Positions 1 through 54,992 of a DNA stretch of 54,992 bases are shown in pieces. The translations under genes were made by a program, and so were the position numbers. Source of the stretch: Alphaproteobacteria bacterium (GTDB taxonomy: Bacteria; Pseudomonadota; Alphaproteobacteria; GCA-2731375); assembly GCA_030747035.1 (NCBI GenBank), contig JASLLM010000004.1, forward strand, positions 1 through 54,992. Reading direction: 5' to 3'. Within the stretch, counting starts at the first letter, position 1. The number at the start of each line of letters is the position of its first letter. The notes beneath the pieces were generated by a model that saw only the letters and a program-made list of their open reading frames with translations, ran no database searches and had not been told where the DNA came from.

Positions 1-267
1 AGAATCACACCCGCAAGCTCATGAAAACCCGCCATAAGAGTCAGCAGTTGAGACGACTGGTATAAACGCTTGAATGCCAGCAATTGATGCTGCGGACGGC
101 TCCCCCCTACCGCAATCGAGGCACTATGAATTAGAAAGCCCTAACAGTCCGCAGTTGGCACAAAGCGGACGGTAGCCGGAATTTCACTTTTGCCGTATCA
201 AGCGCAAGCCGATTTCAAGATGATGCAGCGGCGGACTTCGATGACGCTTGACGACGGCTTAGCGGTC

Positions 268-708
268 TCAACCAGGCCGCGCCGCCGTATGCGCGGTGAA
301 ATCCACTATGGTGTCCGCAGTCGCCACGGCGACTGAACCGTAGATGGGTCAGCGCTGTTTCCAGGTTTTGACCAGGAAGCGGGCATCGTCGTCGCTGACG
401 CCCCACAGCTCGAACTCCACGTGCACCTTGTCATACAGGGAGACATCTCCGCTGGGCTTGTCGAAATCCCGGTAGGCGGCGACGTTGACTTCCATGCCAG
501 CAAGGGCGCGCTGCTCGTTGCTGGCGATGGTCTCGACCATATTCACCGCGCAGGCGGCTATGGAGGCGCAGAACAACTCGCCCGCGCCAACCGCTTCGCC
601 GCCCGTATTTTCGGCCACCCAATGATGGTTGCGCGCATTGCATATGGACCGGCCGGCGACGCCGATGCTGTTGCATTTCGCCTGATAGGCCAGGGTTAGT
701 TCAGCCAT
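268..708 (-). CDS. OsmC-like protein with predicted selenocysteine (UGA at 349-351)
   Basis: The family consists of small thiol peroxidases or redox proteins acting on organic hydroperoxides with two active-site cysteines. The start ATG at 708 has GGGAG eight bases upstream. The first active-site Cys is residue 53, in the helix motif GELFCASIAACAVN. At codon 120 the frame meets TGA, where OsmC proteins have the second Cys in a C-P motif. In the same frame the reading continues as P-I-Y-G-S-V-A-V-A-T for 26 residues to a second stop at 268-270. This gives 146 residues, the normal family length; stopping at the UGA would give 119 and lose the conserved tail. A perfect hairpin with a GU-containing loop follows the UGA at SECIS distance. 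What I see is the in-frame tail and the hairpin; selenocysteine insertion is inferred. A nonsense mutation is the alternative, made less likely by the hairpin and by a second such gene at 53597-54220. Confidence 0.82.
318..335 (-). promoter_or_regulatory. Predicted bacterial SECIS hairpin of the OsmC-like gene
   Basis: Counting from the base after the UGA, nucleotides 14-20 (CAGTCGC) pair perfectly with 25-31 (GCGACTG), leaving a CGUG loop at 21-24. Bacterial SECIS elements are small coding-region hairpins just 3' of the UGA, with a G and U in the apical loop that SelB recognises, so this fits in position, size and loop. The element lies inside the coding sequence and encodes part of the conserved tail (S-V-A-V-A-T). 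Confidence 0.75.
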
Positions 709-908
709 TGACCGCTCCCGCATTGGAACCTGGGCCCAGTGTTCCATGGAATCCTGTCACCGGCAAACAGTACTTCGCATGGCGGATTTCCGGCCGCTAT
801 CAGAGAGCGGGCGTACGGAAGGCAGGGCTCGCGGGTTATTTTCGTTTGGGCCGATCTTGATGGCGGGTTAGATTGGTTGCGCTCTGCGGGAATAGGCGAG
901 GTGAAATC

Positions 909-1487
909 ATGACTGCCGATACAAATCGCGTGCTCTGCTGCGGTGAAAATCCGTTTATTCGTCTCTCCGAAACCGATGGCGGTCCGGAAACAACGGTGGC
1001 CAGCTTTTGGCGCAACGTGATGTCGCCGGCCGGCCCCGGACATGTGCTTTACATGAACAGCGAGCTGACCGGGAACAGGTGGCGGATCTGGTCCGACAAC
1101 ATTGCCATGGCGCGCTGGCTGCAACAGACCATCCAGGGTGTGTTGAACCCGGAACTGGCCGATCTCGATATCCCGGTCGAAGAGGCGGAGTTCGAAAAGG
1201 ACGGCGACCCGCATCGTTTCTATACGGAATATGTGACCTCCGAAGACACCAGCATCTCGTTGACCTGGTTCGACCTGGGCGATCCCCTGATGATCCATAC
1301 CCAGCCCGGGACCGGCGAGGGCGAACGGCCCTATGGCGTCAATACGGTGCTTATTCCAGCGTTGGGGACGCGTCTGGTCATGGATGGGGCGCAAGCATCC
1401 GGCCGGTCATGGCCGCGGGACCGTGACGGACGGCCCTTCAGCACCTCCGCCCTGGCCTTTTGCGAAAGCTGGACGGAAGTGCGCTAA
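909..1487 (+). CDS. Hypothetical protein, 192 aa
   Basis: I do not recognise the family with certainty. The ATG at 909 is preceded by GAGGTG at a normal ribosome-binding distance, so it is preferred over an upstream GTG. The protein is soluble-looking, with no signal peptide or membrane segment. It has a Cys pair near the N-terminus (V-L-C-C-G-E-N-P), an acidic middle part (D-I-P-V-E-E-A-E-F-E) and a C-terminal part rich in R and D. It is divergent from the OsmC-like gene, with about 200 bp between the two starts, so they may share a control region. Codon use resembles the neighbours. No function is proposed. Confidence 0.7.
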   Translation: MTADTNRVLCCGENPFIRLSETDGGPETTVASFWRNVMSPAGPGHVLYMNSELTGNRWRIWSDNIAMARWLQQTIQGVLNPELADLDIPVEEAEFEKDGDPHRFYTEYVTSEDTSISLTWFDLGDPLMIHTQPGTGEGERPYGVNTVLIPALGTRLVMDGAQASGRSWPRDRDGRPFSTSALAFCESWTEVR

Positions 1488-1629
1488 ACGCAGCCTCGCC
1501 AAGCCATGACGGGGACGATCCAGGCGTTTGCGGCATCCGCATTTGGCCTGAAGCGGAATGATGGAAACTATCGAGCAACGTCTGCCGCGCCTATTCTGAC
1601 AAGACTGCCGCTATATGTTAGGAGGCACC

Positions 1630-2364
1630 ATGCGCGCACTATATGATTCGATCGGTGTCAATTATTCCGATCTCAGGAAGCCTGATGCCCGAATCAAGAT
1701 GGCGATCTCAAACGCTTTGGGAAGCGCCAGAACGGTTTTGAATGTCGGCGCCGGAACGGGATCGTACGAGCCTACCGACAGATCGGTCACGGCCATCGAG
1801 CCGTCAATCGAAATGATCCGACAGCGCGCCGCATCGGCCGCTCCGGTAATTCGGAGTTGCGCCGAAAACCTGCCCTTCGACGACAATTCCTTTGATGCAT
1901 CGATGGCGGTCCTGACGGTTCATCATTGGACCGACAAAGAAAAAGGTCTGAAAGAGATGCGCCGCGTGACGCGGGAGCAGGTCGTAATACTGACCTTCGA
2001 CCCCTTGTATCGTGGCTTCTGGCTTGCCGACTATATTCCAGAGCTCGTCGAGCTGGACGATGTGCAAATGCCAAGGATGACGGAATTTGAAGCCTGGCTT
2101 GGGCCGGTGGAGACGACCCCCGTTCAGATCCCCCATGACTGCAGCGACGGTTTCCTGGCGGCCTATTGGCGGCGGCCGGCGGCATATCTCGATCCGACAA
2201 TCCGGAACGCCATTTCTTGCTTCTGGGCGGTGGACAACGTGTCGGCGGCGATGCAAAGGCTTGCGAAGGACTTGGACTCCGGTGCGTGGGCGCAGCGATA
2301 TTCCGAACTACTCGATCTTGATGAGCATGATTTTGGCTACCGCCTCGTAACCACGAAATCTTGA
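1630..2364 (+). CDS. Class I SAM-dependent methyltransferase
   Basis: A 244-residue methyltransferase of the UbiE/Methyltransf_11 type. Motif I is V-L-N-V-G-A-G-T-G at about residues 36-44, and the acidic ribose-binding residue follows in A-I-E-P-S. Motif IV region is D-A-S-M-A-V-L-T-V-H-H-W, typical of the Methyltransf_11 group. The start at 1630 is chosen because GGAGG lies five bases upstream; an in-frame ATG at 1615 overlaps that ribosome-binding site. The substrate cannot be read from the sequence. It stands alone: the next gene, on the opposite strand, ends 40 bp further on. Confidence 0.85.
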   Translation: MRALYDSIGVNYSDLRKPDARIKMAISNALGSARTVLNVGAGTGSYEPTDRSVTAIEPSIEMIRQRAASAAPVIRSCAENLPFDDNSFDASMAVLTVHHWTDKEKGLKEMRRVTREQVVILTFDPLYRGFWLADYIPELVELDDVQMPRMTEFEAWLGPVETTPVQIPHDCSDGFLAAYWRRPAAYLDPTIRNAISCFWAVDNVSAAMQRLAKDLDSGAWAQRYSELLDLDEHDFGYRLVTTKS

Positions 2365-2404
2365 GTTCCCATATTCGCGGCTTTCACTCAATTCAAAAGT
2401 AGGG

Positions 2405-3724
2405 TCAGGGCTGGAGCAATCCGGCCAGTTGATCCATTTCCGTGACCGCTTCCAGATTTTCCACCATGGCAATAATCTCTTCAATGCGGCCCTGCTGTAA
2501 CACCGACGAGGCGGCATGGCGGAATTTCGCCTGTAGATCATCATGGCTCAATGGATTGGCGGGATGGCCCTTCGGATAGGTGGCGTGGCCACTGACGCGT
2601 GCATTGCCCTTGGTTACGATTTCCACCTGAACCGGCATCCAGTAGCCGTTCCAATAGTTCCTGAATTCGTGATTCAGGTCCGCATCCTGGGCGCCCTCCG
2701 CCTTCTTCACCTTCTTCACCATCTCCAGCACCTTGGGGCAGTGCATGTTTTCGTCCGCGTACCAGTGCGTGCCCGGCTCCGGCTCGAAGGCCGCGATGGC
2801 CAGGGCATAGGCCAGGCTGAAGGCTGCATCCATGGTGCCGTTGGCACGATAGGTCATCAGCATGGCCAGGGCCGGTGAGACGTTGATCTCCTCAATGTCT
2901 TCGGCCGCGATTTGGTCTTGCTTGATCAGATCGGTGAAGACGTCCAGATAGCTCTGCACCCACAGGTTCGCGGGCCATCGCTTATAGAGCGTCTGCATGA
3001 TCCAATAATCCTGGCCCAAGGTGGTCAGCAGCGCATCGAGCCGGTCAAAATCGCACTGGTCGGAGCCGGCAAGAACCCAGAAACCGGTGGGCCCCTCCAA
3101 TATGGTGTTCATCCCCGTCAGGCCCTTATGGGCATGCATGGCGGCGAACAGGCCCGACATGGCAGTCATGCCGTGGTTGTAGTGATAGGTATCGGAGCGG
3201 GTTTCGACATATTTCCAGCACGCCCCCAGGGGCGCAAAGGCGCCCGCGGTGCCGATCGCCGTTGCCATTTGCGCGCCGTCAAGGCCCAGGATCTTGCCCG
3301 TCGCCACCGCCGCGTTGAACGGTATCCAGGTCAACATGCCCCATAGGGCCTGTTGTCTTTCTTCCGACGGCTGGACGCAAATGCCGATGCGTCCGAACAC
3401 TTCATAGGCGGCGACCACCGCCTCGATCAGCCGTTTCCCCGATGCGCCTTCCCGTTCGGCCATGGCCAGGCCGGCGCCGTTGGCGTAGGCTGCGGCCACG
3501 GCTGAAACCTTGGTCCCGCTGCCGACGATGGTGGCCTCCGGGGCGCCGCCGCCCATTTCCTGGGCCAGCTCGATGATTGATTTGCCGAGGGGCAGGGGAA
3601 CCCCGCCGATCATGCATCCCATGGTATCCAGGATGATCCGTTTTGCCTGTTCCACGACCGGTTCGGGCAGGTCCTCGTATTTAAGGTCGGCGGCATAGCT
3701 GGCCAGGATTTCGGTGGCACCCAT
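2405..3724 (-). CDS. MmgE/PrpD family protein
   Basis: A 439-residue member of the MmgE/PrpD family, which includes 2-methylcitrate dehydratase and cis-aconitate decarboxylase-like enzymes. The N-terminus has the family pattern A-K-R-I-I-L-D-T-M-G-C-M-I-G-G. Further family features are A-Y-A-N-G-A-G, the K-x-Y/H-Y-N-H-G-M-T-A type segment and a C-terminal G-H-A-T-Y-P-K-G-H-P-A-N-P-L stretch. The ATG at 3724 has AGGAGG just upstream, so the longer reading frame is rejected. It is divergently transcribed from the hydrolase-ThDP enzyme pair, with 164 bp between, suggesting a shared control region and pathway. Many members act as hydratases or isomerases on small carboxylates; the exact substrate is unknown. 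There is no prpB or prpC nearby, so a standard methylcitrate role is unlikely. Confidence 0.85.
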   Translation of the reverse strand: MGATEILASYAADLKYEDLPEPVVEQAKRIILDTMGCMIGGVPLPLGKSIIELAQEMGGGAPEATIVGSGTKVSAVAAAYANGAGLAMAEREGASGKRLIEAVVAAYEVFGRIGICVQPSEERQQALWGMLTWIPFNAAVATGKILGLDGAQMATAIGTAGAFAPLGACWKYVETRSDTYHYNHGMTAMSGLFAAMHAHKGLTGMNTILEGPTGFWVLAGSDQCDFDRLDALLTTLGQDYWIMQTLYKRWPANLWVQSYLDVFTDLIKQDQIAAEDIEEINVSPALAMLMTYRANGTMDAAFSLAYALAIAAFEPEPGTHWYADENMHCPKVLEMVKKVKKAEGAQDADLNHEFRNYWNGYWMPVQVEIVTKGNARVSGHATYPKGHPANPLSHDDLQAKFRHAASSVLQQGRIEEIIAMVENLEAVTEMDQLAGLLQP

Positions 3725-3888
3725 GATTCCTCCTGAAACGGCGACGGTTTCTTTTGTTGGCGTGACAAGCAATTATCGCAACGCGTGCCCATGCTAGGAA
3801 AATATTGGGGCCGAGGCCATACGCGAGCGGGACCGCTGGTCCAAATAGACGGGAACGCGTTATATCTTATGGGGAAAGGAGCAACGCC

Positions 3889-4644
3889 ATGCCGACTTTT
3901 GAAAACGGGGCCGTCAGCATCCACTATGAAGAGGCCGGCACCGGCTATCCGCTGTTGCTGATCCCGGGCGGGGGTTTGAATGCGACCATCGCCCATCTGA
4001 CCGAAAGCTCGCCTTTCGATCCGATGACGGCGTTCAAGGATGATTACCGCTGCATAACCATGGACCTGCGCAACGCCAATGGCGGACAGTCCGCTGGGCC
4101 GTTGGAGATCGACCGGCCCTGGGACGCCTATGCCGACGACCAGCTCGGCCTGATGGATCATCTGGGCATCGACAGGTTTCTGGTCCTGGGCTTCTGCATC
4201 GGCGGCCCTTTCATCTGGAATCTGTTGCGGCGGGCCCCTGACCGCATCGTTGCCGCCGTGTTGGCGCAACCCAGCGGCTTCGATGCGGAACATCCGGACC
4301 TGTTCTACCAGAACAATATCGAGGGCTGGGGCCCACCGCTGTGTGAGCGCCGGCCCGACATCACCATGGAGGCGGTCGATGCCTTTCTGACCAAGATGTA
4401 CCGCGACCGGGAGGATTTCGTCTTTACCGTGAACCGTGATTTCGTGCGCGCCTGTGAGACGCCCATATTGGTTCTGCCGGACGATATTCCCCCCCATCCC
4501 TATGCCGTGGCCATGGAATCGGCGATGCTCGCGCCCAATGCCCAGGTCAGCCTGTTTCCCTGGAAACAGCCCGAGGAACGGATTCCCCTTGCGGTCCGCC
4601 ATATCCGCAGCTTCCTGGCGGCGCATCAACCGCTGGCAAGCTAG
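3889..4644 (+). CDS. Alpha/beta hydrolase with Cys at the nucleophile position
   Basis: A 251-residue alpha/beta hydrolase. The oxyanion segment is L-L-L-I-P-G-G-G near residues 22-29. The nucleophile elbow is G-F-C-I-G-G with Cys103 where most relatives have Ser, as in dienelactone-hydrolase-type enzymes. An Asp in I-L-V-L-P-D-D and a late His (R-H-I-R-S-F) could complete the triad. The start at 3889 has AAGGAG upstream; the longer frame lacks any signal. It is followed after 64 bp by a ThDP enzyme on the same strand, so the two are probably co-transcribed. Substrate unknown; carbon-carbon or ester/lactone cleavage is possible. Confidence 0.82.
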   Translation: MPTFENGAVSIHYEEAGTGYPLLLIPGGGLNATIAHLTESSPFDPMTAFKDDYRCITMDLRNANGGQSAGPLEIDRPWDAYADDQLGLMDHLGIDRFLVLGFCIGGPFIWNLLRRAPDRIVAAVLAQPSGFDAEHPDLFYQNNIEGWGPPLCERRPDITMEAVDAFLTKMYRDREDFVFTVNRDFVRACETPILVLPDDIPPHPYAVAMESAMLAPNAQVSLFPWKQPEERIPLAVRHIRSFLAAHQPLAS

Positions 4645-4708
4645 CGCCGGGCATGTATCCTGGGGGCAGGGCCGGGCACCGGCAGTACGAAAATTTGGAG
4701 TGCAAGGT

Positions 4709-6472
4709 ATGAAGGGTGGAGAACTGATCGCGCGGTTCCTGCTGCAGGAAAAGATCCCCTATGTGTTCGGCCTCTGCGGCCATGGCAACGTCGGCCTGCT
4801 GGATGCGCTCTATGATGTGCGCGACGAGGTCAAACTGATCTCGCCGCGCCATGAACAGACGGCGGCGCACATGGCGGATGCCTATTTCAGGATCAAGCAT
4901 CAGCCGGTAGCAACCCTGACCTCGTGCGGGCCCGGTTCGGCCAACATCGTCATGCCCATCGCCAATGCCCTGGCGGACAGCTCCGCCATTCTGGCCCTGA
5001 CCGCGAATATCCCCACCCAGCAGTTCGATCGCGGGCCCTTTCAGGAAATCAACCGCCATTTCTCCGCCGACTTCCCCTCGGTGCTGAAACCGGTGGTTAA
5101 GCGCAGCTTTCAGCCCACCAGGGTCGACATGCTGCCCCTGGCCCTGCGCCAGGCGATTGAACTGTCGGTCTCCGGGCGGCCCGGCCCGGTGCAGGTGGAT
5201 ATCCCCTTCAATGTCTTTCAGGAGGAGGCGGATGTGGAGCTTGAACCCTCGGCCCGGTTCAAGACAGCCAAGCGGCCCGGCGCCGATCCGGCCGATATCG
5301 AACAGGCCCTGAGCATGCTGAAGGCGGCCGAACGGCCTGTGCTGTTCATCGGCCACGGCGTTACCCTGGCGGAGGCCGCGCCGAAATTGACCGAGCTGGC
5401 GGAGCGTCTGAATATTCCCGTGATCTCGTCGCCCAACGGCATGGGCTGCATACCCATGTCGCACCGCTTGTCCCTGGGCTTTATTGGCCGCAATGGGACC
5501 TTTCCGGCCAACCAGGCCGGCCGCCACGCGGACCTGGTGATCGCCGTCGGGGCCCGCTTTGACGACCGTTCGTCGTCGTCATGGCTACCCGGCTATTCCT
5601 GGAATTTCCCGGCCACGAAGCTGATCCATGTGGATATCGACGTGAACGAAATCGGCCGCAACTATGTGCCGGAACTGGGCATTACGGCGGATGCGGGCAG
5701 CTTTCTGCGTCAGATGCTGGGCGCGGTGGGGGACCGAGGGACACCGGCGCGCCGGGCCTGGCTGGCCCAGATCGACGGCTGGCGCGAGGAATGGCGGCAG
5801 TTTACCGAGCCAAATTTCGCCTTGCGCACCTCGCCCCTGCGTCCCGAACAGGTCGTCGCCGATATTCGGGCGGTGTTGCCCGATGACGGCATCATCTCGC
5901 TTGATTCCGGTGTGCATCACAACTGGTTCATGCAGTTCTGGGATGCGCCGATGCCCCAGACCATGCTCAACGCCTGGGGCTTTTCCGCCATGGGGTTTGG
6001 GGTCTCGGGCATTCTCGGCGCCAAGCTGGCCGCGCCTGAGCGGCCCTGTGTCTCCATCAGCGGCGACGGCGGCTTCACCATGACGCCGCATGTGCTGTGC
6101 ACGGCGGTGGAATACGACATTCCCTGCGTCTGGGTGGTTTGGAACAATTTCGCCTGGGGCGCGATCCGCGATATCCAGCACGGCATGTTCGGGGGGCGGG
6201 AGCTTGGCACCGCATTTCACCGGGGTGACAACCAGGAACCCTACAACCCCGACTTTGCCGCCCTGGCGCGGGCCTGCGGTGTCCACGGCGTCACGGTGAC
6301 TGAGTCCGAGGATTTCAAGGGCGCGCTGGAAAGCGCCATTGCCTCTGGCAAGCCGGCGTTGATCGACGTGCATGTGGACGCCGAGGTGCGCCCGCCCGCG
6401 ACCGGCACCTGGCAATTGCCGCCCACGCCCTTCGGCGAACCGGCCTTTGGCGGGCCGTTTCTGCAGGACTGA
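4709..6472 (+). CDS. Thiamine-diphosphate enzyme, acetolactate-synthase-like
   Basis: A 587-residue ThDP enzyme of the acetolactate synthase/glyoxylate carboligase/sulfoacetaldehyde acetyltransferase superfamily. The N-terminal PYR domain has Y-V-F-G-L-C-G-H-G-N and the catalytic Glu in S-P-R-H-E-Q. The central domain carries R-P-V-L-F-I-G-H-G-V-T. The C-terminal PP domain has the Mg-ThDP motif G-D-G-G-F, ending in V-V-W-N-N. The start at 4709 (MKGGELIARFL) has GGAG upstream; a longer frame runs back into the hydrolase gene and is not used. Its neighbours, a hydrolase and a divergent MmgE/PrpD protein, point to a dedicated catabolic route rather than branched-chain amino acid synthesis, and there is no small regulatory subunit beside it. 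The specific reaction cannot be assigned. Confidence 0.85.
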   Translation: MKGGELIARFLLQEKIPYVFGLCGHGNVGLLDALYDVRDEVKLISPRHEQTAAHMADAYFRIKHQPVATLTSCGPGSANIVMPIANALADSSAILALTANIPTQQFDRGPFQEINRHFSADFPSVLKPVVKRSFQPTRVDMLPLALRQAIELSVSGRPGPVQVDIPFNVFQEEADVELEPSARFKTAKRPGADPADIEQALSMLKAAERPVLFIGHGVTLAEAAPKLTELAERLNIPVISSPNGMGCIPMSHRLSLGFIGRNGTFPANQAGRHADLVIAVGARFDDRSSSSWLPGYSWNFPATKLIHVDIDVNEIGRNYVPELGITADAGSFLRQMLGAVGDRGTPARRAWLAQIDGWREEWRQFTEPNFALRTSPLRPEQVVADIRAVLPDDGIISLDSGVHHNWFMQFWDAPMPQTMLNAWGFSAMGFGVSGILGAKLAAPERPCVSISGDGGFTMTPHVLCTAVEYDIPCVWVVWNNFAWGAIRDIQHGMFGGRELGTAFHRGDNQEPYNPDFAALARACGVHGVTVTESEDFKGALESAIASGKPALIDVHVDAEVRPPATGTWQLPPTPFGEPAFGGPFLQD

Positions 6473-6510
6473 ATTCCGCAGCATGAATTTGCATAATCAT
6501 TGCATTCGTG

Positions 6511-6535
6511 GGCCCGAGCCGACTAACATCGGGCC
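6511..6535 (+). other. Inverted repeat between the ThDP enzyme and FIST genes
   Basis: GGCCCGA at 6511-6517 and TCGGGCC at 6529-6535 form a 7-bp stem with an 11-nt loop, 38 bp after the ThDP enzyme stop. No run of T follows, so an intrinsic terminator is not convincing. A weak terminator or a protein site are both possible. Confidence 0.3.
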
Positions 6536-6617
6536 GGGGTGAGAAACATCAGTAAATCTTAGCGTTGAGCCGTCCCAGAGACTTCGACGACATGCTGATT
6601 TATGGGGAGATAGCCAC

Positions 6618-7823
6618 ATGCTTGAATTCCATTCCGGCAGCTCCAGTGCTGTCAATTCGAAGGCCGCCATCGAGGAATGCATCGACCATGCGCTTGGCGA
6701 CCGGGACAAGGCCGATTGCAAACTGTTGGTGATACATTCGACGGTGGGGCACAATTTTGCCCAGATGGCGGCGGGTGCCCAGGAAGCCTGTCCGAATGCC
6801 GAAATCATCGGCTGCACCGGTAGCGGCGTGATCGGGCGGGAAGGCGTCAGCGAGGCCATGCGCGCCATGGCGGTTATGGCGGTCACCGGTGACGAATTCG
6901 CGGTTGCCGCCGCTGATGGGCTGAACGGCAGCAATTCAGCGCAGTTAGGCGAACGGGCCGCGGCCGAGATGAAGGCGGAAAACCCGGATGTGAACATGAT
7001 TTACGTCCTTTCGGCCGGATTGGATCTGTCGGGCGACCAGGTGATTGCCGGCATCGAATCTGTTTTTGGCGAGGAAGTGCCCATCTTTGGCGCCACTGCC
7101 GCCGACAACGGCAAGGCCAAGGGCACCTTCCAGTTTCATGGCCAGGATGTACTGGAACAAGGCCTGATCCTGGTCGGGTTCTCCGATCCCGGCTTGGAAG
7201 TTCTTTCCGGTGTCCATCACGGCTCCATTCCGGTCGAGGGCGCGGTTTTCGAAGTCACGAAATCGGAGGACAACCGGATTATCGAATTGGATGGTAAGCC
7301 GGCCTGGCCGGCGCTGCTGGAACGCTTCGGCTTGCCGCCAGAGACCACGGATCCATCCGAAACGTTGCCGATTACGGGGCTGGGCGAGGCGCTGACCGAG
7401 GATGAGCAAACGGTATATGACAATCCGCAGATCCTGCGCGTCCCGATCAAGGTCTCGGACGACCGGCAGTCATTCTATTTGCCGACCTCGGTGCCGGAAG
7501 GGACCAAATTCCAACTCATGCAGCGGGATGAGCAGTACATATTCGACGGTGTCGAACGCTTGATGCAGCGCATGAAGGACGACCTTGAAGGCCGCCGTCC
7601 GGTGGCCGTGTTTCATGCTGACTGCATGGCGCGGGGGCGGCATATGTTCAACCGGGTTCTGAAGGACGAAATCATCGCCAAGATGCAGTACCCGCTTTGC
7701 GGCGAAGAAGTGGTGCCGTGGCTGGGCGTCTATGGCTACAGCGAGTATTGCCGCTTTGCCGGCAAGAACCAGTTTCACAGCTATACGACCTCGCTGTTCC
7801 CTATTGTCAGGCGCGAGGGCTGA
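6618..7823 (+). CDS. FIST domain sensory protein (FIST_N + FIST_C)
   Basis: A 401-residue cytoplasmic protein made only of the FIST N and C domains, a small-ligand sensory module found in bacterial signalling. The FIST_N part (about residues 35-225) shows C-P-N-A-E-I-I-G-C-T-G-S-G-V-I and later P-I-F-G-A-T-A-A-D-N-G. FIST_C (about 235-385) ends with P-L-C-G-E-E-V-V-P and Y-S-E-Y-C-R-F-A-G. There is no output domain in the protein itself. The next gene, a cyclase, starts 9 bp after its stop, so ligand sensing is probably passed to that protein. GGGGAGAT precedes the ATG. Ligand not known; amino acids or their derivatives have been suggested for the family. Confidence 0.88.
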   Translation: MLEFHSGSSSAVNSKAAIEECIDHALGDRDKADCKLLVIHSTVGHNFAQMAAGAQEACPNAEIIGCTGSGVIGREGVSEAMRAMAVMAVTGDEFAVAAADGLNGSNSAQLGERAAAEMKAENPDVNMIYVLSAGLDLSGDQVIAGIESVFGEEVPIFGATAADNGKAKGTFQFHGQDVLEQGLILVGFSDPGLEVLSGVHHGSIPVEGAVFEVTKSEDNRIIELDGKPAWPALLERFGLPPETTDPSETLPITGLGEALTEDEQTVYDNPQILRVPIKVSDDRQSFYLPTSVPEGTKFQLMQRDEQYIFDGVERLMQRMKDDLEGRRPVAVFHADCMARGRHMFNRVLKDEIIAKMQYPLCGEEVVPWLGVYGYSEYCRFAGKNQFHSYTTSLFPIVRREG

Positions 7824-7832
7824 GCCAACCTC

Positions 7833-9338
7833 ATGTCGGTACCGGCGGAAAAACGCAGTTACGAGGAGTTGGAGGCGCTATGCGCCAAGTTGGAGGCGGA
7901 ATCCGGGCGTAACCTGGTCATGCAGCAGGACCTGATCCACGCCAAGGGTCAGGTGGATAGCGAATTGATGCGATTCAAGGCGATCCAGGCCTATATCGCC
8001 AAGGCGCTGGATACGGACGATCCGGAGGCATTTTTCTCATTGACGCTGGAGTCGGTTATCGAGGCCTTCGAATATGAAGTCGCCCTGTTCCTGCAGGCGA
8101 CTGAGAGTGAAAAGCTGCTTACGGTCAGTGGCGAATTCGGCTTCGAAGAACCGCCCGTGGATCTGCCGTTCTCGCCGAAATGGCTCAATTCGGATGAAAG
8201 CCAGATTATCGGCGAGGATGATTTCTTGCTCATGGCCTGGGTCGAACTGGGCCTGGCCAAGGCCATCGTCTGCCCGTTTCATGACAAGCACGGCAAACTG
8301 GCCGGTATTATTCTGGGCGGCATCACCAAGGACGGTGCGGATATTTTTGGCGACATCGAAGCCGATCATGGCTCCGCCTTCACGGTGATGGTGCAACAGG
8401 CCGGTTCCCTTTGGACCAACCGGGAACTGAATGATGAAATCCGGCAACAGAACAACCGTCTGGTCAACCTGACGGATTCATATAGCCGCTTCGTGCCCTT
8501 TCAGTTTCTCGACCTGCTCGACCGCGCCTCGATCGAGGATATTGACGCCGGTGATCACGTCTCCATTGAAAGCAGCGTGCTGTTCGCCGATATCCGCGAT
8601 TTCACCTCCCTGTCCGAGGCCCTGGGTCCGGCCGGCACCTTCGCCTCCCTGAATGAATTCCTGGTCGCGGTCGAACCGGTCGTGGAGCAGGAAAAGGGCT
8701 TTATCAATCAGTATATGGGCGATGCTGTCATGGCGCTGTTTCCCGGCAGCGCCGATGCCGCCCTAAACTGCGCCATGGGCATGATCGGACATTCGCGGGA
8801 ACTCAACGCCAGGCGCAGCGGCAGCGGTGAACTGGCGATCCGCTTCGGCATGGGCATTTCCAGCGGCCCGTTGATGCTGGGCGCCATTGGCGGCGGCAAG
8901 CGCCTAGACAGCAATGTCGTCGGCGATACCGCCAATCTGGCCTCCCGTATCGAAGGGCTGACCAAGCTTTATGGTGTCTCCACCCTGTTTACGGAATTCA
9001 CCCGGGCGCGGCTGGAAAACCAGGATGATTTCTGTTTTCGCGAAGTCGACCGGGTGGTCGTGAAGGGGCGCAGCAGCGCGGTCGCGATCTACGAGCTGTA
9101 CGATTGCGACACCGTGCCGATCCAGAAGCAAAAACACGGCACCGCCGGGCGCTTCGCCGAGGCGCTGGATTTGTACCGCCAGGGGGACTTCCAGGCCGCC
9201 TGCCAGGCCTTCGAAGACTGCGCCGCCGAAGCGCCCGATGACAACGTCACCCGCCTTTACATCAACCGCTGTGCCGAGCTGATCGAGACACCGCCCGCGG
9301 AGCCCTGGCGCGGCGTCTGGGTGCTGGACGAAAAATAG
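7833..9338 (+). CDS. Class III adenylate/guanylate cyclase with GAF-like N-terminus
   Basis: A 501-residue soluble signalling enzyme. Residues 1-50 look like a coiled coil (E-E-L-E-A-L-C-A-K-L-E-A-E). About 55-195 resembles a GAF domain. A linker and the class III cyclase domain follow at about 240-430. The metal-binding aspartates are Asp253 in L-F-A-D-I-R-D-F-T and Asp297 in Y-M-G-D-A-V-M-A. The dimer/transition region has N-V-V-G-D-T-A-N-L-A-S-R-I-E. The last 70 residues (R-F-A-E-A-L-D-L-Y-R-Q-G-D-F-Q-A-A) look like a TPR-type repeat. It probably makes cAMP or cGMP; the base preference was not deduced. It is co-transcribed with the FIST gene just upstream. Confidence 0.87.
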   Translation: MSVPAEKRSYEELEALCAKLEAESGRNLVMQQDLIHAKGQVDSELMRFKAIQAYIAKALDTDDPEAFFSLTLESVIEAFEYEVALFLQATESEKLLTVSGEFGFEEPPVDLPFSPKWLNSDESQIIGEDDFLLMAWVELGLAKAIVCPFHDKHGKLAGIILGGITKDGADIFGDIEADHGSAFTVMVQQAGSLWTNRELNDEIRQQNNRLVNLTDSYSRFVPFQFLDLLDRASIEDIDAGDHVSIESSVLFADIRDFTSLSEALGPAGTFASLNEFLVAVEPVVEQEKGFINQYMGDAVMALFPGSADAALNCAMGMIGHSRELNARRSGSGELAIRFGMGISSGPLMLGAIGGGKRLDSNVVGDTANLASRIEGLTKLYGVSTLFTEFTRARLENQDDFCFREVDRVVVKGRSSAVAIYELYDCDTVPIQKQKHGTAGRFAEALDLYRQGDFQAACQAFEDCAAEAPDDNVTRLYINRCAELIETPPAEPWRGVWVLDEK

Positions 9339-9350
9339 CCGCAAAAGAAT

Positions 9351-9377
9351 GGGGACAGGCGACGGCGCGCCTGCCCC
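9351..9377 (-). terminator. Hairpin in the convergent gap, likely terminator of iorB
   Basis: CAGGCG and CGCCTG pair around a 6-nt loop, extended by GGGG/CCCC with one bulged A. On the minus strand the stem is followed by ATTCTTTT, so it best serves the molybdenum hydroxylase gene. On the plus strand no T-run follows. Confidence 0.5.
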
Positions 9378-9401
9378 CCAACAAAGTTTCCTTCCCGAAA
9401 A

Positions 9402-11690
9402 TCAGATCTTCTTCAACTGATCACCGACGGGCAGTTGGTAGATGCGCTTGCCCGTGGCATCGAAGATCGCGTTGACCAAAGCCGGCGCGAATGGCGGCAC
9501 ACCGGGCTCCCCGACACCGCAGGGGCGCAAATGCAAAAAGTCTTCGACGATATGTACCTGAACGTCCAATGGTGCATCGGAGATCCGGGTAACCGGATAG
9601 TCATCGAAGTTACTCTGATCGACCGCGCCCTTGGTGGTGGTGATTTTGCCATGGCGGGCCACGGTATTGCCGTAGATCACCGCACCTTCGATCTGTTTGC
9701 GGATGCCCTCGGGATTGACATAGCGGCCGCAGTCGATGGCCACGTCGACCCGTGGGATATGCAGGCTGCCATCGTCATGCACCACGGCATGCACCGCCGT
9801 CGCCACATAGCTTTGGAACGAACGGTGACAGGCCAGGCCAAGGCCGTGACCCTTGGGCATCGCCTTGCCGTAGCCTGACTTTTCAGCCACCGCCCGCAGG
9901 GCGTTGGAGAGACGATTGGGCATGATCGGCCAATCCGCGATGGAATCGCCATAGTTCCAATACTTCTCAACCCCGTCCTTGGCCAGGTCCATGTTGTCCG
10001 CATCGCCGATCAGCTCCAGCAGCATTTCGAGCGGATCCCGCCCCGCCGCCGTGGCCAGTTCGTTGGCGAAACAGTTCATGGCATAGGCATGCTGGATATT
10101 GTTCACCGAACGATACCAGCCGACCCGGATCATGATATCCTCCGCGCCGTTTTCGATGCGGATGTTGGGTACGCTGTTGTAGGGCAGATCGACCAGGCCC
10201 AGGCCGAACTCGATGCCGAAGCCGTTCTTCGCCACCGGGTTCCACAGGCCGACGATCGAGGGCCAGGCACCGGACTGTTTCCAGGCCGTGACCTTGCCGT
10301 CCGCATCCAAACCCGCGCTCAAATGCTGGGCGCAGGCGGCATGGTAAAATCCATTGCGGATTTCATCCTCCCGGGTCCACTGCATCCGAACCGGCGCACC
10401 GATCTCCTTCGACACAATGGCCGCCTCGCAGATGAAGTCGGCCTTGGACTTGCGGCCAAAGCCGCCGCCCAGCAAGGTGACCTCGCACTCCACATCCTTC
10501 TTGTCCATGCCCAAGGCTTCGGCGACATAATGCCGGGCCTGATTGGGCGACTGGGTTGCCGCGATGACCTTGACCGGCGTACGCGAGGCGTCCACCACCG
10601 CCACAGGCGGTTCCATGGGTGTGTGGATGAAGTAGGGTACGAAATATTCCGCCTCCACCACCTTTGACGCCGCTTTCATGGCCAGGTCGACATCGCCACG
10701 ATCACGGATCTTCAGGCCGCCTTTCTTGGCCGAGGCCCGCAGGGCATCATCGTAGGTGCTTGAATCATGGGCCACATGAGGGCCCAGGTCCCAATCGATC
10801 TTCAGCTTCTCCCTGCCCTGCATGACCGACCAGGTGTTGGAGCCGACCACCGCGACACCGCCAAGGGCACGGAATTCAGCCCCCTTGTCGTCGGCCAAGG
10901 CGGGAATTTCCACCACTTGTTCGACGCCCTGGACTTTCAGGGCCTCCGTCGCATCGAAGGATTTCACCTTGCCGCGATAGACCGGCGAGCGGGCCACGAC
11001 GGCGATCTTCATGCCGGGAATGGAAACATCGGCGCCAAAACTGGCGCCGCCGGTGGTAATGTCGAAATTGTCGACCACCGGCATGTCCTTGCCGATGTAT
11101 TTCCATTCGGACGGATGTTTCAGCTTTGGCTTGGCATCGCCCGTCGGCACCTTGATATCCGCCGCCGCCCCGGCCAATTGGCCAAAGCCAAGGGATTTGC
11201 CGGAGCCGCTGTGATAGACCCGGTGGTCCTTGGCATAGACCTCAGCCGCGCCGACGCCCCATTTCTTGGCCGCCGCCTGCTCCAGCACATAGCGGGCCGA
11301 AGCACCCATTTCCCGCATGGCGTCAAAGCCGTGGCGGGTACTGCGGGAGCCATCGGTATTCTGGGCGTCCTTGCCGGGCGGATCGTACTTCGCGGGATCG
11401 CCTGGCGCCTGCCAGATCTTGACCCGGTTCCAATCCGCCTCCATCTCGTCGGCGATGATCATGGGCATGCCCGTGCGCACGCCCTGGCCCATTTCGGAAC
11501 GGCTGCAGGTCAACGTGACGGCACCGCTGCCATCGATGCTGACAAAGAAGTTGGGCGCCGCGGATGCGCCGGCGGCTTGTGCCTCGCCGAACATGGCACG
11601 AGGCGCAAGATGGGCGCCTAGCACCAGGGCACCGGAAGCACCGGCCGCTTTCAGCATGTCGCGTCTGGAGACATTGATGATTTGCGCCAT
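9402..11690 (-). CDS. Molybdopterin-binding hydroxylase large subunit (IorB-like)
   Basis: A 762-residue subunit of the xanthine-oxidase superfamily, closest in layout to isoquinoline 1-oxidoreductase beta subunit or membrane-associated aldehyde dehydrogenase. It carries the molybdenum cofactor and hydroxylates an N-heterocycle or aldehyde. The N-terminus is a twin-arginine signal (V-S-R-R-D-M-L-K-A-A-G followed by a hydrophobic stretch), so the complex is probably exported folded. Later segments such as L-G-G-G-F-G-R-K-S, Q-W-T-R-E-D-E and G-V-G-E-P-G-V-P-P fit the family, the last holding the C-terminal catalytic Glu. The ATG at 11690 has AAGGAGG inside the end of the upstream [2Fe-2S] subunit gene, two bases away. 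There is no third, cytochrome-type subunit next to it, so the electron acceptor is unknown. Confidence 0.88.
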   Translation of the reverse strand: MAQIINVSRRDMLKAAGASGALVLGAHLAPRAMFGEAQAAGASAAPNFFVSIDGSGAVTLTCSRSEMGQGVRTGMPMIIADEMEADWNRVKIWQAPGDPAKYDPPGKDAQNTDGSRSTRHGFDAMREMGASARYVLEQAAAKKWGVGAAEVYAKDHRVYHSGSGKSLGFGQLAGAAADIKVPTGDAKPKLKHPSEWKYIGKDMPVVDNFDITTGGASFGADVSIPGMKIAVVARSPVYRGKVKSFDATEALKVQGVEQVVEIPALADDKGAEFRALGGVAVVGSNTWSVMQGREKLKIDWDLGPHVAHDSSTYDDALRASAKKGGLKIRDRGDVDLAMKAASKVVEAEYFVPYFIHTPMEPPVAVVDASRTPVKVIAATQSPNQARHYVAEALGMDKKDVECEVTLLGGGFGRKSKADFICEAAIVSKEIGAPVRMQWTREDEIRNGFYHAACAQHLSAGLDADGKVTAWKQSGAWPSIVGLWNPVAKNGFGIEFGLGLVDLPYNSVPNIRIENGAEDIMIRVGWYRSVNNIQHAYAMNCFANELATAAGRDPLEMLLELIGDADNMDLAKDGVEKYWNYGDSIADWPIMPNRLSNALRAVAEKSGYGKAMPKGHGLGLACHRSFQSYVATAVHAVVHDDGSLHIPRVDVAIDCGRYVNPEGIRKQIEGAVIYGNTVARHGKITTTKGAVDQSNFDDYPVTRISDAPLDVQVHIVEDFLHLRPCGVGEPGVPPFAPALVNAIFDATGKRIYQLPVGDQLKKI

Positions 11691-11692
11691 GA

Positions 11693-12145
11693 TCACACCT
11701 CCTTCGCGGCGGTGCGAACAGCCGCGTGAATGCGTTGATAGGTGCCGCAACGGCAAATGTTGCCTTCCATGCCCTCGATAATCTCTTCGTCGCTAGGGTC
11801 CGGATTGGCTTGCAGCAAGGCCGCGGCCTGCATGATCTGGCCGGCTTGACAATAGCCGCATTGGGGCACGTTTTCGGCCCGCCAGGCGCGCTGGACGGGA
11901 TGGTTGCCGTCTGAATCCAGCCCTTCTATCGTGGTCACCTCCCGGCCGGCCGCGTCGGCGACCGAAGTTACGCAGCTGCGCACCGCCTCGCCTCCCAGAT
12001 GCACCGTGCAGGTGCCGCAAAGGGCCTCGCCACAGCCGAACTTGCTTCCCGTCAATCCAAGTTCGTCCCGAAGATACCAAAGCAAAGGCATTTTCGGATC
12101 GCCATTGAATTGCCGGCTGATACCATTCACTTTCAAGGCAATCAT
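11693..12145 (-). CDS. [2Fe-2S] subunit of molybdenum hydroxylase (IorA-like)
   Basis: A 150-residue iron-sulfur subunit that carries electrons from the molybdenum centre. The plant-type ferredoxin cluster is bound by Cys38, Cys43, Cys46 and Cys58 ([11 protein letters not shown]). The second cluster is bound by Cys96, Cys99, Cys131 and Cys133 (Q-C-G-Y-C-Q-A-G and I-C-R-C-G). Length and order are standard. The ATG at 12145 has GGGGAGG upstream; a much longer frame upstream has no support. It has no signal peptide, so it probably travels with the Tat-targeted large subunit encoded two bases downstream. Confidence 0.9.
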
Positions 12146-12182
12146 TACCAACCTCCCCATTTTGATTATTTGTACTTTTGTT

Positions 12183-12206
12183 ATGCTTCCAATTGGCGAG
12201 AAGCAT
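12183..12206. promoter_or_regulatory. Inverted repeat in divergent iorA/amidase control region
   Basis: ATGCTTC (12183-12189) and GAAGCAT (12200-12206) are perfect inverted half-sites ten bases apart. They lie in the 156-bp AT-richer gap between iorA and the amidase gene. The spacing suits a dimeric regulator. No regulator gene is adjacent. Confidence 0.3.
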
Positions 12207-12301
12207 CGGGGATTATAGGTGCAAGGATACCGGTTATGTCCACTGACAAATGCTTGAAGGCGCCATGGCGGGAGATTTAAGAGGAAGCAGGAAATTGCAA
12301 C

Positions 12302-13708
12302 ATGGATGACACGCTGCACTACAGAACCATTCTGGAACTCTCCAGCCTGATCGAAGCGGGCGAGCTTTCGCCCGTGACTTTGACCGAGGCCATGCTGGCG
12401 CGCATCGAGGCGCTGGATGGGCGCTTGAAATCCTATGCCACGGTGATGGCGGAAAGCGCCATGGCGGAGGCGCGGGCAGCGGAGGCGGAGATTGCCCATG
12501 GGCGCTATCTGGGGCCGCTGCACGGCATTCCCATCGCGGTGAAGGACCTTTGCTATACCGCCGGTGTCCGCACCATGGGTGGTTGCGCGGTGCTGGCGGA
12601 ACATGTGCCCGATTACGACGCCACGGTGGTGCGGCGGTTGCGCCATGCCGGCGCGGTGCTGCTGGGCAAACTCAATCTCACGGAAGGCGCCATGGCCGGT
12701 TACAACCCGGACTTCGACGTGCCGGAAAACCCGTGGAAGGAAGGCCACTGGGCCGGCGCCTCGTCATCGGGCTCGGGCGCGGCAACCGCCGCCGGCCTGG
12801 CTTTCGCCACCCTGGGCAGTGACACCGGTGGCTCCATCCGGCATCCGGCGGCGGTCTGCGGCACCGTCGGACTGAAGCCCGCCTGGGGCCGGGTCAGCCG
12901 CCATGGCGTGCTGGATCTGGCGCAATCCCTCGATCACGTCGGCCCCCTGACCCGCGGTAGCGCCGATGCCGGCATCGTTCTGCAGGCCATCGCCGGCCGG
13001 GACCCTGATGATCCCACCACCCTGCTTGACCCGGTGCCGGATATGCTGGCCGGTCTGGAGGCGGGCGTTGGCGGCCTGCGTATCGGCTGGGATGCGCGTT
13101 ATGCCTCGGAAGGCATGGCGCCGGATTTCGCTGCCGCCCTGGAACAGGCCGTCGAGGTGATGGCGGAGCTCGGCGCCGAGATCGTCGAAGTCTCCATGCC
13201 CGAGCGGCTGGCCGAATATTTGCCGGCCTGGAGCGTTCTGTGCACGGCGGAGGCGGCGGACGCCCACCGCGCCACATACCCGGCCCGGGCCAGGGACTAT
13301 GGCCCCTGGTTCCGGGGCTGGCTGGCCCAGGGTCACGGATATTCAGCCGCCGACTATGCCCAGGCGAATAATCTGCGCGCCGCCTGCGTCGGCGAGTTGC
13401 GCCGGACCATGCGGGACGTGGACCTGCTGGCCTGCCCCTCCACGGCGCGGGAGGCCTATCCCGTCACGCCCGAGGTCTCCTACGGCCCGATCCCGCCGGA
13501 CCGGGACCCCTGGCAGACCCGCTTTACCGTGCCCATGGATTTCGCCGGTCTGCCGACGCTTTCACTGCCTTGCGGTCTGTCCGACAAGGGCCTGCCCCTG
13601 TCGCTGCAATTCGTCGCCCATCCCCTGGCCGAACCCCTGCTGGTGCGCGCCGGGGCGGCCTACGAAAAAGCCAGTGAATGGCACCAGATGCATCCGCCCG
13701 GCTGGTAG
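12302..13708 (+). CDS. Amidase signature family enzyme
   Basis: A 468-residue amidase/GatA-type hydrolase. The Ser-cisSer-Lys triad is visible: Lys81 in I-P-I-A-V-K-D, the middle Ser in the G-A-S-S-S-G-S-G stretch (154-158), and the nucleophile Ser178 in G-S-D-T-G-G-S-I-R. There is no gatB or gatC nearby and the C-terminus is short, so a free-standing amide hydrolase is more likely than the tRNA amidotransferase subunit. It is divergent from iorAB; one possible picture is amide hydrolysis feeding the hydroxylase, but the sequence does not prove that. Confidence 0.87.
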
Positions 13709-13724
13709 GGCGCCGGCAAACGGA

Positions 13725-14318
13725 TCAATGATCAGCGGCAGCGATAACCGCCTTGATCAGAGCAATGGCGTCATCGCTGGCCCATTCCGCCGGCCCGACC
13801 AGGCGGCCGACCTGCCGCCCCTGGCGATCGATCAGTACGGATGTGGGCAGGCCGTAGGCGCCAAAGGCCCGCTGCGCCTTGGTCGTCCGGTCGATCCAGG
13901 CGGCCAAATGGCGGATGTTGTTCTCGGCATAGAATTTCTTCACCACCTCCATACCCTTGCGGTCGGAGGATAGGGCGAGAACGGTGAAATCAGCGCCACC
14001 GAGTTTGGCCTGCAAACGATCAAGATCGGCCATTTCGCGGCGGCAGGGGCCGCACCAGGTGGCCCAGAAATTGATCAGCACGACCTTGCCGGCAAAGGCC
14101 TTGAGGTTATGTTTCCCGCCATTCTCGTCACGGAACTTTATCGCCGGCGCTGGCGGCAATTCGGGTGAAAGCGTAAAATTCACCATCGTGCCCACGGCCC
14201 GCCCCGCCAATTGTTGCGACAGGCCGGCGGCCGGGCCCTCGTCTACAAGGGCCAGCAGCGCGAAAATGCCCATGGCGGCGGCGATTGGGATCAAGTATAT
14301 GGGTCGAATACGGACCAT
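13725..14318 (-). CDS. TlpA-like membrane-anchored thioredoxin
   Basis: A 197-residue thiol-disulfide oxidoreductase of the TlpA/ResA type. Residues 5-24 form a membrane anchor, then a periplasmic thioredoxin fold follows. The active site is F-W-A-T-W-C-G-P-C with Cys89 and Cys92, both ordinary cysteines. The cis-Pro loop is Y-G-L-P-T-S-V-L. It probably keeps periplasmic thiols reduced, for example for cytochrome c maturation. The ATG at 14318 has GAGGAGG upstream and is only 28 bp from the divergent argH start; TlpA beside argH-lysA is a common alphaproteobacterial arrangement. Confidence 0.9.
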
Positions 14319-14346
14319 GGCCTCCTCGAAAGGCGGGAGTAAAGAG

Positions 14347-15756
14347 ATGACCGACCAACCGTCGGACGACAACCAGACCGGTGCCAACGCCCTGTGGGGC
14401 GGGCGTTTTGCCGGCGGTGCCTCTGATATCATGCAGCGGATCAACGCTTCCATCTATTTCGACAGGCGTTTCTACCGCCAGGATATCGCCGGCAGCCGGG
14501 CCCATTGTAGCATGTTGGTGGCGCAAGGCATCCTGAGCGCCGATGACGGTCACGCGATCTTGAAGGGCCTTGATCAGGTGGAGGCGGAGATCGCCGCGGG
14601 CAGCTTCGAATATGATCCGGCCAAGGAAGATATCCATATGCATGTGGAGGCGCGGCTGAGCGAACTGATCGGCGAGCCGGCCGGCCGCCTGCATACCGCG
14701 CGCTCCCGCAATGACCAGGTCGCAACCGATTTCCGGCTCTGGCTGCGCGACGAGATCGATGCCCTGGAGCCGGCCCTGCGCGAGCTGCAGTCGGCCCTGC
14801 TGGACCGGGCGGAAGAACATGCCGATACCTTGATGCCCGGCTTCACCCATTTGCAGGCGGCCCAGCCGGTGACCTTTGGCCACCATATGATGGCTTATGT
14901 GGAAATGCTGGGGCGGGATCGGGGCCGCTTTGCCGATTGCCGGCGGCGGCTGAACGAAAGTCCCCTGGGCGCCGCCGCCCTGGCCGGGACCTCGTTTCCC
15001 ATTGACCGGGAGGCCACGGCCAGCGCCTTGGGCTTCGATAGGCCGGCGGCCAATTCCATGGACGCGGTCGCGGCGCGGGATTTTGCCATGGAGTATCTGG
15101 CGGCGGCGGCGATCCTGTCGGTGCATCTTTCCCGCCTGGCGGAGGAAATTGTCAATTGGGCCTCGGCCCAGTTCAACTTCGTCACCCTGGGCGATGGCTT
15201 TTCCACCGGTTCCTCGATCATGCCGCAAAAGCGCAATCCGGATGCCGCCGAACTGGTCCGCGCCAAGGCGGGCCGGGTAATCGGCGATCTGAACGCCCTG
15301 CTTGTGGTCATCAAGGGCCTGCCCATGACCTATTCCAAGGACATGCAGGAAGACAAGGAGCCGGTATTCGAAGTGGCCGATACCCTGAGCCTGACCGTCC
15401 CCGCCATGACCGGCATGCTGGGCGACCTGACGGTCAACCGGGAGGTCATGGAAGCGGCGGCCCGTCAGGGCTTCACCACGGCCACCGACCTGGCCGATTG
15501 GCTGGTGCGTCAATTGGGGCTGCCGTTCCGGCGGGCCCATAATGTTACCGGCAGTCTGGTCAAGCTGGCCGAGGAACGGGGCGTCGATCTGGACGGCTTG
15601 TCCCTGGCGGACATGCAGGCGGTCGAGGGCGGCATCACCGAGGCCGTGTTCGATGTCCTGGGCGTGCACAATTCCGTGGCCTCGCGGGTCAGCTTCGGCG
15701 GTACCGCGCCTTCGCGGGTGCGCGCGGCCATTGCGGAAGCACGGCGGAAGCTATGA
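14347..15756 (+). CDS. argH: Argininosuccinate lyase
   Basis: A 469-residue enzyme splitting argininosuccinate into arginine and fumarate, the last step of arginine synthesis. It starts with L-W-G-G-R-F, typical of ArgH. The fumarase/aspartase signature [12 protein letters not shown] lies near residue 290, and the substrate loop T-A-R-S-R-N-D-Q-V near 117. The start ATG at 14347 is preceded by GGCGGGAG; a long upstream extension in the same frame overlaps the divergent tlpA-like gene and is rejected. The stop overlaps the ATG of the small lipoprotein gene (ATGA), so argH, the lipoprotein and lysA form one operon. Confidence 0.96.
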
Positions 15757-15923
15757 TCCGCCGCCGTGATATCCTGCGCCTGGCCCTGGGCTTTACCGTC
15801 GGCCTGCCCATGCTGGCCATGCTGCCGGCCTGCGGCAAGAAGGGCCCGCCGAAACGGCCCGACGGCAGTACGGGTATGAAGGTGGATCGCAAGACGCTGA
15901 AGAAGAAGAACACGGGGCAATAG
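15753..15923 (+). CDS. Small lipoprotein between argH and lysA (LptM/YifL-like)
   Basis: A 56-residue protein with a positively charged start (M-I-R-R-R-D), a hydrophobic stretch, and the lipobox L-P-A-C with Cys27. After lipid attachment the mature part reads [12 protein letters not shown], the short pattern of the LptM/YifL-like lipoproteins (C-G-x-K-G-P). It ends in a Lys-rich tail. In Enterobacteria the relative LptM assists the LPS transporter LptD; the same role here is an inference. It overlaps argH by four bases and is followed after 4 bp by lysA. Confidence 0.8.
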
Positions 15924-15927
15924 AGGC

Positions 15928-17199
15928 ATGGACCATTTCCAGTACCGCGACGGGGTCCTGCATGCCGAGGATGTTGCCATCCCCGACATCGCAGCCGCCG
16001 TCGGCACGCCGTTCTATTGCTATTCGACCGCCACCATGAGCCGGCATTACCAGGTGCTGGCCGGTTCATTGGAGGGCACCGGCGCGCGCATCTGCTATGC
16101 CGTGAAGGCCAATTCAAACCAGGCGGTGATCCGCACCATGGTCCAGCTTGGCGCCGGCGCCGATGTCATCTCGGGCGGCGAACTGCGCCGTGCCCTGGCC
16201 GCCGGCGCTGCCCCCGACAGCATCGTCTTCGCCGGGCCCGGCAAGACGCGGGAGGAGCTGGCAGAGGCCCTGGCGGCGGGTATCTATCAGTTCAACGTGG
16301 AGAGCGAGCCCGAATTGCGCCTGTTGAGCGCCGTCGCGGTGGAACAGGACCGGCAGGCGCCGGTCGCCATCCGGGTCAATCCGGATGTCGATGCCGGCAC
16401 CCATGAGAAGATCACCACCGGCCGCAAGCAGAACAAGTTCGGCATCCCCATCGATCGGGCAACGGAGATTTTTGATCTGGGCGCCAGCCTGCCCGGCTTG
16501 GCCATGTTGGGGGTGGCTATCCATATTGGTTCGCAAATCACTGATCTGGCGCCGTTCGAGGAATCGTTCGACCGTGCCCTGGGGTTGATCGATGAATTGC
16601 GGGCGGCCGGTCACGACATCCGCCGCTGCAATCTAGGTGGCGGCCTGGGCATCCCCTATGGCGGCGAGACGCCACCGCCCCCGGCCGAATACGGCCGTAT
16701 GGTGAAGCGGTTGACCGCCAACCGGCAACTGGACCTGGTGTTGGAGCCGGGCCGCGTGCTGGTGGGCAATGCGGGCATTCTGGTCGCCGGCGTGATCCAT
16801 GAAAAGCATGAAGGCCGGCGCTTCATCGTCATCGACGCGGCCATGAACGACCTGATCCGGCCCGCCATGTACGACAGTTGGCACGACATCGTCCCGGTGC
16901 GTGAAGCCGCTCCTGGAACGGCGCTTGTCGAGGCCGATGTGGTCGGGCCGATCTGTGAAAGCGGCGATACCTTGGCCAAGGGCCGGCCTATGCCGCCGCT
17001 TGCTCCCAATGATTTGATCGCCGTACGCAGCGCGGGGGCGTATGGTGCTGTCATGGCTTCGACCTACAATAGCCGGCCACTGGTGCCGGAGGTGCTGGTG
17101 CATGGCGCGCAATATGCCATCGTCCGGCCACGGCAGAGCATCGACGAACTGTTGGCCCTGGACCAAGCCCCGCCCTGGCTGGAAGCCAGCCTGGAATAG
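15928..17199 (+). CDS. lysA: Diaminopimelate decarboxylase
   Basis: A 423-residue PLP enzyme that converts meso-diaminopimelate to lysine. The fold-type III barrel starts with Y-A-V-K-A-N, placing the PLP lysine at residue 60. The G-G-G-L-G-I phosphate-binding loop is at about 234-239. The dimer-completing C-E-S-G-D motif is near residue 343 and the Y-N-S-R-P motif follows near the C-terminus. Length is normal. It is the third gene of the argH operon and is followed after 4 bp by the TIGR02302 gene. Confidence 0.96.
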   Translation: MDHFQYRDGVLHAEDVAIPDIAAAVGTPFYCYSTATMSRHYQVLAGSLEGTGARICYAVKANSNQAVIRTMVQLGAGADVISGGELRRALAAGAAPDSIVFAGPGKTREELAEALAAGIYQFNVESEPELRLLSAVAVEQDRQAPVAIRVNPDVDAGTHEKITTGRKQNKFGIPIDRATEIFDLGASLPGLAMLGVAIHIGSQITDLAPFEESFDRALGLIDELRAAGHDIRRCNLGGGLGIPYGGETPPPPAEYGRMVKRLTANRQLDLVLEPGRVLVGNAGILVAGVIHEKHEGRRFIVIDAAMNDLIRPAMYDSWHDIVPVREAAPGTALVEADVVGPICESGDTLAKGRPMPPLAPNDLIAVRSAGAYGAVMASTYNSRPLVPEVLVHGAQYAIVRPRQSIDELLALDQAPPWLEASLE

Positions 17200-17203
17200 C
17201 GCC

Positions 17204-19729
17204 ATGAGATTGCCCAGCCGCACAGCCTACCTATTCGCCCTGGCGCGGCTGGTGCTGTTTTGGGAAGCGGCATGGCGGGCGGTTCTGCCCCTGTTGTGTG
17301 TGATCGGCCTGTTCACGGCCCTGGCTTTGCTGGAGCTGCCGGCGCTGCTGCCGGCCTGGGCGCATGTGCTGGGACTGGCCCTGTTTGCGCTGCTAATGGC
17401 CGTGGCCGCATGGGCCGGTTACAAAAACTGGCGGACCCCTGAAGATGGCGCCGCCTTGCGCTGGCTGGAAAACGACAGCGGCCTGAGCCATCGCCCGCTC
17501 GGAACCCTGCGGGATCAACTAGCCAACAGTCACGATGCCGGGGCCGCGGCGCTGTGGCGCGCCCACCGCCGCCGTATGCAGGCGCAGCTTCGCGGCCTGC
17601 GCGTCGGGTTGCCCCGTCCCGGCCTGCCGGCGGCCGATCCCTGGGGCCTGCGCGCCGTGGTATTTCTGCTGCTTGCCATGGGGCTGTTCGTTGGCGGCGC
17701 GGCGGCGCCGCAGCGTCTGGGCCGAGCGTTACAGCCGGACTTCAGCGCTGACGCGGGCGATGTGGCGGAGCTGGAGGCATGGCTGAACCCGCCCGATTAT
17801 ACTGGCCTGCCCCCCGTCAAGCTGGACCCCAAGAGCACCGACGCCCTGCGGGTGCCCCAGGGCAGCACGCTCATGGCGCGGGTCTTCGGCGGCGGCGAAA
17901 CGCCCCGCTTGTTGATCGACGGCGCGGCCACGCCGTTCCTGAAAATCGATGAAAGAAATTTTGAGCTGAGCCAGCTTATCGAGGCCGGACAGCGTTTAAG
18001 CGTCGTCTCCGCCGAACAGTCGATCGCGGATTGGCCCCTCGCCATTATCGTTGATCAGATCCCAACCGTGGAAAGCGATGTGGAACCCTCGGTGACCGTG
18101 CGCCAGGCCGTGCGCCTGTCCTACAAGGCGGCGGACGACTACGGCTTGGCCGCTGTTTGGGCGGAACTGCGCCGCGCCGACGCGGACGATGGCACGGATG
18201 TGAAAAAACCGGGCGACGCAACCGGCAAGGCGGACCCGGCGGCGGCGGAAAATGGCGGAGAGGCGGCGGACGAGACCGTCTTGAAACTGGACTTGCCCAT
18301 CTCTCCTCCCGGTGCGCGGGAAGCCAGGGACAATGGCTACTTCGATCTGACGCCGCATCCCTGGGCCGGTTTGAACGTCACCCTGCGCTATCTTGCCAAG
18401 GATGACAGGGGGCAGACCGGATGGTCGGAAGTGATTGCGTTTCAATTGCCGGAACGGCAGTTCCGCCACCCAGTGGCCCGTGCGGTCGTCGAGCAGCGGC
18501 GTGATTTGAGCCGCCTGCCGGAGCGGCGCTTTCTTGTCGCCATGGCATTGTTCGCCATTGCCTCCGGGCCGGAAACCTACGACAACGATCAGATTGCCTA
18601 TCTCGCCCTTTGGACGGCGGCCCGGCGCCTGCAGCTAAGCCGGGGCGAACCAGCGGCCGAGGTGATGGAGTTGTTGTGGCAGGTTGCCCTGCGTATCGAG
18701 GATGGCGGCATGTCACTGGCCGAACGGGAATTACGTGCGGCCCAGGATGCCTTGATGGCCGCCTTGGCGGAAGGCGCCGAGCAGGCGGAAATCGAACGTC
18801 TGATGGACGAGTTGCAAAGGGCCATGGAAAAATATCTTCAGGCCCTGGCGGAACAGGCCCAGCGCGACAGACAGGCCCAGGGTCCGCAGGCCACGGATCC
18901 CAATGCCCGGTCGGTCGACGCGATGGACCTGCAAAAGATGATGGACCGGATCAGGGAACTGAGCCGCCTGGGCGCCACGGATGCGGCCCGGGAAATGCTG
19001 CGCAAACTGCAGGAGATGCTGGAAAATCTGGAAGCGCAGCGCGCCACCGCGCAACAGCAGGGCGACGGGCCGGGTGAAAAGGCGATGCGGCGATTGGGTG
19101 AATTGCTGCGCAAGCAACAGGAATTGATGGACAAGACCTACCAGCAAACACCGCGCCGCCGCCGCATGCCCTGGGAAAAACGCGATGGTGAAAATGGCGA
19201 GCAAAATTCCGGTGGCGGCCAGGGCAGCAGCCAGAACGGTCCCATGACCTCCGGCAAGCGCGAGGCGATGCGCGGCTTGGCGAACCGCCAGGGCGGTCTG
19301 CGGCAGCGGCTGGGCGATGTCATGCGGCAACTGGGTGCCGGCATGGGCAAGATCCCCAATGCCATGGGCGGTGTCGACCAGGCCATGCGGGAGGCGCAGC
19401 GGGCCTTGCGTTCGGGACGGGGCGGCCAGGCGTTGTCATCGCAGCGCCAGGCCATCGACGGCCTGGCCAACAGCTTCCGCGAGTTGGCGGAGGAAATGAT
19501 GAAGAATGCCCAGGACGACGGCTTGGGGCAATTCAGCGAAAGCCAGGAAGACCCCGCGGGCCGGCCCTTTCAGGGCGGCGGCATGGATACCTCCCGGGTG
19601 ATGGTGCCTGATGACTCGGAACTGGCGCGGGCCCGCCATATCCTTGACGAACTGCGCCGCCGCGCCGGCGAGCGCGCCCGCGCCCGGCTGGAGCGGGACT
19701 ATATCGAACGCCTGTTGGAGCGGTTCTGA
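17204..19729 (+). CDS. TIGR02302 family membrane protein (DUF4175)
   Basis: An 841-residue protein of an alphaproteobacterial family of unknown function. The N-terminal 170 residues hold about three membrane helices (around 12-35, 45-68 and 145-165). A periplasmic-looking beta-rich part with D-Y-T-G-L-P-P follows. Beyond residue 430 there is a long helical, Gln/Met/Arg-rich region with repeats such as M-D-R-I-R-E-L-S and R-L-G-E-L-L-R-K-Q-Q-E-L-M-D, probably coiled coil. An acidic/Ala insert (E-N-G-G-E-A-A-D-E) lies near 350-365. The ATG at 17204 comes four bases after the lysA stop. Position downstream of lysA is usual for the family; an envelope role is likely but unproven. Confidence 0.85.
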   Translation: MRLPSRTAYLFALARLVLFWEAAWRAVLPLLCVIGLFTALALLELPALLPAWAHVLGLALFALLMAVAAWAGYKNWRTPEDGAALRWLENDSGLSHRPLGTLRDQLANSHDAGAAALWRAHRRRMQAQLRGLRVGLPRPGLPAADPWGLRAVVFLLLAMGLFVGGAAAPQRLGRALQPDFSADAGDVAELEAWLNPPDYTGLPPVKLDPKSTDALRVPQGSTLMARVFGGGETPRLLIDGAATPFLKIDERNFELSQLIEAGQRLSVVSAEQSIADWPLAIIVDQIPTVESDVEPSVTVRQAVRLSYKAADDYGLAAVWAELRRADADDGTDVKKPGDATGKADPAAAENGGEAADETVLKLDLPISPPGAREARDNGYFDLTPHPWAGLNVTLRYLAKDDRGQTGWSEVIAFQLPERQFRHPVARAVVEQRRDLSRLPERRFLVAMALFAIASGPETYDNDQIAYLALWTAARRLQLSRGEPAAEVMELLWQVALRIEDGGMSLAERELRAAQDALMAALAEGAEQAEIERLMDELQRAMEKYLQALAEQAQRDRQAQGPQATDPNARSVDAMDLQKMMDRIRELSRLGATDAAREMLRKLQEMLENLEAQRATAQQQGDGPGEKAMRRLGELLRKQQELMDKTYQQTPRRRRMPWEKRDGENGEQNSGGGQGSSQNGPMTSGKREAMRGLANRQGGLRQRLGDVMRQLGAGMGKIPNAMGGVDQAMREAQRALRSGRGGQALSSQRQAIDGLANSFRELAEEMMKNAQDDGLGQFSESQEDPAGRPFQGGGMDTSRVMVPDDSELARARHILDELRRRAGERARARLERDYIERLLERF

Positions 19730-19738
19730 TCCGATGTC

Positions 19739-21373
19739 CTATTTGGCCGGCCTGTTGCGTCCCGGGATTATGATCGGCCAGGGGTCCGGCGTCTTGGGGA
19801 ACGGCACCTCGATCACCGCCGGCACCGATTGCTTGAACGCCGTGGGCAGCACCTTGGCAAGGTCATCGGGCGTCTCCGCGCGATAGGCGGCACAGCCGAA
19901 GCTTTCGGCCATGGCAACAAAATCAGGATTGGTCAGGTCGGAGGCGATGGTGCGTCCGTCATAAAGTTCTTCCTGCATGCGGCGCACATTGCCGAAGGCG
20001 CCGTCGGCGAAAACGATGGCGACGATATTGACGTTGTATTTCACCGCCGTGGCCAGTTCCTGCACGTTGTACATGAAACCGCCGTCACCGTTGATGGAGA
20101 GAACCTGACGGTCCGGATTGGCGATCTTGGCGCCTATGGCCGTGGCCAAACCGCAGCCAAGGGTGCCCTGATAGGCCGAGGTCAAATAGCCGCGCGGGCG
20201 ATACACCGGCATGGCCACGCGGGAGACGTAGCCGACCTGGGTCAGCTCGTCGACGAAGATGCCGTCATCATCCAGGGCTTCGCGGATCACCTTGATCCAG
20301 GACATTTGCGGGCCCAGGCGGTCCAGCAGCATGGCCCGCACTTGGCTCCGCACTTCCAGCATTTCCTCTTCGCGGGAGGCCCGGCTGGGGGCCTGCGTGG
20401 CCACGGCGTTGACCAGGGCCGGCACAATATCCCGGGCATCGCCGACGATGGCGACATCCGGCGCGGCGATGCGCTTGATCTCGACCGGATCGATATCCAC
20501 GTGGATGATTTTCAAATCATCGTCCGTGCCCCAGTTCATGCGCGCCGGCTGCAACCGGCTGCCGACCGCCAGCACAACGTCGGCCTGGGGCCACAGGCGG
20601 TGGCCTTCCAACTGCATCATGGACAGGTAGTTTCGGTTCGACACGCCGCCGCGTCCGGTGCGGTTGGCGATCACCGGGGCCTGCAGCATTTCGGCCAGGG
20701 CCTCCACCGCCTCACCGCTGTCCATGGCGCCGCTGCCGACAAAGATCATCGGCGCCTTGGCGCCGGCCAGCAGCTTGGTGGCCTGGGCCACGGCGTCTTC
20801 ATCCACCGGCGGGCGGGCGTAGTCCCTTACCGCATCCAACAGGTCCACGTTGCAGGTCGCGGCCAGTTGATCCAGGGGCATTTCCACCGCCACGGGCCGG
20901 GGACGGCCCGTGCGCAATTGCCGGAAAGCCTCCGCCATTTTGCCCGGGGCATCGGTTGGATGCTCGATGCGGGCGGCGGACTTGCTCAGGCCGCGAAGGA
21001 TCGACAGTTGATCGGGGATTTCGTGCAGTTGGCCGTAGCCGCGCCCGATGGAAGCGGAAGGGATCTGTCCCGTGACGCACAGCACCGGCACATTGGCGGC
21101 CCAGGATGTGCTTAGTGCGCCGGCGGTGTTCAGAACGCCGGGGCCCGGCACCACGGCAAAGGCGCCGACCTTGCCGGTGGACTGGGCGTAGCCATGGGCC
21201 ATGTAGGCAACGCCCTGTTCATGGCGGCTGTTGATCACCTGGATATTGTTGCCTTCGTCGTGCAGGGCGTTGAAGAACCAATCCAACTGCACACCGGGCA
21301 GGCCGAAAATTGTGTCGACGCCATGGGCGATAATGGATTTTACAAGGGCCTGGCCGCCGGTCATACGGGTCAT
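19739..21373 (-). CDS. Thiamine-diphosphate-binding enzyme, acetolactate-synthase-like
   Basis: A 544-residue ThDP enzyme. The PYR domain starts M-T-G-G-Q-A-L-V-K-S and contains F-G-L-P-G-V-Q and the catalytic Glu in S-R-H-E-Q-G. The PP domain has N-G-D-G-G-F-M-Y-N ending in F-A-D-G-A-F-G-N, the pattern of the single-subunit decarboxylase/ligase group rather than true acetolactate synthase, where N-N is usual. It ends 9 bp from the convergent TIGR02302 gene. Upstream on the same strand, 57 bp away, is the PqqD-like gene, so it may be the last gene of that transcript. Its substrate is unknown. Confidence 0.82.
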   Translation of the reverse strand: MTRMTGGQALVKSIIAHGVDTIFGLPGVQLDWFFNALHDEGNNIQVINSRHEQGVAYMAHGYAQSTGKVGAFAVVPGPGVLNTAGALSTSWAANVPVLCVTGQIPSASIGRGYGQLHEIPDQLSILRGLSKSAARIEHPTDAPGKMAEAFRQLRTGRPRPVAVEMPLDQLAATCNVDLLDAVRDYARPPVDEDAVAQATKLLAGAKAPMIFVGSGAMDSGEAVEALAEMLQAPVIANRTGRGGVSNRNYLSMMQLEGHRLWPQADVVLAVGSRLQPARMNWGTDDDLKIIHVDIDPVEIKRIAAPDVAIVGDARDIVPALVNAVATQAPSRASREEEMLEVRSQVRAMLLDRLGPQMSWIKVIREALDDDGIFVDELTQVGYVSRVAMPVYRPRGYLTSAYQGTLGCGLATAIGAKIANPDRQVLSINGDGGFMYNVQELATAVKYNVNIVAIVFADGAFGNVRRMQEELYDGRTIASDLTNPDFVAMAESFGCAAYRAETPDDLAKVLPTAFKQSVPAVIEVPFPKTPDPWPIIIPGRNRPAK

Positions 21374-21430
21374 GGGATACTCCGGAATTGCGCTATTGAC
21401 CGGCGCAGCCTAGCACGGCTTGCCCCAGTC

Positions 21431-21712
21431 TCAATCGCAGGATTCGATCAGTTCGCCCTGCAACAGGGTGGCCAATGCAGCCGCAAGGTCCCGTTCGAGG
21501 GTGGCCGTGGGAGTTTCGGGAAAAGCGTCCCCGAACAAGGCCAGCAGGTCGGCCGTACTGGCCGGTGCCTCCAAGGCGCGCCAGATCGCCATGGCCATTT
21601 GATCCAGGTGAAAAATATCGCCGCTGTCGCCGGCGATCAAAAACAGTTCGTTCTCGACCGGCGTTTCGTTGATGCCGGGGCGGCGGCGAAAACATGGATT
21701 ACTGGCACTCAT
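21431..21712 (-). CDS. PqqD-like protein (peptide-binding domain)
   Basis: A 93-residue protein with the PqqD fold pattern: R-R-P-G-I-N-E-T-P-V at the start, then D-I-F-H-L-D-Q-M-A-M-A-I-W, followed by a helical part (T-A-D-L-L-A-L-F). PqqD-like domains commonly act as RiPP recognition elements that bind a precursor peptide for a modifying enzyme. Its ATG overlaps the stop of the HprK-like kinase by four bases, so the two are translationally coupled. No radical SAM enzyme lies nearby, so this is not PQQ synthesis. The likely partner is the small Ser-rich protein at 22657-22920 (inference). Confidence 0.75.
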   Translation of the reverse strand: MSASNPCFRRRPGINETPVENELFLIAGDSGDIFHLDQMAMAIWRALEAPASTADLLALFGDAFPETPTATLERDLAAALATLLQGELIESCD

Positions 21713-22608
21713 GGCGCCGCCGGGGCACTGAAACGGGACATCACGGTGTCGGCGGCCTGGAAAGCGGAGGCATAGCGCAGTTGCCAGATTTCGGCGCCCT
21801 GGGCCAGACGCACACAAGCGGATAATTCTCCCTGCTGGGTCAGATGCGGGGCGAAAAGCTGTTCCAGCAGAAGCCGCACCATATCCGGCGAGCGCATTTC
21901 CGTGAGCTCCGGCATCGTGGCGTCAGGGTCGCGCTGGAGGTGCACCAGGGCTCTTATGGGCAGGCTTTCGCCAAACGCCGCCGCCTGCTCTGCTTCAAGC
22001 TGCAGCACCGCCATTTCCGGCCAGGTCAGGATACTGTTTTCCGCCACGAAATCCCGGTACGCCGCATTCGCCTCGGCCGGCAAGGGCAGGCGCAGCTTGG
22101 CTGCGATGGCCAGGGATGAGCCCATGGGCACAGATTTCGAGAAATCGAGGATCAGCCGGTCGTCGGAGAAAAATTTTATGCCCCTGGCGGCCAGCACGGT
22201 GGCAAAGGTGCTTTTGCCGCTCTCGTTATCGCCCAGCAACAACACCAGACCATCGCCGAAGGCCGCGGCGCCGGCGTGGATCGATGTCAGGCCGTCCCCT
22301 TGGGCCACATAGGCGGCGATCAGGGCGCCGATAAGGGCATTGGCGACCGTGTAGCCGTCCTCCAGATCATAGTCGTCAAGCGCCATATGAGGTGATTCGA
22401 TCTGCCAATGGCCCGCCTGGCGCCGGACAGTGATCGCGTCCATGGGCTCGTCTTCAGTGCCGACTTGAGGCGGCAGTATCGGCCACTGCGAGATCAACTG
22501 GAATAGAAATGGGGCTAGCCCTTCGCCGTCGCCGGCGCTCAAACCATTGATCGCGATGCCATGGCGCGGGCCTGCGAGGACAATATTCGCTGATCGCGTG
22601 GTTGCCAC
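21709..22608 (-). CDS. HPr kinase-like P-loop protein
   Basis: A 299-residue protein with an HprK/P-type nucleotide-binding core. The Walker A motif is G-D-N-E-S-G-K-S-T at 126-134. It is followed by K-F-F-S-D-D-R-L-I-L with Asp149-Asp150, matching the catalytic D-D of HPr kinases. H-A-G-A-A-A-F-G-D-G lies just before the P-loop. The N-terminal 90 residues have no clear match. No HPr or PTS gene is near. HprK-like kinases paired with PqqD-like proteins are known as small gene cassettes of unknown role, and HprK relatives phosphorylate Ser in some lasso peptides; I infer that this one modifies serines of the neighbouring small protein. Confidence 0.75.
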   Translation of the reverse strand: MATTRSANIVLAGPRHGIAINGLSAGDGEGLAPFLFQLISQWPILPPQVGTEDEPMDAITVRRQAGHWQIESPHMALDDYDLEDGYTVANALIGALIAAYVAQGDGLTSIHAGAAAFGDGLVLLLGDNESGKSTFATVLAARGIKFFSDDRLILDFSKSVPMGSSLAIAAKLRLPLPAEANAAYRDFVAENSILTWPEMAVLQLEAEQAAAFGESLPIRALVHLQRDPDATMPELTEMRSPDMVRLLLEQLFAPHLTQQGELSACVRLAQGAEIWQLRYASAFQAADTVMSRFSAPAAP

Positions 22609-22656
22609 CCTGTCCTGCCCTTGAAGGCCGGCGCCGTTCCGATCTGGGCGCGGGCG

Positions 22657-22920
22657 CTAGGAGCTGCTACCCCGGCTCTTGCTGCCGCCTCTGCTGCCAC
22701 TGCCCCTGCTGGAGCTCTTGCCGCGGCTCTTGGATTTGCTCTTGCTGCCGCAACTGCCGCCGGGGCAAATGACGGAGGGACGTGCCTTTTTCTTGGCCAA
22801 GGCTTCACCGTCGATATGGGTGATCGTCGGCGCCGCATATGCAACGGCTGCAACCAACCCCAGCCTGGCAAGCGCCTTGCGACGGCTTAGTACAGATACA
22901 TCCTGATTTTCTGTCATCAT
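22657..22920 (-). CDS. Small Ser/Arg/Lys/Gly-rich protein with twin-arginine leader
   Basis: An 87-residue protein I do not recognise as a named family. The first 40 residues are a Tat-type leader: S-R-R-K-A-L-A-R-L-G, a hydrophobic stretch (L-V-A-A-V-A-Y-A-A-P), and a possible peptidase site after G-E-A-L-A. The predicted mature part of about 45 residues starts K-K-K-A-R-P, has one Cys pair (C-P-G-G-S-C), then low-complexity K-S, R-G and S-S-S units, ending S-R-G-S-S-S. It has 16 serines and is strongly basic. GAGG precedes the tandem ATGs at 22920/22917. It lies 48 bp upstream of the HprK-like gene on the same strand. It could be a substrate of that kinase or a RiPP-like precursor; a structural envelope peptide is also possible. 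Confidence 0.72.
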   Translation of the reverse strand: MMTENQDVSVLSRRKALARLGLVAAVAYAAPTITHIDGEALAKKKARPSVICPGGSCGSKSKSKSRGKSSSRGSGSRGGSKSRGSSS

Positions 22921-23038
22921 AATCTGCCTCAACGCGACCGGACAATTGCACCGGACCTGAAACGCGGCGCCATCATCTACACAGACCCAACCCCGTAACT
23001 AAAGTCGTATCTAAAGAGGTTAATATCAAGGAAATTTC

Positions 23039-23767
23039 TTAAGAATTTGGCAATTCCGCCAGGCCGGCAGCCAATAATGCCTGGCCCAGCTTGATGTCAT
23101 CGGGTGCATCCAGATCGAAGCCCTGGGCAAAGGGAATTTCAACGGGCAAGGAGGGGTTGGCAAAGGGTGTTTGCTGTTCAATCGCGGCTAGGCTTCGAAA
23201 CACCAGCAGGTTGCCGAACAGGTAGTGCGGCGGCTTTTTCTGTTTGTTGTGGGCGACGGCCCGTTCCTCGGCAAAACGGAAATCAATATGGCCGTCCTTG
23301 ATGACCCGTTGGTTCAGGGCATGATGGTTGTGCGGGCAGGGCACGACCGTCTGGACCGAACCGGCCTCGGCGTCCGCCAGCAGTGCGTTCACCGCCCAAC
23401 GGATATGTTCCGGCAACAAAAACGGCGAGGTCGGCTGCAACAGGGCGATGCATTCCGCTACCGCGCCTTCCTTGGCTTCGATGTCGGCCAGGAAATCCTC
23501 GATCACCGCGATCACCGGGGTGTCGTCGGCACCCAGATGGATGGGCCGCTCATGCACCTCGACCCGCAGGGTGGCGCAACGGTCTGCGATGTCCTGATGG
23601 TCCGTGCTGCACAACAGCCGGCTGAAACAGCCGGAGGCATTGGCCGCAAGCACCTGAAAATCCATCAGGGGGCGGCCGACAAAGGGCGTCAGGTTCTTCA
23701 TGGGAATTGACTTGGAGCCGCCCCGGGCCGGGATCAGGCCCCAGACCGCGCCGGGGATAATCTTCAT
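23039..23767 (-). CDS. neuA: CMP-nonulosonic acid synthetase (acylneuraminate cytidylyltransferase)
   Basis: A 242-residue nucleotidyltransferase activating a sialic-acid-like sugar with CTP. The N-terminal I-P-A-R-G-G-S-K-S-I signature and K-N-L are clear. L-L-Q-P-T-S-P-F-L and F-D-L-D-A-P-D-D are the usual later motifs. It overlaps the dehydrogenase gene by four bases (ATGA) and is the last gene of the nonulosonate operon. Whether the product is CMP-Neu5Ac, CMP-legionaminate or CMP-pseudaminate cannot be told from sequence. Confidence 0.88.
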   Translation of the reverse strand: MKIIPGAVWGLIPARGGSKSIPMKNLTPFVGRPLMDFQVLAANASGCFSRLLCSTDHQDIADRCATLRVEVHERPIHLGADDTPVIAVIEDFLADIEAKEGAVAECIALLQPTSPFLLPEHIRWAVNALLADAEAGSVQTVVPCPHNHHALNQRVIKDGHIDFRFAEERAVAHNKQKKPPHYLFGNLLVFRSLAAIEQQTPFANPSLPVEIPFAQGFDLDAPDDIKLGQALLAAGLAELPNS

Positions 23768-24729
23768 GTTTTCAAATCCTTGAAGTAATCGATGGCCAGT
23801 TCAATAACCCGGCCCTGGGTTTCCCGCCAGGCATCCTGGGTTGAGCCGGCGATATGCGGCGTCAACAGCACATTGTCATGGCTTTGGGCATGCCGCACCA
23901 GGGGATGTTCAGCGGCCTTGAAATCCAGATCAAATTCGCCGTCCAGGACATCGGCGCCATAGCCGGCAATATGACCCGACTGCAAAGCCCGCAGCAGTGC
24001 CGCTTCGTCCACAAGCTCCGCCCGCGCCGTATTGATAAACAGGCTGCCCGGCTTAAAGCGGTCGATAACCTCGGCGCTGATCAGGCCCTGGGTCTCCGGC
24101 AGCGCGGGCACATGCAGGCTGATCACATCGGCCCAGGCGACCAGGTCCACCAAACTGCCAACCCGTTCGCTCAGGCCATCGGCCTCGACAAAGGGATCAT
24201 GGTAGCGCACCGCCATGTCGAAAGCCGCACCATAGCGGGCCAGCCGCCGGCCCAGGCGGCCATAGCCGATAATGCCCAGCTTCAGGCGCGACAGCATGGC
24301 TGGTGCGCCCCATTCAAAGCGGTTCCAATGGCCCGCCTTGACATGATCGAAGGACCAGGGCGTGCGCCGCAACAGGGCCAGCAACAGGCCCCAGGCATGC
24401 TCCGCCGTCGGCGTGATGGTATCGAGAAAGGCCTGCTCATCCTTTAGCGAGAATACCTCTATTCCCCTCGCCGCCGCCGCCGCCATGTCGATATGCGGTA
24501 CGCCGGTGGTGTTGCTGATGATGGCCCGCAGGTTGGGGCAGCGCGCCATCTTTTCGGATCCGAAATAAAACCCCAAGGGGGCGCAGCAAGCTTCAATACC
24601 AGCCAGGATCTCGTCATTGTCCTGCTCTGGATTATCCAGTTCATGAACCGTGAAGCCGGCCGCCGCCAGAGCCTGGTTCTCGGGCTGCCAGTTCAAGAGC
24701 CGGTAGTAAAGCAGCGCCGGTTTGCCCAT
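23764..24729 (-). CDS. D-2-hydroxyacid dehydrogenase family protein
   Basis: A 321-residue NAD-dependent dehydrogenase of the phosphoglycerate dehydrogenase/formate dehydrogenase-fold family. The Rossmann motif is L-G-I-I-G-Y-G-R-L-G near residues 151-160. The catalytic Arg lies in I-N-T-A-R-A-E-L, the Glu in the following conserved block (D-G-E-F-D type region) and the His in L-T-P-H-I-A-G. It sits inside the operon, overlapping neuC by one base and neuA by four, so it is likely to act on an intermediate or donor of the same sugar pathway. It is not one of the standard nonulosonate steps. Confidence 0.85.
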   Translation of the reverse strand: MGKPALLYYRLLNWQPENQALAAAGFTVHELDNPEQDNDEILAGIEACCAPLGFYFGSEKMARCPNLRAIISNTTGVPHIDMAAAAARGIEVFSLKDEQAFLDTITPTAEHAWGLLLALLRRTPWSFDHVKAGHWNRFEWGAPAMLSRLKLGIIGYGRLGRRLARYGAAFDMAVRYHDPFVEADGLSERVGSLVDLVAWADVISLHVPALPETQGLISAEVIDRFKPGSLFINTARAELVDEAALLRALQSGHIAGYGADVLDGEFDLDFKAAEHPLVRHAQSHDNVLLTPHIAGSTQDAWRETQGRVIELAIDYFKDLKT

Positions 24730-25877
24730 CAGTAGCTCATGCGCTTGTTCAGCATGCGCTCGTCCACGTCGATCTCCGCCAGGGTTTCAGTGATGTGGCG
24801 ATAGGCGGTGCCGTCACCAAATGGTGGCGGCGTTGCGGCCATTGTGTCTTGGAAATCGCCGTCGCCCAGGACCCGGCGAATGGCGCCGGCGACGGCGGCG
24901 GCGTCATAGGGCACGTCGATAACGTTGGCGGCCCGTTCCCGGCCGATCTGACGCTCGCCCACATTGACGGCGCCAAGCTGAAAATACGGTGCCTCGATCA
25001 GGCCGGCGGACGAGTTACCCACCAGGGCGGCGGCAATTTTCTGCAGGCCGATAAAGTCCGGCGCGGGGATGTTCTGATGCACGGACACGCCGGGGCGCCC
25101 GCGGGCGGCTTCCAGGCCGTCGATAATGCCTTCATAGCCTTGGTCGGAGCAGGGATAGACCAGCATGGTGCGCAAGCCGATTTCCGCTACCCCGGCGAGG
25201 GTCGCCTCGATCTGCGTCCGCGATGCCCCGGGCACGGTGGAATCGGAATGCTGCAGCACCAGCAGAAACGGCTCGTCCACCGCCAGGTCGTAGCGACGGC
25301 GCAACTCTTCCTCTGCCGTGGCGCTGCCCAGCAGGATCTGATCGATATGGGTATCGCCCGCCACGTGGATACGCCAGGGTTCCTCGCCCATGCGGCGGAT
25401 GCGCTCGGCGGATTGCTCGGTTGAGGGGAAGTGGATGTGCGAAAGCTTGGTAATGGCGTGACGTACCGGTTCGTCCAGGCTGCCCGATAGATCGCCGCCT
25501 TGAACATGGGCAATGGCGATACGCATGTTGTGGGCCGCGATGCAGGCGGCGAAAACCTCGCCCCGATCGCCGATGACCAGCAGGACATCCGGCGCCAGCC
25601 TGGTCAGCACATCGACGGAGCGTTGCAGGCAAAGGCCGACGGCGCGGGCGCGGTCCTCGTTGCTGTCGCCGGTCTGTTCCATATCGATGGCGGCGGCGAC
25701 GGGAAACTGGTCCTCCACCTCGCGCACGGTACGGCCGAACTGGTCATAGAGATGCTGGTCGGTAACCACCAGGGCCATTTCCAGATCGTCATGCGCCTGA
25801 ATGGCGCGCATTGTCGGGGTCAGGGCGCCAAAGCCCCCTCTTTTTCCCGACCAGACGCAGATCTTTTTGCCGCTCAC
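24729..25877 (-). CDS. neuC: UDP-/GDP-GlcNAc 2-epimerase, hydrolysing (NeuC-like)
   Basis: A 382-residue enzyme that makes the N-acetyl-hexosamine precursor of a nonulosonic acid, releasing the nucleotide. It starts V-S-G-K-K-I-C-V-W-S-G-K-R-G, with the GT-B-like epimerase motifs V-I-G-D-R-G-E-V-F-A and H-V-Q-G-G-D-L-S-G-S-L-D-E. Near the C-terminus lies V-G-N-S-S-A-G-L-I-E-A, the typical nucleotide-binding segment. The GTG start at 25877 overlaps the neuB stop (GTGA); a frame extending into neuB is rejected. NeuC acts on UDP-sugars, LegG on GDP-sugars; which applies here is open. Confidence 0.9.
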   Translation of the reverse strand: MSGKKICVWSGKRGGFGALTPTMRAIQAHDDLEMALVVTDQHLYDQFGRTVREVEDQFPVAAAIDMEQTGDSNEDRARAVGLCLQRSVDVLTRLAPDVLLVIGDRGEVFAACIAAHNMRIAIAHVQGGDLSGSLDEPVRHAITKLSHIHFPSTEQSAERIRRMGEEPWRIHVAGDTHIDQILLGSATAEEELRRRYDLAVDEPFLLVLQHSDSTVPGASRTQIEATLAGVAEIGLRTMLVYPCSDQGYEGIIDGLEAARGRPGVSVHQNIPAPDFIGLQKIAAALVGNSSAGLIEAPYFQLGAVNVGERQIGRERAANVIDVPYDAAAVAGAIRRVLGDGDFQDTMAATPPPFGDGTAYRHITETLAEIDVDERMLNKRMSY

Positions 25878-26905
25878 AGCAAGTCTTCCATTTGTAGCAG
25901 GGTATCCGCAGCGACGGCGCGGGCCAGGGTGCGGCCGATCATGGCCTCCAGTTGATTGGCCGGAATGCCGTTGCCCGGACGTTTGCTGATCAGGTCGCCC
26001 GGCCGTAGAACCGCGCCGGGGTCCAGGTTGCGGGTGGTGGCCACGGATTTGGTGGCCCAGACCTGACCCTCCTGCTCCGCCGCTGTCGGTTCCTTGCGGC
26101 CATGGCCCAGCATCGCCTCCAGCCGCCGCACATTGGCGATAAGTTCGCCCAGATCCTCCGGGCCGGCGGAGACCTTCCAGTCCTGGGCGTTGGGCACATC
26201 GCGCAGGATGGTGATGTGCTTTTCCACCACCTCCGCGCCGCGCGCCACCGCCGCCAGCAGGGCCAGATGATCCTGGGTGTGATCGGAATAACCCACGGGC
26301 CCCTCGAACAGTTCCGCCAGCCGATCCATGGCCGCCAGATTGACCTGGTCCTCGGGTGTTGGATAGGCGGTGATGCAATGCAACAGCGCGACCCTGTCGC
26401 AACCGCCCTTGGCACAGGCCTCCAACGCCTCGCCAACATCCTCTTCGTTGTACATGCCCGTCGAGACCACCATGGGCCGGCCCAGTTCCGCCAGTTTGGT
26501 CAGGAAGCCCGGGTTGTTGCGCTCGCCCGAGCCGACCTTGATGGCGGGCACCTCCAACGCTTCAAGCCAGGGAATGCGGCTTTCGTTATGGGCCGTGGCC
26601 ATGAACAGCAGGCCGCGTTCATCGCACAGGGATTTCAGCTCTTTGAACTCGGCCAGGGTTAGATTGCGCGGGCGCAGGCGGTCGCGCCATTCCGGCAGTT
26701 CCGCCGCGATCAGTTCGTCCACATCGAAGACCTGGGTCTTGAAGACATCGGCCCCTGCGTTGGCGGCCAGTTCAACCAGTTGGATCGCCATGTCCATATC
26801 GCCGAAATGGGCCACGCCGGCCTCGGCGATGAACAGGCAGGGCGCACCGCCGCCGACCGCGCGGCCGCCAATGGAAAACTGATCCTGGAAGTTGGCTGAA
26901 TGCAT
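25874..26905 (-). CDS. neuB: N-acetylneuraminate/nonulosonate synthase
   Basis: A 343-residue synthase that condenses phosphoenolpyruvate with an N-acetyl-hexosamine. The TIM barrel begins with F-I-A-E-A-G-V-A-H-F-G and has F-K-T-Q-V-F, K-V-G-S-G-E, S-T-G-M-Y and G-Y-S-D-H-T. The last 60 residues form the SAF (antifreeze-like) domain, with R-N-L-D-P-G-A-V-L and K-R-P-G-N-G-I-P. The ATG at 26905 is chosen because it starts the conserved region; another start at 26938 is possible. It is first in the operon and makes the committed nine-carbon sugar. Confidence 0.92.
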   Translation of the reverse strand: MHSANFQDQFSIGGRAVGGGAPCLFIAEAGVAHFGDMDMAIQLVELAANAGADVFKTQVFDVDELIAAELPEWRDRLRPRNLTLAEFKELKSLCDERGLLFMATAHNESRIPWLEALEVPAIKVGSGERNNPGFLTKLAELGRPMVVSTGMYNEEDVGEALEACAKGGCDRVALLHCITAYPTPEDQVNLAAMDRLAELFEGPVGYSDHTQDHLALLAAVARGAEVVEKHITILRDVPNAQDWKVSAGPEDLGELIANVRRLEAMLGHGRKEPTAAEQEGQVWATKSVATTRNLDPGAVLRPGDLISKRPGNGIPANQLEAMIGRTLARAVAADTLLQMEDLL

Positions 26906-26962
26906 GCCCCGTTGTACACACCAAGGGCGGCAATACAAACAGTTTCTCTATTCCTGATACCT

Positions 26963-27124
26963 CTAGTCTTCGCCCATCACGAGTTTAATACCGAAGCCGA
27001 ATAAACCGACAATCAATACCACGCTGAAGAGCGCGCCGTAGGGATTCCACAAGGGTACAACGTCGGCGGCGCGGCACCACCAAGACCAGGTTGAGACGAG
27101 AAAATTGATACCTAATTCAAGCAT
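26963..27124 (-). CDS. Small single-pass membrane protein, 53 aa
   Basis: A short gene in the gap upstream of neuB. Translation gives 53 residues: an N-terminal amphipathic part with S-T-W-S-W-W-C-R, then P-L-W-N-P-Y-G, then one membrane helix (A-L-F-S-V-V-L-I-V-G-L-F-G-F-G) and a charged end (K-L-V-M-G-E-D). AAAGG lies about nine bases before the ATG. I do not recognise it. Its clear membrane pattern and uninterrupted frame argue that it is real. It may be co-transcribed with neuB, 57 bp downstream. Confidence 0.55.
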   Translation of the reverse strand: MLELGINFLVSTWSWWCRAADVVPLWNPYGALFSVVLIVGLFGFGIKLVMGED

Positions 27125-27218
27125 CGAACTAACCTTTCATGTGGGCAAAAGATGGGTACGATGGCGAGGCAGTTAAGTGACGGACCTCACATCTGGGTCC
27201 TCAACAAAAGGTGATCGG

Positions 27219-28388
27219 ATGAGTGATAATTTGGGTGCCTATATCACCCACGACAGGGTCAGGGTGGCGCCGACCGGCGAGGGGCCCCTGTCCGGATTAA
27301 GCTTTGCGGCCAAGGATTTGTACGATGTCGCGGGCCATATCACAGGCGCCGGCAGTCCGGACTGGCTGGCCAGTCACGGCCCCGCCACCCAGACCGCATC
27401 CGCCGTCGGCAAACTGCTGGCGGCGGGCGCCGAACTGGTGGCGAAGGCGCAAACGGACGAAATGGCGTTTTCGATCACCGGGCAGAATGCCCACTACGGC
27501 ACACCTATCAATGTCAATGCACCGGGCCGTATTCCCGGCGGTTCGTCCTCGGGCTCGGCGGCGGCGGTGGCGGGCGCTCTGGTGGACTTCGCCTTGGGCT
27601 CGGATACCGGCGGCTCGGTCCGCATGCCGGCGGGCTTTTGCGGTATCCACGGCATCCGCACCACTCAGGACAGGATCCCCGTGGATGGCGTGCATCCCCT
27701 TGCTCCCTGTTTCGATACCATCGGCTGGTTCGCCCGCGGCGGTGCGTTGATGCAGGCGGTCGGGCGGATCCTGTTGCCCGGCTACCGGGAGCATGCGGGG
27801 GCGAACCGGCTGCTGGTCGCGCGGGACTGTTTCGATTTGCTGACGGCGGAGGCGGCCAGCGCCCTGGACCCGGCGGTCGACCAGGTGGCGGCGCATTTTC
27901 AGGACCGGGCGGCGGTGCGGCTCAGCCCCGACGGACCAGACAACTGGATGCCCCATTTCCGTACCCTGCAGATGGCCGATATTTGGCGCGTACATGGCGA
28001 ATGGGTTCAGCGGGTGAAGCCGAAATTCGGCCCCGGCGTGGCGGAACGTTTCGCCATGTGCGCCACGATCACGCCCCAGGCCGTGGCGGAAAGCAGCCGG
28101 GTACGGGAAACAGTTCGCCGGCTCCTGCGGGAGTTGCTGGCGGATGACGGCGTGCTTTGCCTGCCGACCGCACCGGGTATCGCCCCCTTGCGTCAAACGC
28201 CAGAAGGCGAATTGGATAATTTCCGCTGGCGCAGCATGGGTCTGACCTGCATCGCCGGGCTGTCCGGCTGTCCGCAGATCAACCTGCCGCTCGCCAGCCT
28301 GCGGGACTGCCCCCTGGGCCTGTCATTGCTGGCGGCGCCGGGCCGTGATGAAATGTTGTTGCAACTGGCCGCCGTGATCGCGCCCTGA
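27219..28388 (+). CDS. Amidase family enzyme (AMI1-like)
   Basis: A 389-residue amidase signature enzyme, shorter than the usual 450-500. The triad is Lys32 in F-A-A-K-D-L-Y-D, the G-G-S-S-S-G-S-A stretch (107-113) and the nucleophile Ser133 in G-S-D-T-G-G-S-V-R. The compact form lacking the middle helical insert resembles plant AMI1-like indoleacetamide hydrolases and related bacterial enzymes. AAGGTGATC precedes the ATG at 27219. It ends in a convergent gap with palindromes. The substrate is unknown. Confidence 0.87.
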   Translation: MSDNLGAYITHDRVRVAPTGEGPLSGLSFAAKDLYDVAGHITGAGSPDWLASHGPATQTASAVGKLLAAGAELVAKAQTDEMAFSITGQNAHYGTPINVNAPGRIPGGSSSGSAAAVAGALVDFALGSDTGGSVRMPAGFCGIHGIRTTQDRIPVDGVHPLAPCFDTIGWFARGGALMQAVGRILLPGYREHAGANRLLVARDCFDLLTAEAASALDPAVDQVAAHFQDRAAVRLSPDGPDNWMPHFRTLQMADIWRVHGEWVQRVKPKFGPGVAERFAMCATITPQAVAESSRVRETVRRLLRELLADDGVLCLPTAPGIAPLRQTPEGELDNFRWRSMGLTCIAGLSGCPQINLPLASLRDCPLGLSLLAAPGRDEMLLQLAAVIAP

Positions 28389-28399
28389 CAGCCCGCCAA

Positions 28400-28497
28400 A
28401 GCGCATTTATTCTAAATGCGCTCGGACTCTTAAGAAGCGAGCAATTGAACCAATTTCTTAGGTCGCTTTAGCGACACTAATTTATTGAAAATTGCTC
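28400..28497. repeat. Nested palindromes in convergent gap, possible bidirectional terminator
   Basis: AGCGCATTTA (28400-28409) and TAAATGCGCT (28413-28422) form a perfect 10-bp stem with a 3-nt loop. Further on, GAGCAATT (28439-28446) and AATTGCTC (28490-28497) are inverted repeats. Between them GTCGC-TTTA-GCGAC (28462-28475) is a small hairpin. The stretch is much richer in AT than the flanks. It lies between the stops of the amidase and the receiver-like gene. There are no long T-runs, so termination or a small palindromic repeat element are both possible. Confidence 0.45.
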
Positions 28498-28503
28498 TCA
28501 ACC

Positions 28504-29037
28504 CTATTCGTCGCCACGCCTTTTGGCGCCGGTATATGAATCATCCGGCAGGCGGCGGCGGTCGGGCCCATTGTACTGCGCCACGGAAATCTGTTGCATG
28601 GGATTGTCGCGCAGATGCTGGGCCAAATCATGCAATGCCGTGGCTGAGATCGGCTTGATCATGACGTGATCGACGCCCGCCTTGACCAGGCCGCGCACCC
28701 GCTCAGGGCTGCTTTCGCCCAGCAGGCAAATCACCGCCAATCCCTTGCGCGGCGAATTTACGGGATCGCGCAGGTCCCGCAACAGGGCCTTGGTCTCGAA
28801 ATCCGATGTGCTGGTATCGGCAACCAATACGGAGGCGGGATAACTGGTCAGGGCCTCCAGGGCCGCCGCCGCTGATTGCGTGGTTCTGATCTCCATCACC
28901 TCGCCCAAGGCAATCCGGTCCATCGTGCCGACCCGCAATAGGAGGGCTTTCAACGGTTTCGCCTTCGCCGCCTCCGCGTTCGGACCGGTGCCGTCATATG
29001 ACGAGGTTCTTGAAGTTTCAGACAACGGATTTTCCAC
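28504..29037 (-). CDS. Degenerate receiver-domain protein
   Basis: A 177-residue protein with a response-regulator receiver fold at about residues 29-145. Asp74 in V-L-V-A-D-T-S matches the phosphorylation site and Lys128 in M-I-K-P-I-S is the conserved lysine. The acidic pair at the end of strand 1 is missing (A-L-L-L-R-V-G-T-M), so metal-dependent phosphorylation is doubtful. The C-terminus has Y-N-G-P-D-R-R-R, a short motif seen in several alphaproteobacterial regulators. There is no output domain and no partner kinase nearby. It probably works by protein contacts. Confidence 0.72.
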   Translation of the reverse strand: MENPLSETSRTSSYDGTGPNAEAAKAKPLKALLLRVGTMDRIALGEVMEIRTTQSAAAALEALTSYPASVLVADTSTSDFETKALLRDLRDPVNSPRKGLAVICLLGESSPERVRGLVKAGVDHVMIKPISATALHDLAQHLRDNPMQQISVAQYNGPDRRRLPDDSYTGAKRRGDE

Positions 29038-29173
29038 GACCAGTCAAATTTACCGCCCGCCAGGCTTGCCCCGCCGGCGCAACGCGGGGCAGCTTAGCCT
29101 AAGCGCGGCGTGAAGCAAACCGGCAGTGATTGCAACCGTGACAGCCGCCGGGAAACCGGCTAGTACATCTGCC

Positions 29174-30448
29174 ATGACAGTATCCACGCGAAGCGGTGCC
29201 GGGGCCGGTAAAGCAGATGCGGCTGCCTCTGGCGGGGCTGAGCTGCGCTCCGACGGCCGGGTTATCGGTCTGGTCGGTGGGGCGCATTTCCTCAGCCATT
29301 ACCTGATCTATCTGCTGCCCCCCGTTCTGCCCCTGATGAAGCTGGAGTTCGGCGTCGGCTACGCCGCGCTCGGTTTGATCATGACGATTTTCAACCTGGC
29401 CTCGGGCCTGACCCATGTTCCCATGGGCTTTCTGGTGGATCGTTTCGGCGCCCGGCGTCTGCTGATTTACGGCGTGGTGGTGTCAACGCTGGCTTACGTC
29501 AGCATGGGGGCCTTTGCCGGCTACGCGGCCATTCTGGTCCTGGCCGCCATCGCCGGTATCGCCAACAGTGTCTATCACCCGGCTGACTACGCCATTCTGT
29601 CGGCCTCGATCTCCAACAAACGTATCGGGCGTGCCTACAGCTTGCACACCTTCGCCGGTTTTGCCGGCGGCGCGGTGGCGCCGCTCGTCATGGCCTACGC
29701 TTCCATTCAATGGGGTTGGCGCGTGGGCCTGATGCTGACGGGTATCCTGGGTTTTGCGGTCTGGCTCTCGCTGTTGCTGAACCGCGGCAGCCTGTCGGAA
29801 GCCGTACGCCGGGGCGGCGACGATAATACCGGGCCGAAACCCGAAGGGCAGAAAGGCGGCGTGGCCTTGTTGCTGTCCCTGCCGGTCTTCATGTGTTTCC
29901 TGTTCTTCATCATGTTGTCGGTTTCCCAGAACGGACTGTCCACCTTTGCGGTCGCCGCCTTTGTCGCCATTCAGGATATTTCCCTTGAAGGGGCGCAAAT
30001 GGCTCTGACGGCGTTCCTGGTCGGCAGTGCCGTGGGCGTTCTGGTTGGCGGCCAGATCGCCGACCGCACGCAGCGTCATGAATGGGTGGCTGCGATCTTC
30101 TTCATGGCGTCCGCAGTGGTGATTTTCCTGGTTGGCAATGTCATGCTCTCCGCCGGCTGGGTGATCGCGGCCATGGCCCTGGGCGGAATGACCTTTGGCG
30201 CCATCATGCCGGCCCGGGACATGCTGGTGCGCGCGGTCACGCCCGAGGGCTCCATGGGCAAGGTTTTCGGCTTTGTCTCGACCGGCCTCAATATCGGCGG
30301 CGCCCTGACGCCGGTCTTTTTCGGCTGGCTGCTGGACCAGGGCGAACCACGGCTGCTGTTCTGGTTCGGTCCCATATCCATGCTGGTGGCCGCCGCCATC
30401 GCGCTGCTGGTGCGCCTGTGCCAACCGAAGGTGGCGGCGCCGTCCTGA
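29174..30448 (+). CDS. Major facilitator superfamily transporter
   Basis: A 424-residue (or 440 from a GTG at 29126) membrane transporter with about 12 predicted helices. The helix 2-3 loop reads G-F-L-V-D-R-F-G-A-R-R, the standard MFS motif, and the repeat in the second half is Q-I-A-D-R-T-Q-R. A soluble N-terminus of some 35 residues rich in Ala, Gly and Ser precedes helix 1. Neither start has a strong ribosome-binding site, so the start is uncertain. The substrate is unknown; its overall pattern resembles fosmidomycin-resistance-type MFS pumps. Confidence 0.85.
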   Translation: MTVSTRSGAGAGKADAAASGGAELRSDGRVIGLVGGAHFLSHYLIYLLPPVLPLMKLEFGVGYAALGLIMTIFNLASGLTHVPMGFLVDRFGARRLLIYGVVVSTLAYVSMGAFAGYAAILVLAAIAGIANSVYHPADYAILSASISNKRIGRAYSLHTFAGFAGGAVAPLVMAYASIQWGWRVGLMLTGILGFAVWLSLLLNRGSLSEAVRRGGDDNTGPKPEGQKGGVALLLSLPVFMCFLFFIMLSVSQNGLSTFAVAAFVAIQDISLEGAQMALTAFLVGSAVGVLVGGQIADRTQRHEWVAAIFFMASAVVIFLVGNVMLSAGWVIAAMALGGMTFGAIMPARDMLVRAVTPEGSMGKVFGFVSTGLNIGGALTPVFFGWLLDQGEPRLLFWFGPISMLVAAAIALLVRLCQPKVAAPS

Positions 30449-30584
30449 CTTGGGTCAGGCGGCGTTTCCCGCAATGCACGGGACCGGTTTGGAAGCGGTA
30501 AAAAAGGCGCCCTTCCGCACTTCAATTGCGGGCGCCAAGCCTCTATTTTGTCGCTATTATGAGCCATACCAGGAAAGTCGCCGG

Positions 30585-31871
30585 ATGAGACCGCCCTTGA
30601 TGAACTTCCGTGCCATGTTGCTGTTGCCATTGCTAATGACGGCGGCGGCTATCGGCTATGGCGCCGCGCCGGCGCGGGCCCAAAACGTTCAGCGCATCGC
30701 CGCGATCGTCAATGACGAGGTGATTTCGCGCTACGATGTGGAACAGCGTGTTGGCCTGGTCATCGCCACCAGCAGGCTGAACGACACGGCCGCCACCCGG
30801 CGCCGGCTACGGCAGCAAATCCTGCGCAGCCTGATCGACGAAAGTTTGCAGTTGCAGGCCGCTAAGCGCCATTCGATCCAGGTCGGCAAGAAAGACCTGG
30901 GTCAAGCCTACCGTTATATCGAACAACAGAACAATGTGCCGGCCGGCGGGCTGAATAATTTTCTCAAACAGGCGCGTATTCCAAGGCCGGCGTTGGATGC
31001 GCAGCTTCGGGCGGAGATTTCCTGGTCCAAGCTGGTTCGCCGCCGCCTCGGCCGGAATGTGCAAATTGGCGACGAGGAAATTGACGAGGTGCTGGCCCGG
31101 CTGCAAGCCAACGCGGGACGGTCGGAGCAGCGGATTTCGGAAATTTTTCTGCCCGTCGACTCGCCTGACCAGGCCGAAGAGGTTCGCCGTGCCGGTATCG
31201 GGCTGTTGCGGCAGTTACGCGATGGCGCGTCGTTCGCCGCCATGGCGCGGCAGTTCAGCCGCGGTGCCACGGCGGCCCAGGGCGGCGCGGCGGGCTGGGT
31301 GCAGCCGGGCCAGCTTGCGCCGGCCTTGGATATAGCCATCGCGAAACTGCAAGTCGATGAGATCTCCCAGCCGATCGAGGCGGCGGGGGGGTACTACCTG
31401 ATCCAGCTGCATGAACGGCGGAGAATTGCCACGGCGGGTGAAAGCGGCATGAAACTGACGCTGAAACAGATCATGCTGTCCCTGGCGAAGGAGGCCAAGG
31501 CGGCCGATTTCGAGGCCCGGGAGCGAATGGCCCGGAACGTGGCGGCAAGCGCCAAGGACTGCGGCGATTTCGATGACGTGGCAAAGGCATTGCAGGCGGC
31601 CGACGCCGACGATCTCGGTGAAGTGAATTTGACCGATCTGCCGCCGAATATCGCCGACGCGGTCAAGGATCTGGCGGTCGGTCGGTTCAGCGCGCCGATC
31701 CGGCAAGAGCAGAAGATCCTGTTGTTGATGGTTTGCAAGCGTGAAGAAATCAAGGGCAGGGGACCCGACCGGGATAGCATTTCCAACAACCTAGCGCGAC
31801 GGCGGCTGGCCATGTTGGCACAACGTTATCTGCGGGATTTACGGCGGTCGGCGGTCGTGGAACTGCGCTGA
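30585..31871 (+). CDS. surA: Periplasmic peptidyl-prolyl isomerase SurA
   Basis: A 428-residue periplasmic chaperone that helps outer-membrane proteins fold. A signal peptide covers residues 1-33 (hydrophobic core, then P-A-R-A before Q-N-V-Q). The SurA N-terminal domain begins R-I-A-A-I-V-N-D-E-V-I-S-R-Y-D-V. A parvulin domain follows at about 180-275, with F-S-R-G-A-T-A-A-Q-G-G-A-A-G-W-V, and a weaker second one follows. AGGAAA precedes the ATG; upstream in-frame codons overlap the spacer after the MFS gene. It is first in surA-pdxA-rsmA, a conserved order. Confidence 0.92.
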   Translation: MRPPLMNFRAMLLLPLLMTAAAIGYGAAPARAQNVQRIAAIVNDEVISRYDVEQRVGLVIATSRLNDTAATRRRLRQQILRSLIDESLQLQAAKRHSIQVGKKDLGQAYRYIEQQNNVPAGGLNNFLKQARIPRPALDAQLRAEISWSKLVRRRLGRNVQIGDEEIDEVLARLQANAGRSEQRISEIFLPVDSPDQAEEVRRAGIGLLRQLRDGASFAAMARQFSRGATAAQGGAAGWVQPGQLAPALDIAIAKLQVDEISQPIEAAGGYYLIQLHERRRIATAGESGMKLTLKQIMLSLAKEAKAADFEARERMARNVAASAKDCGDFDDVAKALQAADADDLGEVNLTDLPPNIADAVKDLAVGRFSAPIRQEQKILLLMVCKREEIKGRGPDRDSISNNLARRRLAMLAQRYLRDLRRSAVVELR

Positions 31872-32905
31872 TGCCCACCACTCGACTTCCCATCGCCGTA
31901 ACCATGGGCGAGCCCGCCGGCGTCGGAGTTGAGATTACCTTGAAGGCCTGGAGCCGGCGGACGCTGTATGATCTACCGCCTTTCTATCTGATTGCCGATC
32001 CGGAGCAGGCACGCGCCACGGCGGAGAACCTGGGACGCAAGGGCTGGTCACCGGTGACAAAACTGCCGGTGATCGAGATCAACTCGCCGGCGGAGGCGGT
32101 CGCCAATTTCGAAGCGGGTCTGCCGGTTTTCGCGCAGCCGCTGGCTGAAAGCCCCGTGGCGGGCCAATTGAACACGGCCAACGCGGCGGCGGTATTGGAT
32201 GCCATCGAAACGGCGGTTCGCCATGTGCAAATGGATCAGGCCAGCGCCGTCGTCACCAACCCGATCCAGAAATCAATCTTGCACGAAGCCGGCTTTGAGC
32301 ATCCGGGCCATACGGAGTATTTGGCGGCGCTGTGCGGCGGCGGGCATCTGCCGGTGATGCTGCTGTCCTGCCCGGGTCTGAAGACCGTGCCGATGACCGT
32401 GCATATGCCGTTGCATGAGGCGGTAGAGAAGCTGACCACCGAGATGATCGTGGAACGCGCCATGATCACGGCCCGGGCCCTGGACCGGGATCTCGGTTTC
32501 CGGCCGCCGCGCCTGGCCGTCGCCGGCCTGAACCCGCACGCCGGCGAAGCGGGTGATCTGGGCCTGGCGGAGGCGGAAATCATTCAGCCGGCGATAGATC
32601 AATTGCGGGCCCATGGTATTGCCGTAACCGGGCCTGTGGCATCCGATTCCATGTTCCATGAAGCGGCCCGGCAGACCTACGATGTGGCGATCTGCATGTA
32701 TCACGATCAGGCGCTGATCCCGGTCAAGACCCTGGGCTTTGAGTATGGCATCAACATGACCCTTGGCCTGCCCATCATCCGCACCTCGCCCGATCACGGC
32801 ACCGCTCTTGATATCGCGGGCGAGGGCCGGGCCAATTCACTGAGCCTGACCACCGCCCTGGCCTATGCCGGGCTGATCGCGCGCCATCGGGCCCTGGCGG
32901 CGTGA
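31871..32905 (+). CDS. pdxA: 4-hydroxythreonine-4-phosphate dehydrogenase
   Basis: A 344-residue NAD-dependent enzyme of pyridoxal 5'-phosphate synthesis (deoxyxylulose-dependent route). It starts P-I-A-V-T-M-G-E-P-A-G-V-G, the PdxA signature. Zinc ligands are expected in G-H-T-E-Y and M-Y-H-D-Q-A-L-I-P, and G-L-N-P-H-A-G-E is present. Length is normal. Its ATG overlaps the surA stop (TGATG), so translation is coupled. Confidence 0.95.
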   Translation: MPTTRLPIAVTMGEPAGVGVEITLKAWSRRTLYDLPPFYLIADPEQARATAENLGRKGWSPVTKLPVIEINSPAEAVANFEAGLPVFAQPLAESPVAGQLNTANAAAVLDAIETAVRHVQMDQASAVVTNPIQKSILHEAGFEHPGHTEYLAALCGGGHLPVMLLSCPGLKTVPMTVHMPLHEAVEKLTTEMIVERAMITARALDRDLGFRPPRLAVAGLNPHAGEAGDLGLAEAEIIQPAIDQLRAHGIAVTGPVASDSMFHEAARQTYDVAICMYHDQALIPVKTLGFEYGINMTLGLPIIRTSPDHGTALDIAGEGRANSLSLTTALAYAGLIARHRALAA

Positions 32906-32906
32906 G

Positions 32907-33737
32907 GTGAACGACCTGCCGTCCGATTTGCCGCCGCTGCGCGAGGTCCTCGCCCGGCACGGTATCAGGGCGACGAAAACCCTGGGGCAGAACTTTCTGC
33001 TCGATCTCAATCTGACCCGCAAGATTGCCCGTGCCGGCGGTTCTATTGACGGCCAAACAGTGCTGGAAATAGGCCCTGGGCCTGGCGGTCTGACCAGGGC
33101 TTTGCTGGCGGAAGGTGCCAGCCATGTGGTCGCGGTGGAGCGTGACCGCCGCTGCCTTGCCGCCCTGGAAGATCTGGCCACCGCCGTGCCGGGGCGCCTC
33201 ACCCTGGTCGAGGCGGACGCCCTGGAAGTGGATGAATATGCGCTGTCCCCCAGGCCCAGCCGGATCGTCGCCAATCTGCCCTACAACATTTCGACGCCCT
33301 TGCTGTTCAAATGGCTGGACCGTCTGGAACTGTTCGAGAGCCTGACGCTGATGTTCCAGAAAGAGGTGGCCCAGCGCATCATTGCGGCGCCGGGCGGCAA
33401 AGCCTATGGCCGGCTGTCGGTCATGGTGCAATGGCGCTGCCGGGCGGCGGCGCTGTTTGATGTCCCGCCGCGCGCCTTTACCCCGGCGCCAAAAGTGACA
33501 TCCACGGTGATTGGCCTGGAGCCGCGCAGCAGCCCCCTGGCCTCGGCCGATGCTTCCAGCCTGGAAGCCGTGGTCGCCGCCGCCTTCGGGCAGCGGCGCA
33601 AGATGCTGCGCAGCAGCCTGAAGCAGATCAGCGCCGATCCGGCCGGCCTGTTGGCGGCGGCGGGCCTGGAGCCGACCCTGCGGGCTGAAAATCTTAGCGT
33701 GGCGCAGTTCTGCGCCCTGGCCCGGGCCGCTGTTTGA
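32907..33737 (+). CDS. rsmA: 16S rRNA dimethyladenosine transferase
   Basis: A 276-residue methyltransferase that dimethylates two adjacent adenines in the 3' end of 16S rRNA (KsgA). It has the family start K-T-L-G-Q-N-F-L-L-D, SAM motif I in V-L-E-I-G-P-G-P-G-G-L-T, and the catalytic N-L-P-Y-N-I motif. The GTG start lies one base after the pdxA stop, with G-A-G-G overlapping that stop region. It is the last gene of the operon; the next gene is convergent, its stop one base away. Confidence 0.95.
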   Translation: MNDLPSDLPPLREVLARHGIRATKTLGQNFLLDLNLTRKIARAGGSIDGQTVLEIGPGPGGLTRALLAEGASHVVAVERDRRCLAALEDLATAVPGRLTLVEADALEVDEYALSPRPSRIVANLPYNISTPLLFKWLDRLELFESLTLMFQKEVAQRIIAAPGGKAYGRLSVMVQWRCRAAALFDVPPRAFTPAPKVTSTVIGLEPRSSPLASADASSLEAVVAAAFGQRRKMLRSSLKQISADPAGLLAAAGLEPTLRAENLSVAQFCALARAAV

Positions 33738-33738
33738 T

Positions 33739-34383
33739 CTAATCGACCGATGGATAATCGAAGGTGCCGGTTTCGGGATCCATGATCCATAGTTCGCCGC
33801 TGGAAATATCGAACCAGGCACCATGCAGGCTCAGCCGATTCTTGCCTTCAAGGATGGAGACGCAGGGAAAGGTGCGCAGATTTTCGATGGAATTGCCGAT
33901 GGAATGACGTTCCAGGGCGGTTTGCCGTTCAGCATCGGTCATCCCGCGTATGGTCGAGATGGCCTCCACCGCCGGGTTCAGCAGGCCCATCCATTTGCCG
34001 ATGAAATCACCCGGCGACAGCGGCTCGGCTGACTCATCCAGCGCCGCCATGATGCCGCCGCAGCGGCCATGGCCCAGAACCACGATGTGTTTCACCTTCA
34101 AGCTCTGAACCGCGAATTCCAGGGCGGCCGAGGTTGAATGATATTCGCCATCGGGATTATAGGACGGCACCAGATTGGCCACATTACGCACGACGAATAT
34201 TTCGCCGGGAAGGGCATTGAATATGATTTCCGGCGCGGCGCGGGAATCGCAGCAGGCGATCACCAGGGTTTCCGGCTTCTGTCCCTGTTCGGCGAGCTGG
34301 CGGTAGCGTTCGCTTTCATGGGCCAGATTATTTTTCTTGAATTCGCGGTAACCCTCAAGCAGGGCGTTGGGAAATACTGTCAT
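33739..34383 (-). CDS. Beta-class carbonic anhydrase
   Basis: A 214-residue enzyme interconverting CO2 and bicarbonate. The zinc ligands are Cys45 (in A-C-C-D-S-R), His105 and Cys108 (in G-H-G-R-C-G-G). Asp46 and Arg48 form the conserved dyad. There is no signal peptide, so it is cytoplasmic. The gene follows gmk on the same strand after 5 bp and is probably co-transcribed with yicC-gmk. It may supply bicarbonate to carboxylases such as the one for fatty acid synthesis. Confidence 0.92.
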   Translation of the reverse strand: MTVFPNALLEGYREFKKNNLAHESERYRQLAEQGQKPETLVIACCDSRAAPEIIFNALPGEIFVVRNVANLVPSYNPDGEYHSTSAALEFAVQSLKVKHIVVLGHGRCGGIMAALDESAEPLSPGDFIGKWMGLLNPAVEAISTIRGMTDAERQTALERHSIGNSIENLRTFPCVSILEGKNRLSLHGAWFDISSGELWIMDPETGTFDYPSVD

Positions 34384-34388
34384 GAGCT

Positions 34389-35066
34389 CTACTGTCCATC
34401 GCGCAAGCGCTTGACGAAATCGCCCAGGCCGGCCTGGCGGGCCCGCTTAAGGCGTTCCGCGGTCAGAATGGCGCGGACCTGCGCCAGGGCGGCGTCGGCA
34501 TCCCGGTTGACAATGACATAGTCATATTCCGGCCAGTGGCTGATTTCATCCGTGGCCTCCGCCATGCGCCGGGCCACGACCGCGTCGCTATCCTGGGCCC
34601 GTTTCTTCAAACGCTGCTCCAACTCCTTGGTCGAGGGGGGCAGAATAAAGATGCTGGCCATGTCATCCCGCATCTCCTGCTTCAGATCCTGCGTGCCCTG
34701 CCAATCGATATCGAACAGCACATCCTGGCCCGCGTTCAACGCGTCCTCGACCGGCTGCGCGGGGGTTCCGTAATAATGATCAAAAACTTTGAAATGCTCC
34801 AATAACTGACCCCGGTTCACCATCAAATTGAACTCAACCGGCTCGACGAAAATGTAATCGACGCCTTCCTGCTCGCCGGGCCGTTGCGGCCGCGTTGTGA
34901 CCGAGACCGACATGGTCAGGCCGGAATCCTCCGCCAACAGGCGGCGGGACAGCGTCGTCTTGCCCGCGCCCGATGGCGACGACAGCACCAGCATCAGGCC
35001 GCGGCGGGAGATCGCGCCGTCCAGGGCCGTCTTGTCCAAATCTTGATTGTTGGTTTGCTTACTCAA
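34389..35066 (-). CDS. gmk: Guanylate kinase
   Basis: A 225-residue kinase that phosphorylates GMP to GDP. The P-loop is S-S-P-S-G-A-G-K-T-T near residues 29-38, followed by S-V-T-T-R-P-Q-R-P-G-E and later D-I-D-W-Q-G. A 20-residue polar N-terminal extension precedes the core. The ATG overlaps the end of yicC by eight bases, a pairing widely conserved in bacteria. Downstream is the carbonic anhydrase gene. Confidence 0.95.
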   Translation of the reverse strand: MSKQTNNQDLDKTALDGAISRRGLMLVLSSPSGAGKTTLSRRLLAEDSGLTMSVSVTTRPQRPGEQEGVDYIFVEPVEFNLMVNRGQLLEHFKVFDHYYGTPAQPVEDALNAGQDVLFDIDWQGTQDLKQEMRDDMASIFILPPSTKELEQRLKKRAQDSDAVVARRMAEATDEISHWPEYDYVIVNRDADAALAQVRAILTAERLKRARQAGLGDFVKRLRDGQ

Positions 35067-35946
35067 TATTCTGCGCCTGTTCGCGGAATTGATCGATCAC
35101 GGTTTTCAGCTCGATGCCGATTTTGGTCAATGCGGCATCCTGGGATTTCGAACATAAGGTATTGGCTTCACGGTTGAACTCCTGGGCCAGAAAATCCAAG
35201 CGGCGGCCGATGGCGCCGTCGTCGGAAAATAATTCCCGCGCGGCGCCCACGTGCGCGTTTAGGCGGTCCAGTTCTTCACGTACGTCCGCCTTGGTGGCCA
35301 GCAGCGCGGCCTCCTGCAACAGCCGCTCCTCCGACAGGCCGGCGGCACCGTCAAGAATGTCGGCGACCTGTTGTTGCAGACGCGCCTTTAGGGCAGCCGG
35401 CTGCAGCGCCGCCAGTTCTTCAGCCTCTGCCGTCAACGCGGCGATGCTATCCACCTGGCCGCCGACGATCTCGCCCAGGCGCCGGCCCTCGGCTTCCCGG
35501 TCCTCAACCAATAGATCCAAGGCCCGCTCCAGACTGTCCAGAACACCGGCTTCCAGGGCCTTGCGGTCGGCTTCCGATTCCTCCGGCTCCACGGTTTCCA
35601 CAACCCCGCGCAGCGAGAGCAGGCCGTCCACTGTTGCCGGCTGGGCGTTGGTACGCGCCGCCAGATCGTTGGCCACCGACAGCATGGTTTCCAGAACTTC
35701 CGCATTGATCCGCGCCGTCGGTTCAGCGCCAGAACGGTTCAGCGTCAAGTTCATGGATAAATGACCCCGGTGGAAGCGCCGCGCCGCCGCCGCCCGCACG
35801 GTTGCTTCCAGGCCGTCCAATCCGCCCTGCAGACGGCTGCGCAGATCAAGGCCGCGGCTATTGACGCTCTTGACTTCCCAGGCCCAGGAATAGGCGCCGA
35901 TCGCGCCCGCTGTCCGCGCGAATCCGGTCATGGAGGAGACAGCCAC
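35059..35946 (-). CDS. YicC family endoribonuclease
   Basis: A 295-residue protein starting V-S-S-M-T-G-F-A-R, the YicC hallmark, then W-E-V-K-S-V-N-S-R-G-L-D. The C-terminal DUF1732 part has R-L-D-F-L-A-Q-E-F-N-R-E-A-N-T-L-C-S-K-S. YicC proteins are reported to cut RNA. The GTG start at 35946 has AAGGAA about ten bases upstream; an internal ATG at 35931 would remove the first five residues. It is coupled to gmk and probably to mltG upstream (about 96 bp gap). Confidence 0.93.
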   Translation of the reverse strand: MAVSSMTGFARTAGAIGAYSWAWEVKSVNSRGLDLRSRLQGGLDGLEATVRAAAARRFHRGHLSMNLTLNRSGAEPTARINAEVLETMLSVANDLAARTNAQPATVDGLLSLRGVVETVEPEESEADRKALEAGVLDSLERALDLLVEDREAEGRRLGEIVGGQVDSIAALTAEAEELAALQPAALKARLQQQVADILDGAAGLSEERLLQEAALLATKADVREELDRLNAHVGAARELFSDDGAIGRRLDFLAQEFNREANTLCSKSQDAALTKIGIELKTVIDQFREQAQNIE

Positions 35947-36042
35947 CCTATTGATTTCCTTCCGTTCGCCAGTGTGTTTGGCGCACTATATAAGATGTCC
36001 CGGACCTTGGGGCAAAATTCGCTGCAGGTATCGCCGGGTTCA

Positions 36043-37029
36043 TCAGCGGCTCTTCGTTGCCTTGACGCGGCGCCAGCGCTGGACGTTGCGGCGGTGTTCG
36101 GCGAAGGTGGCGGCAAAGGCATGGCCGCCCGAACCATCGGCGACGAAATACAGCTCCTTGCTGGCCCTTGGATGCAGCACGGCGCGCAAGGCGGCCTGCC
36201 CCGGATTGGCGATGGGTCCCGGCGGCAGGGCTGGAATGCGGTAGGTGTTATAGGGCGTGTGCTGGTCCAGGTCGTCCCGGCGCAGGGGGCGGCCCAGGGG
36301 CTTCCGCCCCTGGGTCATGCCGTAAACGACGGTGGGGTCCGATTGCAGGCGCATGCCCCGGCGTAGGCGGTTGATGAAGACCCCGGCGACCCTGGGCCGT
36401 TCGGCGGCGAGGGAGGTCTCTTTCTCGACGATGGAAGCCAGAATGAGGGCCTCCTCCGGAGCGGTCAATGGCAGGCCCTCCTGGCGGCCGCGCCACAATT
36501 CGGCCAAGGTCTTGCGCATGGCGTCCGCCATGCGGGACAGCAGAACCGCCCGTTCGTCACCATAGGAAAAATGATAGGTTTCCGGCAGGATGCTGCCTTC
36601 TGTCGGTGTTGTCGTGATCTCGCCATGCAAACCGTCGGTCTGCTGCAGCAGGGCAACAATTTGTGCGCTGCTCAGGCCTTCAGGTACGGTGACCCGGCGC
36701 ACCACGGTTTCACCATGGCGGAGAATGCCGACGACGCCGCGCATGCTGGTCTGGGCCGGGAAGCGGAATTCTCCCGCCTTCAGTTCGCGCGACCAGCCAC
36801 CCAGGCGCACGCCAATGCGAAACAGCAAAGGCTGATCTATGATGCCGGCACCCATCAGGCGTTCGGCGATTTCCTTCAAGCTGCTGCCCTTGGCCAGCAC
36901 CACCGCATGATCGAAGCCGCCGGGCCCGGGCCGGGTGAACTGGGCATAGCCCCAGCCGCCGGTAACGCCGGCGCCGATCAGGCCGAGCAATAGGAAAAGC
37001 GCAAGCAGCCGCAGCAGGCGCCTTGCCAT
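36043..37029 (-). CDS. mltG: Endolytic murein transglycosylase
   Basis: A 328-residue inner-membrane lytic transglycosylase that ends glycan chain growth. Residues 4-25 are a membrane anchor. The LysM-like segment is followed by the YceG catalytic domain with A-S-I-V-E-K-E-T, where the first Glu is catalytic, then V-F-I-N-R-L-R-R-G-M-R-L-Q-S-D-P-T-V-V-Y-G. The C-terminus has Y-N-T-Y and the motif G-L-P/A-L-P-P-G-P-I-A-N-P-G. It lies 10 bp after the fabF stop on the same strand, a typical alphaproteobacterial order. Confidence 0.94.
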   Translation of the reverse strand: MARRLLRLLALFLLLGLIGAGVTGGWGYAQFTRPGPGGFDHAVVLAKGSSLKEIAERLMGAGIIDQPLLFRIGVRLGGWSRELKAGEFRFPAQTSMRGVVGILRHGETVVRRVTVPEGLSSAQIVALLQQTDGLHGEITTTPTEGSILPETYHFSYGDERAVLLSRMADAMRKTLAELWRGRQEGLPLTAPEEALILASIVEKETSLAAERPRVAGVFINRLRRGMRLQSDPTVVYGMTQGRKPLGRPLRRDDLDQHTPYNTYRIPALPPGPIANPGQAALRAVLHPRASKELYFVADGSGGHAFAATFAEHRRNVQRWRRVKATKSR

Positions 37030-37039
37030 GGCCGACAGC

Positions 37040-38305
37040 TTAGGGCGCCGGGGTCAGCACCAGGGAGGCATTGGTGCCGCCGAAGCCGAATGAATTGGAT
37101 AGCGCGGCCTGGATCGGCCGTTCCTTCGGGGTGTGGGGGACCAGATCAATATCCAGGCCATCCGAGGGATCATCCAGGTTGAGCGTGGCCGGCGCCACAT
37201 TCTGGTTCATGGCGAGAATTGAAAAAATCGCCTCCACGCTGCCCGCGGCGCCCAGCAGATGGCCGATGGCGGATTTCGTCGACGACATGGACAGTTGATT
37301 GACCGCATCGCCGAACAGACGCTTTACCGCGCCCACTTCGATCTCGTCGCCCAGGGGGGTCGAGGTGCCGTGGGCATTGATGTAGTCAATATCTTCCGGG
37401 TTCAGCCCGGCCCGCCGCAGGGCCGCCTGCATGGCCCGATAGCCGCCGTCGCCGTCCGGCGCCGGGGCGGTGATATGGTGGGCATCGCCGGACAGGCCGT
37501 AGCCGGCCACCTCGGCATAGATCTTGGCGCCACGGGCCTTGGCATGCTCCATCTCTTCCAACACCAGGATGCCCGAACCCTCGCCCATGACAAAGCCGTC
37601 GCGCTGCTTGTCATAGGGCCGCGAAGCCCGCTTCGGTTCATCCAGGAAACCGCTGGACAAGGCCTTGCAGGCCGCGAAGCCGGCCATGCCAAGACGCGAT
37701 ATGGCGGCCTCGGCCCCGCCCGCGATCATCACGTCCGCGTCGTCCAGCATGATCAGCCGGGCCGCATCGCCGATTGCATGGGCGCCGGTGGAGCAAGCTG
37801 TGACCACGGCATGATTGGGACCCTTGAAGCCATATTTGATGGAAATATTGCCAGAGAGTAGGTTGATCAGGGAGCCGGGAATAAAAAACGGGCTGATCCG
37901 CCGCGGCCCGCGCTCGTGCAAGGTAATGGCGGCCGCCTCGATGCTGGGCAGGCCGCCGATGCCGGAGCCGACCAGAACGCCGGTGCGCAGACGGGATTCC
38001 TCATCCTCCGGTTTCCAGCCGGCGTCGGCCAGCGCCTGTTCCATCGCGCATAGGCCAAAGATGATGAAATCATCCATCCGCCGCTGCTCCTTCGGCGGGA
38101 TCCAGTCATCCGCGTTGAACTCAGGCGCGCTATCGCCTAAGGGAACTTCGCAGGCGATATTCACCGACAAGTCCGAGGTGTCGATCTTCTTGATCGTTCC
38201 GGCGCCGGATTCGCTGTTCAACAACCGTCCCCAGACGGCATCAACCCCCACGCCCAGGGGCGTGACAAGACCCATTCCGGTGACAACGACCCTGCGTCCG
38301 CTCAT
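37040..38305 (-). CDS. fabF: 3-oxoacyl-ACP synthase II
   Basis: A 421-residue ketosynthase elongating acyl-ACP in fatty acid synthesis. The catalytic Cys is in V-T-A-C-S-T-G-A-H, and the two His are in I-N-A-H-G-T-S-T-P and K-S-A-I-G-H-L-L-G-A-A-G. The Gly-rich end is S-F-G-F-G-G-T-N-A-S. The start at 38305 (MSGRRVVVTGMG) matches the family; seven upstream residues are ignored. The acpP gene lies 89 bp upstream on the same strand. Confidence 0.96.
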   Translation of the reverse strand: MSGRRVVVTGMGLVTPLGVGVDAVWGRLLNSESGAGTIKKIDTSDLSVNIACEVPLGDSAPEFNADDWIPPKEQRRMDDFIIFGLCAMEQALADAGWKPEDEESRLRTGVLVGSGIGGLPSIEAAAITLHERGPRRISPFFIPGSLINLLSGNISIKYGFKGPNHAVVTACSTGAHAIGDAARLIMLDDADVMIAGGAEAAISRLGMAGFAACKALSSGFLDEPKRASRPYDKQRDGFVMGEGSGILVLEEMEHAKARGAKIYAEVAGYGLSGDAHHITAPAPDGDGGYRAMQAALRRAGLNPEDIDYINAHGTSTPLGDEIEVGAVKRLFGDAVNQLSMSSTKSAIGHLLGAAGSVEAIFSILAMNQNVAPATLNLDDPSDGLDIDLVPHTPKERPIQAALSNSFGFGGTNASLVLTPAP

Positions 38306-38394
38306 CTCCAGCCTCCGTCGGCGCAACCTACTCTAACCTGACACCCCCGGCCCGTTTGAAATACGGCCGTGGCGCAACCCCTTGGCGGGTCTGT

Positions 38395-38631
38395 TCAGGA
38401 AGCGTTGGCGTCGATAAATGTGATAGCGTCCTTGACGGTGGCGATCTTTTCGGCGGCATCATCGGGAATTTCGATGCCGAACTCTTCCTCGAATGCCATC
38501 ACCAGTTCAACCGTATCAAGGCTGTCGGCGCCAAGGTCGTCTATAAACGAAGCACCCTCGGACACTTTGTCTTCTTCCACGCCGAGATGCTCAACGACGA
38601 TCTTCTTTACGCGATCGGCAGTATCGCTCAT
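38395..38631 (-). CDS. acpP: Acyl carrier protein
   Basis: A 78-residue acidic protein carrying growing acyl chains on a phosphopantetheine arm. The attachment site is Ser37 in [11 protein letters not shown]. The four-helix pattern and length are standard. GAAGGA lies upstream of the ATG. It is separated from fabG by about 185 bp with no gene; this space probably holds an extra promoter for acpP, as commonly found, though none could be fixed. Confidence 0.96.
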
Positions 38632-38816
38632 GTGTTAATTCCTTCGCGCTGTCTGGCTTGTAAAATAGTCTGCAAAATTCTGTTCATTTCGGTGCCCTTG
38701 ACCCTATCACGCTGGGCGAATCAGTTGCCAGCCGGGAAAGGCGAGGCTTGGTAGCATGAACATTGGCAAAGGCCAAGACCCCGAATGCCCCTATTCGAAA
38801 CTTGGCGGCAAAGGCT

Positions 38817-39566
38817 TCAAATCATTGCCATGCCGCCGTTGATATGCAGGGTCTGGCCCGTGACGTAGGATGCTTCCTCGCTGGCCAGATACAATACGCC
38901 ACCAGCAACATCGTCCACGGTTCCCAGGCGCCCCGCCGGAATGCCCGCCAACAGATTTTCCCGCTGCGTTTCCTCCAGGGCATCGGTCATGGCTGTCTGG
39001 ATGAAGCCCGGCGCCAGGCAGTTGACGGTGATATTGCGCGAGGCAACTTCCTGGGCCAAAGACTTGGAAAAGCCGATGATGCCGGCCTTGGAAGCGGCAT
39101 AGTTGGTTTGCCCGCCGTTGCCCGTAACCCCGACGATCGAGGTGATATTGACGATTCGGCCCCAGCGCCGCTTCATCATGCCGCGCAGCGCGGCCTTTGA
39201 AAGGCGGAAGGCGGCGGTCAGGTTGACGGCCATCACCTGCTCCCAATCCTCGTCCTTCAGGCGCAAGGCCAGATTGTCCCGGGTCAGGCCGGCGTTGTTG
39301 ACCACGATGTCGACCGCGCCACCCATCGCGCCCAGGGCTTCGTCCGCCTGGCCGATCAGGGCGCCGACCGCATCGCCATCGCTCAGATCGCAGGGCAGCA
39401 CGGCGCAACGTTCGCCCAGTTCCCCGGCCAGGGCGTCCAGGGCATCGACCCTGGTGCCGGAAAGTCCCACGTTGGCGCCGGCGCCATGCAGATGCCGCGC
39501 GATGGCGCCGCCGATACCGCCCGATGCGCCGGTGACAAGGGCGGATTTTCCAGAAAGATCAAACAT
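38817..39566 (-). CDS. fabG: 3-oxoacyl-ACP reductase
   Basis: A 249-residue short-chain dehydrogenase reducing 3-oxoacyl-ACP with NADPH. The cofactor motif is T-G-A-S-G-G-I-G near residue 14-21, N-N-A-G-L-T follows near 90-95, and the catalytic Ser, Tyr and Lys lie in N-I-T-S-I-V-G and Y-A-A-S-K-A-G. The G-F-I-Q-T-A-M-T segment is typical of FabG. It lies between fabD and acpP in the standard cluster. Confidence 0.96.
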   Translation of the reverse strand: MFDLSGKSALVTGASGGIGGAIARHLHGAGANVGLSGTRVDALDALAGELGERCAVLPCDLSDGDAVGALIGQADEALGAMGGAVDIVVNNAGLTRDNLALRLKDEDWEQVMAVNLTAAFRLSKAALRGMMKRRWGRIVNITSIVGVTGNGGQTNYAASKAGIIGFSKSLAQEVASRNITVNCLAPGFIQTAMTDALEETQRENLLAGIPAGRLGTVDDVAGGVLYLASEEASYVTGQTLHINGGMAMI

Positions 39567-39604
39567 GGCTGCCGTTCCTTAAGATGACTTGCGGTGACCT
39601 AAGA

Positions 39605-40546
39605 CTACATGGATTTGAGGAAAGCTTCGATCTCCTCCGGGCCGTTGATGGCCTGGCCTGAAATTTCCTTGTCGATGCGTTTCAGCATGGTGGTCAGCAC
39701 CTTGCCGGCGCCGATCTCGACCAGGTTGTCGACATCCTGGTCCTTCAGGTACAGCACGCTTTCGCGCCAGCGCACCATGGCCGTCACCTGACGCACCAGC
39801 AGATCGCGTATTTCGCCGGGATCCGACACCGCCTCGGCGGAAACATTGGCGATCAGGGGCACCGCGGGCGCGCCGGGAGGCGCGGCTTCCAGGGCCTCGG
39901 CCATGATATCGGCGGCTGGTTGCATCAGGGCGCAATGAAACGGCGCGCTGACCGGCAACAGCATGGGCCGCCTCGCGCCCCGTTCCTTGGCCAGTTCCAC
40001 GGCGCGCTCCACCGCCTCGACATTGCCGCTGACCACCACCTGGCCCGGCGCGTTGTCATTGGCGGTGTCGCAGACCTGATCGCCCGCCGCATCCTTCGCG
40101 ACCCCTTGTGCCGCCTCGAAATCTAGGCCCAGCAGGGCTGCCATGGCGCCGACGCCCACCGGTACCGCCTGCTGCATCGCCTGGCCGCGCTGTTTCAACA
40201 GGCGGGCGGCGACATCCAGCGGCAGGGCGCCGGCGGCGCAAAGGGCGGAATATTCACCTAAGGAATGGCCGGCGACGAATTGGCAATGCTTGCCGAACTC
40301 CAGCCCGCCGTCGTCGCGCAATACCCGTATCACGGCCAGGCTCATGGCCATCAGGGCCGGTTGGGCATTTTCCGTCAGGGTCAATTCCTCGATGGGGCCA
40401 TCGAACATCAGCCGGGACAGATTTTGGCTCAAGGCCTCGTCGACTTCTTCAAAGACCCGGCGGGCGGTCGGCAGGGCGTCCGCCAAATCCTTGCCCATGC
40501 CCACGACCTGACTACCCTGACCTGGAAATACAAAGGCGCGCGCCAT
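39605..40546 (-). CDS. fabD: Malonyl-CoA:ACP transacylase
   Basis: A 313-residue transferase moving malonyl groups from CoA to ACP. It starts A-F-V-F-P-G-Q-G-S-Q, with the nucleophile Ser in G-H-S-L-G-E-Y-S and the catalytic His in P-F-H-C-A-L-M. The oxyanion Arg/Gln positions are conserved. It is first in the fab cluster and divergent from rpsF across a 319-bp gap. Confidence 0.95.
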   Translation of the reverse strand: MARAFVFPGQGSQVVGMGKDLADALPTARRVFEEVDEALSQNLSRLMFDGPIEELTLTENAQPALMAMSLAVIRVLRDDGGLEFGKHCQFVAGHSLGEYSALCAAGALPLDVAARLLKQRGQAMQQAVPVGVGAMAALLGLDFEAAQGVAKDAAGDQVCDTANDNAPGQVVVSGNVEAVERAVELAKERGARRPMLLPVSAPFHCALMQPAADIMAEALEAAPPGAPAVPLIANVSAEAVSDPGEIRDLLVRQVTAMVRWRESVLYLKDQDVDNLVEIGAGKVLTTMLKRIDKEISGQAINGPEEIEAFLKSM

Positions 40547-40619
40547 CGCTGCCTCCCTATACTATTACGCTCAATCGATCCGCCTTTCATAGACGGTCGC
40601 CTTGCCCTGTCAAGCCGGC

Positions 40620-40647
40620 TTGCGCAGGTCGGGTATATGTGTATATA
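40620..40647 (+). promoter_or_regulatory. Candidate sigma-70-type promoter of the rpsF operon
   Basis: TTGCGC (40620-40625) and TATATA (40642-40647) are 16 bases apart in the 319-bp fabD/rpsF gap, which has no gene. It would give a leader of about 210 bases before rpsF. A 6-bp hairpin, GGACCC-GAAG-GGGTCC, lies at 40744-40759 in that leader. Confidence 0.4.
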
Positions 40648-40774
40648 TGCCGCGCCTTGCCTGGATCACCGGGCCGTTTGCCGTGGCCGAGTGTCACCGC
40701 GGCCGGCCGGCGTGAGAGGGCAGGATACTCGATAAGTACAAGTGGACCCGAAGGGGTCCGGAAAATCAAATTTC

Positions 40775-40842
40775 GGTCGGCCGTACTGACAATGCGGTCG
40801 CAGGGTGTTTCAAGGTTTTTCATACCCCGGACACCGCCGACC
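40775..40842 (+). promoter_or_regulatory. rpsF leader structure resembling the S6:S18 binding motif
   Basis: GGTCGGC (40775-40781) pairs with GCCGACC (40836-40842). Inside, GGTGT (40804-40808) pairs with ACACC (40831-40835) and GGT (40814-40816) with ACC (40824-40826), leaving CCGG unpaired on the 3' side. A CCG bulge between two short stems just before rpsF is the known feature of S6:S18 autoregulation in several bacteria. The pairing is seen here; the regulatory role is inferred. Confidence 0.5.
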
Positions 40843-40865
40843 ATACCGAAGGAGCAACGGACAGG

Positions 40866-41345
40866 ATGCCGTTATACGAGAACGTCTTTATCGCGCGCCA
40901 GGATGTTTCATCCCAGCAAGTCGAAGCCATGACCGAGGAATTCACCAAAATGGTGACGGACAATGGCGGTTCGGTTGAAAAAAGCGAATATTGGGGCGTG
41001 CGCAGCCTCACCTACCGCATCAAGAAAAACCGCAAGGGCCATTATGTGCTGATGAACCTGGATGCGCCCTCGGACGCGGTGCAGGAGATGGAACGCAATA
41101 TGCGCCTGCATGAAGATATCATCCGCTACATGACCGTGCGCGTTGAGGAGCTGGAAGAAGGCCCCTCGGTAATGATGCAGTCCCGCGGCGGCGGACGCGG
41201 CGGACGCGGTGGACGCGATGGCGGCCGGGAACGTGATGGCGGCCGCGAGGGCGGTCGTGAAGGTCGGGGCCGCGATGATCGCGGCGGACCCGATGGCGGC
41301 GCCGGCGGTGACGAAACCGATAACAATTCAAGCGCCGAGGAATAG
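40866..41345 (+). CDS. rpsF: Ribosomal protein bS6 with Gly/Arg-rich tail
   Basis: A 159-residue small-subunit protein binding 16S rRNA together with bS18. Residues 1-98 are the normal S6 fold ([24 protein letters not shown]). After residue 105 there is a long low-complexity tail of R-G-G, D-G-G-R-E and G-R-D units, ending acidic. AAGGAG lies upstream of the ATG. It is the first gene of rpsF-rpsR-DUF2232-rplI, with a probable autoregulatory leader before it. Confidence 0.96.
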
Positions 41346-41348
41346 ACC

Positions 41349-41606
41349 ATGGCTCAGGATGTCAGAATTTCCCAACTGCCGGTGCGGCGGCCGTTTTATC
41401 GCCGGCGCAAGACCTGCCCGTTCTCGGGCGCCAATGCGCCCAAGATCGACTACAAGGACGTGCGGATGTTGCAGCGCTACCTTTCGGAACGGGGCAAGAT
41501 CGTTCCCAGCCGTATTACCGCTGTCTCGGCCAAGAAGCAGCGCGAGTTGGCCCGGGCCATCAAGCGGGCGCGGATCTTGGCACTGCTGCCCTTCGTGCTG
41601 CAGTAG
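41349..41606 (+). CDS. rpsR: Ribosomal protein bS18
   Basis: An 85-residue basic protein. [12 protein letters not shown] is the S18 start, and [23 protein letters not shown] is the rRNA-binding core, interrupted here only by normal substitutions. It lies 3 bp after rpsF. Confidence 0.97.
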
Positions 41607-41705
41607 GGCGCACGACGGCACACTGGTTAACAAGCAATAGCCCGACGGGCGGAGTTATTGGTCGCCGGGCGACGAGCGGCGGCCGATAACCATGTTGCAT
41701 GACAG

Positions 41706-42656
41706 ATGTTGTACTACAATTTGATCGCCATCGCGGCCGGACTGGTCAGCGGCCTGCTGCAGGCGGCGCTATCGCTGCCGGCGGCGGGCGGCATATTGTT
41801 GGCCTATATCGCACCCCTGCCACTGTTTCTGGCCGGTCTGGGCCTGGGCGTGCGGGGCGCCATCTTGGCGGTACTGGTTGCCGGCGGCCTGAACGTGCTG
41901 TTCGCCGGAGCGGGCTTTGCCGCCGTCCAGGCGATGTTTTACGGCATACCGGTTGTTGTCATATGCCGTCAGGCCCTGCTGTCCCGTACGGACGCCCAGG
42001 GCCATGCAAACTGGTATCCGCCGGGCCATTTGCTGCTCTGGCTCTCCGGCATGGCGATGGCGGGGCTGGCGATCGGCCTGGCCGGATTGTCTCTGTTCGG
42101 CGATGGCCTAATGGCCTATCTGCAGGCGGTAATGGCGCCCTTCGCGGAGCAGTTTCCCGATGCGGAGCAGCGCGAGGTCCTGCTGGCTCTGGTCGACTAT
42201 CTGCCGGCTTTTTTTGCCGTCTCCTGGTCACTGGGCCTGATCTTCAACGGGGCGCTGGCGCAAGGGCTGTTGGTGCGCTTTGGCTACAATGTGGCACCCA
42301 GCCCGGAATTGGCGGATATCCGCCTGCCGATGGCCTGGATTGGCACCTTGTTGGCGGCCTTGCTGCTGTCATCATTGACGGGCCTGCTGGGCGTGGTTGG
42401 CAAAACCCTTGCAGCGATCGCCATTGTGCCGTATTTCGTGCTCGGTTTGGGCGTCGTCCATGGTTTTTTCAGGGCATGGAAGGGCCGCCTGGCGATATTG
42501 ATTTTGTTTTACGGGCTTTTGTTCTTGTGGCCCCTGCCGGCGTTTGTCGCCGGCCTTGGCCTTTTGAACGCGGTGCTGCGCCTGGCGCGCGGCAATGATT
42601 TAGGCAACGCCGGCGGGGCCGGAGATCGCGGCGGTAGCGCCGACAAGGAGGAATGA
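41706..42656 (+). CDS. DUF2232 multispan membrane protein
   Basis: A 316-residue integral membrane protein with about eight hydrophobic helices (for example around 5-28, 35-58, 62-85, 110-130, 165-185, 215-240, 245-265 and 270-295). Its place between rpsR and rplI is the usual one for this family in alphaproteobacteria. Function is not known; a distant likeness to small-molecule uptake components has been discussed for the family. The last codons overlap the rplI start. Confidence 0.85.
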
Positions 42657-43300
42657 TGGACGTCGTCCTAATGGAACGAATTGAATCACTTGGCCAGATG
42701 GGCGATGTGGTCAGTGTCAAGAATGGCTATGCCCGCAACTATCTGTTGCCCCAGGGCAAGGCGCAGCGCGCCACGCCGGAAAACCTGGCCGCTTTCGAGG
42801 CCCGCCGCGGCGAATTGGAAGCGCGCAATCTGGAACGGCGCGGGGAAGCCGAGGCGGTGGCGAACACCATGCAGGAGGTCAGCTTCGTGGTGATCCGGCA
42901 GGCCGGCGAGTCGGGCCAGCTCTATGGTTCGGTCCAGGCCCGCGACGTGGCCGAGGGCCTGGATGGCGCCGGCTTCAAGGTGAACCGCAGTCAGGTCGTG
43001 CTGAACCGGCCGATCAAGACCCTTGGCCTGCATCCGGTGCAGGTCAATCTGCACCCCGAAGTCAGCATCGAGGTCATTGCCAATGTTGCCCGCTCGGACG
43101 CCGAGGCGGAGCGTCAGGCCGCCGGCGAGGATGTGACCGCCGATCCTGACGCCGAGGAAGAAGCCGAGGCGGTGACGGCGGTGTTCGATGCCGAGGATGA
43201 AGCCGCCGAGGCGGATGACGGGGCCTCTGGGGAGGAGGCGTCGGCCGAGCCGGAAGCCACGGAGACTGATGACGACGGCGCGGACGCTGAAGAAAGCTGA
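42656..43300 (+). CDS. rplI: Ribosomal protein bL9 with acidic C-terminal extension
   Basis: A 214-residue large-subunit protein. The N domain is [13 protein letters not shown] with [10 protein letters not shown]. The C domain reaches about residue 148. It is followed by some 65 residues that are mostly Glu, Asp and Ala, an unusual acidic tail. Two ATGs lie in tandem; the second (42656) is chosen because GGAGG is too close to the first. Overlap with the DUF2232 stop implies coupling. A strong terminator follows. Confidence 0.95.
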
Positions 43301-43343
43301 TACCGGCGGACTGCCCCATTTAGGGCTTTGCGACTGAAAATTT

Positions 43344-43380
43344 GGGGCGGCGCGGGTTTCCGGGCCGCCCCAGTTTTTTG
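43344..43380 (+). terminator. Rho-independent terminator of the rpsF-rplI operon
   Basis: GGGGCGGC pairs with GCCGCCCC (8 bp), with a further 3-bp inner stem and a GTTT loop, followed by A-G-TTTTTT. It lies 44 bp after the rplI stop. Confidence 0.88.
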
Positions 43381-43551
43381 CCGGCTCTTTGCTGGTTCCT
43401 TGCCCGTCTTGTCCGCTGCGGTCATTTGTCATAACCGAAAAATCTTTACCCCAAGTCCGGGTTTGAGCTAAAATTTGAGCATCCACGGCGTGGGCCGTGG
43501 GCGCATTTGAAAGGATTCAGGCACAACAGATTTCAGTTCGCGAGGTTGATC

Positions 43552-44799
43552 ATGCTTTTGGCCAATTTTCTGTATCGTCTAGTCAAAACGGGCCGGCTAA
43601 CGGTCATTGATGCAACAGGCCGGCGTCACGTGTTCCAGGGGAAACGCGATGGTCCGGCGGTCACGATCCGCCTGCATGCCCGGGACCTGCACTGGAAATT
43701 GTTCACCAACCCAATGCTCTACACCGGCGAGGCCTACATGAACGGCATGCTGACGGTGGAGGATGCGGAGCTATATGATTTTCTCGATCTGATGGGCATG
43801 AACGTGGGCTGGCGGCAGCCGGACCATTGGCTGCAAAATATGATTACCACGCCACTGCGCGAAGCCATGCGCCGGTTTCGGCAATATAACCCCGCCTCTC
43901 GGGCCCGGGCCAACGTCGCCCATCATTATGACCTTACGGGCCAGTTGTATGATCTGTTCCTGGATTCGGACCGGCAATATTCCTGTGCCTATTTTCAATC
44001 GCCCGATGACGATCTGGAAACGGCGCAATTGCGGAAAAAGCGTCATTTGGCGGCCAAGCTGGCGCTGGAGCCCGGCCATCGGGTGCTTGATATTGGCTCC
44101 GGCTGGGGCGGCATGGGGCTGTACCTGGCGCGCAACGAACAGGTTCTGGTCCACGGCGTAACGCTGTCCGAGGAGCAGCACAAGCTTTCCAACGAACGTG
44201 CCGCCAAGGCCGGACTGTCGGGTTTCGTCTCGTTCGCGCTGCAGGACTACCGGGCCGTCGAGGGGCCGTTCGACCGTATCGTCTCGGTCGGCATGTTCGA
44301 GCATGTGGGGCTGAACCACTATGGCGAATACTTTGACAAGGTGCGAAACCTGCTGACCGATGATGGTGTTGCCGTGCTGCACACCATCGGCCGGGCCGAC
44401 GGTCCTGGCGCGACCAATCCCTGGCTCAACAAATACATTTTCCCCGGCGGCTACAGCCCCTCGCTCTCCGAGGTTTCCGCCGCGGTCGAAAAGGCCGATC
44501 TGTATATCACGGATGTGGAAATATTCCGCCTGCAGTATGCCGAGACCCTGCGCCATTGGCGGCAGCGCTTCTACAGCAACCGGGACAAGGTCGCGGCATT
44601 GTTCGATGAACGATTTGTCCGCATGTGGGATTTCTATCTATGCGGCTCCGAGGTCGCCTTCCGCCATGGCGGTCATGTGGTCTTCCAATTGCAGTTGGCC
44701 AAGAAGGCCGATGCGGTGCCCGAGACCCGGGATTACATATTCGATGGCGAAAGACGGCTGTCGCGGCGGGCCCAGAAGTCCGATTCGCGCGCGGCGTGA
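43552..44799 (+). CDS. Cyclopropane-fatty-acyl-phospholipid synthase family enzyme
   Basis: A 415-residue SAM-dependent enzyme methylating double bonds of membrane lipids. The N-terminal part has H-A-R-D-L-H-W-K-L and M-N-G-M-L-T-V-E-D. The methyltransferase core has N-V-A-H-H-Y-D-L, V-L-D-I-G-S-G-W-G-G and M-F-E-H-V-G-L-N-H-Y, all CFA synthase hallmarks. AGGTTGATC precedes the ATG at 43552; a start 45 bases earlier is possible but lacks a site. The gene stands alone between two operons; the 211 bp after it hold nothing I can identify. Confidence 0.88.
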   Translation: MLLANFLYRLVKTGRLTVIDATGRRHVFQGKRDGPAVTIRLHARDLHWKLFTNPMLYTGEAYMNGMLTVEDAELYDFLDLMGMNVGWRQPDHWLQNMITTPLREAMRRFRQYNPASRARANVAHHYDLTGQLYDLFLDSDRQYSCAYFQSPDDDLETAQLRKKRHLAAKLALEPGHRVLDIGSGWGGMGLYLARNEQVLVHGVTLSEEQHKLSNERAAKAGLSGFVSFALQDYRAVEGPFDRIVSVGMFEHVGLNHYGEYFDKVRNLLTDDGVAVLHTIGRADGPGATNPWLNKYIFPGGYSPSLSEVSAAVEKADLYITDVEIFRLQYAETLRHWRQRFYSNRDKVAALFDERFVRMWDFYLCGSEVAFRHGGHVVFQLQLAKKADAVPETRDYIFDGERRLSRRAQKSDSRAA

Positions 44800-45010
44800 T
44801 CCTGGGTACGAATTCGCCGGTGCCGTTCAGGCATTTCGCCAGGATAATCTTAGAGCCGGCGAGATGCTGAATTATGCCGTGATTTCATGCTGCAAGGGCA
44901 GTTATCAACGGGTTTCATGGGATTAAATATTTTGTTGCCCACAGCTTTTCGGGGGCGGGAAAAATCTGGCGGGGGGAAGGCCTTCGCTGGTCGTGATAGG
45001 TTGCCCGCAG

Positions 45011-46537
45011 ATGAACGCAGACAGTACCAATAATCCGGTTTTGGCCACCATCGGCGACCCCGACGAAGCGTCAGGGGGCGAACCCCTGGCGCAGGCCGAA
45101 TACCGCACGCCGCCCGCCAATCTGGAGGCGGAGCAGGCGCTGTTGGGCGCCATTCTGGTCAACAACGAAGCCGCCAGCCGGGTCACCGATTTCCTGCGGC
45201 CGGAGCATTTTCAGGAGCCGGGCCACCAGCGCATCTATTCCGCGGCGCTGAAGTTGATTGAACGGGGACAGATCGCCAATCCGGTGACCCTGAAGTATTT
45301 TTTCGATCAGGACGAGGCCTTGGCGGAAGTGGGCGGGGCCCAGTATCTGGCCCGCTTGGCCGGCGCCGCCGTGACCGTGATCAACGCCCAGCATTATGGC
45401 CGGGCGATTTTTGACTTGGCGCTGCGCCGGGGTCTGATCGAAATCGGCGAGGCCATGGTTAACGACGCCTATGACGCGGACGTGGATGTGCAGGCCAGCG
45501 ACCAGATCGAAACGGCCGAGCAGGACCTTTTCCAACTGGCCGAACATGGCCAGGCGGACCGGGGTTTGATGTCCTTCGACAGTGTCCTCGCTTCCTCCAT
45601 CAATATGGCCGAGGCCGCCTACCACCGGGATGGCCAGATGATGGGGGTATCCAGCGGCCTGCTGGATCTGGACCAGAAGCTGGGCGGCCTGCATCCATCC
45701 GATCTGGTCATTCTGGCCGGCCGCCCTGCCATGGGCAAATCCGCCCTGGCGGCCAACATTGCCTTTCACGCGGCCCACAACATCAAACGGCAGCGCCAGG
45801 AAGACGGCGAAGAGAAAATCGTCGACGGAGCCGTGGCGGCATTTTTCAGCCTGGAGATGTCGGCCGAGCAATTGGCCACCCGGCTGTTGGCGGAACAGGC
45901 CCGCATCAGCTCGGAAAAGATTCGCCGCGGCGAAATCACCGAGGACGAGTTTTCCCGCCTGGTCACCGCCTCTCAGGCCATTGAACAGGCGCCGCTATAT
46001 ATTGACGATACCCCGGCCCTGACCGTTTCCGCCCTGCGTACCCGGGCCCGGCGGTTGAAGCGCCAGCATGATCTGGGTCTGGTGGTGGTCGATTACCTGC
46101 AATTGCTGCGCGGTACGGGCCGGAACTTGGAAAACCGGGTGCAGGAGATATCCGAAATTACCCAAGGCTTGAAGGCCCTGGCCAAGGAATTGGATATCCC
46201 GGTGTTGGCCCTGTCGCAGCTCTCGCGGCAGGTGGAGGCACGGGAGGACAAGCGGCCGCTGTTATCGGATCTGCGGGAATCGGGTTCGATTGAGCAGGAC
46301 GCCGACGTGGTGATGTTCGTCTACCGGGAAGAATATTATCACGAACGCAAACAGCCCGAGCCCGACACGCCTGACCATGCCAAATGGCTGGAAAAGGCGG
46401 ATCAGATCCATGGCATAGCCGAGGTCATTATCGGCAAGCAGCGCCACGGCCCCACCGGTACCGTACGCCTGCAGTTCGAGCGGGAGTTCACCAAGTTCAG
46501 CAATCTCGAGGTGGGCCACTATAGCAATGGTCACTAG
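45011..46537 (+). CDS. dnaB: Replicative DNA helicase
   Basis: A 508-residue hexameric 5'-3' helicase of the replisome. The N domain starts P-P-A-N-L-E-A-E-Q-A-L-L-G-A-I-L-V-N-N. The RecA-like core has Walker A A-G-R-P-A-M-G-K-S-A, and the Walker B strand is L-V-V-V-D-Y-L-Q-L-L. L-S-Q-L-S-R-Q-V-E-A-R and D-L-R-E-S-G-S-I-E-Q-D-A-D follow. There is a short insert with R-Q-R-Q-E-D-G-E-E-K after the P-loop helix. It overlaps alr by 11 bases. Confidence 0.96.
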   Translation: MNADSTNNPVLATIGDPDEASGGEPLAQAEYRTPPANLEAEQALLGAILVNNEAASRVTDFLRPEHFQEPGHQRIYSAALKLIERGQIANPVTLKYFFDQDEALAEVGGAQYLARLAGAAVTVINAQHYGRAIFDLALRRGLIEIGEAMVNDAYDADVDVQASDQIETAEQDLFQLAEHGQADRGLMSFDSVLASSINMAEAAYHRDGQMMGVSSGLLDLDQKLGGLHPSDLVILAGRPAMGKSALAANIAFHAAHNIKRQRQEDGEEKIVDGAVAAFFSLEMSAEQLATRLLAEQARISSEKIRRGEITEDEFSRLVTASQAIEQAPLYIDDTPALTVSALRTRARRLKRQHDLGLVVVDYLQLLRGTGRNLENRVQEISEITQGLKALAKELDIPVLALSQLSRQVEAREDKRPLLSDLRESGSIEQDADVVMFVYREEYYHERKQPEPDTPDHAKWLEKADQIHGIAEVIIGKQRHGPTGTVRLQFEREFTKFSNLEVGHYSNGH

Positions 46538-47636
46538 CGCGCACGCCAGCGAGGTTCAGGCCGGCGCGGTTCTGGAGATCGACCTCGAAGCCCTGGCGGC
46601 GAACTATGAAATCCTGAAACAGCGCGCCGCGCCCGCGGAATGCGCCGCCGTCGTCAAGGCTGACGCCTATGGGCTGGGCGCGGAACGGGTCGGACCGGTG
46701 CTGGCGGCAGCGGGCTGCGAGACCTTTTTCGTCGCCCATTTGAGTGAAGCCATCGCCTTGCGCCGGGCCCTCGGCGTTAAGGCCTCGATCTATGTCCTCA
46801 ACGGCATTCTGCCGGGCATGGAAGACGATTTCACGGCCCATGATCTGAGGCCGGTACTGAATACCCTGGAACAGTTGGACCTGTGGCCGGGACCGGCCGC
46901 GCTGCATCTGGATACGGGCATGAATCGCCTTGGGTTGAGCCCGGAAGATGTCGCCGCCCTGGCCGCCGCGCCGGAACGTCTGCGGCATGTGGATCTGCGC
47001 TGCATCATCAGCCACCTCGCCTGCGCCGACCAGGCCGATCACGCCATGAATGACGAACAGCGGCAATTGTTCGATCGCCTGCGCGCCAAGTTGCCAGGAA
47101 AACCGGCCTCTTTGGCCAATTCCTCCGGCATTTTCTTGGGCCCGGACTATCACCATGACCTGGTTCGTCCCGGCGTCGCCTTATACGGTGCAAATCCGAC
47201 GCCGGGCGCCGCCAATCCCATGCGCGAGGTGGTCCGCCTGAAAGGCAGGATCATCCAGGTGCGGGAAATTGACACCCCACAGAGCGTTGGCTACGGTGCC
47301 ACCCATCGGGCCACGGGGCCACGGCGGATCGCCACGGTTCCGGTGGGTTATGCCGATGGCTATCTGCGCTCATTGTCCGGGCAGGGCGTGGGCTGTCTTG
47401 CCGGGGTTTCGGTACCAATCGTGGGGCGCGTTTCCATGGATCTGATCACGCTGGATGTCACGGAGGTGCCGGGGGACGCGGTGCATGTGGGCGCCCTGGT
47501 CGAGCTGATTGGCGGCGGCGGACCGACGCTGGACGAAATCGCCGAAAAGGCCGGCACCATCGGCTATGAAATTCTGACTTCTTTGGGGCGGCGCTACCAG
47601 CGGCAATATCTCAAGGCTGGGAAACAGCCACGATGA
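46527..47636 (+). CDS. alr: Alanine racemase
   Basis: A 369-residue PLP enzyme making D-alanine for peptidoglycan. The PLP lysine is Lys44 in A-V-V-K-A-D-A-Y-G-L-G, and the second catalytic residue is the Tyr in S-V-G-Y-G-A-T-H. H-L-D-T-G-M-N-R-L-G and G-R-V-S-M-D follow. It overlaps dnaB by 11 bases and mlaE by 4, so the three form one transcript, a common alphaproteobacterial order. Confidence 0.96.
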   Translation: MVTSAHASEVQAGAVLEIDLEALAANYEILKQRAAPAECAAVVKADAYGLGAERVGPVLAAAGCETFFVAHLSEAIALRRALGVKASIYVLNGILPGMEDDFTAHDLRPVLNTLEQLDLWPGPAALHLDTGMNRLGLSPEDVAALAAAPERLRHVDLRCIISHLACADQADHAMNDEQRQLFDRLRAKLPGKPASLANSSGIFLGPDYHHDLVRPGVALYGANPTPGAANPMREVVRLKGRIIQVREIDTPQSVGYGATHRATGPRRIATVPVGYADGYLRSLSGQGVGCLAGVSVPIVGRVSMDLITLDVTEVPGDAVHVGALVELIGGGGPTLDEIAEKAGTIGYEILTSLGRRYQRQYLKAGKQPR

Positions 47637-48409
47637 ATAATCCACTGGCGGCGGTGGGCCGCATTTTCTTGAGTTTTCTGGCCACCGTCGGGCGTCTGTC
47701 CATGTTCACGGGCCGCTCGCTGTCCGCCGTCGTCACATTGCCGTTCTATTGGCGCCTGTGTTTGCAGCAGATGATGACCATCGGCTACTACTCCCTGCCC
47801 GTGGTCGGCATGACGGCACTGTTTACCGGCGCCGTATTGGCCTTACAGATATACCTCGGCTCCGCCCGTTTTGGCGCTGAAAGCGCGGTGCCCAATATTG
47901 TCGTCGTCGGCCTGACCCGCGAACTGGGACCGGTTCTGGCGGGCCTGATGCTGGGCGGCCGGGTCGGCGCCGCCATCGCGGCCGAGCTGGGCACCATGAA
48001 GGTGACGGAGCAGTTGGATGCCCTGATCACCCTGCAGACCAATCCGTTCCGCTATCTGGTGGTGCCCCGCCTGGTCGCGGCCACCGTGACCACGCCGATC
48101 CTGGTGCTGATCGCCGATATCATCGGGGTCATGGGCGGTTATCTGGTCGGTATTCACCGCCTGGATTTCAACTCCGCAGTTTATTTGAAGAACACCTATG
48201 ATTTCCTCGAGGCCATGGACGTGACCTCCGGGCTGGTCAAGGCGGCGGTGTTCGGTTTTCTGATTGCTTTGATGGGCTGCTACCATGGCTTCAACTCCAA
48301 GGGCGGGGCCCAGGGCGTGGGCCGGGCGACGACCGATGCCGTGGTCTCCTCGCTGATCCTGATCCTGATCTCGAACTATTTCGTGACGGAAGCGTTTTTC
48401 TCGCAATGA
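47633..48409 (+). CDS. mlaE: Phospholipid-transport ABC permease (MlaE-like)
   Basis: A 258-residue inner-membrane permease of the Mla lipid transport system. About five membrane helices, with the family stretch L-T-R-E-L-G-P-V-L-A-G-L-M-L-G-G-R-V-G-A and E-L-G-T-M-K-V-T-E-Q-L-D-A-L. It moves phospholipids between the two membranes to keep outer-membrane asymmetry. Coupled with mlaF 7 bp downstream; mlaD and mlaC are not in this window. Confidence 0.93.
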   Translation: MNNPLAAVGRIFLSFLATVGRLSMFTGRSLSAVVTLPFYWRLCLQQMMTIGYYSLPVVGMTALFTGAVLALQIYLGSARFGAESAVPNIVVVGLTRELGPVLAGLMLGGRVGAAIAAELGTMKVTEQLDALITLQTNPFRYLVVPRLVAATVTTPILVLIADIIGVMGGYLVGIHRLDFNSAVYLKNTYDFLEAMDVTSGLVKAAVFGFLIALMGCYHGFNSKGGAQGVGRATTDAVVSSLILILISNYFVTEAFFSQ

Positions 48410-48416
48410 GGGTGTC

Positions 48417-49190
48417 ATGATGACCGAGACACCGCGCCTGGAACTCATTGATGTGCATAAATCGTTCGGCCCGAAAGTCGTGCTGAACGGCCTCAACCTG
48501 TCGCTGGCCAGGGGCGAATCGGTGGTGGTGATCGGCGGCTCGGGCACCGGCAAGTCGGTGATGTTGAAATGCATCCTTGGTCTGTTGCATCCCGAACAGG
48601 GCCGGATCCTGATTGATGGCGAGGATACCGTGGCCCTGCGCGGGGCGGAGAGGGAACGCATTCTGACCAAATTCGGCATGCTGTTTCAATCCGCCGCCCT
48701 GTTTGATTCCCTGACGGTCTGGGAAAACGTCGCCTTTGGCCTGATCGAGGGTGCGGGCATGGAGCGGGAGGCGGCCCGGGCCATCGCCATCGACAAACTG
48801 GCCAAGGTGGGCCTGGGCGAGGACATGGCCGAGGCCGACCCCGCCGGGCTGTCGGGCGGCATGCGCAAGCGCGTCGGCTTGGCCCGGGCCATTGCGACCG
48901 AGCCCGACATCATTTTTTTTGACGAGCCGACCACCGGCCTGGATCCGATCATGGGCGATGTGATCAACAATCTGATCACCGAATGCGTGCGGGACCTGGG
49001 CGCGACCACCCTAACCATCAGCCACGATATGTCCTCGGCCCGCACCATCGCCGACCGGGTCGCCATGCTGTATGGCGGCCAGATTATCTGGGCCGGCGGC
49101 GTTGACGAAATCGACCATTGCGGCAATGACTTTGTCGATCAGTTCATTCACGGGCGCGAGGAGGGTCCCTTCGCGCTGGAAGTAACCTAG
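48417..49190 (+). CDS. mlaF: Phospholipid-transport ABC ATPase (MlaF-like)
   Basis: A 257-residue ATPase pairing with the MlaE permease. Walker A is G-G-S-G-T-G-K-S-V near residues 40-48, the signature L-S-G-G-M-R-K-R-V is the Mla/Mkl form, and Walker B is I-I-F-F-D-E-P-T-T-G-L-D. The His switch is S-H-D-M. The C-terminal part resembles other MlaF proteins. Followed after 13 bp by radA. Confidence 0.94.
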   Translation: MMTETPRLELIDVHKSFGPKVVLNGLNLSLARGESVVVIGGSGTGKSVMLKCILGLLHPEQGRILIDGEDTVALRGAERERILTKFGMLFQSAALFDSLTVWENVAFGLIEGAGMEREAARAIAIDKLAKVGLGEDMAEADPAGLSGGMRKRVGLARAIATEPDIIFFDEPTTGLDPIMGDVINNLITECVRDLGATTLTISHDMSSARTIADRVAMLYGGQIIWAGGVDEIDHCGNDFVDQFIHGREEGPFALEVT

Positions 49191-49203
49191 GACGGAAGAA
49201 CAG

Positions 49204-50586
49204 GTGGCCAAGACGGCTGAACAATTCGTCTGTCAAAGCTGTGGCGCGGTGCACGGCAAATGGTCCGGGCGCTGCACCGCCTGTGGCGAATGGAACTCCA
49301 TCACCGAGGAAGCCGGGCGGGAGGCACCGCCGAAAGGTCTAGGACAGGGCAAGGGCCGAGTTCTGGACTTCCGCAAGCTGAACCAGCATGGCGAGCTGGA
49401 GGGGCCGCGCACGGCCTCGGGCCTGGGCGAGTTCGACCGGGTCTGCGGCGGCGGACTGGTACCGGGCTCGGCCGTTCTGATCGGCGGTGATCCGGGCATC
49501 GGCAAATCCACCATATTGCTGCAGGTGGTCGCCCGGCTGGCCAAACAGGGTATCGCCTGTGCCTATATCTCGGGCGAGGAAGCCCCGGCCCAGGTGCGCA
49601 TGCGGGCGAGACGGCTTGGCCTGGAAGGCGCGCCGCTGGATCTGGCCGCCGCGACATCCGTGCGCGACATTGTCGCCACCTTGGACGGCCCGGAGGCGCC
49701 GCATGTGGTGGTCATCGATTCCATCCAGACCATGTATGTGGACAGCATCGAATCGGCCCCCGGTACGGTCAGCCAGGTCCGCGCCTCGGCCCAGGAATTG
49801 ATCCGCGCCGCCAAGCGCCGGGATATCTGCCTGCTGCTGGTCGGCCATGTCACCAAGGACGGACAGATCGCCGGGCCGCGGGTGCTGGAGCACATGGTCG
49901 ACAGCGTGCTCTATTTCGAGGGCGAGCGCGGGCATCAATTCCGCATCCTGCGCGCCGTGAAGAACCGCTTCGGCCCGACCGACGAAATCGGCGTGTTCGA
50001 GATGAGCGACGCCGGCCTGATGGAGGTCAGCAATCCTTCCGCATTGTTTCTCGCCAACCGGGGCGAGGCTGGTGATATCTCGGGCAGCGCCGTCTTTGCT
50101 GGCCTGGAAGGTAGCCGCCCGGTGCTGGTTGAAATCCAGGCCCTGGTGGCGCCCTCGCCGCCCGGCAATCCCCGGCGCACGGTGGTGGGCTGGGACGGCA
50201 ACCGCCTGGCCATGGTGCTGGCGGTGCTTGATGCCCGTTGCGGCCTGGGCATGGCCGGTCACGATGTCTATTTGAACGTGGCGGGCGGCCTGCGCATCAA
50301 TGAACCGGCGGCGGATCTGGCGGTGGCCGCCGCCCTGGTCTCTTCCTTGATGGAAGTGCCGGTGCCCAGGGAAGCCGTGTTGTTCGGCGAAATCAGTCTT
50401 TCGGGCGAGGTGCGGCCCGTTGCGCAGGCGGAACTACGCATGAAGGAGGCGGCCAAATTGGGCTTTACCAGGGCCCTGGCGCCGCCGACGCCGAAAGTAC
50501 GCAAAAGCCCCCTGACGATCGGCGAAATCAGCCGTTTGCCGGAGTTGGTGGAACTGTTTGCCTCCGACGGGGTGAAGGCCGTATAG
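49204..50586 (+). CDS. radA: DNA repair protein RadA
   Basis: A 460-residue RecA-like branch-migration protein (also called Sms). The N-terminal zinc finger has C-Q-S-C and C-T-A-C. Walker A is G-G-D-P-G-I-G-K-S-T. The RadA-specific K-N-R-F-G motif is present, and the C-terminal Lon-protease-like domain begins L-N-V-A-G-G-L-R-I-N-E-P. GTG is the start, with GGAAG upstream. Next is cvpA, 7 bp away. Confidence 0.95.
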   Translation: MAKTAEQFVCQSCGAVHGKWSGRCTACGEWNSITEEAGREAPPKGLGQGKGRVLDFRKLNQHGELEGPRTASGLGEFDRVCGGGLVPGSAVLIGGDPGIGKSTILLQVVARLAKQGIACAYISGEEAPAQVRMRARRLGLEGAPLDLAAATSVRDIVATLDGPEAPHVVVIDSIQTMYVDSIESAPGTVSQVRASAQELIRAAKRRDICLLLVGHVTKDGQIAGPRVLEHMVDSVLYFEGERGHQFRILRAVKNRFGPTDEIGVFEMSDAGLMEVSNPSALFLANRGEAGDISGSAVFAGLEGSRPVLVEIQALVAPSPPGNPRRTVVGWDGNRLAMVLAVLDARCGLGMAGHDVYLNVAGGLRINEPAADLAVAAALVSSLMEVPVPREAVLFGEISLSGEVRPVAQAELRMKEAAKLGFTRALAPPTPKVRKSPLTIGEISRLPELVELFASDGVKAV

Positions 50587-50593
50587 AACCGCC

Positions 50594-51304
50594 ATGTTTA
50601 GTGAATTTCCCATAAACGTGACGGACCTGGTGATCGCGGCGATCCTGCTGATCTCCGGCTTGCTGGCGTTGAGCCGCGGTTTCGTCAAGGAAGTGCTGTC
50701 AATCGCCGGCTGGGTCATTGCCGCCGTCGCGGCGTTGGAGCTGTTTCCATATGTCCAGCCCATCGCCCGCCGCTATATCAAACAAGACCTGATCGCCGAT
50801 TCGGTCTCCAGCGTGGTTATCTTCGTGGTCGTGCTGACCCTGGCCTCGCTGCTGTCATCGGCCATATCCAGGCGGGTGCAACGCAGCGAAATCGGCGTCC
50901 TGGACCGCTCCCTCGGTTTCCTGTTCGGTCTGCTGCGCGGCGTCGTGGTGATCGCCCTGGCTTATCTGGTCCTGGTGCAATTCCTGCCGGCCAGGGATCA
51001 GCCGGACTGGCTGCGTCAGGCCCGGGCCATGCCGGCCATCGAGTATAGCGCGGAATTGCTGGCCAACCTGGCGCCGGAAGACGTGCGCGAAGGACTGGCG
51101 GGTATCGGCGAAATGGGGCGTGAGGGCGGCAAGGAGTTGGATTCCACACTGGACCGGGCGATTGACGCCGGCCGCGCGGCGGAGCAGCTGAAGGGCGCCA
51201 TCGATGGCACAAACAGGGCCGCTGACAAGGGCCGAGAAAGCGGCTATACATCCGGCTCGCGTGACGATATGAACCGCCTTATCCAGAACCGGACGGACAA
51301 GTGA
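50594..51304 (+). CDS. cvpA: CvpA family membrane protein
   Basis: A 236-residue protein with four membrane helices in the first 145 residues: V-T-D-L-V-I-A-A-I-L-L-I-S-G at the start, then S-R-G-F-V-K-E-V-L-S-I-A-G-W, the family signature. The C-terminal 80 residues are soluble. The family is linked to envelope integrity and colicin V production. It overlaps a possible purF GTG start, and the cvpA-purF pair is conserved. Confidence 0.9.
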   Translation: MFSEFPINVTDLVIAAILLISGLLALSRGFVKEVLSIAGWVIAAVAALELFPYVQPIARRYIKQDLIADSVSSVVIFVVVLTLASLLSSAISRRVQRSEIGVLDRSLGFLFGLLRGVVVIALAYLVLVQFLPARDQPDWLRQARAMPAIEYSAELLANLAPEDVREGLAGIGEMGREGGKELDSTLDRAIDAGRAAEQLKGAIDGTNRAADKGRESGYTSGSRDDMNRLIQNRTDK

Positions 51305-51354
51305 CCCAGCGTTCCGATGACGACCACAGCGGCCAGGATGGCGGAGTTCCCAGT

Positions 51355-52839
51355 ATGGCTGGAACCACGAACCCTTTCGCACATCGCCATGGCCAATCCG
51401 GGGCCGACAGTGACAAGTTTCATGAAGAATGCGGTGTCTTCGGCATTATCGGCAGCACGGATGCCGCCGCTCATACGGTGCTTGGTTTGCACGCCCTGCA
51501 GCACCGGGGACAGGAGGCGGCGGGCATCGTTACCCACGATGGCGGGCAGTTCTTTTCCCACCGCAGCCTTGGCCACGTCGGCGACAATTTCAACTCGGAA
51601 TCCGTAATCAGCCGGCTGCCCGGTGATGCGGCGTTGGGTCATAACCGTTATGCCACGACGGGCGACACTATCCTGCGTAATGTCCAGCCCCTGTTCGCGG
51701 AATTGCAATCGGGCGGTTTCGCCATTGGCCACAACGGTAATCTGACCAATTCGGGCACCTTGCGCAGCCAGTTGGTGCAGCGGGGCTGCATTTTTCAGTC
51801 AACCATGGATACCGAGGTGATCACTCATTTGATCGCCACTTCGAGCTACCACGATCTGCTGGACCGCATGATCGATGCCCTGAAAGCCGTGGTTGGGGCC
51901 TATAGCCTGGTCGCCATGACCGAGGATAAACTGATCGGCGTGCGCGACCCCATGGGGGTGCGGCCGTTGATCCTGGGCCATCTGGAAGGCGCGCCGATCC
52001 TGACATCGGAAACCTGTGCCCTGGACATCATCGGGGCCGAATTCGTGCGCGAAGTGGCGCCGGGCGAATTGATCGTTTGCAGCCGCGACGGCATCGAAAG
52101 CCTGATGCCCTTCCCACCGGCGCAATCCCGGCCCTGCATCTTCGAATATGTCTATTTCTCACGGCCCGACAGCATCACGAACGGCCGCTCCATCTACACT
52201 GTGCGCAAAGCCATCGGTGCCCATCTGGCGCGGGAAAGCGCGGTGGGGGCGGATGTGGTCATACCGGTACCGGATTCCGGCACGCCGGCCGCCATCGGCT
52301 ATGCCGAGGAAGCAGGCGTGCCGTTCGAACTGGGCATTATCCGCAACCACTATGTGGGCCGAACCTTTATCGAACCCTCGCAGAGCATCCGCAACTTCGG
52401 CGTCAAGTTGAAACACAACGCCAACCGGGCGGAGATCGAGGGCCGGCGCGTGGTGCTGGTGGATGATTCCATCGTGCGCGGCACTACCTCGAGCAAAATC
52501 GTGCAGATGGTACGAGACGCCGGCGCCCAGGAGGTGCATATGCGCATCGCTTCACCGCCCACCGCTAACCCCTGCTATTACGGCATCGATACCCCCAGCC
52601 GCGAGGAGTTGATGGCCGCCAATCTGGACGTGGAAGCCATGGGCCGACAAATCGGCGTCGACAGCCTGGCCTTTATTTCCATCAACGGCCTGTACCGGGC
52701 CGTGGGCGGGATCGACCGCGATGAAGAACAGCCGCAGTATTGCGATGCCTGTTTCACCGACCAATATCCGGTCTCGCTGGTCGATCTGGCCCAGGGCCGG
52801 GCGCCGGCGCAATTGTCGCTGCTGGCGGAGCATAGTTAA
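51355..52839 (+). CDS. purF: Amidophosphoribosyltransferase
   Basis: A 494-residue enzyme (512 from a GTG at 51301) making phosphoribosylamine from PRPP and glutamine, the first purine step. The glutaminase nucleophile is the Cys in E-E-C-G-V-F-G-I, preceded by a short propeptide. A-L-Q-H-R-G-Q-E-A-A-G and H-N-R-Y-A-T-T-G-D follow. The PRPP site is V-V-L-V-D-D-S-I-V-R-G-T-T-S. GCGGAG precedes 51355, while 51301 lacks a good site but overlaps the cvpA stop; both are possible. Confidence 0.95.
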   Translation: MAGTTNPFAHRHGQSGADSDKFHEECGVFGIIGSTDAAAHTVLGLHALQHRGQEAAGIVTHDGGQFFSHRSLGHVGDNFNSESVISRLPGDAALGHNRYATTGDTILRNVQPLFAELQSGGFAIGHNGNLTNSGTLRSQLVQRGCIFQSTMDTEVITHLIATSSYHDLLDRMIDALKAVVGAYSLVAMTEDKLIGVRDPMGVRPLILGHLEGAPILTSETCALDIIGAEFVREVAPGELIVCSRDGIESLMPFPPAQSRPCIFEYVYFSRPDSITNGRSIYTVRKAIGAHLARESAVGADVVIPVPDSGTPAAIGYAEEAGVPFELGIIRNHYVGRTFIEPSQSIRNFGVKLKHNANRAEIEGRRVVLVDDSIVRGTTSSKIVQMVRDAGAQEVHMRIASPPTANPCYYGIDTPSREELMAANLDVEAMGRQIGVDSLAFISINGLYRAVGGIDRDEEQPQYCDACFTDQYPVSLVDLAQGRAPAQLSLLAEHS

Positions 52840-52853
52840 AGGCGCTTGCCGTC

Positions 52854-53603
52854 ATGAGCCCACGCTTGAAGGACCGAATAGCCTTGATCACCGGTGCCTC
52901 CCGCGGGGTCGGCGCCGCTGTCGCCAAGGCCTACGCGGCCGAGGGCGCCCATGTCATCCTGGTCGCCCGCACCACCGGTGCGCTGGAGGAGGTGGATGAC
53001 GAGATTAGGTCCCTGGGTGGCGGCGGCGCGACGCTGGTGCCGATGGATCTGGCCGATTTTGGTGCCATCGACGATTTGGGCCGGCAGATTTTCCAACGCT
53101 GGGGCAAGCTGGATATTCTGCTCGGCAATGCCGCCATTCTGGGCGATCTCTCCCCCGTCGGCCATATTCGGCCCGAGGTCTGGCAGCGTGCCTATGATCT
53201 GAACGTCACCGCCAACTACCGCCTGATCCGCTCCATGGATGCCCTGTTGCGCCAGTCGGATGCGGGACGGGCGATCTTCGTTACCTCCGGTGCGTCGCGG
53301 TCGCTTTCGCCATACTGGGGCCTCTATGCCTCGACCAAGGCGGCCCTGGACGCGATCGCACAGATTTATGCCAAGGAAACCCAGAACACCGCTCTGCGGG
53401 TCAATCTGGTCAATCCCGGTCCGACGCGGACGGAAATGCGCGCGGCGGCTTTCCCCGGCGAAGATCCCGACAGCCTGCCGCCGCCCGAACATCTGGCCGA
53501 AACCCTGATCCGCCTGGCCGAACCCGGCTTCACCGAAACCGGCCTGTGGGTCGCGGCGGACGTGCAACCAGCCGCCTCACCGCCGGACGATTCAATTCAC
53601 TGA
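52854..53603 (+). CDS. Short-chain dehydrogenase/reductase
   Basis: A 249-residue SDR. The cofactor motif is T-G-A-S-R-G-V-G-A at about 13-21. Unlike most SDRs, the usual N-N-A-G is G-N-A-A (L-G-N-A-A-I-L-G). The catalytic Ser lies in V-T-S-G-A-S-R and Tyr-Lys in Y-A-S-T-K-A-A. Gene order purF-SDR is common in alphaproteobacteria. The substrate is unknown. Its stop region overlaps the 3' end of the convergent FrnE-like selenoprotein gene by 7 bp. Confidence 0.88.
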   Translation: MSPRLKDRIALITGASRGVGAAVAKAYAAEGAHVILVARTTGALEEVDDEIRSLGGGGATLVPMDLADFGAIDDLGRQIFQRWGKLDILLGNAAILGDLSPVGHIRPEVWQRAYDLNVTANYRLIRSMDALLRQSDAGRAIFVTSGASRSLSPYWGLYASTKAALDAIAQIYAKETQNTALRVNLVNPGPTRTEMRAAAFPGEDPDSLPPPEHLAETLIRLAEPGFTETGLWVAADVQPAASPPDDSIH

Positions 53604-54220
53604 GGTTTCTCTTCGACCCCCGCTTCCTGCAGCAGCCGCTCCAGCATTTCGTAGGGTTGGGCCCCGACCACGCCTTGCTGGCCGGCGACAAAAGTGGGCA
53701 CCCCGGTAACGCCGTGTTGCCGAGATTTCTCCCAATCCTCGTCCACCGCGTCGGAGAAGCTGCGGCTTTCCAGCATCTGGCGCGCCGCTTCCATATCCAG
53801 ACCGACGTCGTCGGCGATCTTCAGCAACGCCTCCACATCGCCCAGATTCACCCCATCGACGAAATAAGCCGTGTACAGGGCGTCATGGATGGCCTCGCCG
53901 CCTTCCTGGGTGTCGGCCCATTTGCCTAGTTCCTGGGCCAGGCGGCTGTTGTAGGTATGGGTGCGATGGCTGTAGGGCAGGCCCTCTTCGTCCATCAGGC
54001 CTTTCATGCGGGTATACATGGCGTCCAGGTCCACGCCCCGGCCGGCGAACAGATCTTCCAGGCTGCGCCCTTCCATGGGTGTTTCGGGATGCAGGGGAAA
54101 GTGCACCCACTTGGCCTCGATGTTGAAATTCCGTTTCAGTTTTTCAATACGCACGGTACTGAGATAACACCACGGTCAAACGTAATCGGTAAATATTTCC
54201 AGGACCATCGGTTCAGACAT
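53597..54220 (-). CDS. DsbA/FrnE-family oxidoreductase with predicted selenocysteine (UGA at 54176-54178)
   Basis: A 207-residue thioredoxin-fold enzyme of the DsbA/2-hydroxychromene-2-carboxylate isomerase-like group. From the ATG at 54220, with GGAGAG upstream, the frame reads M-S-E-P-M-V-L-E-I-F-T-D-Y-V, then TGA, then P-W-C-Y-L. This matches the family start D-x-V-C-P-W-C-Y with the first catalytic Cys replaced by the UGA (codon 15); Cys18 remains. The body has F-P-L-H-P-E-T-P and the cis-Pro loop G-V-T-G-V-P-T-F-V near residues 167-175. A start at the GTG 54154, which ordinary calling would pick, leaves a protein without its active site and without a ribosome-binding site. A GU-loop hairpin follows the UGA. 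Selenocysteine is inferred from motif, start and hairpin together. Confidence 0.88.
54144..54162 (-). promoter_or_regulatory. Predicted bacterial SECIS hairpin of the FrnE-like gene
   Basis: Counting from the base after the UGA, nucleotides 14-20 (TCAGTAC) pair with 26-32 (GTATTGA), seven pairs with one G-U, around the loop CGUGC at 21-25. The G and U fall at 22 and 23, the same positions as in the OsmC-like gene. Size, place and loop fit a bacterial SECIS element. Confidence 0.72.
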
Positions 54221-54309
54221 CGCGGGTCTCTCCATTGCCTCGTGGGATCAGGCTTCCCGGGGAGTATAGCCTTCAGCGCCACGGGATGATACCGCCCGAG
54301 ATTTTGCGC

Positions 54310-54992
54310 TTATTCCGCCTCGTGAAAGATGATGCCCAGGGTGAAGCGTTGGCCGCTGTGCAGGCGGCTGACACCATGGCGCATGGGCGCGCGGAAATAG
54401 CCGCGCTTGCCCTGGACCGGGCGCTCCCTAACCGGGAAGATGACCATTTCGCCCTGCTCCGGCGTGACCGCCTGGCCTATGGATTGTGCCCGGGGCTGTT
54501 GCTCCACCAGCAGGAACTCGCCGCCGGTGAAGTCGATGCCGGGCCGGCTCAACAGGAACACCGCCTGCAATGGAAAATGCACCGCGCCGTAAAGGTCCTG
54601 ATGCAGGCGGTTGTAGCCGCCCGCCCCGTAACGCAGCAGCAGGGGCGTGGGTTTGGTTTGTCCCACGCCGCGGCAGATCCGGTGATAGGCATCCAGGGTA
54701 GCGGGATAGCGCTCATCGCCGGGCAGCTTGGCGGCCATGTCGTTGGCGATGGGGCATAGGTGGTGGTACATCTCCCGCCGCAATTCGGTGACGACATCGG
54801 GCAGCGGATTGTCGAAATAGCGGTACTGGCCCTCGCCAAAGCGATAGCGCGCCATCTCGATGGTATTGCGGAACCTCTCGTCGCGGCCGTAAAGATCGAT
54901 CAAACCGGCGCATTCGCCGGCGCTTAACAACGGCCCGCTACGGGCATAACCGTGGCGCGCGATCTGACCGCCCAATTGCCCCCAGTCCAGGG
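54310..54992 (-). CDS. 2OG-Fe(II) oxygenase (partial, cut by the window edge)
   Basis: The C-terminal 226 or so residues of an iron- and 2-oxoglutarate-dependent dioxygenase, continuing beyond the window. In-frame codons run to the edge (L-D-W-G-Q-L-G-G-Q-I-A-R-H-G-Y-A), so the true start lies outside; the TTG at 54975 is not needed. Fe ligands are His and Asp in R-L-H-Q-D-L-Y-G and the His in M-R-H-G-V-S-R-L; the 2OG-binding Arg follows in S-G-Q-R-F-T-L-G. G-G-E-F-L-L-V-E-Q-Q-P-R is the conserved strand. The substrate is unknown. Confidence 0.85.
   Translation of the reverse strand, partial: LDWGQLGGQIARHGYARSGPLLSAGECAGLIDLYGRDERFRNTIEMARYRFGEGQYRYFDNPLPDVVTELRREMYHHLCPIANDMAAKLPGDERYPATLDAYHRICRGVGQTKPTPLLLRYGAGGYNRLHQDLYGAVHFPLQAVFLLSRPGIDFTGGEFLLVEQQPRAQSIGQAVTPEQGEMVIFPVRERPVQGKRGYFRAPMRHGVSRLHSGQRFTLGIIFHEAE

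Follow-up and report, generated by a model that had tools for sequence, protein, structure and literature searches.

Near the end of the window, a stretch of 54,992 nucleotides from an Alphaproteobacteria bacterium (contig JASLLM010000004.1), a minus-strand reading frame resembling FrnE, a member of the DsbA family, is interrupted by a UGA at the first residue of its active site. This locus raises the question of whether the gene is the shorter open reading frame that begins downstream of the UGA, or a longer one in which the UGA is read as selenocysteine (Sec). The longer frame runs from the ATG at 54220 through MSEPMVLEIFTDYV-UGA-PWCYLSTVRIEKL... to a stop UGA at 53599-53597, and apart from the UGA at residue 15 it has no further internal stop. 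Under standard rules, the frame opens at GTG 54154 and yields an ORF of 185 aa. The features discussed below are listed in Table 1.

Table 1. Positions of the predicted selenoprotein gene, its signals and its neighbors in the window
Feature	Position	Strand	Remark
Gene for FrnE/DsbA-type U-P-W-C thiol(selenol)-disulfide oxidoreductase, predicted selenoprotein	53597..54220	-	207 aa + stop UGA
In-frame UGA, predicted Sec15, first residue of U-P-W-C	54176..54178	-	TGA in 31/81 sequences, Cys codon in 50/81
Cys18, second residue of the U-P-W-C pair	54167..54169	-	Invariant, 34/34 aligned rows
Ribosome-binding site GGAGAG	54228..54233	-	7 nt 5' of ATG; read from sequence
ATG start codon	54218..54220	-	14 codons upstream of UGA
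GTG chosen as start under standard ORF rules	54152..54154	-	Within bSECIS loop; missing from 19/31 UGA genes
Predicted bSECIS apical hairpin UCAGUAC-CGUGC-GUAUUGA	54144..54162	-	16-34 nt downstream of U of UGA
Val174-Pro175, probable cis-Pro loop facing active site	53696..53701	-	Invariance
Upstream neighbor, PF09859 2OG-Fe(II) oxygenase	54310..54990	-	Runs off window end; context only
Convergent neighbor, short-chain dehydrogenase (SDR)	52854..53603	+	3' ends overlap by 7 bases; context only

Protein family and the residue at the UGA

With Cys placed at the UGA, the translated protein matched the Pfam DSBA model (1e-36) and FrnE in the PDB (5.9e-27), and the first Cys of the FrnE C-P-W-C motif fell opposite the UGA. 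AlphaFold predicted the structure with a pLDDT of 95.6 and a pTM of 0.91. When this predicted fold was compared with the PDB using Foldseek, the best matches were five entries for Deinococcus FrnE (TM 0.88-0.89, 34% identity), followed by SCO1869, a putative DsbA oxidoreductase (PDB 3gl5; TM 0.87, 32% identity), for which nothing here points to Sec. Based on both sequence and predicted fold, the product has a thioredoxin domain of the DsbA type, with solved FrnE as its nearest match. An earlier note on this DNA had described it as a FrnE/DsbA-type protein with a UGA in place of the first Cys of C-P-W-C; both descriptions hold in the database matches and among the relatives described below.

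The window protein resembles Deinococcus radiodurans FrnE (DR_0659; PDB 5cnw, 5coh, 5xwh) in fold and in the position of C-P-W-C; unlike that protein, it has a predicted Sec for the first Cys and lacks the C-terminal CxxxxC. 2-Hydroxychromene-2-carboxylate (HCCA) isomerase and kappa-class GST share the DsbA-like thioredoxin fold and ranked lower, with TM values by query length of 0.72-0.77 for the predicted fold and identities of 16-20% in the Foldseek rows. By sequence, the PDB match to HCCA isomerase had an E-value of 2.1e-6, compared with the much stronger match to FrnE. To our knowledge, an invariant U/C-P-W-C pair is not a trait of either HCCA isomerase or kappa GST. The CP(W/F)C active site described for Deinococcus FrnE (PMC8945050) appears in the window protein as U-P-W-C and in its Cys relatives as C-P-W-C. 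Among 34 aligned members, the invariant residues include D12, U/C15, P16, W17, C18, Y19, FPLH at 41-44, T47-P48, N91-S92-R93, W163 and V174-P175, the last of which is presumably the cis-Pro loop opposite the active site. The second active-site Cys is kept in all 80 relatives, and in the 207-aa window protein it is the sole Cys. No Cys beyond the active site occurs in 23/31 UGA forms and 32/50 Cys relatives. The C-terminal CxxxxC is found in many, not all, FrnE proteins (PMC8945050), and it is an optional rather than a defining feature of FrnE.

A Cys-containing FrnE paralogue (L095) with the active-site sequence VCPWCYIG is encoded in the same genome (contig C188, 23713-24306) and has 30% identity to the Sec form. 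Because this paralogue is nearer to Deinococcus FrnE than the Sec protein is (5.8e-32 vs 5.9e-27), the Sec protein looks like a member of a sister subfamily, and it therefore stands beside canonical FrnE in this genome rather than replacing it. In NCBIfam, no model scored over its cut-off for the window protein, so automatic annotation may miss genes of this kind.

We scanned a genome collection once with six search patterns, identified 145 related stretches and retained the best 80. At the codon corresponding to the UGA, these best 80 of 145 divide into 30 with TGA and 50 with TGC or TGT, a proportion that does not represent a population frequency because one pattern (DYVCPWCY) is able to find Cys forms only and because just the best 80 were kept. 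With the window included, the 81 sequences comprise 31 TGA, 23 TGC and 27 TGT. Homologues with Cys aligned to the UGA, for which the earlier note had advised a search, are thus represented by 50 of the best 80 relatives. The UGA forms come mainly from Alphaproteobacteria, with others in records labelled Gammaproteobacteria, SAR324, Gemmatimonadetes, Thermoanaerobaculia and Thermodesulfovibrionia, and nearly all of them are from MAGs.

The draft state of the genome (4.3 Mb in 351 contigs, 84.7% complete) would suit an explanation in which the UGA is a sequencing error at 54176-54178, the point at which the earlier note expected resequencing to be decisive, or in which the gene is a pseudogene whose Cys codon mutated to TGA. 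A sequencing error is untenable, because 30 further loci, across several labelled groups, carry UGA at this very codon, and the error would have to be common to 31 assemblies; the frame also has no other stop, and we find this explanation, in either version, scarcely credible.

A quick tree of the 81 proteins, built after removal of the active-site stretch, needed 4 changes between Sec and Cys, compared with a mean of ~25 after shuffling, and its starred branches force 2 of them; some joins in this tree are unsure, as the long branches L068 and L088 meet. By eye, positions 22-24, past the active site, read T-(G/V) and then R in 29/31 Sec forms, and GD(N/S/A)R occupies the corresponding place in 45/50 Cys forms.

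Start codon and reading frame

In 23 of 30 UGA genes, with the window gene counted and one gene cut by a contig end (L016) left out, an ATG lies exactly 14 codons 5' of the UGA, and in the remaining 7 an ATG lies at 10-18 codons. At the position of GTG 54154, 12 of the 31 UGA genes have GTG and the other 19 have GGG; because of these GGG codons, GTG 54154 is not a conserved start. It is the GUG of the predicted bSECIS loop itself that forms the false start by which the selenoprotein is hidden. The earlier note had assigned the start to the upstream ATG with its GGAGAG and had called the conventional GTG start a mis-call. The frame and the ATG kept in relatives agree with the first of these assignments, and the loop position together with the 19 UGA genes without GTG agrees with the second.

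These observations bear directly on the possibility that translation begins at GTG 54154 and yields an ordinary, shorter protein, with the upstream homology left as a decayed or unused remnant. The 185-aa ORF obtained under standard rules fits that possibility, whereas the resulting protein would lose the active site and, in the predicted fold, the first strand (residues 5-11), and would depend on a start that is GGG in most UGA genes. The recurrent ATG at 14 codons from the UGA also speaks against it, as do the 14 codons between the two, in which each of 8 relatives differs by just 1-4 residues. We consider a short protein of this kind very improbable.

Predicted recoding hairpin and selenocysteine machinery

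A bacterial SECIS (bSECIS) is described as a stem-loop just downstream of the UGA whose small apical loop includes a G (PMC1088965). The hairpin predicted at this locus has an apical loop of 5 nt that contains a G. In a gapless alignment of the hairpin region, 6 or 7 of the 7 stem pairs are kept in 31/31 UGA sequences and in 0/50 Cys sequences, none of which has above 5 of 7. The loop and its closing pair read CCGGGCG in 19 of the UGA forms, CCGUGCG in 10 and CCGUGAG in 2, and among the 50 Cys forms any of these three loops is found in L052 only. This Cys (TGT) form (964-1572) retains CCGGGCG together with NTGRIEKL, resembling a fossil bSECIS, and its genome (G044) is without SelB over the cut-off.

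Across the 28 distinct UGA rows, 95.9% of cells were paired, compared with 26-45% in slid controls; two-sided changes occurred in 3/7 stem pairs, and two stem pairs were each broken in 4/28 rows. The covariation value was 0.151 vs 0.073 for shuffled alignments, with 0/500 shuffles as high and slid controls at 0.005-0.068, and by its number of "further pair types" the alignment did not stand out from shuffles (287/500 as high). Because kinship of the sequences inflates covariation figures, the contrast in the hairpin between UGA and Cys forms is the stronger evidence. Based on RNAfold minimum-energy folds of 57 nt, the hairpin forms in 20/31 UGA sequences, and by eye a competing fold wins in 11.

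We searched the gene's own genome for further selenoproteins with a covariance model (R1), where 150 of 2147 candidates were scored; the gene itself matched at 1.9e-21 and the next match was at 0.03. Among those 150, the SelD element was absent and no other site was convincing. Six of 12 weak R1 matches were examined for TGAs with >15 open codons before and >40 after, and nothing credible was found in these six. In the window, 8 TGA sites, this gene's included, precede at least 120 open codons with CCGTGC or CCGGGC downstream. The window TGA sites at 44354 and 25744 were considered as selenoprotein candidates and rejected, as both lie out of frame inside longer ORFs.

Absence of the Sec machinery from the genome was a second ground on which the earlier note would have given up its reading. 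Instead, the genome has a tRNA-Sec with anticodon TCA (66 bits), SelB (432.8 bits), SelA adjoining SelB (583 bits), and SelD (387.6 bits; L092, contig C33, 28887-29816). The SelD gene has its own in-frame TGA at the Sec site GGG-U-GCK, and 60 nt from that TGA fold into a hairpin whose loop, CGUGCU closed by C-G, has the letters of the FrnE-type gene's loop. A second tRNA-Sec match over the cut-off in the same genome (49.6 bits) is a tRNA-Ser according to ARAGORN. FdhA, considered as another candidate selenoprotein of this genome, gave a 685-bit match that starts from base 4 of a contig, and the matched part has no internal stop.

We surveyed SelB in 49 genomes, comprising those of 29 of the 30 UGA loci (L020 left out) and 20 hand-picked from the 50 Cys loci. 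SelB scored over the cut-off in 27/29 UGA genomes vs 3/20 Cys genomes (Fisher p 2.5e-8). In UGA genome G016, SelB is below the cut-off, and a 159.6-bit SelB fragment that lies directly after SelA is probably cut by the contig end. In UGA genome G024, SelA and SelB were not found and the best tRNA-Sec match was 46.4 bits against a cut-off of 47, a range of scores also reached by tRNA-Ser, as in the window's own genome; a near neighbor of its locus in the tree (L064) is from a genome with SelB. Two different Cys copies (L036 and L045) occur in one MAG, Rhodospirillales bin.246, and this genome (G035) also has SelB over the cut-off.

Read-through of UGA is possible in general, and the UGA could in principle be read as Trp or another residue by a near-cognate tRNA or under a changed code. 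Such a reading is highly unlikely here: all 50 relatives without the UGA have Cys at that codon, the hairpin is kept in UGA forms only, UGA forms accompany SelB, and UGA also terminates this gene. The frame, the UGA/Cys pairing, the hairpin, the Sec machinery and the predicted fold come directly from sequence, and with them in hand we consider it very probable that the gene is a UGA-encoded selenoprotein with a U-P-W-C site.

Known selenoproteins, proposed mechanism and genomic context

In the Sargasso Sea selenoproteome of 2005, nine DsbA-like selenoproteins are assigned to COG2761, with the motif UXXC and predicted bSECIS elements (PMC1088965); COG2761 is also the COG of frnE DR0659 (PMC1978522). 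An ocean survey (GOS) contains 63 "DsbA 1" UxxC sequences (PMC2398784), in a 2016 survey 41 organisms account for 45 DsbA-like selenoproteins (PMC5029168), DsbA-like UxxC proteins appear in a 2022 review (PMC9312934), and a 2026 review names a "DsbA-like protein form 1" (PMC13188914). The window gene shares with these DsbA-like selenoproteins (COG2761/PF01323) the same domain, a U-x-x-C motif with Sec first, a SECIS right after the UGA, and Cys homologues. Compared by description only, the published proteins AACY01178397 and NIP15863.1 are likely of the same subfamily. The word FrnE is absent from the main text of PMC1088965, PMC2398784, PMC5029168, PMC9312934 and PMC13188914, and the relevant passages of PMC1088965, PMC2398784 and PMC13188914 contain neither a U-P-W-C motif nor details of covariation or genome context. 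In a literature search outside which most subscription papers lie, the Sargasso Sea paper was the only one found to link selenocysteine with COG2761.

Because Sec-containing DsbA-like members of COG2761 have been on record since 2005 (PMC1088965), the novelty of the window gene is limited, and the list of known selenoprotein families is unchanged by it. It offers a clear case, full-length and anchored in a genome, of a predicted Sec FrnE-type protein, laid out alongside its Cys counterparts and its predicted recoding element, and an example of how a bSECIS loop can itself provide a false GTG start that conceals a selenoprotein. Having a Sec and a Cys paralogue in the same genome also allows a natural comparison of what the enzyme gains from selenium.

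We infer the insertion of Sec itself, the catalytic order, the reductant, the location and the physiological role as follows. Ribosomes would start at ATG 54220, and SelB with Sec-tRNA(Sec) would bind the predicted hairpin (54162-54144) just 3' of the UGA, so that Sec would be placed at residue 15. By analogy with thioredoxin-fold chemistry, the Sec selenolate would be the attacking residue of U-P-W-C and would react with a substrate disulfide to give a mixed selenosulfide; Cys18 would resolve this intermediate by forming an internal selenenylsulfide, and either thioredoxin or glutathione, as the thiol system of the cell, may then reduce the latter. As a FrnE-branch member of the DsbA family, the protein is probably cytosolic, the location being suggested because no signal peptide is visible in the sequence. 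Its net role would be fast disulfide reduction or isomerization under oxidative or metal stress, and we regard a disulfide reductase/isomerase as the reasonably likely function.

The selenoprotein could instead have a different main role, such as peroxidase chemistry at the selenol, detoxification of metals or metalloids, or glutathione-dependent catalysis of the HCCA isomerase or kappa GST type, which would contest that function only and not the presence of Sec. The fold shared with HCCA isomerase and kappa GST is in keeping with such a role, and the classical one may already be filled by the Cys FrnE paralogue; against this, FrnE is the closest fold (TM 0.89 for the predicted structure) and neither residue of the U/C-P-W-C pair varies. 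We consider a different main role rather unlikely, and a disulfide reductase/isomerase is the function assumed here.

A more tentative suggestion, to which we would give slightly less than even chances, is that the U-P-W-C proteins, recognizable by their FPLH and NSR motifs, are a subfamily of their own alongside canonical Cys FrnE. Sec may be the ancestral state of this subfamily, and its replacement by Cys may have accompanied the loss of SelB, a direction of change that is proposed on an unrooted tree. The RNA hairpin would then dictate protein residues, and L052 would be a fossil of the Sec state. If a separate, Sec-ancestral subfamily is real, it becomes testable why the lineage keeps selenium in one of its two FrnE enzymes.

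In the window, an Rfam scan gave 0 matches at gathering thresholds and ARAGORN identified no tRNA. PADLOC gave no match, and a promoter/terminator scan gave nothing over shuffles. Codon changes were counted against relatives as silent/residue changes. Compared with L011, there were 4/2 in the 14 upstream codons, 5/1 in the 25 codons after the UGA, and 52/20 in the next 164. In L011, L012 and L014, silent changes outnumbered residue changes on either side of the UGA; the upstream codons gave 2/3 in L013 and 3/4 in L015, and the last 164 codons gave 47/48 in L018 and 51/52 in L022. These raw counts, which are not dN/dS values, are mixed among relatives and were set aside as proof of selection.

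No functional link of the neighboring genes to the predicted selenoprotein gene is evident, and at 1e-20 none of PurF, the SDR and the PF09859 oxygenase was found in the other loci of the 80. Within the region 51301-54990 of the window, PurF and the SDR lie beside the gene, as they also do in the near relatives L011-L015, and the PF09859 oxygenase is shared with L011, L013 and L015.
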